Source: Stanieria cyanosphaera PCC 7437
GTDB taxonomy: Bacteria; Cyanobacteriota; Cyanobacteriia; Cyanobacteriales; Xenococcaceae
Length of the DNA stretch: 64,000 bases
NCBI RefSeq assembly: GCF_000317575.1
Contig: NC_019748.1
Coordinates: forward strand, 4,670,501 to 4,734,500
Direction: 5' to 3'
The notes below the pieces were generated by a model. The model did not search any database, was not told the origin of the DNA, and was given only the letters and a program-made list of their open reading frames with translations. Positions 1 to 64,000 of the stretch are shown piece by piece (the first letter of the stretch is position 1; the number at the start of each line of letters is the position of its first letter). A program made the position numbers and the translations under genes.

Positions 1-1
1 T

Positions 2-466
2 TTGTTTCCCGATTGGCAATTACTAATTTTGGGAAAAGGAGAACTGCGAGAAGAGTTAGAAAATCAAAAAAATGCGCTCGGTTTAACCAACAAAGTCGTT
101 TTTACGGGAGCTTTAACCAATCCTGTTCGGGTTTTGAAACAAGCTAAATTTTTCGTCATGGCTTCTCGTAATGAAGGCTTTCCAATGGCTCACGGTGAAG
201 CATTAGCTTGTGGCTTGCCAGTCATTGCAACCGATTGTCCAAGCGGTCCCAGGGAAATGATTCGCCATGAAATAGATGGAATTTTAATACCCAATGGAGA
301 TGTATCGGCGTTGGCTACTGCTATGAAAAGTTTGATCACAGATGAGCAAAAACGACGAAGATTGGCTGCTAAAGCTCCAGAAGTAATTCAAAGATTCAAT
401 CTAGAACGAATTGTTGAAGAATGGGAAAGTTTGATGTACGGATTAATCAAGGAAAAAATTCAATGA
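2..466 (+). CDS. Glycosyltransferase family 4 (GT-B), 3' part, cut by the window edge
   Basis: The frame is open to the left window edge, so only the C-terminal 154 residues are seen and the true start lies outside. This is the nucleotide-sugar-binding half of a GT-B retaining glycosyltransferase. A glycine turn (GKGEL) is followed by the E-x7-E signature (SRNEGFPMAHGEALACG, Glu58 and Glu66 of the visible part) and TDCPSGP. The family transfers a sugar from an NDP donor to a lipid-linked glycan on the cytoplasmic face of the membrane. Its stop overlaps the next start by 4 nt (ATGA at 463-466), which indicates translational coupling. The donor and acceptor cannot be told from the sequence. Confidence 0.9.
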   Translation: MFPDWQLLILGKGELREELENQKNALGLTNKVVFTGALTNPVRVLKQAKFFVMASRNEGFPMAHGEALACGLPVIATDCPSGPREMIRHEIDGILIPNGDVSALATAMKSLITDEQKRRRLAAKAPEVIQRFNLERIVEEWESLMYGLIKEKIQ

Positions 467-1566
467 CGACTAAAAAACGAATTACTTTTTTTCTAGATGC
501 TCTTCATGGCGGAGGAGCGGAAAAAGCCGTAGTTAAGATGCTTAAAGGCTTATCTCAACGAAATGATTTTGATTTAGATTTGGTTTTAGCTAAGTTAGAA
601 GGCCCATATTTAGACCGCGTACCGAAACAAGTCAGAATCGTTAATTTGAACACTGGCAGAGTTATTACAGCTTTATTTCCTTTAATCAATTATCTCCGCC
701 AAAATCGACCCTGGGCATTAATTGGCAATATGGGTCATGTTAATGTTGTCGCTACGTTGGCTAAAAAACTGTCTGGTATTGATACTAAATTGGTTTTAGT
801 CGAGCAAAATACTTTATCGGCTAGTAAAAGTAACTTAGCAAGAGCAAATTTAGTTCCGCCATTGATGAAATGGCTTTATCCAAGTGCAGATTTAGTTGCT
901 GGGGTTTCTGATGGTGTAGCTAGAGACTTAGAAAATTGTTTGGATTTTCCTACAGGAATGGTTAAAGTCTTACATAACCCTATTGTCGATGACGAATTAT
1001 TTGCTAACGCTACAGAGCCTTTAGAACATCCTTGGTTTGGCGAAAATCAGCCACCAGTGTTTTTAGCCGTAGGCAGATTGAACCCTCAAAAAGATTTTCC
1101 CAATTTATTACAAGCTTTTGCCATGGTTAGACAGAAAAAGTCAGCCCGTTTGATTATTTTGGGCGAAGGAGAATTACGTTCTCAACTAGAAGCAATGGCT
1201 ATTGATTTGGGAATTAGTGAGGATGTCGCGCTACCAGGTTTTGTGAAAAATCCTTATGCATACATGAGTCGTGCTAGTTGTTTTGTTTTATCTTCTCGCG
1301 AAGAAGGATTACCGACAGTGTTAATTGAAGCGATGGCTTGTGGTTGTACTGTAGTTTCTACAGATTGTCCTAGCGGGCCAGAAGAAATTTTAGTCGGTGG
1401 TAAATATGGATACTTAGTTCCAATCCAAGATTCGGTTGCTTTATCTGAAGGAATGTTACAAGCACTAGAACATCCTTTAGCTCAAACAACTTTAATTGAA
1501 CGAGCAAATTGTTTTTCGATTGATTCGGCAGTCGAGCAATATTTGTCTTTTTTAAATTCTATATAA
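463..1566 (+). CDS. Glycosyltransferase family 4
   Basis: A 367-residue GT4 enzyme. I chose the ATG at 463 rather than the upstream in-frame ATG at 421. The 463 start makes an ATGA overlap with the previous gene, has AAGGAA just upstream, and begins directly with the Rossmann strand (RITFFLDALHGGGAEKA). The GGGAE loop near residue 11 and the C-terminal E-x7-E (SREEGLPTVLIEAMACG) are typical. It shares the DCPSGPEE block with the truncated upstream enzyme, so the two look like tandem paralogues. It probably adds a successive sugar to the same repeat unit, but linkage is unknown. Confidence 0.9.
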   Translation: MTTKKRITFFLDALHGGGAEKAVVKMLKGLSQRNDFDLDLVLAKLEGPYLDRVPKQVRIVNLNTGRVITALFPLINYLRQNRPWALIGNMGHVNVVATLAKKLSGIDTKLVLVEQNTLSASKSNLARANLVPPLMKWLYPSADLVAGVSDGVARDLENCLDFPTGMVKVLHNPIVDDELFANATEPLEHPWFGENQPPVFLAVGRLNPQKDFPNLLQAFAMVRQKKSARLIILGEGELRSQLEAMAIDLGISEDVALPGFVKNPYAYMSRASCFVLSSREEGLPTVLIEAMACGCTVVSTDCPSGPEEILVGGKYGYLVPIQDSVALSEGMLQALEHPLAQTTLIERANCFSIDSAVEQYLSFLNSI

Positions 1567-1587
1567 TTTGTTTTTTATAAAATAAAA

Positions 1588-2898
1588 ATGAATATTGATT
1601 TATCTAAACCACATTTTTCTAGTTCAAATAGGTTTTTATTAACTTATCAATGTTTTATTGCCGTAGTAGCTATAGCAATTTTTTTTACGAAAGCAGATGT
1701 ATTTTTAGAAAGAAAATATGGAGTACCAATTGCACCTTTGCATTGGATGGCAATCCTCGCGATCGCAATTATCCCTTTAGTTTTAAATTTAAAATCTAAA
1801 TTAAATTATTTTCCTAAACCTATTTTAATTTGGAGTGGTTTTTATCTAGCCATATCCTGTTTTGGATTGTTAATAGCATCACCTAATGTACCAGGAATAC
1901 CTTTTGAAACTACTATACAAGATTTAGAAACTAGATGTTTAGCCATCTTTTTTTTATTAATCATGTCGGTTTTATTTACTACCGATAATTTTCGCGTTTT
2001 TACCTGGGCAAGAAAAGCTTTTTTCTTAGCAACTTTCTTGGCAATTTTTACGAATATTATTGAATTTATCAATCCCGAAACTATGAAGTTACCTGAATCT
2101 GTTGCAGGTAGGGCAGCAGGTTTTTATGTTAATGCTAATGAATCAGCAATGGGATTAATTCTTGGCATGATTTTTAGTATCGTTTTAATTAGTAAAAATT
2201 ATCGTTTATTGTTTGTTTTATCAGTTTTATTCGGCATATCCCTAACCTTTTCTAGAAGTGGTTTTTTAGGATGGTTTATCGTCATACTGATGTTTAACTT
2301 TCACCATCTAGTTAAACGTAAGCAGATTACTTCTCTATTGATCGGAATATTTTTATTGTTTACTACCTTTTTTACTCAAGCAGATAATTTAGCTTATCTT
2401 ACCAAACCTGATGGTACTTATGTTTTTAATAGTGATACGATCGCTCGAATTCAATGGTTAAAAAATCCAGTTGGGACTGATGATCCTGATCGTAATTCTC
2501 GTTTGAATTTGGCTCTTGAGGCTTGGCATAAATTTGAAGCCCATCCTTTTATCGGTAATGGTTTGAGTTCTTCGAGAGAAATAAATAGTCCTTTAAAATT
2601 AGAAGAAATCGACCGTTATGGAGAAAGACCTCATAATATCTATTTAGTTAATTTAGTCGAACATGGTTTTTTAGGAATGTTAATTTTTCCTAGTTTAGTA
2701 TTAGCAATTACTTGGCAAGCAAGAGGTTCAATCAAAGCTTTAGCTCGTACATTTGCTATTTATTATATTATTGTCGGTTTTTTCACTCATACAGTTTTAT
2801 ATGATAATTACTCTTTACTTAGCCTGGCTTTTATTGCTTGTTTGAGTCGATATAGTAATATCAAAGAAAAGAAAAAGTTAATTATAAATAATGTTTAA
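1588..2898 (+). CDS. O-antigen ligase/polymerase-like membrane protein (Wzy/WaaL fold)
   Basis: A polytopic membrane protein of 436 residues with about ten to eleven hydrophobic segments. A large soluble loop lies between the later helices at about residues 270-350. The loop carries features of the Wzy_C/O-antigen ligase family: NSRLNLALEAWHKFEAHPFIGNG and then RPHNIYLVNLVEHGFLG, in which the conserved H-N and E-x-G pattern is clear. Such proteins polymerise or ligate undecaprenyl-linked repeat units at the periplasmic face. It starts 21 bp after the previous GT, so it is probably in the same transcript. Polymerase is more likely than ligase because the cluster encodes an EPS, but this is inference. 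Confidence 0.85.
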   Translation: MNIDLSKPHFSSSNRFLLTYQCFIAVVAIAIFFTKADVFLERKYGVPIAPLHWMAILAIAIIPLVLNLKSKLNYFPKPILIWSGFYLAISCFGLLIASPNVPGIPFETTIQDLETRCLAIFFLLIMSVLFTTDNFRVFTWARKAFFLATFLAIFTNIIEFINPETMKLPESVAGRAAGFYVNANESAMGLILGMIFSIVLISKNYRLLFVLSVLFGISLTFSRSGFLGWFIVILMFNFHHLVKRKQITSLLIGIFLLFTTFFTQADNLAYLTKPDGTYVFNSDTIARIQWLKNPVGTDDPDRNSRLNLALEAWHKFEAHPFIGNGLSSSREINSPLKLEEIDRYGERPHNIYLVNLVEHGFLGMLIFPSLVLAITWQARGSIKALARTFAIYYIIVGFFTHTVLYDNYSLLSLAFIACLSRYSNIKEKKKLIINNV

Positions 2899-2949
2899 AT
2901 TAAGTGTCTATAACTTGTTTGTTTACTATTTAGATGTTCTATTTTATCA

Positions 2950-4542
2950 ATGAAAATTTTTTCTTTCTTTACAAACTTTCGCTGGTTGACAATTATCTTT
3001 TTAACAATTTTATTAATACTGGTTAGAACCAAAAATTTGTCATCGAATAATCCGATTGTTTGGGTAACGAGTAACATGGAAAGAATTGGATTAAACGAGC
3101 AACCCAACTCTAAATTTAAAAATACTATAGAGCTTTATGCAGCCCGAGGAGAATATGAAGCTTTTCAAATTGTAGTTGGCGCACCAACAAAAAACGTAAC
3201 TAATGTTAATGTTTCAATTTCTGATCTTTCCAGTGCTAATGAGCAAATTATTAGTAATAAAAATATTACTTTGTATCGAGAACATTATCTTTATATAGAC
3301 CAACCTAGTACTCAAGAATGGACAAATAATTTAACTTCACGAGTTGGATGGTATGCAGACGGTTTGATTCCTTTTCTCAATCCAGAAACAGGCAAAGACT
3401 TAACTGGTGCAAATTTAGATGCAGTTCCTTTTGACCTCAAAAGTGGTGAAAATCAACCAATTTGGGTAGATATATTCGTACCTAGAAACACAAAAGCTGG
3501 TCAATATAAAGGTACTTATACAGTAACAAGCGATCGCGGTAAGTTTACAGGAGAAATTAGTTTAACTGTCTGGAATTTTGAATTACCGTTACAACCTTCT
3601 TTAAATTCTTCTTTTAGTTTTTGGGAACAAACCAATCAGGAAAACTACATTGAATTGCTTCAGCACAAAATCATGCCGAGAAACGATCTTGATACTATCA
3701 AAGATCCAGAATTAATTTCTCAATGGGGTTTAACTTCGGTTAGTCTTCCCTTTTGGAGTGGAGCAAATTATCACAATTGTCGAATGAAACCTGCTCCTTC
3801 TTTAGAAGACATTCGTGCTGCTGCTGAGCGAAATCAATCTAATTTACTGAAATATATTTACTCTGTAGATGAAGTTGACCATTGTCCTCAACTATATTCT
3901 GCCATTAAAGAATGGGGCAAAAATATTCAACAAGCTGGAGTAAAACATCTGGTAGTCATGACTCCTGTCCCCGAAATTGATGATTTTGTTGATATTTGGG
4001 TCGTACAACCTCAATGGTACGATACCGCGACTAACAGAATCAAAGAAGCGATGAATAAAGGAGATCAAATTTGGTTTTATTCTGGTTACGACGCTACTTA
4101 CTCTCCTCAATGGACAATTGATTCTCAACCAATTGATTTTAGGATTGGGCAAGGTTTTATTAGTCAAAGTTTAGGCATCAAAGGAGTTTTGTATTGGCGC
4201 ATTGACGATTGGACAGACGAGCCTTGGGAGAAAGTACCAGTATATGTTCATGGGGAAAAGAATTTTCCAGGAGAAGGAATGTTAGTTTATCGAGGAACAG
4301 AAGTCGGACTTAAAACAATTGTTCCTTCAATGAGATTGAAATGGATTAGAGAAGGAGTAGAAGATTACGAATACATTGAAATATTAAAGCAATTAGGGTT
4401 AGAAAAATGGGCTTTACAAGTAGCTCGTGATGTTGGTGCTGATTGGAGAAACTGGACCAAAAAACCAGCAGAATTAGAGTTAGCTCGAAAAAAATTAGGT
4501 GAAAAAATTAATCAAATCTATTCTCAAACTAAACAAACATGA
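2950..4542 (+). CDS. DUF4091 / GH123-like exported protein
   Basis: 530 residues. A short basic N-terminus and one hydrophobic stretch (residues 10-26, WLTIIFLTILLILV) suggest a signal anchor or signal peptide, so the rest is outside the cytoplasm. The N-terminal half is a beta-sandwich-like region starting with the ARGEYEAFQIVV motif. The C-terminal half is a TIM-barrel-like region ending in YWRIDDWTDEPW, then RGTEVGLKTIVPSMRLKWIREGVEDYEYIEIL, which is the hallmark of DUF4091 proteins related to GH123 beta-N-acetylgalactosaminidases. It may trim or bind the hexosamine-containing polymer made here. The catalytic activity is not proven. Confidence 0.8.
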   Translation: MKIFSFFTNFRWLTIIFLTILLILVRTKNLSSNNPIVWVTSNMERIGLNEQPNSKFKNTIELYAARGEYEAFQIVVGAPTKNVTNVNVSISDLSSANEQIISNKNITLYREHYLYIDQPSTQEWTNNLTSRVGWYADGLIPFLNPETGKDLTGANLDAVPFDLKSGENQPIWVDIFVPRNTKAGQYKGTYTVTSDRGKFTGEISLTVWNFELPLQPSLNSSFSFWEQTNQENYIELLQHKIMPRNDLDTIKDPELISQWGLTSVSLPFWSGANYHNCRMKPAPSLEDIRAAAERNQSNLLKYIYSVDEVDHCPQLYSAIKEWGKNIQQAGVKHLVVMTPVPEIDDFVDIWVVQPQWYDTATNRIKEAMNKGDQIWFYSGYDATYSPQWTIDSQPIDFRIGQGFISQSLGIKGVLYWRIDDWTDEPWEKVPVYVHGEKNFPGEGMLVYRGTEVGLKTIVPSMRLKWIREGVEDYEYIEILKQLGLEKWALQVARDVGADWRNWTKKPAELELARKKLGEKINQIYSQTKQT

Positions 4543-5720
4543 AAAAACTTTTGATTGTTGCGACAATTCCAGAAACTTTAAGCTGTTTTCTTGCACCATT
4601 TGTAGAACATTTTCGTTCCCAAGGCTGGCAAGTTGAGGGCATGGCTCAAGATATTTCTGCTAATGCTCAATGCTTAAGTATTTTTGACCGAGTTTGGGAT
4701 ATTAAATGGTCGCGTAATCCTTTAGACCCCAGAAATCTTGTAGTTGCCGTACCCAGAATCAAAGAGGTAGTCGCTCAGGGAAATTACGATCTAATTCATG
4801 TTCATACTCCCGTGGCTGCCTTTGTTACTCGCTACGCTCTTAGAAATTGGCGTAAATCTAAACAATTTAAATTAATTTATACTGCTCACGGATTTCATTT
4901 TCATTCAGGCGGTAATCCTATTACCAATACCATTTTTTTGAATTTAGAAAAACTAGCAGGAAAATGGACAGATTATTTAATTGTGATTAACCGCGAAGAT
5001 GAAGCAGCAGCTAAAAAATATCAAATTCTACCTTCAGAACAAATTTACTATACTCCTGGAATTGGTGTAGATACAAATTTTTATAACCCCGATTTAATTT
5101 CTTCTCAACCAATTACTAAAGTACGTCAAGAATTAGGATTAACTTCAGAAGATAAATTGTTTTTAGCAGTAGCAGAATTTACTCCTAATAAACGTCATCG
5201 AGATATGTTACAAGCCCTGGCAAAACTAAATCGTTCTGATGTTCATTTAGCTTTGGCTGGAGATGGTTTGATTCAAGAAGAATTAGAACAATTTACGTTC
5301 CAATTAGGATTACAAAAACAAGTACATTTTTTAGGTTTTCGTACTGATGTACCCGTGTTAATTCGTGCTGCTGTTGCTACCTTGCTTACTTCCAAACGAG
5401 AAGGTTTACCTAGAAGTATTATGGAAGCTTTGTGTTTAGAAACTCCTGTCATTGGTACTGATATTCGAGGTATTAGAGATTTATTGTCTGGAGGTTGTGG
5501 CATTTTAGTCAAAGTAGGAGATGTTGATGGATTAGCCAAAGCAATGAATTGGATCATTGAACATCCTCAAGAAACTGCTGAGATGGGTAAAAAGGGACGA
5601 ATTAAAATGACTGAATATGACGTTCGACAAATTATTGACTTGTATCAAAATATCTATAATCAAACCACAAATCAAGCAAATAACTATCAAAAAAATAATC
5701 AAAGTATGGTATTAAAATAA
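4539..5720 (+). CDS. Glycosyltransferase family 4, EpsD/PglA-like
   Basis: 393 residues, overlapping the previous stop by 4 nt (ATGA). The N-terminal half has a DLIHVHTPVAAF strand and the AHGFHFHSGG motif. Both resemble EpsD/PglA-type enzymes that add the second sugar onto undecaprenyl-PP-bacillosamine-type lipids. The C-terminal half has AGDGL and the E-x7-E motif (SKREGLPRSIMEALCLE). The EpsD resemblance fits the EpsL/PglC-like initiating transferase at 6963 and the EpsN/PglE-like aminotransferase at 14899. The acceptor assignment is inferred from these relations. Confidence 0.87.
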   Translation: MKKLLIVATIPETLSCFLAPFVEHFRSQGWQVEGMAQDISANAQCLSIFDRVWDIKWSRNPLDPRNLVVAVPRIKEVVAQGNYDLIHVHTPVAAFVTRYALRNWRKSKQFKLIYTAHGFHFHSGGNPITNTIFLNLEKLAGKWTDYLIVINREDEAAAKKYQILPSEQIYYTPGIGVDTNFYNPDLISSQPITKVRQELGLTSEDKLFLAVAEFTPNKRHRDMLQALAKLNRSDVHLALAGDGLIQEELEQFTFQLGLQKQVHFLGFRTDVPVLIRAAVATLLTSKREGLPRSIMEALCLETPVIGTDIRGIRDLLSGGCGILVKVGDVDGLAKAMNWIIEHPQETAEMGKKGRIKMTEYDVRQIIDLYQNIYNQTTNQANNYQKNNQSMVLK

Positions 5721-5773
5721 ATAAATTTTGTTAAAAAATAAATTTAAAAAACTTTTAAGGCAACCACAAATTT

Positions 5774-6925
5774 ATGAAAATCTTATTTGTTATTACTGGA
5801 TTAGGAACTGGAGGAGCAGAAATGATGCTCTATAAAATTTTATCTCGAATTAATCGGGATAAGTTTGATCCAATAGTTCTTTCTTTGATGGATCGAGGAA
5901 CATTTGGCGATCGCATTGAGGCTTTAAATATTCCTGTTTATACCCTAAATATAGGGCGAGGACAGTTACCTAACCCTCAGATCATCTGGAAATTAGTTAA
6001 GCACATTCATCAACATCAACCAGATTTAATTCAAGGTTGGATGTATCATGCCAATTTAGCAGCACAAGCAGCTAGTTTTTTATCTTTAAAAAAGACTCCT
6101 GTTTTATGGAGTATTCATCATTCTATTCCTGATTTAAAATTAGAAAAACCTAGTCTACAAGCTATTATAAAACTATCTGCCCTAACCTCTAAATTTATTA
6201 AAAAAGCTGTTTTTTCTTCTCAAACTAGTCAATTACAACATCAAAAGTTAGGCTATCCTCCAGGAAAAACTTATTTGATTCACGATAGTTTTAATACTGA
6301 TTTATTTCAACCTTCCTCAGAAGCCAAAATTAGTGTTTGTCAGGAATTAAATATATCAACAGAATCTTTATTAATTGGTTTGATTGCTCGTTTTCATCCC
6401 ATGAAAGATCAAGACAATTTTTTACAAGCAGCTTCCTTAATTACTAATAATTATCCTGAAACACATTTTATTTTAGTTGGACCAGAAGTAACTCCAGAAA
6501 ATTATTTTTTATCTCAGAAAATTAAAGAATTAAATCTCGGCAATTGTGTTCACTTATTAGGAGAACGTCACGATACTCCTCGTTTAACTGCTGCTTTAGA
6601 TATTGCAACTTTATGCTCAGCTTTTGGAGAAGCTTTTCCTAATGTTGTAGGCGAAGCGATGTGTTGTGAAGTTCCTTGTGTAGTTACAGATGTTGGCGAT
6701 GCAGGTTTAATTGTAGGGGATGTAGGTAAAGTCATCCCGCCTAAAAATTCAGAAGCATTAGCTAAAGCTTGGCAAGAAATGATCGAATTAGGAAACGAAG
6801 GCAGAAATAATTTAGGCAGACAAGCAAGAGAAAGAATTGAGCAAAACTTCTCTTTAGATTCAGTTAATTCTGCTGTTCATAAATACGAAAATTTGTATTT
6901 AAGCATTTTAGCTAATAAAAATTAA
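5774..6925 (+). CDS. Glycosyltransferase family 4
   Basis: 383 residues. It begins with a Rossmann strand and the GLGTGGAEMM loop (residues 9-18). The acceptor half ends in HSIPD, and the donor half carries IARFHPMKDQDNFLQAA and a variant E-x7-E (FGEAFPNVVGEAMCCE). This is the class of GT-B enzymes that often follows initiating transferases in EPS clusters. It has 53 bp upstream, AT-rich, with AAGG about 16 bp before the start. It lies 37 bp before the sugar transferase gene, consistent with one transcript. Confidence 0.88.
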   Translation: MKILFVITGLGTGGAEMMLYKILSRINRDKFDPIVLSLMDRGTFGDRIEALNIPVYTLNIGRGQLPNPQIIWKLVKHIHQHQPDLIQGWMYHANLAAQAASFLSLKKTPVLWSIHHSIPDLKLEKPSLQAIIKLSALTSKFIKKAVFSSQTSQLQHQKLGYPPGKTYLIHDSFNTDLFQPSSEAKISVCQELNISTESLLIGLIARFHPMKDQDNFLQAASLITNNYPETHFILVGPEVTPENYFLSQKIKELNLGNCVHLLGERHDTPRLTAALDIATLCSAFGEAFPNVVGEAMCCEVPCVVTDVGDAGLIVGDVGKVIPPKNSEALAKAWQEMIELGNEGRNNLGRQARERIEQNFSLDSVNSAVHKYENLYLSILANKN

Positions 6926-6962
6926 GTCGATTAATAATAAATTTTTTTCTGATATTTTTATC

Positions 6963-7583
6963 ATGTTGATCAGTCAAATCATTAAATATCTTTTAGACCG
7001 ATTAATTGCTGCGATCGCTCTACTGCTTTTTTCTCCTGTAATTTTGTTTGTTGCGATCGCTGTTTATCTTAACATGGGTAGTCCAGTCATCTTTGCCCAA
7101 AACCGTCCAGGGAAACATGGTCGTATTTTCAAATTTTATAAGTTTCGTACCATGACCGATGCGCAAGATGCTGAAGGCAATTTACTTCCCGATGAAGAAC
7201 GTCTGACAGAGTTTGGTCAGTTTCTCCGTCGTACTAGTTTAGATGAACTACCTCAACTTTGGAATGTTTTGAAAGGAGACATGAGTTTTGTTGGTCCTCG
7301 GCCTCTATTGGTACGTTATCTAAACCGTTATACCCCAGAACAGGCTCGTCGTCATGAAGTAACACCAGGAATTACAGGCTGGGCGCAAATCAATGGTCGT
7401 CGTCAATTAGATGGAGATTGGGAAAAGAAATTTCAACTCGATGTTTGGTATGTCGATCATTGGAATTTATGGCTAGACTTAAAAATTTTGTTAATGACAA
7501 TTTTGGTGGTTTTCAAGCGTGAAGATATTAGCCAAGAGGGTCATGCTACGGGAGAAGAATTTTTTGGTAATCAAAAAAGTTAG
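6963..7583 (+). CDS. Monotopic phosphoglycosyl transferase (bacterial sugar transferase, PglC/EpsL-like)
   Basis: 206 residues, the short form of the bacterial sugar transferase family. An N-terminal re-entrant hydrophobic helix (residues 8-32) is followed by FKFYKFRTM, the catalytic Asp-Glu dyad in TSLDELPQLWNVLKGDMS, and PRP and GITGWAQINGR motifs. These enzymes transfer sugar-1-phosphate from a UDP-sugar to undecaprenyl phosphate and so start repeat-unit assembly. The short length and the tail GHATGEEFFG resemble PglC/EpsL, which use UDP-bacillosamine-type sugars. The stop codon overlaps a dispersed palindromic repeat at 7583-7610. Confidence 0.92.
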   Translation: MLISQIIKYLLDRLIAAIALLLFSPVILFVAIAVYLNMGSPVIFAQNRPGKHGRIFKFYKFRTMTDAQDAEGNLLPDEERLTEFGQFLRRTSLDELPQLWNVLKGDMSFVGPRPLLVRYLNRYTPEQARRHEVTPGITGWAQINGRRQLDGDWEKKFQLDVWYVDHWNLWLDLKILLMTILVVFKREDISQEGHATGEEFFGNQKS

Positions 7584-7610
7584 TAGAGATGTAACATGTT
7601 ACGTCTGTAC
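7583..7610. repeat. 28-bp dispersed palindromic repeat, copy 1
   Basis: The core GTAACATGTTAC is a perfect 12-bp palindrome flanked by imperfect arms (GTAGAGAT on the left, GTCTGTAC on the right). A second copy at 60193-60220, in opposite orientation, matches at 27 of 28 positions. The repeat overlaps the stop codon of the sugar transferase. It is probably a short mobile or REP-like cyanobacterial repeat. Its role is unknown. Confidence 0.8.
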
Positions 7611-7633
7611 AATTGAACGCAAATTTTTGAACA

Positions 7634-8707
7634 ATGCAAAGATGGGAAGTTGGTTCGGATTTTGATTGGTCAGAAAAAATATTAATGTCATCACCATCAT
7701 CTTTTTGGATGCCCAATCACTATCAACTATTTTCGACTACAACAGCTAGCCTTTTAGCTCTTAAACCTTTACTGCAAAAACAATCTCAACAACGAATCAG
7801 AATTCATGTACCATCCTTTTACTGCATGAGTCTAGTTAGTAAATTACAAACTGCTTTTGAGGTTCATTGGTATCAAGATTTACCAACTAAATTTGCTCCT
7901 GATTTCAATAGTTTGAAAGTATCACCAGGAGATGTAGTAATAGCAGTTAATTTATTTGGCATCAAAACACAACAACTCTGGCAAGAATGGCAGCAACAAA
8001 ATCAAGATGTGATTTTAATTGAAGATCATACACATGATCCTGTTTCTAATTGGGCAAAAAATAGCACTGCCGATTATGTAGTTGCGTCTTTGCATAAAAC
8101 CCTTCCTATTCCTGATGGAGGAATCTTTTGGTCGCCTAAAAATCTACCTTTAACTAAACCTTTTGGTCATGAATCTCCTGGATCTTATAAAAGATTGACT
8201 AGCATGATTTTAAAGCATAGTTATCTTAATGGCTTGGCAGTTAATAAAGATGATTATCTTCAACTGAGTGTTGAGGGTCAAAATGAACTAGATGATGAAA
8301 CTAATTCAGTTATTTCAGCTTTTACTAAGAATATTTTAAATTTTCTTGATCTTGACAAGTATCGCCAACAAAGAGCAAGCAATATTAGTGAATTTATCCA
8401 GTTAAATATTCAAAATCCAAGTCTTTATTGGCAACCTTTATTTGACAGTTGGTCAGCCGAAACTGTTCCGTTTAATAGCATTATAGTTTGTTCAAATCAA
8501 CAAATTAGAGATAGTTTAAGAAGATATTTAATTAGTCACAATATTTTTCCTGCGATTCACTGGCGACAGCCAGACCAAGGAGTTGCTTTTGATGATTTAG
8601 ATGCGATCGCTTTATCAGAAAAGATTTTAACTATTCCTACCGATCAAAGATACAATTCTGATGATATTTTTCGTATTTTTGAAATTCTTGATAATTTTCA
8701 TCCTTAA
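7634..8707 (+). CDS. PLP-dependent aminotransferase-fold protein (divergent DegT/DnrJ-like)
   Basis: 357 residues. The pattern of a divergent fold-type-I DegT/DnrJ/EryC1/StrS protein is visible: DVVIAVNLFGIKT, then VILIEDHTHDP in place of the usual IEDAAQA, then VVASLHKTLPIPDGG, whose lysine (about residue 155) would bind PLP. The C-terminal half is less conserved. A likely role is transamination of a 4-keto- or 3-keto-sugar nucleotide, but the usual DegT motifs are weak enough that the substrate cannot be proposed. It sits 50 bp after the sugar transferase and 27 bp before the dioxygenase, in the decoration part of the EPS cluster. Confidence 0.6.
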   Translation: MQRWEVGSDFDWSEKILMSSPSSFWMPNHYQLFSTTTASLLALKPLLQKQSQQRIRIHVPSFYCMSLVSKLQTAFEVHWYQDLPTKFAPDFNSLKVSPGDVVIAVNLFGIKTQQLWQEWQQQNQDVILIEDHTHDPVSNWAKNSTADYVVASLHKTLPIPDGGIFWSPKNLPLTKPFGHESPGSYKRLTSMILKHSYLNGLAVNKDDYLQLSVEGQNELDDETNSVISAFTKNILNFLDLDKYRQQRASNISEFIQLNIQNPSLYWQPLFDSWSAETVPFNSIIVCSNQQIRDSLRRYLISHNIFPAIHWRQPDQGVAFDDLDAIALSEKILTIPTDQRYNSDDIFRIFEILDNFHP

Positions 8708-8734
8708 ACAATAATCATACAATCTTAAAAAAAT

Positions 8735-9649
8735 ATGAACGAATCTTTAAAAACTAAATTAGTTGAAAAAAATCAATTCAAATTTTATTTATCTTCTCAA
8801 CAACTAGAATTATTACCCACAGATGAAGAAGTCAGTTTTTATCAAGAACATGGCTGGTTTATTACTAAACAAAAAGTTATTCCAGATGAAATAATTGACC
8901 AAGCAATTATTGGCAGTCAAAAATTTTATCGAGGAGAAATAGATGCAGAAATTCCCTATAAAACTGGCTATAGTGATTGGAAACCTGGAGATGGTGATGC
9001 AGTTCGGAATAATCAACACGTTTCTTATCGCCAAAAAGAATTAAAAAAGCTAATGCTTCAACCAATCATTGGTGCGATCGCAGCTAGATTAGCTGGTACA
9101 ACAGAAATTAGATTATTTGAAGATACCCTAGTTTACAAAGCTCCTGTAACTAAAGAAAATGAAGGGGGTGTAGTGGGATGGCATACTGATTATTCTTACT
9201 CTTCTAACTGTACATCCAAAAAAATGCTTTCCGCTTGGATTCCATTTCATGATCTCAGCCTGGAAAGATCACCATTAATAGTGATCGATGGCAGTCATAA
9301 ATGGTCAAACACAGAACATTTACGTTATTTCAATTCTCAAAATCTTCAACAAATAGCACAACAATTTGCCCAGGAAGGAAGAAAAATTGTAGAAGTACCA
9401 ATGCTGTTAAAAAAGGGTCAAATTAGTTTTCACCATAGTTATACAATTCATGGTAGCTATCCCAATCACTCCAATCTTCCTCGTCAAGCATTTGCCCTAT
9501 ACTTACAAGACCGAGATAATCATTATCAACCTTATTGGAATAATGGTGTAGAAATTCATCATTTTTTAGAATCAATGTGTCGCAAATTGCCTAACGGAGA
9601 ACCAGATTTTAGCGATCCTGATATTTTTCCTGTCATTTGGTCAAAATAA
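8735..9649 (+). CDS. Phytanoyl-CoA dioxygenase (PhyH) family Fe(II)/2-oxoglutarate oxygenase
   Basis: 304 residues with the double-stranded beta-helix oxygenase signature. His150-x-Asp152 (GWHTDYSYS) and His239 (TIHGSYPNHS) form the iron triad, and Arg250 (LPRQAF) would bind 2-oxoglutarate. The length is normal for PhyH-like enzymes. Members of this family in polysaccharide clusters are presumed to hydroxylate a sugar or an acyl substituent. The start at 8735 is the only good one. The stop overlaps the start of the following ORF frame, so coupling is possible. Confidence 0.82.
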   Translation: MNESLKTKLVEKNQFKFYLSSQQLELLPTDEEVSFYQEHGWFITKQKVIPDEIIDQAIIGSQKFYRGEIDAEIPYKTGYSDWKPGDGDAVRNNQHVSYRQKELKKLMLQPIIGAIAARLAGTTEIRLFEDTLVYKAPVTKENEGGVVGWHTDYSYSSNCTSKKMLSAWIPFHDLSLERSPLIVIDGSHKWSNTEHLRYFNSQNLQQIAQQFAQEGRKIVEVPMLLKKGQISFHHSYTIHGSYPNHSNLPRQAFALYLQDRDNHYQPYWNNGVEIHHFLESMCRKLPNGEPDFSDPDIFPVIWSK

Positions 9650-9684
9650 TTCAATTACAAATATCAAAAAAATTCAAAACTATT

Positions 9685-10464
9685 ATGATCTTCTCTAACC
9701 AAAAAAATCTTCATAATCCTGCATCCATTAAAAGAAAAATTTATCTGTTTGTAAGTGAAAGGACTTTTCCCGAACTGATTAAGGAGATTTTGAATAACGG
9801 TTTTCCTTTATTTCGTCGATTAGTAGGCTTATACTTTGATAAAAAATTTGATCGCAAATATAACGTTGATACTTGCGGTTCTATTCATTTGCAGGAACTT
9901 ACCATAGATAGCAACAATGTTAAATCTGGTACTATTTACGATCCTATACCGATTAAAACCCTTAAAACTCTCTTTTCATATCTTCCTTACAATTTAAGTG
10001 AATATAATTTTATAGATTTTGGTTCTGGAAAAGGACGAGCTTTATTGGTAGCTTCTGACTATCCTTTTCGCAAAATTATCGGCGTTGAATTTGCTCATGA
10101 GTTACATCAAGTTGCACTAAGTAACCTTGAACAGTACAACAATCCGAAACAAAAATGTTTTGATATTGAATCTATTTGTGTTGATGCAGTTAACTTCCCC
10201 ATTCCTCAGGGCAAATGTCTATTTTTCTTTTTTGCTCCTTTCGGTTCGGATATTTTTTCAAAAGTAATAGAAAATATTCAGAAATCTTATACTGATTCTC
10301 CCAGAAATATGTTGATTTTATATGTTACAGACCCGATCACAGACCCGCTTCCTGTTGATGAAATTAGAAGCTGTAGTTTGTTTGAAAAGATAAATGGAGG
10401 CTATCTCCCTTTAGATCTAGCTCAAAGATATACTCTGTATTACGAATTGTATCAAGCCAACTAA
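9685..10464 (+). CDS. Class I SAM-dependent methyltransferase
   Basis: About 259 residues if begun at the ATG at 9685. An upstream in-frame start at 9637 would add 16 residues and overlap the dioxygenase gene, and is less convincing. The SAM-binding loop is clear (NFIDFGSGKGRALLVAS), followed by the acidic end of strand 2 (IIGVEFA). FFFFAPFGSD takes the place of motif IV. It probably methylates a sugar hydroxyl or a carboxyl group in the glycan, given the neighbours. Chemical specificity is not visible. Confidence 0.75.
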   Translation: MIFSNQKNLHNPASIKRKIYLFVSERTFPELIKEILNNGFPLFRRLVGLYFDKKFDRKYNVDTCGSIHLQELTIDSNNVKSGTIYDPIPIKTLKTLFSYLPYNLSEYNFIDFGSGKGRALLVASDYPFRKIIGVEFAHELHQVALSNLEQYNNPKQKCFDIESICVDAVNFPIPQGKCLFFFFAPFGSDIFSKVIENIQKSYTDSPRNMLILYVTDPITDPLPVDEIRSCSLFEKINGGYLPLDLAQRYTLYYELYQAN

Positions 10465-10485
10465 GATGCCATTTCACCTATAACA

Positions 10486-11541
10486 ATGAAATCTCAAATA
10501 ATAGATCTATTTAATCCTTTATGGCGAGAAATATTACAACAAGTTCGCCATGATATTTATCAACTTCCAGAATATATTGCCTTGGAAGCAAGTAGAAACA
10601 GTGGGTTACCAGAAGCGATCGCTATTTTTGACAAAGATCAAATATTTTTTGTGCCTTATTTACTCTCTCAATACGAAGAAGATATTTTCGATCTTAAGTC
10701 TCCCTACGGTTATCCAGGAATTTTATTAAGTTCAGCAGCGATCGCTTCTCCAGAATTTATCGCTCAAGCTTGGCAGGAATTTAAGGAAATTTTGTACCAA
10801 AAAAATGTCTGTTCGGTTTTTTTAAGAATGCATCCAATTCTGAACGAAAACTTTGAGCAACTTTTTCCTCCAGGCAGTTTTACTCCCAATGGAGAAACGG
10901 TTTCCATCGATCTGAGAATTCCCGAAGCTCAATTATGGTCCCATACACGCAAAGGACACAAAAGTACAATTAATAAAGGCAAAAAATTAGGCATGGAAGC
11001 AAAATTTGTGCCAATAGAACCATATATTGACGAATTTACCACAATTTATCAAGAAACAATGGCAAGAGTCCAGGCTACTGATAGTTACTATTCTTTTGAC
11101 CGCAACTATTATCAGCAGATGTCCCAAGCTTTGGGAGAAAAACTACATCTGTGTATTGTTGAATATGAAAGCGAAATAGCCTGTGCAGGTTTATATACAG
11201 AAGTTTGTGGCATTGTCCAAAGTACTTTAGGAGGTACAAAAGATAAATTTGTTCATCTTTCTCCCAGTAGTTTAGAAACTGATTACGCTCGCTATTGGGC
11301 GCATCGACGCGGTAATGAATTTTTACACTTGGGTGGTGGCGTTGGTGGTACAGAAGATGCTGTTTATAACTTTAAAGCAGGTTTTTCTAAGCTGAGACAT
11401 CAGTTCAATACAATGCGATTAATTACTAATCAAAAAAAATATGATTATTTGGTTCAATTGCGAGCTAAAAAACTGAATATTGCTCCTGAAAAACTTTATC
11501 AATCTAATTTTTTTCCAGCCTATCGTGCTTTTTTTAATTAA
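10486..11541 (+). CDS. FemAB/GNAT-like N-acyltransferase
   Basis: 351 residues with two GNAT-like halves, resembling the BioF2-like acetyltransferase / FemAB group. Recognisable blocks are LWSHTRKGHKSTINKGKKLG (residues 147-166), TMARVQATDSYYSFDRNYY, IVEYESEIACAGLY, and the terminal GGGVGGTEDAVYNFKAGFSK. Such proteins transfer an acyl or aminoacyl group to an amine and are frequent in cyanobacterial EPS clusters. Here it could acylate the amino-sugar produced by the DegT-type aminotransferases. It starts 21 bp after the methyltransferase gene. Confidence 0.8.
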   Translation: MKSQIIDLFNPLWREILQQVRHDIYQLPEYIALEASRNSGLPEAIAIFDKDQIFFVPYLLSQYEEDIFDLKSPYGYPGILLSSAAIASPEFIAQAWQEFKEILYQKNVCSVFLRMHPILNENFEQLFPPGSFTPNGETVSIDLRIPEAQLWSHTRKGHKSTINKGKKLGMEAKFVPIEPYIDEFTTIYQETMARVQATDSYYSFDRNYYQQMSQALGEKLHLCIVEYESEIACAGLYTEVCGIVQSTLGGTKDKFVHLSPSSLETDYARYWAHRRGNEFLHLGGGVGGTEDAVYNFKAGFSKLRHQFNTMRLITNQKKYDYLVQLRAKKLNIAPEKLYQSNFFPAYRAFFN

Positions 11542-11569
11542 CAGTTATTAGTTTAAATCAAAAATTTTT

Positions 11570-12694
11570 ATGAAAATTCTTTTTCCTATCGCCAGGGCAG
11601 ATACAATTGCTGGTGCGCAAGTTCATGTTAAAGACTTAGCGATCGCTCTTCAACAAGATCGACATCAAGTTTTAGTAGTTACGGGAAAAACAGGAATCTA
11701 TAATCTAGTTTTAGAACAAGCTGGAATCAAATCGATTGCTTGTGAAACTCTAGAACAAAAAATTTCCCCGATTCAAGATCTTGCTTCATTAAGGTTTTTA
11801 ATCAAAACGATTCGTCAGTTTCAACCTGATTTAATTGCAGCCCATTCAAGCAAAACAGGAGTGTTAGGACGATTAGCTGCAAAAATAACCAATAAACCTT
11901 GTGTTTTTACTGCTCATAATTGGTCTTTTACCTTAACTTTAACTGAACCCGGTCGTACAATCTATCAAGTGATTGAACAATTTTTAGAACCTTTAACAGC
12001 TAAAATTATTTGTGTTTCCGAATCCAGTCGCCAAATTGGCATCAAATCAGGAATGAATCCAGAGCGATTAGTAACTATTTACAATGGAATGCCAGATATT
12101 TCTGTACCTTTCCAAGTTAATCTCAGTTACACTAAACCAATCAAAATTTTGATGGTAGCTAGATTTGCTCAACCGAAAGATCATTTTAGTCTCATTAAAG
12201 CATTTAAAGACATTCCAGCAGCAGAATTAATTTTGGTAGGAGACGGACCTGATCTAGAAAAGATTAAAACTCAAGTTGCTCAATGGGGAATAGCAGAAAA
12301 AGTCAAGTTTATGGGATTTTGTAATGATGTTGCAGATATTTTAGCTCAAGCGCAAATTTTTACCTTAATATCTGATTCTGAAGGTTTACCTTGCAGTATT
12401 ATCGAAGCTATGCGAGCAGGTTTACCCGTAGTAGCTTCTGAAGTAGGTGGTATTCCAGAAATAGTCCTTGATAAAGTAACTGGTTATATTATTCCCAGAG
12501 GCGATGTCAATCAACTACACCAACGACTGTTAGAACTAGTTAACAATGCTCAATTACGTCAAAATATGGGCAAAGCAGGTCGTCTAAGGTATGAATCAAA
12601 TTTTACCTTTGAGCAAATGTATCAAAAAACTTTAAAAGTATACGAACAAGTGATTCTTACTGGAAAAATTACGGGAAAATACTTACATAGTTAG
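11570..12694 (+). CDS. Glycosyltransferase family 4
   Basis: 374 residues with the full GT4 layout: ARADTIAGAQVHVKDLA at the N-terminus, AAHSSKTGVLGRLAA and TAHNWSFT in the acceptor domain, MVARFAQPKDH at the linker, VGDGPD, and the E-x7-E motif (SDSEGLPCSIIEAMRAGLPVVAS). It is the last of five GT4 genes in the cluster. Its TAG stop overlaps the left terminus of a short inverted-repeat element at 12693-12772. Confidence 0.9.
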   Translation: MKILFPIARADTIAGAQVHVKDLAIALQQDRHQVLVVTGKTGIYNLVLEQAGIKSIACETLEQKISPIQDLASLRFLIKTIRQFQPDLIAAHSSKTGVLGRLAAKITNKPCVFTAHNWSFTLTLTEPGRTIYQVIEQFLEPLTAKIICVSESSRQIGIKSGMNPERLVTIYNGMPDISVPFQVNLSYTKPIKILMVARFAQPKDHFSLIKAFKDIPAAELILVGDGPDLEKIKTQVAQWGIAEKVKFMGFCNDVADILAQAQIFTLISDSEGLPCSIIEAMRAGLPVVASEVGGIPEIVLDKVTGYIIPRGDVNQLHQRLLELVNNAQLRQNMGKAGRLRYESNFTFEQMYQKTLKVYEQVILTGKITGKYLHS

Positions 12695-12772
12695 GACTTA
12701 CACAGTAAGAACAAAATTATGTCATTCTGAACACCAGTGAAGAATCTAAAACCTTTATTTTACGTAAGTCCT
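12693..12772. repeat. 80-bp MITE-like repeat with 9-bp terminal inverted repeats
   Basis: AGGACTTAC (12693-12701) and GTAAGTCCT (12764-12772) are perfect inverted ends. Inside lies GTCATTCTGAACACCAGTG followed by AAGAATCT (12721-12747). That matches a dispersed motif seen again at 25990-26021. The element contains no coding capacity and sits in the gap between two EPS genes. It is probably a non-autonomous mobile repeat. Confidence 0.7.
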
Positions 12773-12802
12773 GATAGTTATTTAAAACTCGCTTAATAAG
12801 TT

Positions 12803-13777
12803 ATGAAAGTTTTAATTACTGGCGCAACAGGTTTTATCGGTAGTCATTTAATCCCTAGATTAAACCTAATCAACAACTGTCAACTGATAGCAGCAATTCG
12901 TAATCAAGATAGTCAACCAAAATTATCAACCACAGTAAAAACAATCATTGTGGGAGAAATTGATGGTGATACTGATTGGAGTCAAGCTCTTATAGGAATA
13001 GATGCCGTAATTCATTTAGCAGCCCGCGCTCATATTTTACAGGAACAAGTTCCAGACCCAGAAGCAGAATTTATACGAGTCAATACTCAAGGAACAGCCA
13101 ATTTAGTTCAACAATCAATTCAAGCAGGAGTAAAACATTTTATTTTTATTAGTTCTATAGGTGCAGTTGCTACTTTAAGTAATCAAATTTTGACAGAAGA
13201 AACTCCACCCCAACCAGATACAGCCTATGGACGCAGCAAATTAAAAGCTGAACAAGCTTTAATTGAATTAGCAAGTAATACTAATATGACTTGGACTATC
13301 CTTCGTCCTACATTGGTTTACGGTGCTGGTAATCCAGGCAACATGGCAAGTTTACTTAAATTAGTTAAATCGGGTTTACCCTTACCGCTCAAATCAGTCA
13401 AAAATCGTCGTAGTTTTCTCTATGTCGGCAATTTAGTTGATGCGATCGCTATTTGTTTGACTAATCCCCATGCCAAAAATCAGCTATTTTTGATTAGTGA
13501 TACCCAAGCTCTTTCTACTCTAGAATTGATTGAGCAAATTGCCAATTCTTTAAATACCCGTTCTATTCTTATTCCTGTGTCTCCTATGGTGTTAAAATTT
13601 CTGGGTTATTTGGGAGATTTAATTACTTATATAATCAAGCGAAAATTACCTATTAACAGTGTAATTATTAACCGATTGTTAGGCTCTTTGGTGGTAGACA
13701 GTAATTATCTTTATAAAACTCTTAATTGGCAACCACCTTACACAATTAAACAAGGGATTGCTCAAGGTTTACTATAG
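12803..13777 (+). CDS. NAD-dependent epimerase/dehydratase (extended SDR, nucleotide-sugar enzyme)
   Basis: 324 residues. The N-terminal TGATGFIGSHL is the NAD(P)-binding glycine motif. ISSIGAV supplies the serine and AYGRSKLKAEQ the Y-x3-K pair. This is an extended short-chain dehydrogenase acting on a nucleotide sugar. It is followed 41 bp later by a WecA/WbpL-like transferase. The same order occurs with WbpK/WbpL or WbpV/WbpL in Pseudomonas O-antigen loci, suggesting a 4-reductase or 4-epimerase making UDP-FucNAc or UDP-QuiNAc. That match is inferred from gene order. Confidence 0.85.
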   Translation: MKVLITGATGFIGSHLIPRLNLINNCQLIAAIRNQDSQPKLSTTVKTIIVGEIDGDTDWSQALIGIDAVIHLAARAHILQEQVPDPEAEFIRVNTQGTANLVQQSIQAGVKHFIFISSIGAVATLSNQILTEETPPQPDTAYGRSKLKAEQALIELASNTNMTWTILRPTLVYGAGNPGNMASLLKLVKSGLPLPLKSVKNRRSFLYVGNLVDAIAICLTNPHAKNQLFLISDTQALSTLELIEQIANSLNTRSILIPVSPMVLKFLGYLGDLITYIIKRKLPINSVIINRLLGSLVVDSNYLYKTLNWQPPYTIKQGIAQGLL

Positions 13778-13818
13778 CAATTTTATTTGATGTATAAATT
13801 AATTTTGCTCACCTACTT

Positions 13819-14829
13819 ATGACTATGATTGTTTTATTAATTTTAAGCTTTACTTTGAGTGTAAATATTACTTTTGTACTCAAAAAATATTTTAATCAAA
13901 AACTTCTCGATATTCCTAATGAACGAAGTTCTCATCATAAACCTATTCCTCGTGGAGGTGGCTTGGGTTTTTTGCTCGCTTTTACTATTACAGGATTTAT
14001 TGTTACAGTTTTAATCAATTTTTTTCCTCAAATTACTTCTCAACAATTATTTAACTTAAACTTTGTTAAATTCTTAATTGCGATCGCGCCTGTAGCTATT
14101 ATTGGTTTTATTGATGATCGCGGTGACGTACCTGCCCGAATTAGATATTTAGTGCAGTTAATTACAGCAATTATTATTATTATTAGTTTTGGTGAAGCAC
14201 CTCTTCCTAAACTATCAAACTTTGATTCGGTTAATTTTTTGATTACTTTTAGTTTTACCCTAATCGGCATTACCGCCCTGATTAATTTCTACAATTTTAT
14301 GGATGGATTAGATGGTTTAGTTGCTGGTGTTACTACTATTCAATTAAGTTTTTTAGCCATTTATCTTCATCAATCCTGGTTATGGTTACTTGTGTCCGCT
14401 TTAATCGGTTTTTTATATTGGAATTGGTCACCAGCTAAAATTTTTATGGGAGATGTAGGTAGTACCGCATTAGGAGCAACAATTCCGATTGCTCTTTTAA
14501 ATAGTAGTTATTCTAACTATCTCCAAGCTTGGTCAGCTTTTAGTATTACTTTTCCCTTAATTGGAGATGCCATTTATACTCTGCTTCGTCGTTTTTGGCG
14601 AGGAGAAAATATATTTCAAGCTCATCGCAGTCATCTTTATCAACGTTTACAACAGTCTGGTTGTTCTCATCAACAAGTTGCCTTAATCTACATGGGATTA
14701 ACTTTACTTTGCGCTATTGTTGATAGTGTGCTAGGGTTTGAGGGAATCAAAATCAACTTAATTCTTAGTTTAATGGCGATCGCTGTTGGAGAAATTTATC
14801 TGCAATCAAAAACTCCACTGCAAACTTGA
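13819..14829 (+). CDS. WecA/WbpL-like undecaprenyl-phosphate HexNAc-1-phosphate transferase (MraY superfamily)
   Basis: 336 residues with about ten transmembrane segments. It has the superfamily motifs: the HHKPIPRGGG entry loop, the catalytic DDRGDVPARIRYLVQ, NFYNFMDGLDGLVAG, WSPAKIFMGDVGS, and the HRSHLYQRL histidine motif near the end. Such enzymes load HexNAc-1-P from a UDP-sugar onto undecaprenyl phosphate. It is a second possible initiating enzyme beside the unrelated monotopic transferase at 6963. A second ATG lies two codons into the gene and could be the actual start. Confidence 0.9.
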   Translation: MTMIVLLILSFTLSVNITFVLKKYFNQKLLDIPNERSSHHKPIPRGGGLGFLLAFTITGFIVTVLINFFPQITSQQLFNLNFVKFLIAIAPVAIIGFIDDRGDVPARIRYLVQLITAIIIIISFGEAPLPKLSNFDSVNFLITFSFTLIGITALINFYNFMDGLDGLVAGVTTIQLSFLAIYLHQSWLWLLVSALIGFLYWNWSPAKIFMGDVGSTALGATIPIALLNSSYSNYLQAWSAFSITFPLIGDAIYTLLRRFWRGENIFQAHRSHLYQRLQQSGCSHQQVALIYMGLTLLCAIVDSVLGFEGIKINLILSLMAIAVGEIYLQSKTPLQT

Positions 14830-14898
14830 CTATACTTGATCAATCAAGAATAAAATCAGCTTAAAAATATCAACTGTATCAGTACAAAAGATAAACAC

Positions 14899-16029
14899 AT
14901 GACTAGACCGATTCTACTCTCTACCCCCCATATCGGAGATAGAGAATTGGAATTTGTTCGAGAAGCTTTTGACACTAATTGGATTGCCCCAGTAGGACCT
15001 CATGTAGATGCTTTTGAACAAGAATTTTGTCAAACAATTGGTGCAAAATATGCAGCAGCATTATCTTCTGGAACAGCAGCTTTACATTTAGCTCTTAAAT
15101 TAGTTGGAGTTGAACCAGCAGATGAAGTATTTTGTTCTACCTTGACTTTTGTCGCTAGTGCTAATCCAATTATTTATTTAGGTGCAACACCTGTTTTTAT
15201 CGATTGCGATCGCGTATCTTGGAATATGGATCCTAATTTATTACAGGAAGCTCTAGATCAACGAGCTAAACGAGGAAAATTACCTAAAGCAGTAGTTTTA
15301 GTTCATTTATACGGTCAAAGTGCTGACATCGAACCAATTTTAACAGCTTGTAATCGCTACAATATTCCTTTGATTGAAGATGCAGCCGAAGCTTTGGGTG
15401 CAACCTATCAAAGCAAATCTCCTGGTACGATGGGACGGATTGGAATTTTTTCTTTTAATGGTAATAAAATTATTACTACTTCTAGCGGAGGAATGTTAAT
15501 CTCCGAAGATGAAAATTTAGTCGCCAAAGCTCGTTTTCTAGCAACCCAAGCTCGCGACCCTTTTCCTCATTACGAACATTCTGAAATAGGTTACAACTAC
15601 CGTCTAAGTAATGTTTTAGCTGGTATTGGTCGTGGTCAATTGCTTGTGCTTAAAGATAGAGTTGCAGCTAGACGACATAATTTTTCTCTTTATTACCAAG
15701 CATTATCTAATTTGCCTGGAATAAAATTTATGCCTGAAGCTTCTTATGGCAGATCTACTCGTTGGCTTACTTGTATTACCATTGACCCTAAAAAATTTGG
15801 CAGTGACAGAGAAAAAATTCGTGATCAACTACAGCAACAACAAATAGAAACTCGTCCTGTTTGGAAACCCCTTCATCTACAACCAGTATTTAAAGATTGT
15901 GAATGTATTAATGGTGCCATAGCACAAGAATTATTTGAAACTGGTCTTTGTTTACCTTCGGGTTCTAATTTAACTGAAACAGATATTTATCAGGTAATTG
16001 ATGCGATTAAACTTTGTTGTACTTATTAA
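14899..16029 (+). CDS. DegT/DnrJ/EryC1/StrS aminotransferase (EpsN/PglE-like)
   Basis: 376 residues, a complete nucleotide-sugar aminotransferase. The N-terminus (DTNWIAPVGPHVDAFE), the SSGTAALHLAL phosphate-binding loop, LIEDAAEALGA and the PLP lysine in SFNGNKIITTSSGG are all present. The sequence is close to EpsN/PglE enzymes that aminate UDP-4-keto-6-deoxy-GlcNAc to form UDP-bacillosamine precursors. Together with the EpsL/PglC-like transferase (6963) and the EpsD/PglA-like GT (4539) it suggests a diamino-trideoxy-hexose at the reducing end. The matching 4,6-dehydratase is not in this window. Confidence 0.9.
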   Translation: MTRPILLSTPHIGDRELEFVREAFDTNWIAPVGPHVDAFEQEFCQTIGAKYAAALSSGTAALHLALKLVGVEPADEVFCSTLTFVASANPIIYLGATPVFIDCDRVSWNMDPNLLQEALDQRAKRGKLPKAVVLVHLYGQSADIEPILTACNRYNIPLIEDAAEALGATYQSKSPGTMGRIGIFSFNGNKIITTSSGGMLISEDENLVAKARFLATQARDPFPHYEHSEIGYNYRLSNVLAGIGRGQLLVLKDRVAARRHNFSLYYQALSNLPGIKFMPEASYGRSTRWLTCITIDPKKFGSDREKIRDQLQQQQIETRPVWKPLHLQPVFKDCECINGAIAQELFETGLCLPSGSNLTETDIYQVIDAIKLCCTY

Positions 16030-16288
16030 AATGTAGTTTTTTACACCTTTTTTTTTTAATATAGCCATTTAAGCGTTAACTAAAGATTAAATAAATTTAA
16101 CCATTAACTTTTCGCTCAATAAAGATTAAGACAAAATCCAATTTAAATTTTCAGTAAATACACTAAAGTTTGTTCTTTTCGTTTATTATACTAGGATAAA
16201 ATCTGCGTAGAGATACCTAAGTATTTTACTGAGGTCTAAAAAATTCATAATTGGATTTTTTGTTCTTATTTTTTAATTAAAAACTTTT
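16030..16288 (+). other. AT-rich intergenic region before the Wzz/BY-kinase gene
   Basis: A 259-bp gap with a T10 run near 16050 and no clear hairpin, followed by AT-rich sequence. It probably holds the promoter of the kinase gene, since the gap is much larger than the others in the cluster. I could not pick a reliable -10/-35 pair. Confidence 0.4.
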
Positions 16289-18883
16289 ATGGAATCAACC
16301 AAAATTAACCATTCAACTTTTGAACCTAATTTAATACCTTTAGTTATTAAACGTCGATGGTTACCTGCATTAACAGTTTTTACTTCTATTTTAACTCTTG
16401 GCATAATTGCAACCAATTTCAAAAAACCTATTTATTCAGCATCCGGAGAATTACTTTATAAAAGAGTCAACCCAACTTATTCTCTGATTAATCCAGCAGC
16501 AGAACATCAAGAAAGTAGTTATAACTTAAAAAGCGATCCTTTGACAACTCAATCGGAAATTCTTCGTTCTAAACCTGTTGTTAAAGAAACGTTAGCTCAA
16601 TTAAATTGGCAAGATGAAAAAGGTAAGCCTATAAAACCTGAGCAATTTCTGGAAAATTTTGACGTTAAAAATCTAACGGGTACAGATATTTTGTCAGTTT
16701 CTTATCAATCTCAAAACCCTCAAAAAGCTGCTGAGGCTACTAATACTTTAATTTCTGTTTTTCTACAACAGAATATTGCAGCTAATCGAGCCGAATTAGT
16801 AGCTGCTCGCAAGTTTCTTGAAGAACAATTACCCAAAGCACAAGCAACAGTTGCTAACGCTGAATTAGCTCTACGGAATTATAAAGAAAAAAATAAAATT
16901 GTCTCTTTAGAAACAGAAGCACCTAAAATTGTTGAGTTGGTTAATCGAATACAGCAACAAATTATTGACTCTAAGGCAGAAATAGCCAAAATTAGTAATG
17001 AATCCAATACTTTAAAACAAAAATTAGGGATGGATTCCAATCGAGCAGCATTAATTACTAATCTTAGTCAGTCTCCTGCTGTTCAAGAAGTATTGCAACA
17101 ACTTCAACAAGTAGAATCAGAATTAGCTCAGGAAAAAAGTCGTTATACAGATAATAATCCTAAAATCGTTGAATTAACAGAAAAAGTTCAATCTCTTAAA
17201 AGTTTACTCAACCAACGCATACAACAAATTTCAGGCGATCGCGTTAACTTACTTTATGGTAATCTTCAAAACGGACAACTACAACAAGAACTAACATCCA
17301 ATTTAATTCAGCTAGAAGCAACTAATCGTGGTTTAGTTAATCAAATAGCTGAATTATCTCAAATCGAAACTGACTATCAAAAAAGAATCAATACTTTTCC
17401 TCGCTTAGAGCAACAGCTAAAAGCTTTACAGCGAGAATTAGAAGTGTCTCAATCCACTTACGCTTTACTACTACAAAAATTCCAAGAAGTCAGAATTGCA
17501 GAAAATCAAAATACAGGTGATTTTCGCGTTGTCTCTGAAGCAGTTGTTCCAGCAGAACCAGTTCCCTACAAAGCGATTAGCTATCTAGCTTCAGGATTAT
17601 TAGCTACCCTAGTAGCAGTAGGTACAATTTACCTGTTAGAAATACTTGATAAATCGATTAAAACTCTTGAAGAAGCCAAGCAGATTTTTGGTTATACATG
17701 GCTAGGTATTATTCCTGCTGCCGAGCAATCTAAACTACCAGAACTAAGCAAGCAAGAAGTAGATCCTTTAATTCCTAAACTATTTGTCCGAGACTATTCT
17801 GCTTTTGCGATTAGCGAATCTTATCGGATGCTTCAATCTAACCTTCGGTTTCTCAGTTGCGATCAAAAAATTAAAACTATAGTTGTTACCAGTTCAGTTT
17901 CCCAAGAAGGTAAATCTACCATTTCTGCTAATTTGGCTGCTGCAATGGCTCAAGTAGGTCATCGAGTTCTTTTAATTGATGCCCATTTACATCATCCTAT
18001 CCAACATCGGATCTGGGATTTATACAATAACTGCGGTTTAAGTAATCTAATTGCTGAACAAATCAATCCAAGCTCGGCCATTAAAGAAGTTATGCTCAAC
18101 TTAGATGTACTGCCGTCAGGAGTTATTCCACCTAGCCCAGTAACTTTGCTTGATTCGCAAAAAATGATTAACTTAATTGATTTTTTTGCTACACGTTATG
18201 ATTTCGTAATTATCGATACACCTGCTTTAAATTTTGCACCTGATGCGTCGATTATTGGCAGAATAACTGATGGGATTTTATTAGTAGTCAAGCCTGGAGT
18301 TGTTGATCAAACTAACGCCAAATTTACTAAAGAACTTCTAGAACAATCTGGACAAAATGTTTTAGGTATTGTCGTTAATGGTGTAAGTCCTACCTCAGAG
18401 CCTCATGGATACTATTATCATAGTCTTGAACATAGACTAACTAAAGAACAACCAAAATTATTAGGACAACCAAAAGAAGAATTATGGGAAACTATTTCTC
18501 GTCTAGCAAGAGAATCTAAACAGAAAACTTCTTTCAATTCCACAGTTAATTTAGAAGAACTAGATCATACTCCCATAGAAAAATTAAAAGAAATTGTTAA
18601 TCAATTTCAACGAGATTTAGATATTTTAACTAAACTAGTTAAAGAACAAGAAGAAGAATTGTCTCTACAACGCCAAACTGTCAAAAGGTTACAAAGAAAA
18701 CTTAATATTGCTACAGATCAAGATCGTTTTACCTTAGAACAAAAACTTGCTCAAGAACAAGAAATAAGAAGTATGCTTGATGAAACATTAGTTGGTCAGC
18801 GACGCAACTTAGAAAAAAGAAAAGAAATTTTGCGCCAATATCAGCAAATCTTATCACTTAGACAAACTAGTTTGAAAGAATAA
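16289..18883 (+). CDS. Wzc-like polysaccharide co-polymerase with BY-kinase domain and coiled-coil tail
   Basis: 864 residues. A Wzz domain (about 10-430) is bounded by transmembrane helices near 28-47 and 429-450, with a long periplasmic coiled coil between. The cytoplasmic ATPase domain shows Walker A (SSVSQEGKSTISANLA, about 533-548) and Walker B (FVIIDTPAL). The Walker A' motif is odd: VLLIDAHLHHP replaces the usual D-A-D-x-R-R-P, so the second aspartate is His and the arginine is lost. A YYYH group follows the kinase domain. The last 100 residues are a predicted coiled coil instead of the usual tyrosine-rich tail. Such proteins control EPS chain length and export through Wza/Wzx/Wzy. Confidence 0.88.
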   Translation: MESTKINHSTFEPNLIPLVIKRRWLPALTVFTSILTLGIIATNFKKPIYSASGELLYKRVNPTYSLINPAAEHQESSYNLKSDPLTTQSEILRSKPVVKETLAQLNWQDEKGKPIKPEQFLENFDVKNLTGTDILSVSYQSQNPQKAAEATNTLISVFLQQNIAANRAELVAARKFLEEQLPKAQATVANAELALRNYKEKNKIVSLETEAPKIVELVNRIQQQIIDSKAEIAKISNESNTLKQKLGMDSNRAALITNLSQSPAVQEVLQQLQQVESELAQEKSRYTDNNPKIVELTEKVQSLKSLLNQRIQQISGDRVNLLYGNLQNGQLQQELTSNLIQLEATNRGLVNQIAELSQIETDYQKRINTFPRLEQQLKALQRELEVSQSTYALLLQKFQEVRIAENQNTGDFRVVSEAVVPAEPVPYKAISYLASGLLATLVAVGTIYLLEILDKSIKTLEEAKQIFGYTWLGIIPAAEQSKLPELSKQEVDPLIPKLFVRDYSAFAISESYRMLQSNLRFLSCDQKIKTIVVTSSVSQEGKSTISANLAAAMAQVGHRVLLIDAHLHHPIQHRIWDLYNNCGLSNLIAEQINPSSAIKEVMLNLDVLPSGVIPPSPVTLLDSQKMINLIDFFATRYDFVIIDTPALNFAPDASIIGRITDGILLVVKPGVVDQTNAKFTKELLEQSGQNVLGIVVNGVSPTSEPHGYYYHSLEHRLTKEQPKLLGQPKEELWETISRLARESKQKTSFNSTVNLEELDHTPIEKLKEIVNQFQRDLDILTKLVKEQEEELSLQRQTVKRLQRKLNIATDQDRFTLEQKLAQEQEIRSMLDETLVGQRRNLEKRKEILRQYQQILSLRQTSLKE

Positions 18884-19053
18884 TTTTTCCTGATTTTATA
18901 TATAAAATACATTACTCTCTTTATCAATTTAGTTTAACTGTATCTTGCAGGGAACGACAATGAATGTCAAAATTAAATCAAACTGCTAATTATTAAGAGA
19001 AAATAAAAAAAAGTAGATAACAAGTTTATTGGTAAAACCTCGGAGATAATTTT

Positions 19054-19416
19054 ATGACTGTTGAAAACGTAGAAACTAATGGCAATCAAGTTCAAACAGT
19101 AGAATCAGACCACCATACTGACGAACAACAAGCAAAAACTTTAAGCTTATCAGTACACAAAAATACTTTACTTCCTGGTAATCGTCCTGTTGAACCTAGT
19201 CATCTCCAAGTAGTTAGTACTTATTCTTCAGTAGGTGCTGCTCGTCCTATCGTTAAAAGTGGGATGAAAATTAGTAACTCCTTAACTGTTTCTGGTACCA
19301 GACCGATCGCGGTTAGTACTTTAAAAGTCAGCGAAACTTACTCAGTTATGGGCAATCGTCCTGTTGCTTCTAACGAAATTGATGATCCTTCTACTTTAAT
19401 GGGATACATTGATTAA
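19054..19416 (+). CDS. Small repeat protein with four G-x-R-P-[V/I] units
   Basis: 120 residues, no signal peptide or membrane segment. A hydrophilic N-terminus (residues 1-30, rich in Glu, Gln and His) is followed by about four imperfect 20-residue repeats. Each ends in GNRPV, AARPI, GTRPI or GNRPV, preceded by an S/T-rich strand such as LQVVSTYSSVG or LKVSETYSVMG. The start has a good GGAG site at about 19040. I do not recognise the family. It lies 170 bp after the BY-kinase gene and may belong to the same region functionally, but that is only positional. Confidence 0.75.
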   Translation: MTVENVETNGNQVQTVESDHHTDEQQAKTLSLSVHKNTLLPGNRPVEPSHLQVVSTYSSVGAARPIVKSGMKISNSLTVSGTRPIAVSTLKVSETYSVMGNRPVASNEIDDPSTLMGYID

Positions 19417-19435
19417 ATTTAACCAAGTAATCAAA

Positions 19436-19455
19436 GGCATGGCAGCAGCCATGCC
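19436..19455. terminator. Hairpin between convergent genes
   Basis: GGCATGGC-AGCA-GCCATGCC is a perfect 8-bp stem with a 4-nt loop, placed 19 bp after the repeat-protein stop and 21 bp after the pdhA stop on the other strand. On the - strand it is followed by TTTGATT. On the + strand there is no T run. It most likely terminates pdhA and may act weakly in both directions. Confidence 0.6.
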
Positions 19456-19476
19456 AAAAACTCTTCTTCAAAATTT

Positions 19477-20508
19477 TTAATCTTCAGCAAAAATATAACG
19501 ATGTAACTCGCTAGGAGATGGTTCGGGACTAGTTTCAGCAAATTGAACCGCCTCATCAATTTCAGCTTGAATCTTTTTCTGAATTTCTTTGAGTTCTTCG
19601 CTGCTGGCTAAACTATTGTTTTGAAGATATTTAGCAAATCTTTCAATCGGATCTTTTTCTGCCCAATATTCTTTTTCTTCTGGAGAACGCAATTCATCAG
19701 GATCGGCTAGAGAATGACCACGAAAACGATAGGTTAACGCTTCAATTAAAGTTGGCCCCTCTCCTGCACGAGCGCGAGCGATCGCTTCTTGAGCAACCGC
19801 ACGAACTGCTAATACATCCATACCATCAACTTCATAACCAGCCATATCAAACACACTGGCTTTTTTGTAGATTTCTGGTTGAGAAGTAGCTCGTTCATGA
19901 GCCATCCCAATTGCCCATTTATTATTTTCTACTACATAAATCATCGGCAACTTCCACAAAGCTGCCATATTCAAACATTCAAAAAATTGACCGTTGTTGC
20001 TTGCTCCATCGCCAAAAAAGCAAACTGATACTTGATCAAAATTATCATCTCCTAAAGCTTCTCTACGATATTTACTTTGAAAAGCTGCCCCTGTAGCAAC
20101 AGGAATTCCCTCAGCTACAAACGCATATCCTCCCAGTAGTTTATGTTCGGCAGAAAACATATGCATCGAACCACCGCGACCTTTACTACAGCCTGTTTCT
20201 TTACCAAATAACTCTGCCATGACTTCGCGAGCAGGTACACCAGCACTAAGAGCATGAACGTGGTCACGATAAGTACTACAAACATAATCTTGGTCTGGTC
20301 GCAGAGCTTTAATTACTCCTGTAGAAACTGCTTCTTGACCGTTATATAAATGGACAAAACCAAACATTTTGCCTCGATAATACATTTCAGCACACTTATC
20401 CTCAAATAAGCGTCCTAAGACCATGTCCTCATAGAGCATCAATCCTTCTTCTTTAGTAATTTTTATAGAAGTAGAATCGAATTTAGGTAAAGTTCTTTCA
20501 GCACACAT
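19477..20508 (-). CDS. pdhA: Pyruvate dehydrogenase E1 component, alpha subunit
   Basis: The protein carries the TPP/Mg motif ([34 protein letters not shown]) and the regulatory-loop region [15 protein letters not shown] of E1-alpha. It decarboxylates pyruvate and acetylates the lipoyl group of E2, giving acetyl-CoA for fatty acid synthesis and the TCA cycle. An upstream in-frame ATG at 20535 would add nine residues. I prefer the ATG at 20508 because cyanobacterial PdhA proteins begin near the ERTLP block. The gene stands alone, as is usual in cyanobacteria where pdh genes are scattered. Confidence 0.93.
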
Positions 20509-20640
20509 AGAGTCTGTAGTATTTTTATAAAACACAAATAACTATTCAATCATAAAACAAGCTGTCTAAGCTGATAGACTAACTACGATTGTTGTTGTGA
20601 TTAAGGTGTAGTTTTTCAAATAACTTTCTTAATTGGTAGT

Positions 20641-20674
20641 GCGATCGCTTCGCGCCTTGGCTGCGCCAAGATCG
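20641..20674. repeat. HIP1-associated hairpin repeat
   Basis: A HIP1 octamer (GCGATCGC) is followed by an inverted repeat CTTGGC-TGC-GCCAAG, with outer arms CGATC and GATCG. It lies in the gap between pdhA and dtd. Similar short GC-rich palindromic repeats are dispersed in cyanobacterial genomes. It may also act in transcript ending, but no T run follows. Confidence 0.5.
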
Positions 20675-20719
20675 TAAATATTGTAGGTTAGGTTAAATCA
20701 AGTGCAACCCTCACAAATT

Positions 20720-21175
20720 TTAATTATTACTTTCTCGTTCTAATAACAAAGTAACAGGGCCATCATTATCAATGCTAACTTGCATCATTGCACCAAATTT
20801 TCCTGTGGCTACCTTTAATCCACTTTGTTTTAATTTATGAATAAATTGTTCATATAATATTTCTGCTAAATCGGGTGATGCAGAATTACTAAAAGAAGGA
20901 CGACGACCTTTGCGACAATCTCCATAAAGAGTAAACTGACTAATTACTAATAGTTCTCCATCAATCTCGACTACCGACTTTTCCCATTTACTACTATTAG
21001 AATCTCCTGGAAATAACCTTAACTCTAGACATTTACGTGCCATCCAATCTAGTTCTACTTCTGTATCGCTAGGGGCAATTCCTACTAGTAAATTTAATCC
21101 TTTGCCGATTTTACCGACAATTTCTCCATCTACAATTACCGAAGAAGATTTAACTCGCTGAATGACAACCCGCAT
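20720..21175 (-). CDS. dtd: D-aminoacyl-tRNA deacylase
   Basis: The start at 21175 gives the classic N-terminus [17 protein letters not shown]. An in-frame ATG six codons upstream is less likely. [17 protein letters not shown] contains the catalytic-site SQFTLY motif, and [22 protein letters not shown] contains the Gly-cis-Pro-type NxGP region (here NDGP). The 151-residue length is standard. The enzyme removes D-amino acids and glycine mischarged onto tRNA. Monocistronic here. Confidence 0.95.
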
Positions 21176-21304
21176 GATTTTTTTTCTTATCAATGCTCAA
21201 AGATCAATTTGTGATTAAACAATTATTCAAACATAATTTAATCAACTAGGTTAAGATAGATTATAAAATAATTAATATATTCAAATAAAATTAAAGGTAA
21301 CTTT

Positions 21305-21493
21305 ATGGATAGAGGAAAAATTGTTGCCATTATTACTGGGGCAATTTCTATTTTAATTGCGATCGCTTATTTGATTGTGGTTCAGTTACTTGATTTTCGC
21401 GGAGAAATGATTCCCGCACCAGTTAGTCAATTACCAAGTGGAGAAACTCTATTTTATTTAGTCAATTGGTTGTCTAAGTTTATAGGTGGCTAA
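21305..21493 (+). CDS. Small single-pass membrane protein
   Basis: 62 residues with one N-terminal hydrophobic helix (residues 7-29, IVAIITGAISILIAIAYLIVV) and a short hydrophilic tail with PAPVSQLPSG. AAAGGTAACTTT precedes the ATG, giving an AAGG ribosome site. It looks like a conserved cyanobacterial small protein, but I cannot name it. It is divergent from dtd, so the two could share the 129-bp intergenic region. Confidence 0.7.
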   Translation: MDRGKIVAIITGAISILIAIAYLIVVQLLDFRGEMIPAPVSQLPSGETLFYLVNWLSKFIGG

Positions 21494-21671
21494 AATTTTG
21501 AGCTTTGATTGTAAATGAATAAATTGTTGAGTAAATAAACTTCAGACTCTTCTTTTTTCATAATTGAAAAATTTAATTTTCAGTTAAATTCACTGATTCA
21601 AATCACCATTAAATCAAACTTCAAAAGCTATAAACAAAACAATTAGCCAACCTAACTTAAGAGATAATTGT

Positions 21672-22649
21672 ATGAAAAATAAACTCTGGTTAACTTTTGT
21701 TTGGTTATTTGGTTATGGCTTAGTTTTTCCCAGTCAACTATTAGCAACTCAGTTTAATAATTTAGCTTCAACAAAACAATCTGCTTGGTTGGCTTTAAAT
21801 CAGATTTATAGTGTTGTTGAGCAAGTTAATAAATTAACAGAAAAAACAACTTGTAAGTTAGATGACGATCAGATTAAACCTAATAACTATCAAATTTGGC
21901 TTAATCGAGGCATTAATCTGCAACAGTTTAAGAAGTATCAAGAATCAATTTTATGTTTTGACCGCGCTTTATTAATTGAACCAAATTTAGCTTCAGCTTG
22001 GTTACGTCGTGGAATTGCTTTAAGTCACCTTCAAAAATATCAATCAGCAAATTTATCTTATCAACAAGCACTAAAACTAAATCCTGATGATTATATTAGT
22101 TGGTATAATCAGGCTTATGCGTTGACAAAATTAGGTAAATTTAAATTATCACTTATAGCTTACGAACAAGCAATTAAAATAAAACCTGAAGAACACTTAG
22201 CTTGGTATTATCGCGGTAAAACTCTCGAAAAAATTGGTAAATATAATCAAGCGATCGCATCTTATCAACAAGTTTTAAAAATTGAACCAGATTATTATTT
22301 AGCCTGGTATAGTCAAGGAAATTTATTGACTAAACAAAAACGTTATCAAGCAGCAATTATTGCATATCAACAAGTATTAAAAATTAAACCAGAAGAATAT
22401 TTAGCTTGGTATAATCAAGGAAATCTTTTCTTAACTTTAAAACAATATCGACAAGCGATCGCAGCTTACAATCATGCTATTACCATTAATCCCGAATACG
22501 AACAAGCATGGAATAATCGTGGTGCTGCTTTTGAAGGATTAAAACAAATCAATCAAGCGTTAGAATCTTATAATCAAGCCTTGCAAGTTAATCCCAATTA
22601 TCAAACACCTCTCAATAACCGTCATCGTTTATTAAGTAAAGGAATATAA
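21672..22649 (+). CDS. Secreted or periplasmic TPR-repeat protein
   Basis: 325 residues with a cleavable-looking signal sequence (hydrophobic residues 5-25, then QLLATQ). From about residue 70 it is almost entirely TPR units of 34 residues. Typical repeats have the pattern AWYNQGNLLTKQKRYQAAIIAYQQVLKI, and about seven are visible to the C-terminus. TPR arrays bind partner proteins. No enzymatic domain is present. The neighbours (small membrane protein, panD) give no functional clue. Confidence 0.85.
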   Translation: MKNKLWLTFVWLFGYGLVFPSQLLATQFNNLASTKQSAWLALNQIYSVVEQVNKLTEKTTCKLDDDQIKPNNYQIWLNRGINLQQFKKYQESILCFDRALLIEPNLASAWLRRGIALSHLQKYQSANLSYQQALKLNPDDYISWYNQAYALTKLGKFKLSLIAYEQAIKIKPEEHLAWYYRGKTLEKIGKYNQAIASYQQVLKIEPDYYLAWYSQGNLLTKQKRYQAAIIAYQQVLKIKPEEYLAWYNQGNLFLTLKQYRQAIAAYNHAITINPEYEQAWNNRGAAFEGLKQINQALESYNQALQVNPNYQTPLNNRHRLLSKGI

Positions 22650-22692
22650 AAGCTTAACAATAATCTATACAATAATTAGATCAACTGGTTAC

Positions 22693-22719
22693 CGATCACT
22701 GATAAGCGATCACTGATAA
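22693..22719. repeat. Short tandem repeat upstream of panD
   Basis: Two exact 13-bp copies of CGATCACTGATAA, at 22693-22705 and 22707-22719, one base apart, lie 45 bp before the panD start. They could be a pair of operator half-sites or simply low-complexity sequence. Confidence 0.45.
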
Positions 22720-22763
22720 TTAATAGCGGTTTATCATATAAAACAGCAGTATCGAGAGAATCA

Positions 22764-23189
22764 ATGGCAACAATCAGATTAATGCACGCTAAACTTCATC
22801 GTGTGAGGGTAACCGAAGCAAATGTCAATTATGTCGGAAGTATTACTATTGACCAAGATTTGATGGACAAAGTGGGCATTTTACCCCTAGAAGAAGTTGA
22901 TGTAATTAATCTCAATAATGGCAAACGTTGGTCTACTTACGCAATTCCTGGTAAAGCTGATACAGGGGAAATTTGTCCCAATGGTGGTGCAGCCTTATTA
23001 TGTCAACCAGGAGATCTTTTAATTATTATCGCTTATGAACAACGCGATCGCGAAGAAGTAATGCAAAACGGACATCAAGCAAAAGTATTAGTCGCCGACG
23101 AACAAAATCGTTGTCAAGAATTTATTTATCAAGGTCTTAATCCAGAAGACAATCGATTACAATTTTATTCTTCTTCAACAAAATCTTAG
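22764..23189 (+). CDS. panD: Aspartate 1-decarboxylase
   Basis: 141 residues. The self-cleavage site Gly-Ser is in [12 protein letters not shown] (Gly25-Ser26), which produces the pyruvoyl cofactor. [19 protein letters not shown] contains the conserved substrate-binding region. The enzyme makes beta-alanine for pantothenate and CoA. The length is slightly above the bacterial average because of the C-terminal tail after VLVADEQN, as in other cyanobacteria. Confidence 0.95.
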
Positions 23190-23351
23190 AAAGGATTACG
23201 GATACTATCAACGTCCAAATTAAACTGACACAATTTATGAAATAATAACAAGCTTTAGATTTTGTAACTAAAAACTGTTATTTCTACCTATTAAGTGGGA
23301 ACTATACAAGTGGTTTTAACTAGCTATGGATTAGCTAGATTGAGGAGTGAT

Positions 23352-25046
23352 ATGAAAATTAACCAGCTTGTTACAGTTCAGAATGTCAGTAATCAGAAAC
23401 GATGGCAATTACAATCAACTACCATTTTATGTTTGGGAACAGCTTTACTTGTTTGCCAAGGAGGAAATGCTACTGCCATCGAAGTAGAAAATAATCAATC
23501 TCAAAAAACGGCATCGGTAACCACTCATGAAAATTTACTTAAACAAATTGATCGCTACAATCAAAATCAATCCTTCTCACAGGTAAGTAATGTCTCTCAA
23601 TTACGCGATGTTTCTCCTACAGATTGGGCTTATGAAGCGTTACGCTCTTTAGTAGAACGCTATGGTTGTATTGTTGGTTATCCTAATCAAACTTTTCGTG
23701 GTGATCAATCTCTTTCTCGTTATGAATTTGCTGCTGGTTTAAATGCTTGTTTGAATCAAATCGAAAGATTAATTGCTGCTTCTGAGACGGTAACCAGAGA
23801 GGATTTGGATAAGTTGCAAAGATTGACAGAAGAATTTCAAAGCGAATTAGCCACTCTCAACGGTAGAGTAGATCAATTAGAAGAACGTACTACTTTTTTA
23901 GAGGATCATCAGTTTTCAACCACTACCAAATTATCAGGAGAAGTAATTTTTAGTTTGGCTAGTATTTTTACTGGAGATGATGCTAATGGTAATGAAGTAG
24001 ATCGAATTCCAGTTTTGGGCGATCGCGCGAGGTTAGCATTTAATACTAGTTTTACAGGCGAAGATTTACTCCTAACTTTCTTCTCAACTGGTAATTTTCC
24101 TTTTTTTAGTGATGTTACCAATACTTTTGAAGGACAAATCGGTTTCAGTGAAGATGTTGACAATAATTTGAGGTTAATTACCGCATCCTATTATTTCCCT
24201 CTTGGCGATCGCACTCAAGTTGTAGTTGAAGGTTTAGGTGGTTTTGCTTACGATTTTGCCGATACAATCAATCCTCTAGATAGTTACGATGATAGTGGTA
24301 GTGGCGCAATTTCTTACTTTGGCAATCGTAACCCGATTTATAATCAAGTTGCTGGTGCAGGTATCGGTACCAGAACTAATTTGGGAGATAACTTTGAAGT
24401 TAGTTTAGGTTATTTAGCTGGTGGTGCTAGCGATCCATTAGAAGGAAGCGGTTTGTTAAATGGCCCTTATTCTGCTTTAGGACAAGTAGTTTTTAAACCT
24501 AGTGATAGCTTCAAGTTAGGTTTAACCTATGTTCATGCTTATAATGCTAGTGACACTTTTGCAGGTAGCAATTTAGCTAATTTTCGTACTTTTACCGAAA
24601 CAGAATTTGGCGAAGCAGTACCCACAGTTGGTAACTCCTATGGTGTAGAGGCTTCGTGGCAACTTAGCGATCGCTTTGTTCTCAGTGGTTGGGGTGGTTA
24701 TACCAATACTCTTACTCTTTCTACTCTCAACGGTACAATTGACCGTGGTAGTCTTGATATTTGGAACTGGGCTGTTACTCTAGCTTTCCCCGATCTTGGT
24801 AAACAGGGGAATTTGGGAGGTGTTGTAGTTGGCATGGAACCCAAAGTAACTGATTCTAGTGTTCAACTAGCAGGACTTGATAATACAGATCAAGATACGT
24901 CTTTGCACGTAGAAGCTTTTTATCAATATCAACTTACAGATAATATTGCGATTACTCCTGGAGTCATTTGGCTCACAGCACCCAATCATAATCAAGACAA
25001 TGACGATCTTGTAATTGGTACACTTCGTTCTACCTTTACATTCTAG
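23352..25046 (+). CDS. SLH-OprB family porin (cyanobacterial iron-uptake porin type)
   Basis: I place the start at ATG 23352, preceded by GAGGAGTGAT, rather than the GTG at 23295. The product is about 564 residues. It has a signal sequence (TILCLGTALLVCQGGNATA), an SLH domain (about residues 75-130 of the mature form, with VSPTDWAYEALRSLVERYGCIVGYPNQTFRG), and a coiled coil (LTEEFQSELATLNGRVDQLEERT). A long beta-strand-rich OprB-like barrel ends in an aromatic residue (TLRSTFTF). Such outer-membrane proteins anchor to peptidoglycan through SLH and admit inorganic ions, often iron. The substrate is inferred from family. Confidence 0.92.
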   Translation: MKINQLVTVQNVSNQKRWQLQSTTILCLGTALLVCQGGNATAIEVENNQSQKTASVTTHENLLKQIDRYNQNQSFSQVSNVSQLRDVSPTDWAYEALRSLVERYGCIVGYPNQTFRGDQSLSRYEFAAGLNACLNQIERLIAASETVTREDLDKLQRLTEEFQSELATLNGRVDQLEERTTFLEDHQFSTTTKLSGEVIFSLASIFTGDDANGNEVDRIPVLGDRARLAFNTSFTGEDLLLTFFSTGNFPFFSDVTNTFEGQIGFSEDVDNNLRLITASYYFPLGDRTQVVVEGLGGFAYDFADTINPLDSYDDSGSGAISYFGNRNPIYNQVAGAGIGTRTNLGDNFEVSLGYLAGGASDPLEGSGLLNGPYSALGQVVFKPSDSFKLGLTYVHAYNASDTFAGSNLANFRTFTETEFGEAVPTVGNSYGVEASWQLSDRFVLSGWGGYTNTLTLSTLNGTIDRGSLDIWNWAVTLAFPDLGKQGNLGGVVVGMEPKVTDSSVQLAGLDNTDQDTSLHVEAFYQYQLTDNIAITPGVIWLTAPNHNQDNDDLVIGTLRSTFTF

Positions 25047-25145
25047 CGATATTCAAATTACGAAGAAATATCTGTTAGTGTCCTGTTCTCTTTTCCCCAT
25101 TCTCTTTGTTTTTTTTGTACCAATACTTAAAAGGAAAACTTTTTT

Positions 25146-25904
25146 ATGAAAAGATTAGCCAATAAAGTTGCTGTAATCACAGGTGCAGCTTCAGGGATTG
25201 GTGCAGCAACAGCAAAACTGTTTAGTTACGAAGGAGCTAAAGTCGTTATTGCTGATCTTAGAGCAAAAGAAGCTGAACAAACCGCAGCTAGTATTCGTGA
25301 CGCTGGTGGAGACGCGATCGCTATTCCTACAGATATTTCTAATGCAGAGCAAGTACAAGTACTGTTTGAGAAAACAATTGATATCTACGGTTATCTCAAT
25401 ATTTTACATTGTAATGCTGGTGTCTTAATGATAGGTTCTGCTGACACTCCATCTGATGAACATTGGTACAAAACTTTGTCAGTTAATTTAACAGGGACTT
25501 ATCTCTGCGTTAAATACGGTATTCCTAAACTAAAACAAACTCAACACAGCACCATAATTATTACTTCTTCTGTATCTGGATTGATGGGTGAACCAGATTT
25601 AATGGCTTATGACACAGTTAAAGGAGGGTTGGTGAATTTAACCAGACAATTAGCTGTTGAATATGCCAAAGATGGTATTCGAGTCAATAGCGTTTGTCCA
25701 GGATGGATCGATACTCCTTTTAACGATCCTATTTATGAATTAACACCATTAGATGAATCTTCCTTAGGAGAAATTATTCCTCTAGCACGTCAAGGTACTC
25801 CAGCAGAAATTGCTTATGCAGTTTTGTTTCTTGCTTCTGAAGAAGCTTCTTATATTACAGGACATAATCTTGTTGTTGATGGAGGCTTAACCGCGAAATT
25901 GTAA
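25146..25904 (+). CDS. SDR family oxidoreductase
   Basis: 252 residues, a classical short-chain dehydrogenase. TGAASGIGAAT is the cofactor loop and NAGV the structural motif. Serine in TSSVSG and Tyr-x3-Lys in MAYDTVKGG form the catalytic set. CPGWIDTPF and the C-terminal ITGHNLVVDGGLTAKL are typical of FabG/glucose-dehydrogenase-like members. The Asp after the second strand (VVIADL) suggests NAD(H). AAAAGGAAAAC precedes the start. It lies 707 bp upstream of the NRPS gene on the same strand. A functional link is possible but not shown. Confidence 0.9.
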   Translation: MKRLANKVAVITGAASGIGAATAKLFSYEGAKVVIADLRAKEAEQTAASIRDAGGDAIAIPTDISNAEQVQVLFEKTIDIYGYLNILHCNAGVLMIGSADTPSDEHWYKTLSVNLTGTYLCVKYGIPKLKQTQHSTIIITSSVSGLMGEPDLMAYDTVKGGLVNLTRQLAVEYAKDGIRVNSVCPGWIDTPFNDPIYELTPLDESSLGEIIPLARQGTPAEIAYAVLFLASEEASYITGHNLVVDGGLTAKL

Positions 25905-25989
25905 CCAGATGTCAAATATGCAATCCTTTTTATTATTGGTGATCAAACAATTTCCACGTTCCTATAATCTGAAGTTCAATTGATCAATT

Positions 25990-26034
25990 GTCATTCTAAA
26001 CACAGTGCAGGAAGAATCTCGCAAGATACTTGAT
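25990..26034. repeat. GTCATTCT...GAAGAATCT dispersed repeat, copy 2
   Basis: GTCATTCTAAACACAGTGC followed by AGGAAGAATCTCGC repeats the inner motif of the element at 12721-12747 with small differences. Here the terminal AGGACTTAC inverted repeats are absent. TTGATC occurs on both sides (about 25980 and 26029). Probably a decayed dispersed repeat. Confidence 0.6.
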
Positions 26035-26611
26035 CTTACTTTCTGCTCAAAAGTTTTTGGTTTGGGCAGAATTTTTTTTTGTATGAATAAAATGTAAAGA
26101 AAACAAAATTAGATATTTTATACAAATATACTGATTGTGGTTTTTAACTAACATAAAAATTACAATTATAACTTTTTAAGTAAATTTTCTATTTAAATAG
26201 GTTATTGGTTACGATTGGACTCTCGACTTTATCTTTTGTTTAAATAATTAATCAAATTCTCAATTGACAATTTATTGACTTTTTATTAAACTAATTTTTA
26301 AGTTAAGTAATTTTTCACGCTTTCTCTTCAAATTCATTTTATAACTGCTTTAAACAAAACATTATTTGATTACTATTTTTTAAGGGGTTTGTCACTAAGA
26401 CAAATCACCAATAATTATATTAATTAATCACACTTGTTAACTGGATAACCATTGAACATTGATAGTTAAGAAATATGTTTTGACTATCTATATATTTGTT
26501 TGAGTAATTAACTACCAACAAAATCACTATTTTTAGTGGTTAATACCCCAACCATAATTTTTATATAAATCGCTTAATCCTTCTTCCTAATAACTAATCC
26601 AGGAAAAACAA
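26035..26611 (+). promoter_or_regulatory. Long AT-rich region upstream of the NRPS-like gene
   Basis: About 580 bp with no credible ORF on either strand, very AT-rich. It probably carries the promoter and leader of the NRPS-signalling gene run, since later gaps in that run are short. AGGAAAAAC just before 26612 is a fair ribosome-binding site. I could not identify a specific operator. Confidence 0.45.
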
Positions 26612-29600
26612 ATGTTTGAAGCAGTTAAAGATATGTGCATTCATCAGTTAGTAGAAACTCAAGTTGCAAAAACGCCTGATGCAATAGCTGTTATCTTTGA
26701 AAACCAACAACTGACATACCGAGAACTCAACGAAAAAGCTAATCAACTTGCACACTATCTTAGAAGTCTAGGTGTTCAACCAGAAACATTAGTAGGAGTC
26801 TGTGTAGAGCGATCGCTTGAGATGATCGTTGCACTTTTAGGTATTCTTAAAGCTGGTGGTGCTTATGTCCCTCTAGATCCTGCTTATCCTCAAGAGCGAT
26901 TAGCCTCCATAACTGAAGATGCTCAATTTCCAGTTTTATTAACTCAGAAACATTTAACAGAAGCACTTCCTCAACATCAAGCACAAACAGTCTTTTTAGA
27001 AAAAGATTGGCAAATATTTTCTGAACAATCAATCAATAATCTGATTAACGAAACAAAATCAAACAATCTTGCCTATGTACTCTACACATCGGGTTCTACA
27101 GGTAAACCCAAAGGCGTAGCAATTGAACATCGTAATACAGTTGCTTTAATTGATTGGGCTACAAGATTTTTTACTTGCGAGCAATTACAAGGAGTATTAG
27201 CTTCTACTTCAGTTTGTTTTGATCTCTCTATATTTGAAATATTTGTAACTCTGAGTTGCGGTGGTAAAATTATTTTGGCTCAAAATGCGCTTCAATTGCC
27301 TAAACTGATAGCAGCTAAAGAAGTCACGTTAATTAATACTGTTCCATCAGCGATCGCAACTTTGTACCAAATTCATGGTATTCCCAAATCAGTTAATACT
27401 ATCAATTTAGCAGGTGAGCCTCTACAAAATTCTTTAGTACAAAAACTTTACCAGCTAGATCATATTAGACAAGTTGTAAATCTTTATGGCCCAACAGAAG
27501 ATACAACTTATTCTACTGTTGCCGTAATTCCAAAAGGATGGGATCAAATTCCTCTAATTGGTCGTCCAATATCCAATACACAGATTTATTTAGTAGAATA
27601 TCCAGCCCGTAGAAAAAATGATCCACTTAAACTTGTTCCTGATGGTATAGAAGGAGAAGTATATATAAGTGGTGCAGGTTTAGCCAGAGGCTACCTTAAT
27701 CGTCCAGAATTAACTGCTGAAAAGTTTATTACTAATCCCTTTAGTAACGAACCCGATGCCAGACTTTACAAAACTGGAGATTTAGCGGTTTATTTACCTG
27801 ATGGTAATCTTAAATATCTTGGTCGTATTGATCATCAAGTCAAGATTCGTGGCTTCCGAATTGAAATAGGAGAAATAGAAAGTGTTCTTATTCAAAATCC
27901 CGAGGTAAGAGAAGCTGTAGTTGTTCCTAGAGAAGGTGAATCTGGAGATAAAAACTTAGTTGCTTATGTTGTTCCCAAAACCGAATCAGATAATTCAGAA
28001 CTATTAACAGTAACAGATTCTTCTCTTAACGAAGAGGTTCAACAATGGATTAAAGTATGGAACGACACTTACAGTCAGTCTTCCGATAGTTGCGATCCTA
28101 CATTTGATTTCACTGGTTGGAATGATAGTTTTACAGGTTCGCTCATGTCAGGCGAAGAAGTTCATGAATGGGTTGATTGTACTATTGAGAGAATTCTCTC
28201 TTTCCGCCCTCAAACAGTATTAGAAATTGGTTGTGGTATGGGGCTACTGTTATTTCGTCTTGCACCTCACTGCACCCATTATTCTGGTATAGATTTATCC
28301 GCCGAAGCTATTAATCATATTGAGCAAAGATTAAGCAAAGAAAATCTTGATCATGTTGATGTAATAGCTAAACCAGCCCATGATCTAGAAGAATTTGAAC
28401 CAAAATCTTTTGATACTATTATTATTAACTCGGTTATTCAGTACTTCCCAAACATCAATTATTTAGTTCAAGTTTTAGAAAAGGCTGTTAAATTGGTCAA
28501 ACCAGGAGGTCGAATTTTTATCGGTGACGTTCGTAGCTTACCCCTCCTAGAAGCTTTTCATACTGGAGTTCAACTTGCTCAAGTTCCTGATTTTCTTCCT
28601 TGTGACCAACTCAAACAACGTATCCAGACAAGAATCGCTCAAGATAAAGAGCTTGTTATTCATCCTGACTTTTTCCATGTTTTAAAACATAATCTTCCTC
28701 AAATTAGTCAGGTTGAAACTTTACTGAAGCGTGGTCATACTCAAAACGAATTAATTAGATTTCGTTCTGATGTAATATTGCACGTTGAAACTAAAATAGA
28801 AACAATTAGTGAACCTTTATGTTTTGATTGGGAACAACAACAGCTATCAATTCCCAAAATTTATCAATTACTACAAGAAAATAAGCTAGAAACTCTCAGA
28901 ATTACCAACATCCCTGATGCAAGAATTATTGCGGAGGTCAAAGGAACAGAAATACTGGTTAGTAATAACAAACCAGAAACCGTAGAAAAACTAAAACACC
29001 GCATCCACGAATTGTCTCAATCAACGGGAATTCATCCCGAACAATTTTGGAGTTTGTCGGAAAAGTTTCCTTATCAGGTTTACATCACTTGGACAGAATC
29101 CTACGCAGTTGGCAAATATGATGTAATCTTGCAACCTAAATCACAAACTCAACAAAATATTTTAGCTTTACCAGAACCAGTATTAGAATTCAAACCTTGG
29201 AAAGCTTATGCCAATAATCCTGTTCAAGAAAAAAATACTTTAATTCCCAAACTCCGAGCGTTTTTGAAGGATAAATTACCTAAGTATATGGTTCCTTCTG
29301 CATTCGTAATGATGGAAAGTTTACCCTTAACGCCCAATGGCAAAATTGACCGTCGCGCTCTACCAGACCCCAAAAAAGAACGACCAGTTTTGAATGAAGA
29401 TTATATTGCTCCTTCAACTCTTTTAGAAGAACAGCTTGCTGAAATTTGGTCTGAGATTTTAGAAATTGACCAGATTGGCGTTAAAGACAACTTTTTTGAA
29501 CTGGGAGGACATTCTCTTTTAGCTGCTCAAATGCTCGCTCAAGCAGAAGAAGTAATTGATGTTGCCTTACCTATTTTTTATTTACTCAAAGAGCCAACCA

Positions 29601-30925
29601 TTACCGGATTAATCGAAGGAATAAATGTTGTCCAAAATTCTGGCTCTGCTTTTCCCATTCAACAAAAAGCTGAGATTGATTGGCAATTTGAAACTACCTT
29701 AGACCCAACAATTCAACCCGAAATACCTTTTATTGAATTTACTTCTGAACCTGAACATATCTTTTTGACTGGTGCAACTGGTTTTCTTGGTGCTTTTTTA
29801 CTCGATGAACTTCTCAAAGAAACTTCAGCCAATATTTACTGTTTAGTCCGTGCCTCAAATTTTGAAGCAGGACGACAAAAAATTCAAGCTAATTTAGAAC
29901 GTTATTTACTCTGGAATTCTGAAATAGCTTCGAGAATTATTCCTGTGATTGGAGATTTATCTGAGCCTCTCTTAGGATTAACTAAGGAACAATTTCAAAC
30001 ATTGGCTAGTAAACTTGATCTAATTTATCATGCTGGTGCATTTGTCAATTTAGTCTATTCCTACGCTTCCCTAAAACCTATTAATGTACTGGGAACTCAA
30101 GAAATTTTACGATTAGCTAGTTTAGGCAAAGTTACTCCTGTTCATTACATTTCCACAATCGATGTACTTAAGCCTCTGACTAATTTTGGTAAGAAAGTAA
30201 TTGGAGAAAATGAACATCTTGATTCTGGTCAAGAGGTAGATAAAGGTTATACACAAACTAAATGGGTTGCAGAACAACTGATTATTGCTGCTCGTTCTAG
30301 AGGAATCCCCACTTGTATTTACAGACCTGGAATGTTGACTGGTCATAGTCAAACTGGCGCATCCCACACCAATGATTTGATGTGCAGAATTATTAAAGGG
30401 ATCATACAGCTTGAAGCTGCACCTAATTTAAATCATTGGGTTAACTTAATTCCAATCGATTACGCTAGCAAAGCAATTGTTCATCTGTCAAGACAGCACA
30501 AATCTTTAGATCAAGCTTTTCATATCGTTAATCCTGAACCTTTGCCTTGGAAAAAACTTATTGAGCAAATCAGAGATTTGGGTTACAACATTCAACTACT
30601 TCCTCATCAAGATTGGCAAGCTAAACTACTTAACTTAAGTAGTGATGCAGATAATGCATTGATTCCAATGCGATCGCTTTTTACAGAAAAATCTGAAAAT
30701 CAGATGACTTATCTCGAAACTTTTCTTTCAACAGCCAGAGCTTTTGATTGCCAAAACACTCTTAATGGACTTGCCAAAACTTCAATTATTTGTCCTTCTA
30801 TTCATACCAATCTTCTAAAAATTTATTTTTCCTACTTTATAAAAAATGGCTTTCCATATCCTGACGCTCAACCAAACACCAAAATGTTAAAAGTCGGCTC
30901 TATTGGGGAACTATTAAGCATATAA
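26612..30925 (+). CDS. One-module NRPS-like enzyme: adenylation, embedded methyltransferase, carrier, thioester reductase
   Basis: 1437 residues, no condensation domain. The adenylation domain shows [12 protein letters not shown] (A3), FDLSIFE (A4), NLYGPTE (A5) and KTGDLAVY (A7). After A8 ([13 protein letters not shown]) a methyltransferase is inserted (about 490-720; [13 protein letters not shown]), as in N-methylating cyanobacterial modules. The A10 lysine follows ([12 protein letters not shown], about 910). The carrier serine is in [15 protein letters not shown] (about 965). The reductase has [12 protein letters not shown] (about 1052) and Y-x3-K in [11 protein letters not shown]. The pocket residues read D-L-F-N-N-A-L-T-Y, a code I associate with alanine. 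Predicted chemistry: activate, methylate, then reductively release an aldehyde or alcohol. It lies 25 bp before a sensor kinase gene. Confidence 0.9.
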
Positions 30926-30950
30926 GTAGATTTAAGATTTTTATAAATTT

Positions 30951-33635
30951 ATGGATAGGTCTATACGCAATTCTATTGGTTCAACCTTATTTTTCTATGT
31001 GCTAGGTGGTGCTTTAGTAGGTTTAGGAGGTATGTCCTATTTCTTTTATCAAGCCTTAGAAAATCGTGCTACGCAAGAAATACAAAGTAATCTCAGCACT
31101 CAAGTTAAATCAATAGAAGGAAAACTTGGTAGAGCAGAACAAACCATGTTAGGGCTAGTGGCAGGAATTAAAAGCCTCAATTATTTAGGAACCAAAGATC
31201 CAGATGCCTATGAAAAAATGATTTTAGAAGTTGTCAAAAAACGTTCATCTTTAACGATGGGTACAGGTTTTGGACAAGCTCCCTATAAAGTTCTGCCTAA
31301 TCAAAAATTTTATTGGCCTTACTTTTTTCTCGATCAAAATATTTCGGATCAAGTTGGTCAACCTTTACCACCTCCTTTTGATAATATCAGGCAAACAGAT
31401 GTCTGTGAACTAGACTCTAGCTGCGTCGAGCAAGAATACTATACTTTACCTGTTGCAGCGAATGGTTCTATCTGGATGGAACCCTATGAATGGGCGGGTA
31501 TAGCTCTGACAACAGTTACTGCTCCTGTATTAAATATGGAACAAGAGCTAATAGGTGTTGTTGGATTAGATGTTAATGTTACTGCCTTAACTGAAGAAAT
31601 TGAAGCACCATCTCGTTGGGGAAGTGGATACTTTATGATTCTAAGTGAAAACGGTAATCTACTTGCATATCCTCCAAATTCACAAAAAGCTAAGGATTTG
31701 GCAACTTATAAAGATATTCCAGAACTACAAGCTGTGTGGCAAACAATTGGCAAAAGTGACTCTGGACTTTTTGTGCTAGAGGGGAACTACTGGGCATATC
31801 AACATATAGAAGGAACTAATTGGCTGATGTTAGCAGCAGTTCCTCAATCAGTTGTCTTACTTCCTGTACTTGCTATTGCTCTGGGAGGCGCATTGGGTGC
31901 AGGTGCTATTTTGGCTTTTGTAGTATTTTTATTTGTTCACAGACTTAACTCTCGTTTACAACCAATTCTGGAAGAGTGCCAAAAGTTAGCACAAACAGAT
32001 AATAACAATGAAAAATTACAAATAGCAGGTGCTGATGAACTAGAAGTTTTAGAACATTCTTTTAATCGCATGACTGCTCAATTAAAAGCCTCTTTTGAAG
32101 AATTAGAACTGAGAGTAGAAGAAAGAACTGCCGAATTACAACAAGCAAAGTCAGCAGCCGATACTGCCAATCAAGCTAAAAGCGAATTTCTCGCTAATAT
32201 GAGTCATGAATTAAGAACTCCTCTTAATGGCATTTTAGGCTATGCCCAAGTTCTTCAGCAATCTAGAACTATGTCTGAGAAAGAGAAAAAGGGAGTTGAT
32301 ATTATTAATCAGTGTGGTTCTCATCTGTTGACTTTGATTAATGATGTTCTGGATCTTTCCAAAATCGAAGCTCGAAAAATGGAACTACATGGAACAGAGT
32401 TTCATTTTCCTTCTTTTATTCAGGGAGTTGTTGAAATTTGTCGGATTAAAGCTGACCAGAAAGGTATTGCTTTTGTTTATCTAGAAGAAGGTCAATTACC
32501 AGTTGGTGTTCAGACTGATGACAAACGTTTACGTCAAGTCTTAATCAATTTACTCAGTAATGCAATTAAATTTACTGACGAAGGCACGGTAACTTTTTTA
32601 GTTTACTCTCAAAAAGTAGAAAATAGTCAAGAAAACCAATTTCTTTATCGTCTTCGTTTTCAGATAGAAGATAGTGGGATTGGTATCAGTCCAGAGCATT
32701 TAACCAAAATCTTTTTGCCTTTTGAACAGGTAGGAAGTGTCGAAAAACAATCCGAAGGAACAGGACTAGGATTAGCTATTACCCAACAAATTGTTGCCAT
32801 GATGGGCAGTACCATTCAAGTAGTAAGTGAATTAGGAAAAGGTAGTACTTTTTGGTTTGATGTTGATTTACCAGAAACTACAAGTTGGATCAAATCTGCT
32901 AAGTTAGTCTCCGAAGGTATTATTGTAGGTTTTAAAACTAAGATTTCGTCTAGCGAACTAACTTCTGACATCGAATTTTCAGCTTGTACACTTGATCAAA
33001 AACGGAAAATTTTGATAGTAGACGACCGCTGGGAAAATCGTTCTGTAGTCATGAATTTACTAGAGCCATTGGGTTTTGAAGTTTTAGAAGCAGAAAATGG
33101 TCAGGATGGTTTAGATAAATTTGCTCAAAACCAACCAGATTTAATCATTACTGATATATCAATGCCAATTCTGGATGGCTACGAAATGCTTTCCCAAATA
33201 CGTTCTTCTCCTCAAGGACAAGATGTAGTAGTAATTGTGTCTTCTGCTAGTGTTTTTGAAAGTGACAGGCAAAAAAGTTTAAATGCTGGAGCTAATGACT
33301 TTTTGCCCAAACCCATTCAAGCTGAAAATTTGTTGACTTCGTTACAAAACCTCTTAGAACTAGAGTGGATTTACGAAGAAACTAAATCAATTGAAACATT
33401 GGCTCAAACAAATGATGTTATTTCTAATACTACTGATATTGTTCCACCATCTACCGAAGATTTAGCTTTACTTCTCGATCTAAGTCGTAAAGGTTTAATT
33501 AATAATGTTCTTACTGAGATTGAACGTATTGAAAAACTAGATGCCAAGTTTATTCCTTTTGTGTTGCAGATACGCAAATTTGCTGAAAAATTTCAGCTTA
33601 AACAATTACGATCATTTATTGAGCAGTATTCATAA
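30951..33635 (+). CDS. Cache-domain hybrid sensor histidine kinase
   Basis: 894 residues. TM1 (about 12-34), a large extracytoplasmic dCache-like sensor (35-295, with [19 protein letters not shown] and [14 protein letters not shown]), TM2 (about 298-327), HAMP and a coiled coil follow. HisKA has the phospho-His in [15 protein letters not shown] (about 415). HATPase has [11 protein letters not shown] and [10 protein letters not shown]-terminal REC (about 686-800) has its Asp in [14 protein letters not shown] helical tail after REC could be an output or HPt-like segment, but no clear HPt histidine is seen. Cache domains bind small extracellular ligands such as amino acids or amines. The 25-bp spacing to the NRPS gene suggests co-transcription. 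Confidence 0.9.
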
Positions 33636-33662
33636 AAATAAAACAAAAAAAGGGAATAGTAA

Positions 33663-34084
33663 ATGGGGAATAGAAAACAAAAAAATATAAATGATCTCAA
33701 TGATTTTAAAGATTTAAGAATCTGGCAATAAGGGATAGAAATAGCAGAAAAATATTATTTATTAACCAAGTATTTTTTTCAAGAAGAATTATATGAAATA
33801 GTTCAACAAAGCAGAAAGTCAGCAGTATCTATTTCCGCAAGATGGGAAGCGTTACACAGCCGAATACCTCAGATTTATTAATATAGCTCAAGGTTAAATT
33901 AATGAATTAGAAACACATTTAATAATCTCTCAATGAGTAGGATTATGTGATTTAAAAAATTTAGAATTTATCACCTCATTATTAAAACAAGAAAGTCGTA
34001 TGATTACGGCTCTAATTAAAAAACTAAAAAATAAACTTATTCCCCATTTTTATTCAAATTATTATAAAGAATCGAGGCAAAAAT
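33663..34084 (+). pseudogene. Decayed four-helix-bundle protein (S23/IVP family)
   Basis: Translation gives NDFKDLRIWQ, then a TAA (33729), GIEIAEKYYLLTKYF, EELYEIVQQSRKSAVSIS, a frameshift near 33840, then FINIAQG-stop (33895)-INELETHLIISQ-stop (33934)-VGLCDLKNLEFI and SLLKQESRMITALIKKLKN. These blocks match the 23S rRNA intervening-sequence protein / four-helix-bundle family along its whole length. At least three in-frame stops and one frameshift make it non-functional. It is inserted between two kinase genes and its last codon overlaps the next start. Confidence 0.85.
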
Positions 34085-36278
34085 GACAGTTAATCCAGTT
34101 GGGCAAAGTATTTTAATCGTCGATGATAATCCTAATAATTTAGAAGTACTTTCAGAAACTTTAATGAGTGCAGGATTTCAAGTTGCCGTCGCACTTGATG
34201 GAGAAACTGCTATTGAGCAAATCGAGTATCATCAACCAGAGCTAATTTTGCTCGATATTATGATGCCTGGAATTGACGGTTTTGAAACTTGCCGAAGAAT
34301 TAAAGCAAATGCTGCTACTACCGATATTCCCATTATTTTTATGACTGCTCTCTCAGATACACAACACAAAGTCCAAGGTTTTAGTCTGGGTGCTGTCGAC
34401 TATATTACTAAACCTTTTCAACAAGAAGAAGTAATAGCTAGGGTTAGAGTCCAACTGCAGCTACGTAACTTGAGTAGAACTATGGACCAACAAAATAAAA
34501 TTCTTAAAAATGAAATTTCACAACGAGAAACGGCGGAGAATTCTTTAATTAAGCTTAATCAAGAATTAGAACAACGCGTTCAAGAACGTACGACTAAATT
34601 ACTAAAAACTCTTCAACAACTTCGACACACTCAAGTTAGATTGCTACAACAAAAAGAAGAATTAGAAATTAGGGTTCAAGAGCGTACTGCAGAACTAGCC
34701 AGAAGTATTACAGAAGCAGAAAAAGCTCGTACTGAAGCGGAAAAAGCCAATCAGTCAAAAAGTACTTTTCTAGCTAATATGAGTCATGAATTACGCACAC
34801 CTATGAATGCCATCATTGGTTATAGTGAAATGTTGATGGAAGAAGCAGAAGATCTTGGTCAAGAAGACTTTCTTCCCGATCTTCATAAAATACATGGTGC
34901 TGCGAAACATCTTTTAAGTTTAATTAACGACATTCTTGACTTGTCTAAAATTGAGGCAGGCAGAATGGAACTTTATCCAGAACATTTTGAGGTTCGCAAT
35001 CTAGTTGAAGATGTAGTTGCGACAATTCAGCCTTTAGTTGAAAAAAATGGTAATCATTTAAAGATCGATTTACCCGACAATTTGGGTACGATGCATACAG
35101 ATTTGATTAAAATTAGACAGAGTTTATTTAATCTTTTGAGTAATTCGTGTAAATTTACAGAAAACGGGACTATAACTCTTAAAGTTGAGCGATATCTCAA
35201 TTCGGGACACCATTGGCTGAGTTTGCAAGTTAAAGATACAGGCATTGGTATGAGTCCAGAACAATTGAGTAGATTATTTCAAGCTTTTACTCAAGCAGAT
35301 GCTTCTACTACTCGTAAATATGGAGGAACTGGTTTAGGGCTAGCAATTACTAAACGGTTTTGTCAGATGATGGGCGGTGATATTGTGGTCGAAAGTCAAT
35401 TTGGCAAAGGTTCTACTTTTACGATTCACCTACCAATCGAAGTTAAGAAATTAGTCAAATCAGGAAAAGGCGATCGCAATGTTAAACAGTTGGATACTCA
35501 TTCAGCAGGTCAAAACACTATTTTAGTAATTGATGACGATCCTACAATCCACGATTTAATCAGCCGTTTTCTTTCTAAACAAGGATTTAAAGTTGTAGCT
35601 GCTACTAGTGGACAGGAAGGGTTGCGTTTAGCTAAACAACTCCAGCCACAAGCAATTACTCTTGATGTGATGATGCCTGAAATGGATGGTTGGACTGTTC
35701 TTGCTGCGCTTAAAGCTGACCCAGAATCATCTCATATTCCTGTAATCATGATGAGTATTGTCGATAATCAAAACTTGGGCTATGCTTTGGGTGCTGCTGA
35801 CTATCTACTCAAACCAATTAATCGGCAACAGTTAGTCTCAGTTTTACAAAAATATAGTTTAGAGTATTTTGCCAATTCAGTTTTGGTTGTTGAAGATGAT
35901 GACAATACAAGAGAAATTATAGCTCGTCAATTGATTAAAGAAGGTTGGCAAGTAACAGCCGTAGAGAATGGACGTAAAGCTTTAGAAGCGATTAATCTCC
36001 AAACTCCAGATTTAATTATCTCTGATTTAATGATGCCAGAAATGGATGGTTTTGAATTAATTCACGAACTTCGTCAACAAGAACAATTACGCTCTCTTCC
36101 TGTAGTCGTTTTAACTGCCAAAGACTTGACTCAATTAGAACGTCAAAGATTACAGGGACACGTTAACAAAATTTTTCAAAAAGGTAGTTACACGAGCGAG
36201 GTTTTGTTGACACAATTACATAATCTTCTATCAGAAGCAATTTCTCGACAGAGTAGTAAACAAGTTGCAGTAATCTAA
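34083..36278 (+). CDS. Hybrid histidine kinase, REC-HisKA-HATPase-REC-REC
   Basis: 731 residues, cytoplasmic. REC1 (about 10-125, Asp in [13 protein letters not shown]) leads into a coiled coil with two QERT repeats. HisKA has phospho-His in [15 protein letters not shown]. HATPase has [11 protein letters not shown] and [11 protein letters not shown]2 (about 480-595, [13 protein letters not shown] region read as [13 protein letters not shown]) and REC3 (about 600-715, [13 protein letters not shown]) follow. No sensor domain or TM is present, so it probably receives phosphate or signal through REC1, plausibly from the Cache kinase upstream. Two C-terminal receivers suggest it acts as a hub feeding the lone REC and the PP2C protein downstream. 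Confidence 0.92.
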
Positions 36279-36305
36279 TTCCCTATTCCTTATTTCCTTA
36301 CAACT

Positions 36306-36677
36306 ATGGCGAAAATCTTGCTAGTTGAAGACAATGAAATGAATCGAGATATGCTTTCTCGAAGATTAGAACGTCGAGGATACGAAGTTGTTATTGCTGT
36401 CGACGGTGCAGAGGGAGTTGCTATGACGATTTTAGAACATCCCAACCTTGTTTTAATGGATATGAGTTTACCAATTATGGATGGATGGGAAGCGACTAGA
36501 CAATTAAAAGCTAATCCTGAAACTAACAACATTCCCGTAATTGCTCTGACTGCTCATGCTATGTCTGGCGATCGCGAAAAAGCCTTTGAAGCTGGCTGTG
36601 ATGATTATGATACTAAGCCGATAGAGTTGTCTCGTTTACTAGAAAAAATTGCCAATCTTTTGGCAAAATATCAATAA
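36306..36677 (+). CDS. Stand-alone response regulator (CheY-like)
   Basis: 123 residues, one REC domain. Acidic pocket in VEDNEMNR, phospho-Asp in LVLMDMSLPIMDG (about residue 57), Thr/Ala switch in IALTAHAM and Lys in YDTKPIE. There is no output domain. It is 27 bp downstream of the multi-REC kinase and only 6 bp before the phosphatase gene, so it very likely shuttles phosphate within this pathway. Confidence 0.93.
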   Translation: MAKILLVEDNEMNRDMLSRRLERRGYEVVIAVDGAEGVAMTILEHPNLVLMDMSLPIMDGWEATRQLKANPETNNIPVIALTAHAMSGDREKAFEAGCDDYDTKPIELSRLLEKIANLLAKYQ

Positions 36678-36683
36678 TCCTTA

Positions 36684-38405
36684 ATGACTACTGATAGCTG
36701 TCCTCCATTATCTTTGCTTGCTCATCTGCGTCACGAACTCCGTACGCCGATTAATGCCATTATTGGTTACAGTGAAATGCTGCTTGAAGAATTGGAAACA
36801 GAAGATACAGCAGCTTTAAGTGCAGAATTACAAGTCATCAGAGAAAATGGAGTTCAGTTGTTGGCATTGGTCAATACTCTTCTTAACTCTTCTCAATCAG
36901 AAAATGACCAACTTAATCTGAGTCTCTCGGTTCTAAGTCAAATTACTCTTCAATTAGAAATACCTGCTCAAACAGTTATTAATTGCAGTGGACAACTTTT
37001 AAAACAAGCAGACAGTGAGTTTGTCTGCGATCTCAATAAAATTTATACTGCTGCCGAAAATTTCCTCAAAATCTTGGCTGAGCTTCCTAATTTTTCTCAA
37101 CCACAATTATTAATTAACCAAACTTATCCTCTTTCTTTATCACAGTCAAAACCTGCGAGCAATTCTGATTCAAATTCTGTAATTTCCTTAACCAACCAAT
37201 CTGAAGGAAAGATTTTGGTGGTAGATGACAACCCAACTAATCGCGATTTACTTTCTCGTCAGATCAAAGCACAAGGTTATCAGGTAGGCACAGCAGCTAA
37301 CGGACAACAAGTCTTAGAACTGATCCAAACAGGAGAATACGATTTAATTCTTTTAGACATTATCATGCCAGAGATGGATGGTTATCAAGTTTTAAAATCT
37401 CTTCGTGATAGTCAATGGCGATATATTCCTGTAATTATGATTTCGGCTCTCGATCAAATTGATAGTGTGGTCAAATGTATCGAAATGGGAGCAGAAGATT
37501 ATTTAGCCAAACCTTTTAATCCAGTGCTGCTAAAAGCACGTATTAGTGCTTGTTTGGAGAAAAAAAGACTACGAGATCAACAAGCGCGTTATTTAGAGCA
37601 ATTAGCTCAAGCTAATCAAGAAATTACGAACTTAAATCAACGTTTGCAAGCAGAAAATATTCGCCTTAGTGCTGAATTAGATATTACTCGACGTTTACAA
37701 CAGATGATTTTGCCCAAAGAGCAAGAATTGAGTCAACTTGATGAGTTAGATATTGCTGGTTTTATGGAACCGGCCGAAGAAGTGGGTGGAGATTACTATG
37801 ATGTTTTGCATCATGATGGCAAAGTTAAAATTGCGATCGGTGATGTGACTGGACATGGACTCGAAAGTGGTGTTCTTAGCATTATGGTACAAACTGCCGT
37901 CAGAACTTTGATGGAAAATAACGAAACAGATCCGATCAAGTTTTTAGAAACGCTCAATCGCACAATATATAAAAATGTTCAACGAATGAATTCTGATAAG
38001 AATTTGACTTTTTGTTTAATCGATTATCAAGCCGGTCAGTTAAATTTGAGTGGACAACATGAAGAGATTATTGTCGTCCGCGCTGGTGGTGAAATTGAGC
38101 GAATTGACACAGTTGATTTAGGTTTTCCACTTGGATTAGAAGAAACGATCGCTGATTTTATTGTTTCTGCTCAGATCAAGTTAAATGCCGACGATGTAGT
38201 TATTTTGTATACCGACGGTGTGACTGAAGCTGAAAATACATTGGGGGTGCAATATGGTTTAGAAAGATTGTGCAATGTAGTTAAACAAAATTGGTACAAG
38301 TCTGCCAATACAATTAAACAACTTGTGATTGAAGATTTACGTTTATATATAGGCGGACAAAAAGTTTATGACGATATTACTTTGGTTGTTCTTAAACAAA
38401 AGTAA
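36684..38405 (+). CDS. DHp-REC-PP2C (SpoIIE/RsbU-type) phosphatase
   Basis: 573 residues. The N-terminus is a HisKA/DHp-like helix pair with an intact H-box ([19 protein letters not shown], residues 13-31) but no HATPase domain. A REC domain follows (about 173-290, Asp in LILLDIIMPEMDG), then a coiled coil. The PP2C phosphatase (about 355-573) has metal-binding motifs EEVGGDYYDV, IGDVTGHG, LYTDGVTEAE and DDITLVV. It should dephosphorylate the STAS protein at 39138, under control of REC phosphorylation. The lone DHp domain is unusual and may be a dimerisation or phosphotransfer module. Confidence 0.9.
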   Translation: MTTDSCPPLSLLAHLRHELRTPINAIIGYSEMLLEELETEDTAALSAELQVIRENGVQLLALVNTLLNSSQSENDQLNLSLSVLSQITLQLEIPAQTVINCSGQLLKQADSEFVCDLNKIYTAAENFLKILAELPNFSQPQLLINQTYPLSLSQSKPASNSDSNSVISLTNQSEGKILVVDDNPTNRDLLSRQIKAQGYQVGTAANGQQVLELIQTGEYDLILLDIIMPEMDGYQVLKSLRDSQWRYIPVIMISALDQIDSVVKCIEMGAEDYLAKPFNPVLLKARISACLEKKRLRDQQARYLEQLAQANQEITNLNQRLQAENIRLSAELDITRRLQQMILPKEQELSQLDELDIAGFMEPAEEVGGDYYDVLHHDGKVKIAIGDVTGHGLESGVLSIMVQTAVRTLMENNETDPIKFLETLNRTIYKNVQRMNSDKNLTFCLIDYQAGQLNLSGQHEEIIVVRAGGEIERIDTVDLGFPLGLEETIADFIVSAQIKLNADDVVILYTDGVTEAENTLGVQYGLERLCNVVKQNWYKSANTIKQLVIEDLRLYIGGQKVYDDITLVVLKQK

Positions 38406-38449
38406 CTTGCTAATTAAAATGTAGTCACTAAGTAAAAACATTAGCTTTT

Positions 38450-39055
38450 ATGAATTGTCAATCTACAATTAATATGGATCAGGTATTTGGAGATTTTCTG
38501 GAAAATTTACCTTCAAGTCAAGAATATTTAATAGTAAGTTTTTCTCCTAGTTCTGTATCGTTACAACAAAGATGGCGCAATAACGGTTTATCTGCTGATT
38601 TTTTAGCAGATTATCTCAGTAGTTTTCTGGCTTGTAATGACCAAGAGTCTGATTCTTTAATCAAACAAGTGGAAGCTAAGGATGCTATTAGTTATATTGC
38701 TAATGAGTTGTTAGAAAATGCCATGAAATATACTAATCAGTTATCTTCAGCACCTATTAGTATCCGAATTTGTTTAATTGAGCAGAAAATTATTTTTCAA
38801 ATTACTAATAGTATTCATTGTCAAGCGGTTATTAAGTTTCAAAAATACATCAAAGAGTTGCTTTCTTTTGATCCTTATGAATTATATCTTCGTAAGTTAG
38901 AAGATAACAATACAGAGGAAAATGCAGCAGTATCTGGTTTAGGATTTTTAACGATGGTAAATGATTATGGTGCAAAGTTGGGCTGGAAATTTGATAGCTT
39001 TGATGAGCAATCTGAAGAAATGACAGTAACTACGATGGTGCAATTGGCAATGTAA
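38450..39055 (+). CDS. Anti-sigma-type ATP-binding regulator (slr1658 superfamily)
   Basis: 201 residues. An N-box-like segment (AISYIANELLENAMKYTN) resembles GHKL ATPases of anti-sigma kinase type. The C-terminus, GLGFLTMVNDYGAKLGWKF, matches the slr1658/DUF6272 (SiaB-like) superfamily found beside STAS partners. It presumably phosphorylates the next gene's STAS protein, opposing the PP2C phosphatase. The gaps of 44 bp before and 82 bp after fit one transcript. Kinase activity is inferred from the family. Confidence 0.8.
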   Translation: MNCQSTINMDQVFGDFLENLPSSQEYLIVSFSPSSVSLQQRWRNNGLSADFLADYLSSFLACNDQESDSLIKQVEAKDAISYIANELLENAMKYTNQLSSAPISIRICLIEQKIIFQITNSIHCQAVIKFQKYIKELLSFDPYELYLRKLEDNNTEENAAVSGLGFLTMVNDYGAKLGWKFDSFDEQSEEMTVTTMVQLAM

Positions 39056-39137
39056 TTTAATTGATTTTATATTTATCTTAAAGACTAAAAACTTCCCTTA
39101 AAAATATTAATATTTAGTAATAGTAAAAAAAAATCCA

Positions 39138-39482
39138 ATGGAAATTAAAACCGAAGACTATTGCGTAAGTTATGATCCTCTGACTACTGCCATTTTTTGT
39201 CAAGGATCACTTAGACTTAATGGAACGGAGGAGTATTCTCCTATTTTGCAGTTGCTTTACGATGTAGTTGAAAAAGAACCAACAGAACTTACTCTAGATC
39301 TAAAAAATTTAAAATTTCTCAATAGTTCGGGAATTAGTATGCTCTCGAAATTTGTAATTGAAGTACGTAAAAAAAGAAATATTCAAATGAATGTAATTGG
39401 TTCAAAAGAAATTACCTGGCAAAGTAAATCTTTAAAAAATTTACAGAGATTAATGCCTTCTCTTAAACTCGAATTAAACTAA
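39138..39482 (+). CDS. STAS-like anti-anti-sigma regulator (slr1659 superfamily)
   Basis: 114 residues with a STAS/SpoIIAA-like fold. The key block LTLDLKNLKFLNSSGISMLSKF contains Ser63-Ser64-Gly, the usual phosphorylation site of anti-sigma antagonists. It would be the switch protein between the kinase (38450) and the PP2C phosphatase (36684). The downstream target is not encoded nearby. It is the last gene of the run; the next gene (cysH) is convergent. Confidence 0.82.
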   Translation: MEIKTEDYCVSYDPLTTAIFCQGSLRLNGTEEYSPILQLLYDVVEKEPTELTLDLKNLKFLNSSGISMLSKFVIEVRKKRNIQMNVIGSKEITWQSKSLKNLQRLMPSLKLELN

Positions 39483-39489
39483 AGCATGA

Positions 39490-40248
39490 TTAGAGATTAC
39501 TCGAATCAAGACTTTCTAATTCTCCAGGAGTTTGAGGTAGATGTAAACCGCATTCTTGTTTAAGTCCACGAAAACGAGTATCACGTTCGTGAGAATCATC
39601 TGTTGTTAAAGGACGACTAGAATGCCAATCACCTACTGTTACGTAGCCTAGGTCAAAATAAGGATGATAAGGTAAATCGTGAGTGGTGAGGTATTGATAA
39701 ATATCGCGAGAATGCCAGTCTAAAATTGGATAAATTTTGTAGCGATTTTCCTGTTGACTGATAGGAGCTAAGTGTTGACGATGTTTAGTTTGCTCTCGAC
39801 GTAATCCAGCTAACCAAGCTGCTGCATTTAATTCTGTTAAGGCTCTTTGCATTGGTTCTACTTTACGTAGATAATCATAGCGATTGAAAGCTTCAACATC
39901 GTTTTGTTCCCAAAGTTTTCCGTATAATGCTTCCATGCGAGCAGGACTAATAGAAGATTGATATACTTTGAGATTAAGGTTTAATCTAGTAGTTAATTCT
40001 TCAGCAAATTTGTAAGTTTCAGCAGGTAAATAACCGGTATCTACCCAAATAACGGGAATATCAGGAATAACTTGAGTGACGAGATGTAACATTACTGCTG
40101 CTTGAATACCAAAACTGGTACTCATTACCAAGCGATCGCTAAAAGTCTGATTTGCCCATTTGATCAATTCTGTTGCGTCTGCGTTGGCTAATTGTTGATT
40201 AATGGTAACTAAATCTAACTGTGGTTGTTCGATAGTAATACTTGTCAT
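39490..40248 (-). CDS. cysH: Phosphoadenylyl-sulfate (PAPS) reductase
   Basis: I start at ATG 40248 (MTSITIEQ); an in-frame ATG at 40341 would add 31 unconserved residues. Features: [15 protein letters not shown] as the PP-loop-like nucleotide site, [20 protein letters not shown], and the C-terminal catalytic cysteine in QECGLH. The paired CC/CxxC cysteines of [4Fe-4S] APS reductases are missing, so thioredoxin-dependent PAPS reduction to sulfite is expected. Only 7 bp separate its stop from the convergent STAS gene. Confidence 0.93.
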
Positions 40249-40463
40249 GAATTTAGACTCTAGTGTAATTAACTTGGTACCGATACTGTTATTGTTGTAG
40301 AGATGATTAAAAAAACATTGTATCAGTTGATTCGAGATCAAGCTCGTTACTATTTTAATTGAAGTTGGAATTTTTACCGTTCTATTCTAATTTTGATGGA
40401 GTTTACTAGAAGCTATGGTTTGAATGTGCTTTGGTAAAGCTGAAATTGCCAGATAAATATAGG

Positions 40464-41624
40464 TTAGTTATGTTTGATTATAGGTAAAGTCACAGTAACT
40501 ACAGTACCAATTCCTTCTTCACTTTGAAACTCAATTGTGCCTTTTTGAACTTCTACACATCGCTTAACAATTGCTAAACCCAAACCCGTTCCAGGTATTC
40601 GGCGAACATTACTACCACGATAAAAAAACGTAGATAAATGTTTCAATTCATCGGCTGGAATTCCTATTCCTTGGTCTTCGATTCTAAACAGTGCGATTTC
40701 CCCCTGTTTAATTACTTCAAATTTAACCATACTATGTTTAGGGGAATATTTTAAGGCATTAGTTAATAAATTACCTAAAATATGTTGTAATAAATTTTCA
40801 TCCCAAATTGTATCCTGAAAATTTCCGTCAATTGTAAAAATAATTTGATTTTGTTGCTCTAAATTAAGCTGTAATTTCTCAAGCAGATTACGGCAAAATA
40901 ATTCTAAATTTAAATTTTTGGGTTGATAAGGTAATTGTTCTGAATCTGATTTACCAATAAATAGTGCTTCTTCTAAAAGTTGAGCCAAGTTTTTACCTGC
41001 GGAAAGAATGTGTTGCAAAAGCATGAGTTTTTTTTCTTCAGGTAATTCATACTTGTTTTGTTGTAATAAACCCGCAGAAGCGATAATCGTAGTTAAAGGG
41101 TTACGAAAATCATGAGAAAACATCGCCACAAAATCGGATTTAAATTGATTAATTTTTTGAGCTTTAATTAATTGAGCAGTTTGTTCCCGTATTTGATGCT
41201 CTAAAACTTCATTTTCTTCTCTTAAAACTTCAGCAACTCGTTTGCGTTCAATTGCATATTGTAAAGAACGAACCAATCCTTCAACATTAATACTACGTTT
41301 AACTAAATAATCTTGCGCTCCTTGTCTGACTGCTGCGATCGCTAGTTGGTCGTCATTAGTATTAGTCAAAACTACCACTGGTAAATTAGGAGCTTGCTGA
41401 ATAATCGACTTTAAAGAATCCAATCCTTGACTATCTGGCAAAGTTAGATCGAGTAAAATGACATCAAAACAACTTTGCTGCAATTGTTGGAGAGCTTCTC
41501 CTAGTCTTTTGACATGAACTAAATTAAACTGATTAAGACCGAAACTTTTGAGAACTTCATGAAGCAGTCTTGCCTCTGCTAAATCGTCCTCTACCAACAA
41601 AATTTTTACTGCATTTCCAGGCAT
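40464..41624 (-). CDS. REC-histidine kinase (receiver-first sensor kinase)
   Basis: 386 residues. N-terminal REC (5-120, Asp in VILLDLTLPDSQG), a short coiled coil, HisKA with phospho-His in FSHDFRNPLTTI, and HATPase with EDQGIGIPADEL and GTGLGLAI. It has no sensor or membrane segment, so input is likely phosphorylation of the receiver. It lies 70 bp downstream of rcp1 on the same strand and could relay the phytochrome signal onward. Confidence 0.9.
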   Translation of the reverse strand: MPGNAVKILLVEDDLAEARLLHEVLKSFGLNQFNLVHVKRLGEALQQLQQSCFDVILLDLTLPDSQGLDSLKSIIQQAPNLPVVVLTNTNDDQLAIAAVRQGAQDYLVKRSINVEGLVRSLQYAIERKRVAEVLREENEVLEHQIREQTAQLIKAQKINQFKSDFVAMFSHDFRNPLTTIIASAGLLQQNKYELPEEKKLMLLQHILSAGKNLAQLLEEALFIGKSDSEQLPYQPKNLNLELFCRNLLEKLQLNLEQQNQIIFTIDGNFQDTIWDENLLQHILGNLLTNALKYSPKHSMVKFEVIKQGEIALFRIEDQGIGIPADELKHLSTFFYRGSNVRRIPGTGLGLAIVKRCVEVQKGTIEFQSEEGIGTVVTVTLPIIKHN

Positions 41625-41694
41625 ACGTTTATACTCTTGCTATTACTCCTGGATTTTAAAACGCTTTCAATTTCTATTCTAGGTTAATTATCTT

Positions 41695-42141
41695 TTATTC
41701 AGAAGGTAGAGTTACGGTAGTCAACCAAAATTCTTCAATTCCTTTAACAATTTTGAAAAGTTCGTTTAAATTACGAGATTTAGTAATGTAGCAGTTGACG
41801 TGCAAGTCATAACTTTGAATCACATCATCTTCATTTTTAGAAGTAGTTAAAACAACTACAGGAATTCGCTTTAATTTGGGATCGGTTTTGATTTCAGCTA
41901 AAACTTCTCGACCATCTTTTTTGGGCAGATTGAGATCAAGTAAAATTAGGTCGGGACGAACAGCATCAACATATTCACCTTCTTGGCGTAAATATGCCAT
42001 AGCTTCCACCCCATCCCTAACAGCTACGATTTGATGTGGTACGGAACTATTTTTGAGGGCTTCTTCGATTAAACGAATATCGCCTCGATTATCCTCAACT
42101 AAAAAGATAATTTTACAGTTTTCGTCCACTTCTACGGTCAC
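41695..42141 (-). CDS. rcp1: Phytochrome response regulator Rcp1-like
   Basis: 148 residues, a single REC domain of the Rcp1 type. IFLVEDNRGDIRLIEEAL carries the acidic pair, LILLDLNLPKKDG the phospho-Asp and VVLTTSKNEDD the switch Thr. CYITKSRNL supplies the Lys. The C-terminal extension (FWLTTVTLP) is typical of Rcp1. The gene overlaps the phytochrome gene by 29 nt, which supports a cognate pair and coupled translation. Confidence 0.93.
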   Translation of the reverse strand: MTVEVDENCKIIFLVEDNRGDIRLIEEALKNSSVPHQIVAVRDGVEAMAYLRQEGEYVDAVRPDLILLDLNLPKKDGREVLAEIKTDPKLKRIPVVVLTTSKNEDDVIQSYDLHVNCYITKSRNLNELFKIVKGIEEFWLTTVTLPSE

Positions 42142-44395
42142 GATCGCGTCCTCCTACAGGAATGGTAAAGTAAAATGTTGCTCCTTTACCTAATTCTGAT
42201 TCTACCCAGATGTTTCCGCGATGACATTCCACTATTTTTTTACAAATGGCTAAACCCATGCCTGTACCTGGGTATTCATCTCTGGTATGAAGACGTTGGA
42301 AGATCACAAAAATGCGGTCGTGAAATTGGGGATCAATGCCAATGCCGTTATCGGTAACGGAAAATAGCCAAGCATCTTCAAGTCTTTCTGCACCAATATG
42401 AATTCTGGGAGATTCTTGACTGCGGAATTTGATCGCGTTACCAATCAAGTTTTGAAACAGTTGCATCAATTGCGTTCCATCAGCCATTACTGTTGGCATA
42501 GGTTCGCAGGTAATTACCGCATTGTTTTGTTTAATTCTTCTTTGTAAATTGGTAAGAGCTTGTTCTAAAGCAAGATTTACATCAGTTAGAGTAAATTCAA
42601 TTCCTTGTAAGTCAACTTTGGAGTAAGCTAAAACATCATCGATCAAAGTTTGCATTAAGCTTACCCCTTCAACTGCAAAACCAATAAATTCTTTGGCATC
42701 TTCGTCTAGATTTTCGCCGTAGCGCATTTCTAGAAGTTGGACATAATTAGAAACGTGATTTAATGGTTCTTGTAAGTCGTGGGAAGCGACATAAGCAAAG
42801 CGTTTTAATTCTGCGTTAGAACGTTCTAAATCTTTAGCGAGTTGAGCTAATTCATCTGCCTGACGAAGAATGATATTAACGATCGCTTTTCGTAATTCTA
42901 AAGCAGCCGTAATTTCCACTGCTTTCCAGGGTAAAGATTTGAGACGAACGGTTTCTTTCCACAATTCAAAGGATTTTCTCGGCGAAAGTTTGATTTTTCC
43001 GTCGGTGTGTTTAGTTTCGTAAGCTTGATTCGGATCGCCTCCCCAATTAACTGTTTGAATTACTTCTGGTCGAAACCATAAAACATAGTTACGTTGAGAA
43101 ATGGGAATGGCTAGTAAACCACTGGCAACATCTTTGTATTTATCGGCATCAGCGTAAAGACGAGCCAGAGAATCAGTACAAAATACCTCTTCTTGAATAT
43201 TATTTCTGAGCCATTGTACTAGATAATTGAGGTCTTCTTCAGAAGGGGTTTTGCCAATCAGTGTCCAGTTACCACCATCACAAATAGCTGCTCCTTGAGC
43301 ATTGGTAAGATCGAGTAAATTAGGGTCGCCTTTGACCAAACCATCGACGAAATTATCAGATTCAGCTACATAATCCATCAATTTTGAATGAATATAAGCA
43401 AGTTTCATCCGATAGTCATAGTCTTCCGTTTCTTCTTTGGTGGAAATTTCTGAAAAAATTACTCTGCCTAGAAATTCACAAGCTTTCCGTAACTCGTAAG
43501 GAACGTGTTTAGGAGTTTGATGATGACAAGCAATTAGACCCCATAATTTTTGGTCTTTGATCAAAGATATCGTTAAAGAAGCTCCGACTCCCATGTTATG
43601 AAGATATTCTAAATGACAAGGAAAAGCACTGCGGAGAATTGAATGAGTTAAATCTAGAGGGCGATCGCTAATAGGATTGATAGCTGGAATCATTTCCACT
43701 GGTTGGGTCTGAGCATCAGGAATTAAGCGAATCCAATTATAACTAAACAATTTTCGGGCTGGTCGCGGAATATCCGACTCTGGATAGTGTAAACCTAAAT
43801 AAGACACTAAATCGCTTCGTTTTTCTTCAGCAATAACGCTACCGTGATCGTCTTCATCAAATTTATACAACATGACACGGTCAAAACCTGTCACTTTACG
43901 AACTTCTCTAACAATAATTTGACAAAAATCGTGAAGATTAGTAGTTTTTTCTAATTGAAAAATTGAAGCTCTAGCTAAATGGTAAAAACTCAAAAAAGGA
44001 ATATTTTCTTGAGCTAAGGCTGGTTCTAATTCTAAAATTAATAAATTATCGCTATTGCGATGAAAAACTGCATCAAAGACAACAAAATCATCTCCTTTAG
44101 TCCTTGCCCAAACTTTAGTAGGATTAATAAAATCAAAATTTTCTGCGGTCAAATTAGTTTTTAGTTGTTCTACCTGAAAAGAATCTAAAATTTCTTCAAG
44201 TTTTTGCCCCAAAACCTCGTGAGGATCTCGATTAAAAATAGTAGCAATATTTTGACTAACTTGGATAATTTCTAAATCTGGTTCAGATAGAACAAAAAGC
44301 ACTCCGTAAGGCTGAATTTGATTAATAATATGAATTGGTTCTTGATCCAATTTTATTAAATTTTTTGATTTTGTATCCAAATTCATTGCTGTCAT
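42113..44395 (-). CDS. cph1: Cyanobacterial phytochrome Cph1-type histidine kinase
   Basis: 760 residues: PAS (about 15-125), GAF (140-310), PHY (325-505), HisKA and HATPase. The bilin-binding cysteine is Cys260 (RSAFPCHLEYLHNMGVG), as in Cph1, so phycocyanobilin is the expected chromophore. PESDIP (205-210) and the PHY tongue motifs WGGDP (451-455) and PRKSF (472-476) are intact, so red/far-red photoconversion should be normal. The phospho-His is His539 (VASHDLQEPL), and DNGIGIDPQF and GTGMGLAI mark the ATPase. No N-terminal bacteriophytochrome cysteine. First gene of the cph1-rcp1-REC/HK unit. Confidence 0.96.
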   Translation of the reverse strand: MTAMNLDTKSKNLIKLDQEPIHIINQIQPYGVLFVLSEPDLEIIQVSQNIATIFNRDPHEVLGQKLEEILDSFQVEQLKTNLTAENFDFINPTKVWARTKGDDFVVFDAVFHRNSDNLLILELEPALAQENIPFLSFYHLARASIFQLEKTTNLHDFCQIIVREVRKVTGFDRVMLYKFDEDDHGSVIAEEKRSDLVSYLGLHYPESDIPRPARKLFSYNWIRLIPDAQTQPVEMIPAINPISDRPLDLTHSILRSAFPCHLEYLHNMGVGASLTISLIKDQKLWGLIACHHQTPKHVPYELRKACEFLGRVIFSEISTKEETEDYDYRMKLAYIHSKLMDYVAESDNFVDGLVKGDPNLLDLTNAQGAAICDGGNWTLIGKTPSEEDLNYLVQWLRNNIQEEVFCTDSLARLYADADKYKDVASGLLAIPISQRNYVLWFRPEVIQTVNWGGDPNQAYETKHTDGKIKLSPRKSFELWKETVRLKSLPWKAVEITAALELRKAIVNIILRQADELAQLAKDLERSNAELKRFAYVASHDLQEPLNHVSNYVQLLEMRYGENLDEDAKEFIGFAVEGVSLMQTLIDDVLAYSKVDLQGIEFTLTDVNLALEQALTNLQRRIKQNNAVITCEPMPTVMADGTQLMQLFQNLIGNAIKFRSQESPRIHIGAERLEDAWLFSVTDNGIGIDPQFHDRIFVIFQRLHTRDEYPGTGMGLAICKKIVECHRGNIWVESELGKGATFYFTIPVGGRDRDRRSGRKL

Positions 44396-44827
44396 GATAA
44401 GCCCCTACTATCTAAGATAGTCGTGATTTGAGGCAATTCTTGCTTTAATAAAATATTTAACTAGTTATTAGTCTTTTGCTTCCAATAGAAAATTTTGATG
44501 CTTAATAAATCTGTAAAAATCTAACTCTACTCCCAACAAATAACAGCAAATCTAGTTAAACTTAAACAGTTAATTCAGACAAAATACCAAATTTTCTCTT
44601 GCTAATGTTGCGTATCCTACAGACTAAATTTAAATATCCTACTAACTTTTAAGAACTGCTATTGAGCATTTAAGAACATTTGGCTAGTCTAGTGATTGGT
44701 TGTAAAGATTATCATGCAATTCTTAACTCTTCAAAATATCTTCTTTAAATTTTGCAAGTTTTGACAACTGAGTAGATCGACTCATCAGCATCTTTTGCTC
44801 GAACAATATATGATCATTTACTCTTCA
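44396..44827. other. Intergenic region upstream of cph1
   Basis: 432 bp between cph1 and menE (both on the - strand) with no credible ORF. It should contain the cph1 promoter. Nothing specific, such as a hairpin terminator or a repeated element, was recognised. Confidence 0.5.
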
Positions 44828-46285
44828 TTACATAATCTTTCTTTGTACTGCTAGATCTGCTATGACTACTATTTCTAAAATTTGTTGATAGTTAATTTTG
44901 CCTTGTTGATTACGGGGTAAACAATCAACTGAAAACCAAAGTTTAGGATGTTTATATTTACTCAATTGCTGTTGTAACTTTTGTTGAATTAATTTTTCTG
45001 AAACATCTAATTTGCTTGGTACATATACCGCAGTCACCACTTGTCCCCAGTGACAATCTGGTAAACCAATCACACAAACATCTTTAACTAAACCAGTCGC
45101 CAAAATTGCTGCTTCTACTTCTAAGGGAAAAACATTTTCTCCACCAGTAATAATTTTTTGACTGCTTCTACCTATAATATGAAGATAACCTTGTTTGTCG
45201 AACCAACCGAGGTCATCTGTATTAAGTATTTGATTGGGATTGAATTGAGGATAATAACCCCAAGAAAGAGAGTTACTTTTAATAAAAATCTGTCCAATTT
45301 TTCCGTTTATTAGTAATTGTTGATTGTCGTCAATTATAGTTACCTGGGCATGGGGTAAAACTTGACCATTACTATTATTTCCTGCTAAAAAATCTTTTGG
45401 TTGAAGAGTGACAATTTGAGAGGCAGTTTCGGTCATTCCATAACTAGGTGCTAACGCAATTCGATATTTTCTTGCTCGATCTAATAAAGATTGCCAAGCC
45501 GGTGCGCCTCCTAACAATACTGTTTGAAAAGAAGCTAACCAATGAGGATTAGACTGTAAAAGAAATTGTAATTGAGTAGGAACAAGAGAGACAAAAAATT
45601 CTTCAAGATCAATATTAGGTTGCTTGCCTTGTTTTAGGTTTTGATAAGGAAAAATAATTAGTTTTCCTTTGGTAAGAAAAGAGCGCATCAATTGCATTAA
45701 ACCACTAACGTGATAAAGAGGTAAAAGGCAACAAGAATTAATAGTTTTGATTTGAAAGTATTGACAAAATCCTTGAACTGAAGCGGTTAAAGTTGACCAC
45801 GTATGGATAGCAAAACGAATTTTTCCTGAGGAACCTCCCGTCGGAATCATAATTAATGAAGAATTATTTGGAGTAGATAAACTTGTTTTGATTTTTGATT
45901 GAAAGATATTTTTAGGATTATCTAAATTCTGATTTTTTGTTGATTGTTTTTGCCATTCATGTAAAAGTTTAATTTTATTTTCTATCCATATTAGATCGGG
46001 GTCAACTAGCTCAAAAACTTGTTGCCATTCTGATTTTTGCCAATCAGGATTACACAGAAAAATATAATTGTTAGTAATAATACTCGCAAAAAAACTAGCA
46101 ATAAAACTTCTAGGATTTGTTTCGGCTAATAAAATATTTAAAGGTAGCTCTTTCTTTGTTTGTAATTGCTTTAATTGAATAATTTTTTGATTAGTTAAAT
46201 TTAAAATTGCTTGAGCTTCCCAACCAATTAACCAATCTTGTTTACTTTGTTCAATTAAATCATTCCATAACTGCTGATTCATCAA
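44828..46285 (-). CDS. menE: o-Succinylbenzoate-CoA ligase (AMP-forming)
   Basis: 485 residues, ANL superfamily. The P-loop is MIPTGGSSGKIRFAIHTW, the adenylate motif YGMTETASQIV, and LNTDDLGWFDKQGYLHIIGR plus ITGGENVFPLEVE form the hinge and C-domain. NQQGKINYQQIL gives the catalytic Lys. This shape and the cyanobacterial setting fit MenE of phylloquinone biosynthesis, which makes OSB-CoA. Other acyl-CoA ligases cannot be excluded by motif alone. Its start overlaps the upstream phosphatase stop by 4 nt. Confidence 0.82.
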   Translation of the reverse strand: MMNQQLWNDLIEQSKQDWLIGWEAQAILNLTNQKIIQLKQLQTKKELPLNILLAETNPRSFIASFFASIITNNYIFLCNPDWQKSEWQQVFELVDPDLIWIENKIKLLHEWQKQSTKNQNLDNPKNIFQSKIKTSLSTPNNSSLIMIPTGGSSGKIRFAIHTWSTLTASVQGFCQYFQIKTINSCCLLPLYHVSGLMQLMRSFLTKGKLIIFPYQNLKQGKQPNIDLEEFFVSLVPTQLQFLLQSNPHWLASFQTVLLGGAPAWQSLLDRARKYRIALAPSYGMTETASQIVTLQPKDFLAGNNSNGQVLPHAQVTIIDDNQQLLINGKIGQIFIKSNSLSWGYYPQFNPNQILNTDDLGWFDKQGYLHIIGRSSQKIITGGENVFPLEVEAAILATGLVKDVCVIGLPDCHWGQVVTAVYVPSKLDVSEKLIQQKLQQQLSKYKHPKLWFSVDCLPRNQQGKINYQQILEIVVIADLAVQRKIM

Positions 46286-47919
46286 GATAAACTAGCAATA
46301 ACTTTAATACCATACTCTTCTTCAAAAACTACTTTTTTATAATCTAAGCTCCAAAGTTCTAAAGCACAATCATCACCTAATTCTGAGGCAATTAAATTTA
46401 AATAAAGAATTTTGGTATCTTGGTTGTAAGTACATTTTACTTTTGCGATCGCGCCTTTCTGGCGACGGTCTAATGCTACAGCTAAACGCAAAATTGCACT
46501 TAATTGTTTAATAATTAATTGAGATTCTTTTGATGGTATTTTTTGATAAGCTTCGTGTTTTTTCTTTGGTTTACTTTTACGATGATAACGAGCAATATTA
46601 GCAATTAATTCTAACTCTAATTCATTGAAACCTAAAATCTCAGCATTACGAATTAAATAGTAAGAATGTTTGTGATGGGATGAATGACTAATATAAATGC
46701 CACAATTGTGTAAAATTGCTGCACTCCAAAGTAATTCCCTCTCCAAACTGCCCCAATTATGTAGAATTTCTTTGGTTTGATCGAAAATACTCAGAGCAAA
46801 ATTAGCTACCCGTTCGCTAAAATCTAAATTAACTTGATATTTATGGGCAATTTTATAAATATTTCTTTCTCTAACTTCATTTTGGTAACGCAGACGATTA
46901 TTAATCAAGCCATGAGTTAGCATCCAATCGACAATCATTCCTTCTCGTAGCGATCGCTCGGAAATGGTAATTGAGTCGAAATTAAGCATTGTCATCACTT
47001 CTAATAAAATAATTGCCCCAGGAACAATGATTTCCGCTCGTTTATCAGAAATTCCGGGTATGGCAAAGCGTTCCTGATAAGTCATCCCTGCTAATTTTTT
47101 GACGATCTCTTTTAAGTCTTTACGACTCAATTGATAACCATTGAGGGGGTTGGGGGCTATACCTTGTTTTTCTAAAGCATGAACTACAGCTAAGGTTTCA
47201 ATCGTACCCGATGTACCAATCAGGCGAGGTGTTTCATTTAATTGCAAATTCTGCCAAATTTCTTCAACGGAACGTTCTAACATTCCTCGTACATAAGCAC
47301 GCAAATAATTCAATTCAATTTCACTAATCGGATCGCTATGAACAAATTCTGCCGTTAAACGGACAGCCCCGATTTTAGTACTACTTAAAAAACGAGGTTC
47401 GTGAATATCTGCTAAAACCAACTCCGTCGAACCACCCCCAATATCCACAATCACATGAGGATGTTCGCCAAAATCCATTCCTGACAAGACACCAAGATAA
47501 ATTCTCCGCGCTTCTTCTTGCCCAGAAATAAGATTTACAACAATTCCTAATTCTGATTCAATCTGTTGTAAAAAAGCTTGTCCATTACGCGCTTCTCTTG
47601 TCGCACTAGTTGCTACAGCAATAATTTGTTCAGCACGTAGACTATGAGCTAAATCCTTACAACGTCGTAAAGCAGCCAAAGCACGAGCGATCGCTTCAGG
47701 AGTCAAATCACCAGTCTTCGGATCGCGATCTCCTAACCTAACGGTATCTTTTTCTTTAGCTATAATACTAAAAGCTGGTAGATGCGGTTCAACTTGTACA
47801 ACTACCATGTGAATAGAATTAGTCCCGATATCAATCGCAGCAATAATTGGTTTACGCAAACCGTTGCCATTAAAACTAGGTGATTGTTCAGTCTTAACTT
47901 GAGAGATGGAATTAACCAT
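46282..47919 (-). CDS. ppx: Ppx/GppA family exopolyphosphatase
   Basis: 545 residues. An ASKHA-fold N-terminal half has AIDIGTNSIHMVVVQV and VDIGGGSTEL, the two phosphate loops, and ISGQEEARRIYLGV. The C-terminal half (from about 330) is the HD-like helical domain with AAILHNCGIYISHSSHHKHSYYLI. It hydrolyses polyphosphate and/or pppGpp. Which of the two cannot be told. It is followed directly by menE. Confidence 0.9.
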   Translation of the reverse strand: MVNSISQVKTEQSPSFNGNGLRKPIIAAIDIGTNSIHMVVVQVEPHLPAFSIIAKEKDTVRLGDRDPKTGDLTPEAIARALAALRRCKDLAHSLRAEQIIAVATSATREARNGQAFLQQIESELGIVVNLISGQEEARRIYLGVLSGMDFGEHPHVIVDIGGGSTELVLADIHEPRFLSSTKIGAVRLTAEFVHSDPISEIELNYLRAYVRGMLERSVEEIWQNLQLNETPRLIGTSGTIETLAVVHALEKQGIAPNPLNGYQLSRKDLKEIVKKLAGMTYQERFAIPGISDKRAEIIVPGAIILLEVMTMLNFDSITISERSLREGMIVDWMLTHGLINNRLRYQNEVRERNIYKIAHKYQVNLDFSERVANFALSIFDQTKEILHNWGSLERELLWSAAILHNCGIYISHSSHHKHSYYLIRNAEILGFNELELELIANIARYHRKSKPKKKHEAYQKIPSKESQLIIKQLSAILRLAVALDRRQKGAIAKVKCTYNQDTKILYLNLIASELGDDCALELWSLDYKKVVFEEEYGIKVIASLS

Positions 47920-48135
47920 TTTAGCTTAGAGATTTTGTTAAAAGCGTCGCGGATAAATATATTTACAGAAAAGATCACGTTATGGTAATGAGGCAATCAA
48001 ATTACACTCTTACCACTTGCGAAGAAAAATATTAGAAATATATTCTCACGGAATTATCAGCAAATATTATCTAATTAATAAAAATCTTTTTTGTTTCAAA
48101 AGAAGCTCAATTATTTTAAGTAATCATTGACTAAA

Positions 48136-48185
48136 CGCGATCGAGAGCGAAGCTGTCCGCGAAGTGCCTCGCGCTTGAGCGAGAT
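48136..48185. repeat. GC-rich palindromic repeat with HIP1-like core
   Basis: CGCGATCG is followed by AGCGAAGC/GTCCGCGAAG and the inverted repeat CTCGC-GCTTGA-GCGAG (48168-48183). Its GC-content contrasts with its AT-rich surroundings just downstream of the GST remnant. Dispersed repeats of this style are common in cyanobacteria. Confidence 0.5.
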
Positions 48186-48210
48186 TGCTGCTTGACTAAC
48201 CTTTCCAAAT

Positions 48211-48360
48211 CTAAACTTTAAACTGAGGCAAAATCTCTTCTTCTTGACAACCAGCTTCAATCCAAGACTGCATTTCTGGCATTTGCCAAATTTGCTCGGC
48301 ATAAGCTTGTGAAACCCTATCCAACTGTACTCCATAAGTAACAAAGCGAATTACTACAGG
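48211..48360 (-). pseudogene. Glutathione S-transferase, 3' fragment cut off by the IS607-type element
   Basis: Reading the - strand from 48360 gives PVVIRFVTYGVQLDRVSQAY, then AEQIWQMPEMQSWIEAGCQEE and a TAG stop at 48211. This is the C-terminal helix bundle of the GST whose N-terminal part is at 50316-50819. Joining the two parts across 48360/50316 restores one continuous reading frame (IADAMFAV-PVVIRF). Confidence 0.9.
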
Positions 48361-48426
48361 AGGCTGAATAAGCATTGATTTTCTTAACTATAATTCTCTA
48401 TAGTTATTCATTATGGTTAAGTTTAG

Positions 48427-49042
48427 TTGTATAGAGTTAAAGAGTTTGCCAAACTAATTAACAAATCGCCATCGACACTAAGAAGATGGGACAGAGAGGG
48501 TAGGCTTAAACCAAGTCGCAGTACAGGTAACCAAAGGTACTATACAGACGAGGATTTAAGGCTAGCTCTAAATATAGATTTACCTAGAACAACTGGTAAA
48601 ACAATAGTGTATTGCCGCGTATCTTCTAAAGGTCAGTCGCCAGAATTAGCTAATCAAGTACAAGCTATGGAGCAATTCTGGTAATTGTCAAGGTCTTCAA
48701 GTAGATGACTGGATTAAAGAAGTCGGAGGCGGTCTTAACTTTAAGCGTAAGTTATTCTTAAAACTAATGAAACAAGTACGTATGGGTGAAGTTGAAACAA
48801 TCATTGTAGCCTATAAAGACCGTCTCCGTCGCTTTGCTTTTGACTTTGTAGAGGAATTTGTTAGTTGGTATGGCTGTAAAATCCTTGTTGCTAACTGTGA
48901 GTCTTTATCGCCTCAGCAAGAAATGGTTGAAGATTTAATGGCTATTATCCACACTTTTAGCTGTCGCCTTTACGGTCTTCGTAACTACAAAAAACAATTA
49001 AAAAAAATAGTCTACTCTTCTTTGGAAAATCCAGATAAATAA
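48427..49042 (+). pseudogene. tnpA: IS607-type serine recombinase (TnpA), frameshifted
   Basis: The first part (TTG start at 48427) has a MerR-like helix-turn-helix (RVKEFAKLINKSPSTLRRWD) and the catalytic serine motif IVYCRVSSKGQ. It runs to AMEQFW and stops at 48684. The second frame continues with GNCQGLQVDDWIKEVGGGLNF, KRKLFLKLM, TIIVAYKDRLRRFAFDFVEEF and CESLSPQQEMVEDLMAIIHTFSCRLYGLR. Together they make a normal-length recombinase of about 200 residues. A one-base gain (or two-base loss) near 48675 breaks it, so the element is probably no longer self-mobile. Confidence 0.87.
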
Positions 49043-49079
49043 GGCTAAACTTTTTCATATAGACAAGTTTACGCTTCTA

Positions 49080-50306
49080 ATGTTTGCAGTTAAAAGGAAA
49101 TTAAAACTCAATAATAAAGAGAAAACCGTAATGGCTAAACAGGCTGGATTCTCCCGTGTTGTTTATAACTATGGTTTATCTTTATTCTGGGATTCTTTAG
49201 ACTGCAAGGCATCAGATAGCAAACGATTAGGTGAGATTAAAAAGTGTCTGACTAATATAACTAAGAAGCGGTCAGAGTACGCCTGGATGAATGAAATGTC
49301 GTCTAGAGTTTACCAGAACGCTTTTAGGGACTTAGCTAGTGCTTTTAAGCGTTGGCGTGAAGGTTTAGCAAATAAACCCACGCAGAAGTTAAAGAAGCAT
49401 GGGCAATCATTTACAGTTGATAGTTCTAATGGTGTAGTTTTAGTTCCAGAAGGTAAAGTAATAAAAATACCAACGCTTGGAACATTCAGACTACAAGAAC
49501 CATTAGCTGAAAGTTATATCGCTCAGACTTTTACTATTAGTTATAAAGCTGGTGATTGGTACGTATCTTTTGCAGTTAAAGCTGAAAGAATAGCACCAAT
49601 CGTTCATGAAGTTTATGATCAAACAGGCATCGACCTAGGTGTCACCTGCTTTGCCACATTATCAGATGGGACTGAAATAATAGCTCCTAAGCCATTCAAA
49701 CAAGCGAAAACCAAGCTGGCTAAATTACAATATCGAGCTAGAAATAAACTGTTAGGTAATAAAAAGCAGGGGATTAAAGCCTCTAATAATGCCAAGAAAT
49801 ACTTTCAGAAAGTAACTAAATTACACGCGAGAACGGCTAATATTCGGCAGGACTTTTTACAACAAACTACTACCAACTTACTGCGTAAGTACCATACCTT
49901 GAGAATAGAAGACCTTAATGTTAAAGGTATGATCGCTAATCGTAAGTTAGCATCTGCCATTAGTGACTTAGGATTCTATGAATTTCGTAGGTTATTAGAA
50001 TATAAAGTTAGCTGGTACGCTGGTTTTGTAGAAATAGTTGATAGATGGTATCCAAGTAGTAAGCTTTGTAGAAAGTGCAATGAAAGGCATACTGAATTAA
50101 AGCTGAAAGACAGACTGTTTATATGTCCTACCTGTAATCATACTGAATCGCGAGATTTACAGGCAGCGATTAACCTAGCTAATACACCTGAAGAATTTAT
50201 AACAACTAGGATAGGTTCTATCCGAAGTAACGCCTGCGGACTAGATAGTGCCGACACTTCTAGGATGAAACAGGAAGTAAACACTATAGTGGATAGCTAT
50301 AGATAA
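49080..50306 (+). CDS. tnpB: TnpB, RNA-guided RuvC-type nuclease of the IS607-type element
   Basis: 408 residues, uninterrupted. RuvC-I Asp in TGIDLGVTCFATL (about 185), RuvC-II Glu in LRIEDLNVKGM (about 277), a zinc ribbon with CRKC and CPTC (about 331-352), and the final Asp in ESRDLQAAINLAN are all present, so the nuclease should be active. TnpB proteins use an omega-RNA from the element's right end to cut DNA matching the flank, which helps retain the element. It starts 37 bp after the broken recombinase. The gene ends only 9 bp from the element boundary. Confidence 0.93.
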   Translation: MFAVKRKLKLNNKEKTVMAKQAGFSRVVYNYGLSLFWDSLDCKASDSKRLGEIKKCLTNITKKRSEYAWMNEMSSRVYQNAFRDLASAFKRWREGLANKPTQKLKKHGQSFTVDSSNGVVLVPEGKVIKIPTLGTFRLQEPLAESYIAQTFTISYKAGDWYVSFAVKAERIAPIVHEVYDQTGIDLGVTCFATLSDGTEIIAPKPFKQAKTKLAKLQYRARNKLLGNKKQGIKASNNAKKYFQKVTKLHARTANIRQDFLQQTTTNLLRKYHTLRIEDLNVKGMIANRKLASAISDLGFYEFRRLLEYKVSWYAGFVEIVDRWYPSSKLCRKCNERHTELKLKDRLFICPTCNHTESRDLQAAINLANTPEEFITTRIGSIRSNACGLDSADTSRMKQEVNTIVDSYR

Positions 50307-50315
50307 GTTTTATGG
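50180..50315 (+). ncRNA. Candidate omega-RNA scaffold at the right end of the element
   Basis: TnpB guide RNAs overlap the 3' end of tnpB and extend across the right end. This stretch contains clear hairpins: GGATAG-GTT-CTATCC near 50212, ACTTC...GAAGT near 50256-50279, and CTATAG-TGGATAG-CTATAG near 50284-50302. The sequence just outside (50316-50335) would be the guide. Extent and folding are inferred. Confidence 0.45.
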
Positions 50316-50819
50316 AACAGCAAACATCGCATCAGCAATAGTAAAATTTCAAAACAAAAAATCACCTTCAAAACCGAATTTTTGCCGACAATCTCGCCAA
50401 ATAAAAGTAATTCTGGCAATATCTACTGCTACTTGCGGATTCATTCCTTTTCCTGGTAATCTAGCTCGACAATTCATCGGCATTGAACTACGTAGATTTA
50501 AAAATCCTGCGTGCATTTCGCTACTTACTGAACGAGCGATCGCCCTTGCCGTAGACTCTTGAGGTAAAATATTACTATCAAAGTTTTCCGCTAAATATTC
50601 ACAAATAGCCAAAGATTCCCAAACAGTAATTTCGCCATGATGTAGAATTGGAACTTTTCCCGCTGGAGAATGTTGCAGTAATTGTTGTTTACTATTTGGT
50701 TGATATAAAGGAATCCGAATTTCCTCAAAATCCAAACCGATCTTTTTCATTACTAACCAGGGACGCAATGACCAGGAAGAATAGTTTTTGTTCCCTATAA
50801 TTAATGTAAGCTTAGTCAT
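50316..50819 (-). pseudogene. Glutathione S-transferase, 5' part, interrupted and carrying a nonsense codon
   Basis: Begins MTKLTLIIGNKNYSSWSLRP with the thioredoxin-fold N-domain (SPAGKVPILHHG, WESLAICEYLAE) and part of the helical C-domain. After DFLF there is a TGA (50349-50351) where GGA (Gly) would be expected. Past it the frame continues NFTIADAMFAV up to the element at 50316. So the gene has two lesions, the insertion and a point nonsense mutation. An open 156-residue protein is still encodable but lacks the end of the C-domain. Confidence 0.88.
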
Positions 50820-50862
50820 GTATCTTATGAGTTGGTAGTTATTCGCTTAAGTTAAAAATTAC

Positions 50863-51501
50863 ATGATTACTATTGCTTTACCCAAAGGTGCGTTGTTAAC
50901 TGATAGCATCGAATTATTTAAACAAGTTGGTTTAGATTTTAGTGCGTTTCTCGATAAAAGTAATCGTCAATTACAAATCAGCGATCCTACCAACACCGCT
51001 ACTGCTTTATTGGTTAGAGCGCAAGACGTTCCCGTTTATGTAGAATATGGACAAGCTCAGTTAGGTATTGTTGGTTATGATGTTTTGCGAGAGAAACAGC
51101 CAGAAGTAGCCAACTTAAGCGATCTAAAATTTGGTTATTGTCGGATGTCGGTAGCTGTACCAAAAACGAGTAGTTATCGTAGTTCGGTAGAATTACCGCC
51201 TAATGGTAGAGTAGCCTCGAAATTTGTTAACTGTGCGAGGGAATATTTTCGCAAAATAGATTTACCGATAGAAATTGTACCCTTATCTGGTTCAGTAGAA
51301 TTAGGACCAATTACAGGTATGTCTGAGGCAATTGTTGATTTAGTCTCAACAGGAAAAACTTTAAAAGAAAATGGTTTAATTGAAATTGATATTTTGTACG
51401 AGAGTACAGCTAGATTAATTGCTCATCCTTTGAGTTATCGGCTCAATCAATCTGAGTTACACAATTTGATTACTAAAATACGCAGTTTAATTGATTCTTA
51501 A
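50863..51501 (+). CDS. hisG: ATP phosphoribosyltransferase, short form
   Basis: 212 residues, the HisG-S type that lacks the C-terminal regulatory domain and needs HisZ as partner. [10 protein letters not shown] opens the protein. [12 protein letters not shown] and the PRPP loop region [14 protein letters not shown] are typical. It catalyses the first step of histidine synthesis. It is divergent from the GST pseudogene (43 bp between starts) and is followed by a strong terminator at 51636. hisZ is not in the window. Confidence 0.95.
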
Positions 51502-51635
51502 CTCAAGATAGCGTTTCTTATTCTGGTGAGGTACATTAACAACTGAGACATAAGGTAGTGCGCTTCGCTTGTGTTAATGGTTGATTATTCATCCAATTAG
51601 TAATTAGTAACTGGTAACTGCTATAAGTTACTAAG

Positions 51636-51659
51636 GCGGGTTTGATTCCCGCTTTTTTT
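51636..51659 (+). terminator. Rho-independent terminator of hisG
   Basis: GCGGG-TTTGATT-CCCGC stem-loop (5 bp, GC-rich) followed by seven T residues, 135 bp after the hisG stop and just before the convergent VOC gene's stop. Confidence 0.85.
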
Positions 51660-51664
51660 AGTTG

Positions 51665-52255
51665 TTAATTAGAAACCTCTGCCATTTCAATGACGCGATC
51701 GTCATAATCTTTAACTAAAAAGTTTAATGGTTTATCACGTCGAATTTTATATCGTAAACGTCGTGCTTGTATTCTTAACAAAACTTCTTCTAAACAATCA
51801 TGGTCAAAACAAACGTGACGTTGACGACTTTTAGTCCCTAGGCTAGCACCTGAAATGACGTGGAGTTGAGTATTTTTTTTGAGTTGATACCAAAGTCCAT
51901 CCGAAGCACCCAAACTAGGATTAGTCGCAGTTGTTGACATATATAGAGGATCGATCGCGCCTGCGCCTAGTGTTTGTTCATAATTGTAATAGTACTGTAG
52001 CGGTACATCAGCAGTTGGTAGATCTAATAGACCTTCATAAAATTGTTGGGCAACTTTGAGATCCGAAACCATGATTGTATAAACTTTGGGCGCACTACTA
52101 AGAAACATCCACATTGCGCCAGCATAGGCCACCAATAGCATTACCATAATGCCTTGAGTGGAAAATAAACTATCTATGGGGATAGATGGTAAAAATGCAC
52201 CGAAATAATTAGTCATCAACAGGTTAAAAGTCACAGTAGCTATTGTCATCGTCAA
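51665..52255 (-). CDS. Membrane-anchored VOC (glyoxalase-like) domain protein
   Basis: 196 residues. One hydrophobic segment lies near residues 30-50 (STQGIMVMLLVAYAGAMWMFLS). A VOC-fold region follows with VYTIMVSDLKVAQQFYEGLLDLP and a C-terminal RRDKPLNFLVKDYDDRVIEMAEV strand. The usual metal-binding His/Glu set is not obvious beyond HVCFDHDCLEEV. It looks like a conserved cyanobacterial protein rather than a true glyoxalase I. Function is unknown. Confidence 0.75.
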   Translation of the reverse strand: MTMTIATVTFNLLMTNYFGAFLPSIPIDSLFSTQGIMVMLLVAYAGAMWMFLSSAPKVYTIMVSDLKVAQQFYEGLLDLPTADVPLQYYYNYEQTLGAGAIDPLYMSTTATNPSLGASDGLWYQLKKNTQLHVISGASLGTKSRQRHVCFDHDCLEEVLLRIQARRLRYKIRRDKPLNFLVKDYDDRVIEMAEVSN

Positions 52256-52313
52256 CTTCTGATTAGAATTTTAATTGTTTTCGTTGACTGACTATATTGT
52301 ACCTATTTAGATT

Positions 52314-53636
52314 TTAATTACGAAAAATTAGTTCCAAACGTTGTTGAGATTTGGCTAAAGCGGTTTGGGGTGTTTCTTTTCCTAGTAGAACGGCTTCGAT
52401 CGCTCTGCCCAAATTTTCCGAAAGACGATTATATTGGGGAATAATTGGACGCGATCGCGCTGTTTTCATCTGGTCTAAAAATACTTTTAAAACAGGATTT
52501 TGAGCAATAAATTGTTGATATTCTCTACTTTGTTGAGATTTGAGATTAATAGGTAAATAACCTGTTTTTAATGCCCAATTAGTTTGAAATTCTTCACTTA
52601 AAATATATTCTAAAAATGTGAGGCAAGCTTTTTCTCTTTCAGAAGTAGTTTTAAATACAAATAAATTTTCACCACCAATTACCGCAGCTTGAGTTTTATT
52701 AGCAGGAATAGGAAATACACCATAATCTGTGTTTGTTTCTTGCAATTGTCCTAATGTCCAAGGACCAGTTATCTGCATCGCTGCTGAACCCGCTAAAAAA
52801 CTATCTAATTCGTATCCTCTTTCTGGTGCAGATAAAATGGCGAGATTTTCTTGAACTAAATCTGCACCAAATTGTAATGCTTCAATCGTACCTTGATTAA
52901 CTAGATTAGGTTGATTTTCTGTTAATAATTCTCCACCTGCACTATAAATAAAAGGCAACCAAGTAAATACTGTCCATTCTCCTTTGCCTAAAGATAATAA
53001 AATACCATGTTGATCGATACGGCGATCGCCATCAGTATCTTTGGTTAATTTTTGTGCTACTTGTTTCAACTCTTCCCAAGTCTGGGGTAGATCATTAATT
53101 CCTGCTTGTGCAAATAAACTAGGACGATAAAAAATGGCTGCATTATTAGTAGCAAAAGGAACGGATAAAATATGCCCATTTAGTTCCATCGAAGGAAACA
53201 TTGCTGGATCAATTTCTTGGCGAATCGGGGAATTATTTAACCAGTTTTCTACAGGGAAAAGAGCGTCTAACTGAGCTAATTTACCTGTAATTTGAGGCAC
53301 AAACCACAACAGATCTGGTGGTTGTTCACTAACAGTAGCAGCAAAAATCTTAGGTAGCTGGGCATCCGGTTGACCAATATATAATGCTTCTACTTCTATA
53401 TCTGGGTGAGTTTGATTAAAGTTGCTCACTAATTGATTAAAGACATCCCGATTTTCTGGAGGATTAATTCCGTGCCACAGAGTTATGTGGACAATGTTGT
53501 CGTTAGTTTTAACTTGGCTTTGACAACCAGTAATTAAAAGCAGAAAGAAACTTAAAAAGCTACTAATAAGTAAAATTTGGCAATTTTTTTTAGTAGATTT
53601 AATCTTGAGATTAGCTAAAAATTCAAGGAATGACAT
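52314..53636 (-). CDS. Sugar ABC transporter substrate-binding lipoprotein
   Basis: Start at ATG 53636 gives about 440 residues; an upstream ATG at 53672 adds 12 unlikely ones. The signal peptide ends in the lipobox LLITG-C, so the protein is lipid-anchored. ITLWHGINPPENRDVFNQLV, DLLWFVPQITGKLAQ and AAMQITGPWTLGQL are family-1 (MalE/UgpB-like) motifs. The permease and ATPase genes are not adjacent, as often in cyanobacteria. The sugar bound is unknown. Confidence 0.9.
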   Translation of the reverse strand: MSFLEFLANLKIKSTKKNCQILLISSFLSFFLLLITGCQSQVKTNDNIVHITLWHGINPPENRDVFNQLVSNFNQTHPDIEVEALYIGQPDAQLPKIFAATVSEQPPDLLWFVPQITGKLAQLDALFPVENWLNNSPIRQEIDPAMFPSMELNGHILSVPFATNNAAIFYRPSLFAQAGINDLPQTWEELKQVAQKLTKDTDGDRRIDQHGILLSLGKGEWTVFTWLPFIYSAGGELLTENQPNLVNQGTIEALQFGADLVQENLAILSAPERGYELDSFLAGSAAMQITGPWTLGQLQETNTDYGVFPIPANKTQAAVIGGENLFVFKTTSEREKACLTFLEYILSEEFQTNWALKTGYLPINLKSQQSREYQQFIAQNPVLKVFLDQMKTARSRPIIPQYNRLSENLGRAIEAVLLGKETPQTALAKSQQRLELIFRN

Positions 53637-53869
53637 AACTAGATTAGAAGAGATTACTTCTGGCGAAAGCAAGTTAAATTCAAGCGATTCTCTTCTTGCT
53701 GATTAAAAACTTAGAGTGGAAATCGCTAAACTTTAGTTCGGTTTTACTGCTTTCTATTAACTACTGGGACTTGTACTATAAAAACAATAATATGACAATA
53801 CTTATCAAGATATATTTGATATTTGGGTATTAATAAGAGCAGTGTGAAGTCCGAGGAGGTCGAATAATA

Positions 53870-55372
53870 GTGAAGACGTGGTTACTGAAAACGCTTAGTG
53901 ATATTTTCAATCGCTATCAAAAGATCGAGGAAAATTCTTTGACGATTGAGTCTTCTCTGACAGTAACCAGTCAGCAGTTAGAGCAAAATCTCAATGAACA
54001 AAGAAAATTAGCCGAATTAAAAGCTCAAAGAGAATGGTTTGGCGCGATCGCAACTGTCGAAAAAATCCTTTTATCTAAACTAAAACAAAACAATTGCCTT
54101 AATCAAACAAAACAAGGATTAATTTTTTCTGCTCCTGTCCCCATTTTAAGTAATTTAGCTGTTGTATCTCACTTTCATACAGGAGTTTTTACGCCTGATG
54201 CTTTTAATCCCAGAGCGTTGATGCCTTGTGCTGCTGAGACAAAAATCGAACCAACTCCTGAACCTTGCTCAATTTTAGAATTACCCTTACTTCCCAACGA
54301 TCCCATCGCCTTAGAACAATTTTGTTTGATTTTAACCAACGAGTTTGGGTTGGTAATGGTTTTGGGAGAAGATGAAAAAGGTCTTCCTACCTTTCATTTT
54401 TCCTTTGAACCCGAAATAATTCAACTAACTTGGGCAACCTTGCGATCGCGATTAGTTTTGGCTAATTATCATCAATTATCAAAATTAGACCGTTTAGTTC
54501 GGCAATTTACTCCCCCAATCCCTGATTATCGCTTAGTTAGTCATTTTAGCCGTCAATTACTCAAACATTTACCCGATTTAACTGCCTTAGCAATCAGTAA
54601 AACTAAACCACAAGAAACGGTTACTCATCCTGAAGGGGAAGTGCTGGAATACAAAACTAACTTTTCTACTCCTACCGTTAGTAGTCAGTTAGAAATGGAC
54701 TTGTTACAAGCTCTTACCCACGAAATTCGGACTCCTCTGACTACCATTCGTACCTTAACAAGACTGTTGCTGAAAAGGAAAAAAGATTTTCAACCTAATG
54801 TAATTCAGCGTCTACAAACAATCGATCAAGAATGTACGGCACAAATCGAACGAATGGAACTGATTTTTCGTGCAGCAGAATTGGAAGCAACTCCTCCTAC
54901 TAACAAACCAGTTAATCTAGTACCTTTTTCCCTCGAACAGATCTTTCAACAAACAATTCCTCGCTGGCAACAAGAGGCAAAAAAACGAAATGTTGAGTTA
55001 GAAGTAACTCTACCCAAAAAATTACCTAATATTGTCAGCGATCCTGCGATGCTCGACCGAGTTTTAACAGGATTAGTAGAAAATTGTACTCGCAATTTAC
55101 CTACAGGCGGACAAGTTCATGTCAAAGTTTCCACTGTGGGTAACCAACTCAAACTGCAAGTCTTATCTCAAGCTAGTCTTTCGAGTAATCCGCTCAAATC
55201 TCTCGGTCAATTATTAATGTTTCAACCCGAAACTGGATGTTTAAGCTTGAATTTGGATGTAACTAAAAATATTTTTCAAGCTTTAGGTGGAAAATTTACT
55301 GTCAGACAAAGACCAAAACAAGGAGAAGAATTAACAATTTTCTTACCTTTAGGCAGTTCTGGTTCAGTTTAA
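53870..55372 (+). CDS. Histidine-kinase-like protein with intact H-box and degenerate ATP-binding domain
   Basis: 500 residues, GTG start at 53870 with GAGGAGGT 9 bp upstream. The N-terminal 260 residues are an unrecognised sensor-like region with a coiled coil at the start. HisKA is intact (LLQALTHEIRTPLTTIRTL, about 282-300). The C-terminal HATPase-like part has a weak N-box (GLVENCTRNLPTGG) but no D-x-G-x-G or G-T-G-L-G-L boxes. The latter is replaced by TGCLSLNLDV. ATP binding is therefore doubtful, and the protein may be phosphorylated in trans or act as a scaffold. It converges with another odd kinase at 55384. Confidence 0.8.
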   Translation: MKTWLLKTLSDIFNRYQKIEENSLTIESSLTVTSQQLEQNLNEQRKLAELKAQREWFGAIATVEKILLSKLKQNNCLNQTKQGLIFSAPVPILSNLAVVSHFHTGVFTPDAFNPRALMPCAAETKIEPTPEPCSILELPLLPNDPIALEQFCLILTNEFGLVMVLGEDEKGLPTFHFSFEPEIIQLTWATLRSRLVLANYHQLSKLDRLVRQFTPPIPDYRLVSHFSRQLLKHLPDLTALAISKTKPQETVTHPEGEVLEYKTNFSTPTVSSQLEMDLLQALTHEIRTPLTTIRTLTRLLLKRKKDFQPNVIQRLQTIDQECTAQIERMELIFRAAELEATPPTNKPVNLVPFSLEQIFQQTIPRWQQEAKKRNVELEVTLPKKLPNIVSDPAMLDRVLTGLVENCTRNLPTGGQVHVKVSTVGNQLKLQVLSQASLSSNPLKSLGQLLMFQPETGCLSLNLDVTKNIFQALGGKFTVRQRPKQGEELTIFLPLGSSGSV

Positions 55373-55383
55373 TAGTTTTGCCT

Positions 55384-56784
55384 TTAATTGTCACTCAACT
55401 CTGCTAATGCAATTGGTAGCGATACTTTAAAGATCGAACCTTTTCCTACTTTACTGCTGACCGCAATTGAACCACCACATTTTTGTACGAGTTGTTGAAC
55501 AATAGTTAAACCTAAACCTGCACCAGAAACTTGTTCGTTTTCTGTGCTTCTAATTCGATAAAAACTATCAAAAATCTTAGTTAATTCTTGAGCATCTATT
55601 CCTATACCTGTATCGCTTACCGCTAGTTCAACAAATTCATTATTTAAACTAGCTTGAACGAAAACTTTACCTTGAGCAGGAGTAAATTGAAGACTATTAT
55701 TTAGTAAATGAATAATGATTTGCCTAAGCCAAGAACTAGGACAAGCTACAGCAGGTAAATTATTAGGAATAGTATAGCCTAATAAAATTTGTTTTTCTTG
55801 GGCTAAGGGTTGATAGGTACTGACAATTCCTGGAACTAAATCTTCCAGCTTAACTGAGTCCACCTCAAAAGGAATTTCTAATTGTAATAATTCCAGCAAA
55901 CCAGAAATCAAAGAATTTTGACGATCGCATTCGTAATCAAGTATTTCTAGATAACGTTGACGTTGTTCTCCTTTGATTTGTTTTGATTCTAGTAAACTCA
56001 AAGCAGTTTTCATTCGAGTAATTGGCGAACGTAATTCCCGCACTAATTGATTAAGAAATTCAGATTGTATTTCTACAAATTGAGCAAAAGTGTTAGTTTT
56101 ACTTTGATTGTTAGCTAAATAATTGAGAGAATTGTGTAAAGTTTCTGTATATTCTATTTGTTTACGTAATAAATCAGTAATTAGTTGAGTTTCTTCTCCA
56201 TTTTCATTATAATTTTTGTTTGGTTCAGGCAAGGTGATTTGATTTATTTCTGGTTCATGAATTAACTGATTTAGTTCATTAATCACAGTTTTAATTAAAC
56301 TTGATTCAAAACTTAAAACTGCTTTTAAGTAAGGTTGTTGGACTCTTTTATTGTTTAATTCTGTCGAGATTTTTGCTTTTTGCCACTGAGCCAAAATCAA
56401 ACAAGATAACTGAGGGGAAACTACAATCAGAAAAGATTCTTTTTTGAGCCAAGCATTATTAACAATTTTGATTGGTGTAATCTTAGTTGTTAAGTGACTC
56501 TCCGGCAATAAAAAAGCTGGATGATTTTTGGAGCTACCATACCAATAAATATGTTTAATATTATCTTGTTGTAAATACTTTTCTATTTCTCCTAACCAAG
56601 TTTTAGTCTGAGGTAATTTGAGCCAAATTTCTGTTGAGATTTGTCTTTCTTTTAAAAGCTCAAGAGTTAAAGTTAAATAAGATTGAAAAATATTCGGACT
56701 AATTAATAATTCTTGCCAGGAATTAGATGCTTGTTGAACTAGTTGATAAACGGATAATCCGTGGACAGTAAAAGAAGAACTCAT
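55384..56784 (-). CDS. Sensor histidine-kinase-like protein without the phospho-histidine (DICT-like N-terminus)
   Basis: 466 residues. The N-terminal region (about 1-160) resembles a DICT-type sensory module (YWYGSSKNHPAFLLPES, SFLIVVSPQLSCLILAQWQ). The dimerisation helix carries LVRELRSPITRMKTAL, where Arg stands in the position of the phospho-accepting His of S-H-E-L-R-T-P. The ATPase domain is complete (NNSLQFTP N-box, VSDTGIGIDAQEL, GAGLGLTIV). It could phosphorylate another protein's DHp in trans, or act as a pseudokinase. The assignment of the N-terminal domain is moderate. Confidence 0.82.
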   Translation of the reverse strand: MSSSFTVHGLSVYQLVQQASNSWQELLISPNIFQSYLTLTLELLKERQISTEIWLKLPQTKTWLGEIEKYLQQDNIKHIYWYGSSKNHPAFLLPESHLTTKITPIKIVNNAWLKKESFLIVVSPQLSCLILAQWQKAKISTELNNKRVQQPYLKAVLSFESSLIKTVINELNQLIHEPEINQITLPEPNKNYNENGEETQLITDLLRKQIEYTETLHNSLNYLANNQSKTNTFAQFVEIQSEFLNQLVRELRSPITRMKTALSLLESKQIKGEQRQRYLEILDYECDRQNSLISGLLELLQLEIPFEVDSVKLEDLVPGIVSTYQPLAQEKQILLGYTIPNNLPAVACPSSWLRQIIIHLLNNSLQFTPAQGKVFVQASLNNEFVELAVSDTGIGIDAQELTKIFDSFYRIRSTENEQVSGAGLGLTIVQQLVQKCGGSIAVSSKVGKGSIFKVSLPIALAELSDN

Positions 56785-56898
56785 GTGTGTAACAGTTATT
56801 ATGGTTGAGAAATGTCAATACCAAAAAATACTTAATCTGAGCAAAATATGGTATGAGTTGTAGAGTGCAAGAATTATAACTATCTTAGCCGAAGATAT

Positions 56899-57813
56899 TT
56901 AAAGACAACAGTTAATTGTGGCAATTACTGATTTTGCCAATGCCTCTAAATGATAGCCACCTTCTAAACCGAATAATAAACGGCGAGTAATTGACAATAA
57001 AAATTTGGTTAGTACACCATAATCTTGAGGTTGTAAAGCAATTTCTGCTAAAGGATCTAAAACATTGGCATCGTATCCTGCACTAACAATTAATAAATCT
57101 GGTTGAATTTTAGTTAAAAAAGGTATTACTTGTTGTTCAAATGCCGATTGATATTCGATAATCGTACTGCCTGCTACCATTGGGATATTAAGCACATTTT
57201 GATGTAATCCGCGATCGCTTGCTTCCCCCGTGCCTGGATAACAGGGATACTGATGTAGCGAACAATAGGCAATTTGAGGATTATGTTCGACAATTGCTTC
57301 TGTCCCGTTACCATGATGAACATCCCAATCAAGAATTGCAACTCGATTAATTCCTGGTTGTTGTAAAGCGTAATTAGCTGCGATCGCAGCATTAGAAAAA
57401 AGACAAAATCCCATTCCTGTTTCAGAGGTAGCATGATGTCCAGGGGGACGTGCCAAAACAAAAGCAGGATTATTGTGATTCAACACTAGATCTACTCCGT
57501 CTAACCAAGCACTAACCGCGAGTAAAGCAATGTCGTAACTACGAGTTGAAATAGGAGTATCTAAATCTAAATAACCACCTCCACTTTCGGCAATGTGTTG
57601 TACTATCTCAATATATTTCTGAGTATGAATTGCTTGGATATAGGGTAAGACTTCTCTTTCAGTGACGGGGGTTGGCAGTTGCCAGTTTATTTGATCATGC
57701 CAAGCAACTTGTTGTAATGCTTTGACTATCGCGTTAAGACGAGCAGGTTTTTCAGGGTGACCATAGCCTGTATCATGTAAAAGAAAGTCTTCTGAATAAA
57801 TTACTGGAAACAT
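56899..57813 (-). CDS. Histone deacetylase-family hydrolase
   Basis: 304 residues. HDTGYGHPEKPARL opens the domain. RPPGHHATSETGMGFC has the paired catalytic histidines. ILDWDVHHGNGT and the later SAGYDANVLDPLAE provide the Zn ligands, and LEGGYHLEALA closes the site. Bacterial members deacetylate acetylpolyamines, acetoin-type compounds or acetyl-lysine. The substrate is unknown. The catalytic set is complete. Confidence 0.93.
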   Translation of the reverse strand: MFPVIYSEDFLLHDTGYGHPEKPARLNAIVKALQQVAWHDQINWQLPTPVTEREVLPYIQAIHTQKYIEIVQHIAESGGGYLDLDTPISTRSYDIALLAVSAWLDGVDLVLNHNNPAFVLARPPGHHATSETGMGFCLFSNAAIAANYALQQPGINRVAILDWDVHHGNGTEAIVEHNPQIAYCSLHQYPCYPGTGEASDRGLHQNVLNIPMVAGSTIIEYQSAFEQQVIPFLTKIQPDLLIVSAGYDANVLDPLAEIALQPQDYGVLTKFLLSITRRLLFGLEGGYHLEALAKSVIATINCCL

Positions 57814-58028
57814 AATTAATCTAGTTCAAAAGTTTAAGAGAGCTATCTTTCTTTAATATTTACTTTGTTCTTCTCTTCTTACTATTTATTTTTTTCAATC
57901 CTTCATCTGTTTTTATTGAGTGACAATTTACCTAGTTGACTGGGATCAAAATAAGCTTAATTTTAGCTCTAATAAATTGCTAGCGATCGCTTTTTTAAAA
58001 AATTTAGATCATTTTATTTATATTAATT

Positions 58029-60071
58029 ATGACTTTTACTTCTAATTCTGTTCCAGGTTGGCAATTTTGGATTGATCGCGGTGGCACTTTTACAGATATC
58101 ATTGCCAAAACTCCTCAAGGTAAAATTATTCTCCACAAATTACTTTCAGAAAATCCCGAACAGTACACTGATGCACCAATCCAAGGTATTCGATATCTGA
58201 TGGGCATTGCCAAAGATGAACCAATTCCCACAGCAGAAATTCAAGTAATTAAGATGGGTACAACCGTTGCGACTAATGCACTTTTAGAAAGAAAAGGCGA
58301 TCGCGTTGTTTTAGCTATTACCAAAGGTTTCAAAGACGCGTTACGGATTGGTTATCAAAATCGTCCCGATATTTTTGCCTTAGAAATTATTCTGCCAGAA
58401 ATGCTTTATGAAACAGTTGTCGAAGTCGAAGAACGTTATGATGCTCAAGGTAATGAATTAATTCCCGTTAATACTAGTACAGTTAGAAAAGATTTACAAA
58501 CTGCTTACGATGCAGGGATTAGAAGTTGTGCCATCGTGTTAATGCACAGTTATCGCTATCCTCAACACGAATTAATTGTAGGCGCGATCGCTCAAGAAAT
58601 TGGATTTACTCAAATCTCGATCTCTCATCAAGTCAGTCCTTTAATTAAACTGATTAGTCGAGGCGATACTACCGTAGTTGATGCCTATCTTTCTCCCATT
58701 CTGCGTCGTTATGTTAATCAAGTTAAAAATCAATTGCATCATCCCAAACTGATGTTTATGCAATCTAATGGGGGATTGGTAGATGCCGATTTATTCCAAG
58801 GTAAAGATAGCATACTCTCTGGACCTGCGGGTGGAATTGTTGGTGCAGTCAAAACTTGTCAGATGGCGGGATTGAATAAAATCATCGGTTTTGATATGGG
58901 AGGCACATCCACCGATGTCAGTCACTTTGCAGGAGAATACGAACGCAGTTTTGAAACCGAAGTTGCAGGAATTCGATTGCGATCGCCAATGATGTCTATT
59001 TACACTGTTGCTGCTGGTGGTGGTTCGATTTTACAGTTTGATGGCAGTAGATATAGAGTTGGCCCTGAATCTGCTGGTGCCAATCCCGGTCCTGCTGCCT
59101 ATGGTAAAGGAGGTCCTTTAACCGTCACTGATTCTAATGTCATGATTGGCAAATTACAACCAGATTTTTTTCCTCAAGTATTTGGTAAAAATGCCGATTC
59201 TTCTTTAGATTTAGCAATAGTAAAACAAAAATTTCTCCAACTTGTTGAACAAATTGGTGACCATCGCACACCCGAACAAATTGCTTCTGGTTTTTTAACT
59301 ATTGCTGTAGATAATATGGCAAATGCGATCAAAAAAATCTCTCTTCAAAAAGGTTATGACGTTTCCGAATATACTCTTTGTTGTTTTGGTGGTGCAGGAG
59401 GACAACACGCTTGTTTAATCGCTGATGTTCTAGGAATCAAACAGATTTTTATTCATCCTTATGCAGGAGTTTTATCTGCTTATGGAATTGGTTTAGCTGA
59501 TCTTAGAATTATTAAAGAAAAGTCGGTAGAAGCTCAATTAACCGAAGAATTATTAACAGAATTAACCAATGTTTTTTCTAAATTAATTAAAGTGGCTAAA
59601 GCAGAATTAAATCAACAACAAACCCAAGAGACAAAAAAAATTAAAATTTTACAAAAAGTTCATCTTAAATATCAAGGTACAGACTCAAGTTTAATAGTTG
59701 ATTTAGATAGTATCCAACAGATGAGAACACAATTTGAACAGACTCATCAACAACGCTACGGTTTTATGATTGAAAACAAAGCTTTAATTGTTGAAACAGT
59801 TTCTATCGAATTAATTTGTCCTACCTATCAACCAGAGGAAATTGAAATTCAACCAACCAGAAACACTCCACTTCAACCAACTGCTACAGTAAAAATCTAC
59901 ACTGCCGATACTTGGTATGATACCCCTGTTTACGACCGAGAAAAATTACAACCAGGAGACATGATTAACTCTCCAGCTATTGTTATTGAACCCACAGGAA
60001 CTAACGTAATTGAACCAGGTTGGCAAGGAAAAATCAGCGATCGCAATGATTTAATTTTACAAAAAATTTAA
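58029..60071 (+). CDS. Hydantoinase/5-oxoprolinase HyuA-type subunit
   Basis: 680 residues. ATP-binding ASKHA motifs include WIDRGGTFTDIIAKTP, GTTVATNALLERKGDR, SGPAGGIVGAVKT, IGFDMGGTSTDVSHFAGEYER and FGGAGGQHACLIADVLGI. It matches the A-subunit region of 5-oxoprolinase/N-methylhydantoinase, which hydrolyse cyclic amides with ATP. The B-type subunit that normally follows is not found downstream, where only short unrelated genes lie. It may be encoded elsewhere. HIP1 sites occur inside the gene. Confidence 0.92.
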   Translation: MTFTSNSVPGWQFWIDRGGTFTDIIAKTPQGKIILHKLLSENPEQYTDAPIQGIRYLMGIAKDEPIPTAEIQVIKMGTTVATNALLERKGDRVVLAITKGFKDALRIGYQNRPDIFALEIILPEMLYETVVEVEERYDAQGNELIPVNTSTVRKDLQTAYDAGIRSCAIVLMHSYRYPQHELIVGAIAQEIGFTQISISHQVSPLIKLISRGDTTVVDAYLSPILRRYVNQVKNQLHHPKLMFMQSNGGLVDADLFQGKDSILSGPAGGIVGAVKTCQMAGLNKIIGFDMGGTSTDVSHFAGEYERSFETEVAGIRLRSPMMSIYTVAAGGGSILQFDGSRYRVGPESAGANPGPAAYGKGGPLTVTDSNVMIGKLQPDFFPQVFGKNADSSLDLAIVKQKFLQLVEQIGDHRTPEQIASGFLTIAVDNMANAIKKISLQKGYDVSEYTLCCFGGAGGQHACLIADVLGIKQIFIHPYAGVLSAYGIGLADLRIIKEKSVEAQLTEELLTELTNVFSKLIKVAKAELNQQQTQETKKIKILQKVHLKYQGTDSSLIVDLDSIQQMRTQFEQTHQQRYGFMIENKALIVETVSIELICPTYQPEEIEIQPTRNTPLQPTATVKIYTADTWYDTPVYDREKLQPGDMINSPAIVIEPTGTNVIEPGWQGKISDRNDLILQKI

Positions 60072-60192
60072 TTCTTCATTAAAACTTAATAATTTTGTTT
60101 CTATTTACTTCTTATGCTTTTCAAGCTAAAGGTTGAGCATATTCCTTCACTATTGCTCAACATAACCTTTTTACTTTTTACTTTTTACTTTT

Positions 60193-60220
60193 GTACAGAC
60201 GTAACATGTTACGTCTCTAC
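60193..60220. repeat. 28-bp dispersed palindromic repeat, copy 2
   Basis: Inverse orientation of the copy at 7583-7610. The GTAACATGTTAC core is intact and the arms are GTACAGAC and GTCTCTAC. It lies in the 273-bp gap after the HyuA gene, a region with otherwise only AT-rich, CTTTTTACTTTT-like sequence. Confidence 0.8.
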
Positions 60221-60344
60221 TTTTTACTTGATTCCATTAGGGACTGTTAAAAAACTGGAACAACCGATATATAAAAGCGTCTTTAAGCCTAATAAACTAA
60301 TAGTAGCTTTTAAACTCAAATCATAGCGGAAGCTGTAAAAATGT

Positions 60345-60779
60345 ATGAAAAAATTCAGTAATTTAGTTAGTGCTATTAGTTTGACTCTATTTATTTTGGT
60401 AAATAGTGCCAATAGTGTTGCAGCTAAACCAATAGGAAATGGACTAAAGTTTGATACCAATACTCAAACTATTCAAGGACAATCGGGAGGTTCAATCGAT
60501 AGTAAAGGCTGCGGTTTTATTGCTAGCTCTCCCAACTATGTAATTGATTTACCTCAACGCCTTGATTATATGCGCTTGAGTGTCCAGGCAACAGGAGGTC
60601 AACCAACTTTATTAGTAGTTGGGCCACAATCAGGAGACACTCTTTGTGCTTTGGGAGACGAAGTATCAGGATTTAAACCAGAAATTTCTGGAGTCTGGGA
60701 ACCAGGACAATATCAAATCTTTATTGGCGATCGCACTGGAGCTAATTATCAGTTTACTCTAAATATTTCAACTAAATAA
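60345..60779 (+). CDS. Small exported protein of unknown function
   Basis: 144 residues with a clear signal peptide (MKKFSNLVSAISLTLFILVN, cleavage after SVAA). The mature part is about 115 residues with two cysteines (GCGFIA and DTLCALG) that could form a disulfide, and beta-rich segments (GVWEPGQYQIFIGDRTG, NYQFTLNIS) that recall small pre-peptidase-like beta-sandwich domains. No enzyme motif. Convergent with the zinc-ribbon gene 9 bp away. Confidence 0.8.
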   Translation: MKKFSNLVSAISLTLFILVNSANSVAAKPIGNGLKFDTNTQTIQGQSGGSIDSKGCGFIASSPNYVIDLPQRLDYMRLSVQATGGQPTLLVVGPQSGDTLCALGDEVSGFKPEISGVWEPGQYQIFIGDRTGANYQFTLNISTK

Positions 60780-60788
60780 AAACTATAT

Positions 60789-61169
60789 TTAATCTTCTAA
60801 TTGTTGTACTGATACTTCTACCGCATCTACATCAATTGTTCCTGGAGGAGTTATGCGATGGAATTTACCTCCATCTACCTGAAGAGGTTCACCACAATTA
60901 GGACATTTAAATTCTGTATTTTTAAAACCAGTAAATTCATAACTACATACTGGACAATTATCTTGAATTAAATTACGTTTTAACCACCATTGCAAGCCCC
61001 AGAAAGCTAATACTGGTGTAATTAATAAAAAAGCTAATAAAATTAAAAACCCATTAACAATCCAGCCTAAGCCAACTGAACCTAATAAAACAGCAATTAG
61101 AATCAAAGTCAGCCAACAGCCCAAGCCAGAAATATTGTATTGAAGCAGTTTACTGAAGTTATCATTCAC
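60789..61169 (-). CDS. Membrane protein with a C-terminal zinc ribbon
   Basis: 126 residues. Two hydrophobic helices (about 15-33 and 37-58) are followed by a treble-clef or zinc-ribbon segment with CPVC (about 78-81) and CPNC (about 94-97). It probably binds one zinc and faces the cytoplasm. I do not recognise a named family. Confidence 0.78.
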   Translation of the reverse strand: MNDNFSKLLQYNISGLGCWLTLILIAVLLGSVGLGWIVNGFLILLAFLLITPVLAFWGLQWWLKRNLIQDNCPVCSYEFTGFKNTEFKCPNCGEPLQVDGGKFHRITPPGTIDVDAVEVSVQQLED

Positions 61170-61451
61170 AGTTTTCTTTGAGGTTAATTTGTAAGTTACT
61201 TGTTTTTATCCTAGTGCAGATTGGTGGTTGTTTTGGAAAATCTAAACTTAACTGTACATATCTAAACTTTTTTCCATTGTTACTCTTATTACAATCGTGC
61301 CAGAGCAAAAGTAAAAATCACTGACCTTTATTTTGCAAACATTTCAGCTTCGGATGAGATGTTTTTTTTTGCCTCTACTCGATTCACTTTTCTTGAGTTA
61401 ACCTATGTAGCACTTTGCAGTTTTAGTTTTACTCTTGACGGAGAATCATTT

Positions 61452-62786
61452 ATGAAAAAATGGCTTGCTCAGTATGTAGGCAAGGATGTAGAGCAAACCG
61501 AATTATTTCCTCTCTTATTTCGAGGTGCTGGAGTAGCCTTAGCTTCACAATTATTAGGTGCTGGGATTAGCTATTTTACACAAGTTTTGTTAGCCAGATG
61601 GATGGGAGCAACAGACTATGGAACTTATGATTACATAATTGCGATCGCGACTTTGGTGGGTTATGTAGCAGGATTAGGATTACCCAATTCTATGTTACGC
61701 TTTATACCTGAATACACTGTCAAGCAAGATTGGGGAAGATTAAAAGGCTTAATTTTGTCTAGTTGGGGAGTAGTTCTGTTGAGTAGTTTATTACTCGCCG
61801 TAGTTGGTAGTACGACTGTTGCTTGGCTTTCTCAAATTAGCTCTCTTCCCAGCGACAGCATTAAATTTGGATTGTGGACTGTACCACTTTTGGCTTTAGT
61901 CAGACAACAACTAGAAATGACTAGAGCAAGTAAACAAATTGCTTTAGCTTATTTACCATCGGCTGTTTTTTTGCCTTTATTAGTAATTTTTGGTTCGGCT
62001 TATTATGGTCAAGAGCTTACTAGTAAATTAGCACTAATAATCACAATGGTTAGTTTAGCAGTTGTCATAATTGCTCAATTGTGGTGCTTTAAGGTTTGGT
62101 TTGAGAAAAAATGTCATGCGATCAAGTCGATTTATGTTCCCAAAGAATGGTTAGCGGTTGCTTTTCCTTTGTTACTTAATGATGGCGCACACATGATTTT
62201 ATCCCAAACCGATATTCTCATGATTGGTTCAACTCTGGGTTCGTTTCAAGTGGGAATTTATACTGCTGCACTCAAAACGTCTGCTTGGGTAGGCTTTATT
62301 CTAGTTGCTGTTAATGCGATCGCAGCACCAATGTTTGCTACTCTATATACTCAGGGAAGACTGAAAGATTTACAAGAACTCGTTGCTAATATAGCTCGTT
62401 GGCTATTTTTCCCTGCTTTATTGATAGCGATCGCACTAATAATTAATGCTGATGCAGTGTTGGGTTTATTTGGAGAAGAATTTGTAGCAGGGCGTTGGGA
62501 AATGACTGTTTTGATAGCAGGACAACTAGTTAATGTTGGGGCTGGTCCGGTAGGATATATCATGCAAATGACTGGATATCATCGTCAATGCGCGTATGTA
62601 GTTTGTTGTAGTGCGTTCTTAAATCTAATTCTAAATAGTATTTTGATTCCTATGATTGGAATTTTGGGTGCTGCGATCGCAACAGCTATCACCATGGCAT
62701 TATGGAATATTTGGTTGCATCAGTTAGTCGTGAAAAAGATTGGAGTTCAACCTTCAATTATTTCTGCTTTTAAACTAGGAAGATAA
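61452..62786 (+). CDS. Polysaccharide flippase (Wzx/MATE-like)
   Basis: About 444 residues from ATG 61452, which follows GGAGAATCATTT. The upstream in-frame ATG at 61359 is unlikely. Twelve to fourteen hydrophobic segments are spread over the length, with the family N-terminus GAGVALASQLLGAGISYFTQVLLARWMGATDYG and the central LLLNDGAHMILSQTDILMIG. It would flip undecaprenyl-linked glycan units. It is 45 kb away from the EPS cluster, whose own region shows no flippase, so it may serve it. Confidence 0.9.
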   Translation: MKKWLAQYVGKDVEQTELFPLLFRGAGVALASQLLGAGISYFTQVLLARWMGATDYGTYDYIIAIATLVGYVAGLGLPNSMLRFIPEYTVKQDWGRLKGLILSSWGVVLLSSLLLAVVGSTTVAWLSQISSLPSDSIKFGLWTVPLLALVRQQLEMTRASKQIALAYLPSAVFLPLLVIFGSAYYGQELTSKLALIITMVSLAVVIIAQLWCFKVWFEKKCHAIKSIYVPKEWLAVAFPLLLNDGAHMILSQTDILMIGSTLGSFQVGIYTAALKTSAWVGFILVAVNAIAAPMFATLYTQGRLKDLQELVANIARWLFFPALLIAIALIINADAVLGLFGEEFVAGRWEMTVLIAGQLVNVGAGPVGYIMQMTGYHRQCAYVVCCSAFLNLILNSILIPMIGILGAAIATAITMALWNIWLHQLVVKKIGVQPSIISAFKLGR

Positions 62787-62934
62787 TATCCATCGTATTA
62801 GGCATGATCATTGTACGTTCAAATAAAAATTCGCTGTAGTCAGCTAGGCTGTCTAGTCCTAAAGAATTAAGCGAAATTTCTGCTACTAACCAAATCGTAG
62901 TTTTGAATAAAAGCTTTTTCCACTTAACATTCAT
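62770..62934 (-). CDS. Small conserved-looking protein (54 residues)
   Basis: From ATG 62934 the product is MNVKWKKLLFKTTIWLVAEI and continues with LNSLGLDSLADYSEFLFE. It has one hydrophobic helix and an acidic end, the look of a real small cyanobacterial protein. The last 17 nt overlap the convergent flippase gene's 3' end. There is no strong ribosome site. A longer start at 62976 is possible. Confidence 0.55.
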   Translation of the reverse strand: MNVKWKKLLFKTTIWLVAEISLNSLGLDSLADYSEFLFERTMIMPNTMDIIFLV

Positions 62935-63082
62935 TAATCTTTGCCTATTTGCTAAACAACCTGTTCGCTTAAGCATTTCTTAATCTTGTTTGTAGTTATG
63001 TAAACAAAATTAACATTGTTGTGTAACAAATCGCAATATTGTTTTTACGGATTCAAGCTCAATTAAATCAATTGCCTAATTG

Positions 63083-63592
63083 CTATAAAACTTCAACGAC
63101 TCCCCGAAACATATTCATACCGCAGGTAAACTCGTATCTGCCAGGTTTTTGGGGTGTAAATTCAATTGATGTAACTTGGTTGAGGGGTAAGGTTTGAGCG
63201 GTCTCAAAGTCAGGAAAACGTACTTCTTCAAGACAACTACTAGCATCTTGGCGGTCAAAGTTTAATCGTACTTTTTGACCCAATCGAACTACAATCTGAC
63301 TGGGTTCGTAACCACCATCGACAGTAACTGTAATCTCTTGAATGTTTCCCTTTGTAGTTGCTCGTGCTGATTTAGGTTTACTTAATAAAAACCACCATAG
63401 TTCTAAACCAATCAATCCCAATCCACTAACCGTAACAATAATCTTATTACTTAATGGCTGTTCAATCCTTTGAAACTGTGCTTTAGGTTGGTTCATTTGG
63501 TGAGGCATTTGGGCGAGTGCATTACCTGAAGCAATTCCTAAGACAATTCCCAAACTTGCTATGCTAAAGGCGATCGCTTTTTTAGTTGCCAT
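63083..63592 (-). CDS. Exported cupredoxin-domain protein
   Basis: From ATG 63592, preceded by GGAGGTTTAACA, about 169 residues. It has a signal sequence (IAFSIASLGIVLGIASGNALA), then a membrane helix (IIVTVSGLGLIGLELWWFLL) and a cupredoxin fold (ITVTVDGGYEPSQIVVRLGQKVRL) with Cys in DASSCLEEV and the C-terminal GRYEFTCGMNMFRGVVEV. These contain Cys, Met and possible copper ligands. Lying just downstream of a copper-type P-ATPase, it is probably a copper-handling protein. Confidence 0.85.
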   Translation of the reverse strand: MATKKAIAFSIASLGIVLGIASGNALAQMPHQMNQPKAQFQRIEQPLSNKIIVTVSGLGLIGLELWWFLLSKPKSARATTKGNIQEITVTVDGGYEPSQIVVRLGQKVRLNFDRQDASSCLEEVRFPDFETAQTLPLNQVTSIEFTPQKPGRYEFTCGMNMFRGVVEVL

Positions 63593-63603
63593 TGTTAAAC
63601 CTC

Positions 63604-63681
63604 CTATAATATCGCTCCAGAAATTACTCCAAGCAAAAATCCAAATCCTGCCCATGTACTAAAAAAGATAATTGTTTTCAT
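63604..63681 (-). CDS. Possible 25-residue membrane peptide
   Basis: ATG 63681 to TAG 63604 encodes MKTIIFFSTWAGFGFLLGVIS followed by GAIL. It is a single hydrophobic helix between the P-type ATPase and the cupredoxin gene. No clear ribosome site. It could be a small operon protein of the copper system or chance. Confidence 0.3.
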   Translation of the reverse strand: MKTIIFFSTWAGFGFLLGVISGAIL

Positions 63682-63750
63682 ATTGGTAAGCTATTTTAGA
63701 AATTGTTTTCTTTTTCTTTTTTACCTTCTGACTTCTAAAGGGGCTGTGAC

Positions 63751-64000
63751 TCAAACAAATATTTTCGGTTGAAAGTTACGCAAACGCAGGGCATTGGTTA
63801 CCACCGATACCGAACTAAACGCCATTGCTGCACCAGCAATAATCGGACTAAGCAACCAACCGAACAAAGGATAAAGAATTCCTGCTGCAATGGGAATGCC
63901 AGCTATGTTGTAGATAAAAGCAAAGAAAAGATTTTGACGAATGTTACGAATAGTAGCGCGACTTAGTTGAATGGCAGTGATAATTCCCTGTAAATCACCA
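63751..64000 (-). CDS. Heavy-metal (copper-type) P-type ATPase, C-terminal end
   Basis: Translation of the - strand gives the last 83 residues: [20 protein letters not shown], then [44 protein letters not shown] and a TGA at 63751. This is the well-conserved end of Cu+/heavy-metal translocating ATPases, including the last two membrane helices. The NP...[10 protein letters not shown] motif fits copper exporters. The gene runs off the right edge. Confidence 0.9.

What the first reader, a model, noticed from the sequence alone, without database searches (positions are those of the whole stretch)
48361..50315. IS607-type element with dead recombinase but intact TnpB nuclease
The serine recombinase has a single frameshift near 48675, while tnpB is complete with all RuvC and zinc-ribbon residues. 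Persistence of TnpB after loss of mobility is expected if it guards the occupied site or has been co-opted.
Basis: partly seen in the sequence, partly recalled or inferred. Interest (0 to 1): 0.65.

Follow-up and report, generated by a model that had tools for sequence, protein, structure and literature searches.

The report
Jumping gene stranded, its nuclease intact
A common kind of bacterial jumping gene landed in a metabolic gene of a cyanobacterium, its jumping enzyme then broke by one small mutation, while its RNA-guided DNA cutter and guide RNA still look intact; this is ordinary and probably recent, although close relatives carry a small DNA-binding protein where the jumping enzyme should be, which may be new.

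Summary
A single IS607-family copy lies at about 48363-50318 inside a glutathione S-transferase (GST) gene. tnpA is split by one frameshift (48681/48686). tnpB (49080-50306, 408 aa) is whole, with RuvC triad D185/E277/D359 and four zinc cysteines. Joining the flanks at a shared AG (not GG) restores the GST reading of relatives and puts 5'-AGGAG, a published IS607 TnpB target motif, beside the predicted guide (50321-50340). The 3' end of tnpB holds a guide-RNA scaffold with strong covariation and no Rfam match. The parts needed to cut the empty site look complete. That TnpB persisted because it guards the site or was co-opted is not shown: tnpA is otherwise well preserved (64 of 74 invariant columns), so the lesion looks recent; the lesion counts are unremarkable (P=0.26); and in a related pair with dead tnpA, tnpA is as constrained as tnpB, so dN/dS cannot decide. 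A survey of RAGATH-18-linked IS607 loci reports 30% of TnpAs as pseudogenes. New lead: in 4 of 24 clade members, including the three closest full-length relatives, a divergent ribbon-helix-helix gene stands where tnpA should be.

The parts
48361..48362 (+). left copy of the AG core dinucleotide; with the preceding AGG it forms 5'-AGGAG, the predicted TAM of the empty site
   Evidence: Joined flanks give the GST reading of relatives; AGGAG is the TAM of 18 of 22 strains in PMC11061315 (passage)
48363..48426 (+). left end with TnpA-type repeats (CTTAACTATAA...CTATAGTTATTCATTATGGTTAAG)
   Evidence: 80-87% identical over 57-109 bases to left ends of L284, L285, L286, L287
48427..48684 (+). tnpA, 5' piece (HTH and start of serine recombinase domain), ends at a stop met after the frameshift
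48686..49042 (+). tnpA, 3' piece in another frame (rest of the catalytic domain)
49080..50306 (+). tnpB, 408 aa RNA-guided nuclease, intact RuvC and zinc ribbon
50190..50320 (+). predicted omegaRNA/reRNA scaffold overlapping the 3' end of tnpB; hairpins 50209-50223 and about 50241-50264
   Evidence: MFE -32.2 kcal/mol, z -3.32; covariation on 21 sequences; model R1, which was built with this sequence in it, hits it at E=3.8e-17
50319..50320 (+). right copy of the AG core (end of element)
50321..50340 (+). predicted guide, identical to the GST side of the empty site
   Evidence: by analogy with PMC10711439 section 25
50321..50819 (-). interrupted GST gene, 5' part (ORF listed 50349-50819, in-frame TGA at 50349-50351)
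   Evidence: PF13409 E=1.7e-14
48219..48362 (-). interrupted GST gene, 3' part
   Evidence: DNA match to G005 GST at 48236-48310

Best explanation
An ordinary IS607-family insertion sequence inserted by serine-recombinase exchange at an AG dinucleotide in a GST gene. Later, and probably recently, its tnpA took one frameshift, so it cannot move by itself. tnpB and the overlapping guide-RNA scaffold are undamaged. If transcribed, TnpB should process its mRNA end into a guide RNA whose 20-nt guide (50321-50340) matches the uninterrupted GST site next to AGGAG; it would spare its own copy, because the right junction reads AACAG, and would cut an incoming or restored empty allele. Shown: anatomy, site, target geometry, RNA covariation. 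Inferred: expression, cleavage, recent timing. TnpB is still whole mainly because little time has passed since tnpA died; no special selection need be invoked.
For: Gene parts and families. Exact empty site by joining flanks, in line with 14 GST orthologue sites (14 of 20 loci examined), L101 reading ACAGGAG then a 20-base stretch with one mismatch to the guide. RNA: covariation score 0.753 against 0.193 (sd 0.024) shuffled and at most 0.213 slid. tnpA still matches 64 of 74 columns invariant in five intact TnpAs; of the 10 misses five are shared with the related copy L285 and one sits at the frameshift. Right junction lacks the TAM; the guide is otherwise found only at two 3-mismatch places without a TAM. 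Published frequency: 30% of TnpAs in RAGATH-18-linked IS607 loci are pseudo by frameshift or stop (PMC11061315, passages).
Against: GST carries a further in-frame stop, so the insertion is not brand new (the stop could also predate it). TnpB without intact tnpA is the rule in the clade as collected (23 of 24; none detected at all in 15 of 24), which would fit a longer-term benefit. TAM and guide start are transferred from other IS607 TnpBs, not measured here; nine other clade left junctions read NNGAG and none reads AGGAG. No expression data.
Confidence: 0.72

Rival explanations
1. Selected guard: TnpB is kept by selection because it destroys empty alleles and so fixes the disrupted GST locus (homing or retention) although tnpA is dead.
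For: Complete TnpB, RNA and guide with a TAM-bearing empty site; a TnpB-IS gene drive on plasmids shown with a design that isolates TnpB from TnpA (PMC11870625, preprint, passages); the 24 clade TnpBs kept for full length have no internal stop, 23 of them without intact tnpA (choosing full-length rows favours this).
Against: With tnpA dead no excision makes empty sites, and the same-genus genome G001 has almost no GST left to convert. dN/dS is equally low in broken tnpA of the G049 pair. Lesion counts P=0.256.
Confidence: 0.17
2. Non-autonomous element: ends and TnpB are intact and a related TnpA can still move it in trans.
For: Ends preserved; two G049 copies with the same insert in tnpA sit at different sites; G138 holds one copy with frameshifted tnpA and whole tnpB and a similar one with open tnpA and broken tnpB.
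Against: The only other IS607 TnpA over the family cut-off in the own genome (two identical C4 copies) has other ends and a GG-type core and is 33% identical in the DNA-binding piece; only one window-type copy exists.
Confidence: 0.12
3. Co-opted regulator or defence nuclease.
For: TnpB-only copies are common in the clade; some relatives carry a repressor-like neighbour.
Against: Active site intact, so not a dead-nuclease regulator; guide still points at the insertion site and at no other TAM-bearing place found; the element is absent from the same-genus genome.
Confidence: 0.04
4. The frameshift is a sequencing or assembly error and tnpA is intact.
For: tnpA is otherwise well preserved; reads could not be seen.
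Against: No homopolymer longer than two at the break.
Confidence: 0.06

Closest known systems
IS607-family insertion sequences (IS607 of Helicobacter pylori, ISFba1, ISXfa1)
   Same: Serine TnpA with N-terminal HTH, downstream TnpB, dinucleotide exchange without target duplication, right-end guide RNA
   Different: AG core instead of the GG of IS607 (PMC6188088 passages); tnpA frameshifted; scaffold overlaps the tnpB reading frame and is not RAGATH-18
IS1341-type and other TnpB-only elements
   Same: Functional-looking TnpB without an active transposase
   Different: Here the tnpA remnant is still nearly complete
ISDra2 TnpB (PDB 8bf8, 8exa)
   Same: Sequence relative over 14-368 (E=2.2e-41), same catalytic layout, RNA overlapping the coding sequence (stated for IS200/IS605 TnpB in PMC11061315)
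   Different: IS200/IS605 transposase partner and another TAM (recalled)
TldR, TnpB-derived RNA-guided repressors (recalled)
   Same: TnpB descendants free of transposase
   Different: TldRs have lost RuvC residues (recalled); here all three are present

Membership tests
IS607 family | TnpA = MerR-type HTH plus serine recombinase domain | tested here: met
   transpos_IS607 matched by both pieces (E=2.8e-19 and 1.3e-24, each below the whole-protein cut-off because split), MerR_1 1.1e-13; the gene is broken
IS607 family | insertion at a dinucleotide shared by both ends, no target duplication | tested here: met
   AG core, flanks join to the intact GST reading
IS607 family | short subterminal repeats bound by TnpA | tested here: inconclusive
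   similar repeats at both ends and in relatives; binding not tested
RNA-guided TnpB nuclease | RuvC D-E-D triad and zinc ribbon | tested here: met
   D185, E277, D359, C330, C333, C349, C352
RNA-guided TnpB nuclease | structured right-end RNA followed by guide | tested here: met
   structure and covariation; transcription not seen
RNA-guided TnpB nuclease | guided cleavage next to a TAM | not testable with these tools
   only the sequence AGGAG at the empty site
RAGATH-18 IS607 TnpB group | RAGATH-18 RNA outside the coding sequence | tested here: not met
   no Rfam match in the window at gathering score, none to RAGATH-18 at E<=5 in 49900-50400; scaffold overlaps the ORF
pro-Fanzor TnpBs | DPG RuvC-I motif and displaced glutamate | tested here: not met
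   DLG and IEDLN with the glutamate of the family; definition from PMC10711439 passages
TldR repressor | lost RuvC active site (recalled) | tested here: not met
   triad complete
domesticated TnpB | same genomic site kept across species, selection after tnpA loss | tested here: inconclusive
   same-genus genome G001 lacks most of GST and the element; selection test uninformative

The most novel reading that the evidence does not exclude
The window element is the tnpA-bearing member of a TnpB lineage whose closest full-length relatives have replaced the transposase by a divergently transcribed ribbon-helix-helix protein, giving a transposase-free two-gene module (repressor plus RNA-guided nuclease) that recurs in distant cyanobacterial TnpBs (10 of 209 distinct tnpB starts). 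Loss of tnpA as seen here would be the first step toward such self-regulated, possibly host-serving, nuclease modules.
Probability: 0.25. Interest if true: 0.62.

Novelty: new member of a known kind. Interest (0 to 1): 0.3.

Why it matters
The copy itself is a clean example of a decaying IS607 element with a readable empty site, TAM and guide, in a host recalled as a culturable cyanobacterium. It also gives a case against the usual argument (low dN/dS in tnpB proves selection after tnpA loss): in the one pair tested, dead tnpA looks just as constrained. The wider clade offers a guide RNA without a match in Rfam 15 and a recurrent RHH-TnpB pair that would make the question of transposase-free TnpB function directly testable.

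Tried and rejected
Module exchange between tnpA and tnpB: the two trees of 10 loci differ (AU p=2e-4 and 6e-6), but a 24-taxon TnpB tree forced to group the window lineage with the L285 group is not rejected (AU p=0.10), so no mosaic is claimed for the window. Shared tnpA death followed by spreading of L285 and L287: suggested by the common insert, weakened by equal tnpA and tnpB constraint. RAGATH-18 identity of the RNA: no match. Retargeted guide: none found. Omega from IQ-TREE codon runs: not printed by the program, so only pairwise estimates are used; dS is saturated for the window against G002. A first count took L301 as having an intact tnpA and used it and L065 among six intact references (61 of 69 columns); a recheck showed L301 frameshifted near its start, and L065 carries an in-frame stop, so the recount with five intact TnpAs (64 of 74) is used. 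Literature for an RHH-TnpB pair: the paper search 'TnpB' with 'ribbon-helix-helix' (3 papers) and with 'CopG' (4 papers); only PMC8987985 was opened (passages), and the passages do not describe the pair; the other six were seen as listings only.

Full report
What is there. The window lies in a 5.54 Mb genome of six contigs, the largest 5,041,209 bases; its TnpB relatives are mostly cyanobacterial by record title. From the sizes I recall Stanieria cyanosphaera PCC 7437; no call names it. At 48427-49042 are two frames of one IS607-type serine recombinase, and at 49080-50306 an open tnpB of 408 codons. A TnpA HMM matches 48430-48681 and 48686-49012 without stops inside either piece, so the gene is broken once. 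TnpB keeps D185, E277, D359 and the four zinc cysteines, all invariant over the 13 aligned sequences, and all 49 columns that are invariant in 23 other clade members.

Insertion site. The element interrupts a glutathione S-transferase gene on the minus strand, next to a gene whose product I read as HisG. The site was recovered in 14 of 20 GST loci given to the script; the other 6 gave no motif match. In L101 it reads ACAGGAG followed by the guide sequence with one mismatch. The GST half carries an extra in-frame TGA at 50349-50351, so the host gene has decayed further. The same-genus genome G001 keeps only about 29 bases of GST beside hisG, and its counterpart of the left flank, up to window 48124, lies about 23 kb away, so there is no occupied or empty allele to compare in the one same-genus genome held.

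TAM and guide. IS607 TnpBs of the RAGATH-18 group use 5'-AGGAG (18 of 22 strains) or GAGGG (PMC11061315, passages). In ISXfa1 the fixed nucleotide right of the element belongs to the scaffold, not the guide (PMC10711439, section 25 read). Applied here, the empty site reads AGGAG followed by 50321-50340. In the occupied state the right junction reads AACAG, so the element would not be expected to cut itself. Nine other left junctions of the clade read NNGAG: AAGAG in six, TAGAG in two, GAGAG in one (two of the six, L124 and L294, by eye and less sure). The window is the only AGGAG. The guide has one exact place in the genome, its own flank, and two 3-mismatch places, neither behind AGGAG or NAGAG.

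Guide RNA. Rfam has no match in the window at gathering scores and nothing convincing at relaxed threshold. Clade members share two hairpins at the 3' end of tnpB. On 21 sequences, 13 pairs form in 91.6% of 273 cells, 12 pairs show double changes, and the covariation score is 0.753 (shuffled mean 0.193, sd 0.024, 0 of 500 as high; slid versions at most 0.213). I wrote this structure from the sequences, which favours it on cells paired, less on double changes; RNAalifold on the same alignment found the same hairpins plus an outer helix. The window row keeps all pairs of helices 1 and 3; helix 2 pairs in a register shifted by one in its own fold. A covariance model finds the RNA in 33 of 60 genomes, the own one included with one place.

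How common is loss of tnpA. Of 24 with a full-length tnpB and at least 1.2 kb upstream, tnpA is intact in 1 (L296), broken or a remnant in 8 (window, L301, L286, L285, L287, L284, L130, L124), and undetected in up to 2.2 kb upstream in 15. Dropped before this count: L289 (tnpA open, tnpB broken, the reverse case), L297, L291, L298 (fragments), L122 (TnpB start missing, no tnpA, no RHH), L129 and L133 (no upstream sequence), L290 (no tnpB). Collecting by TnpB favours intact tnpB, so the asymmetry is partly ascertainment. A published survey of RAGATH-18-linked loci, 97.8% of strains Firmicutes, already reports 80% of loci with both genes and 30% of those TnpAs pseudo.

Is tnpB under selection after tnpA died? 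For the window copy this cannot be shown. The pair window/G002 gives dN/dS about 0.03 with saturated dS, which reflects the long past. The best internal control is L285/L287 in G049: both have broken tnpA with the same palindromic insert, yet dN/dS is 0.119 for tnpA (171 codons) and 0.128 for tnpB (395 codons), permutation p=0.57. Dead tnpA thus looks as constrained as tnpB in this one pair. The window tnpA matches 64 of 74 columns invariant in five intact TnpAs; five of the ten misses are shared with L285 and one lies at the frameshift. Two null lesions (one tnpA, one GST) and none in tnpB has probability 0.256 by length alone.

The RHH lead. Upstream of tnpB in L282 (G002, the closest relative, 78%), L288, L202 and L283, a divergent ORF of 44-57 aa starts 40-56 bases away. 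Across the loci held, 10 of 209 distinct tnpB starts with at least 260 bases upstream have one; these TnpBs are as little as 40% identical to their best query. Pfam: DUF6290 in 8 of 10 and RHH_1 in 4 of 10 members at E<=0.01; of the four scanned with cut-offs shown, only two reach any (RHH_1 in L202, HicB in L283). The AlphaFold model (pLDDT 83) has top PDB neighbours that are ribbon-helix-helix proteins (TacA, PutA, CopG), probability up to 0.99 but E-values of 0.1 and above. In the TnpB tree window and G002 group together, then L288 with L202; all three relatives have RHH and no tnpA, while the window has a tnpA remnant and no RHH. I infer an autoregulator of tnpB; nothing here tests it. PADLOC gave no match for the one RHH protein scanned.

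Verdict. The mechanism most likely is an ordinary IS607 element that recently lost tnpA while TnpB and its guide remain fit, by sequence, to cut the empty site. Persistence by guarding or co-option remains possible but is not supported beyond that.

Noticed in passing
L282, L288, L202, L283; also L338, L335, L145, L195, L152, L341: A small divergent ribbon-helix-helix gene sits directly upstream of tnpB; in the four clade members with it no tnpA was found; 10 of 209 distinct tnpB starts have one.
   Followed up: partly
L285 and L287 (two copies in G049): Both tnpA copies carry the same roughly 95-base palindromic insert at the same place although the elements sit at different sites and tnpA looks constrained; independent insertion or gene conversion is unexplained.
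   Followed up: partly
L289 and L301 (both in G138): Two similar copies with complementary damage: L289 has an open tnpA and a broken tnpB, L301 a frameshift near the start of tnpA and a whole tnpB.
   Followed up: partly
window 50349-50351 and L312: GST has an additional in-frame stop here, and GST is almost wholly lost at a rearrangement breakpoint in the same-genus genome G001.
   Followed up: partly
G000:C4:13019-14691 and 130731-132403 (L033, L034): Two 100% identical 1,881-base stretches hold an intact IS607 element with GG-type ends at two sites of C4: a recently active element unlike the window copy in its ends.
   Followed up: partly
L202 (IMG/VR contig of 107,653 bases): A contig in the viral collection carries a TnpB 60% identical to the window's with the RHH gene, plus a second TnpB-like match and a second RHH match.
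   Followed up: no
L282 near 6900-6950, L133 near 1330: A GC-rich repeat (GCGTTGGGCGGGTTCCCCGA-like) lies inside the guide-RNA scaffold region of these tnpB genes.
   Followed up: no
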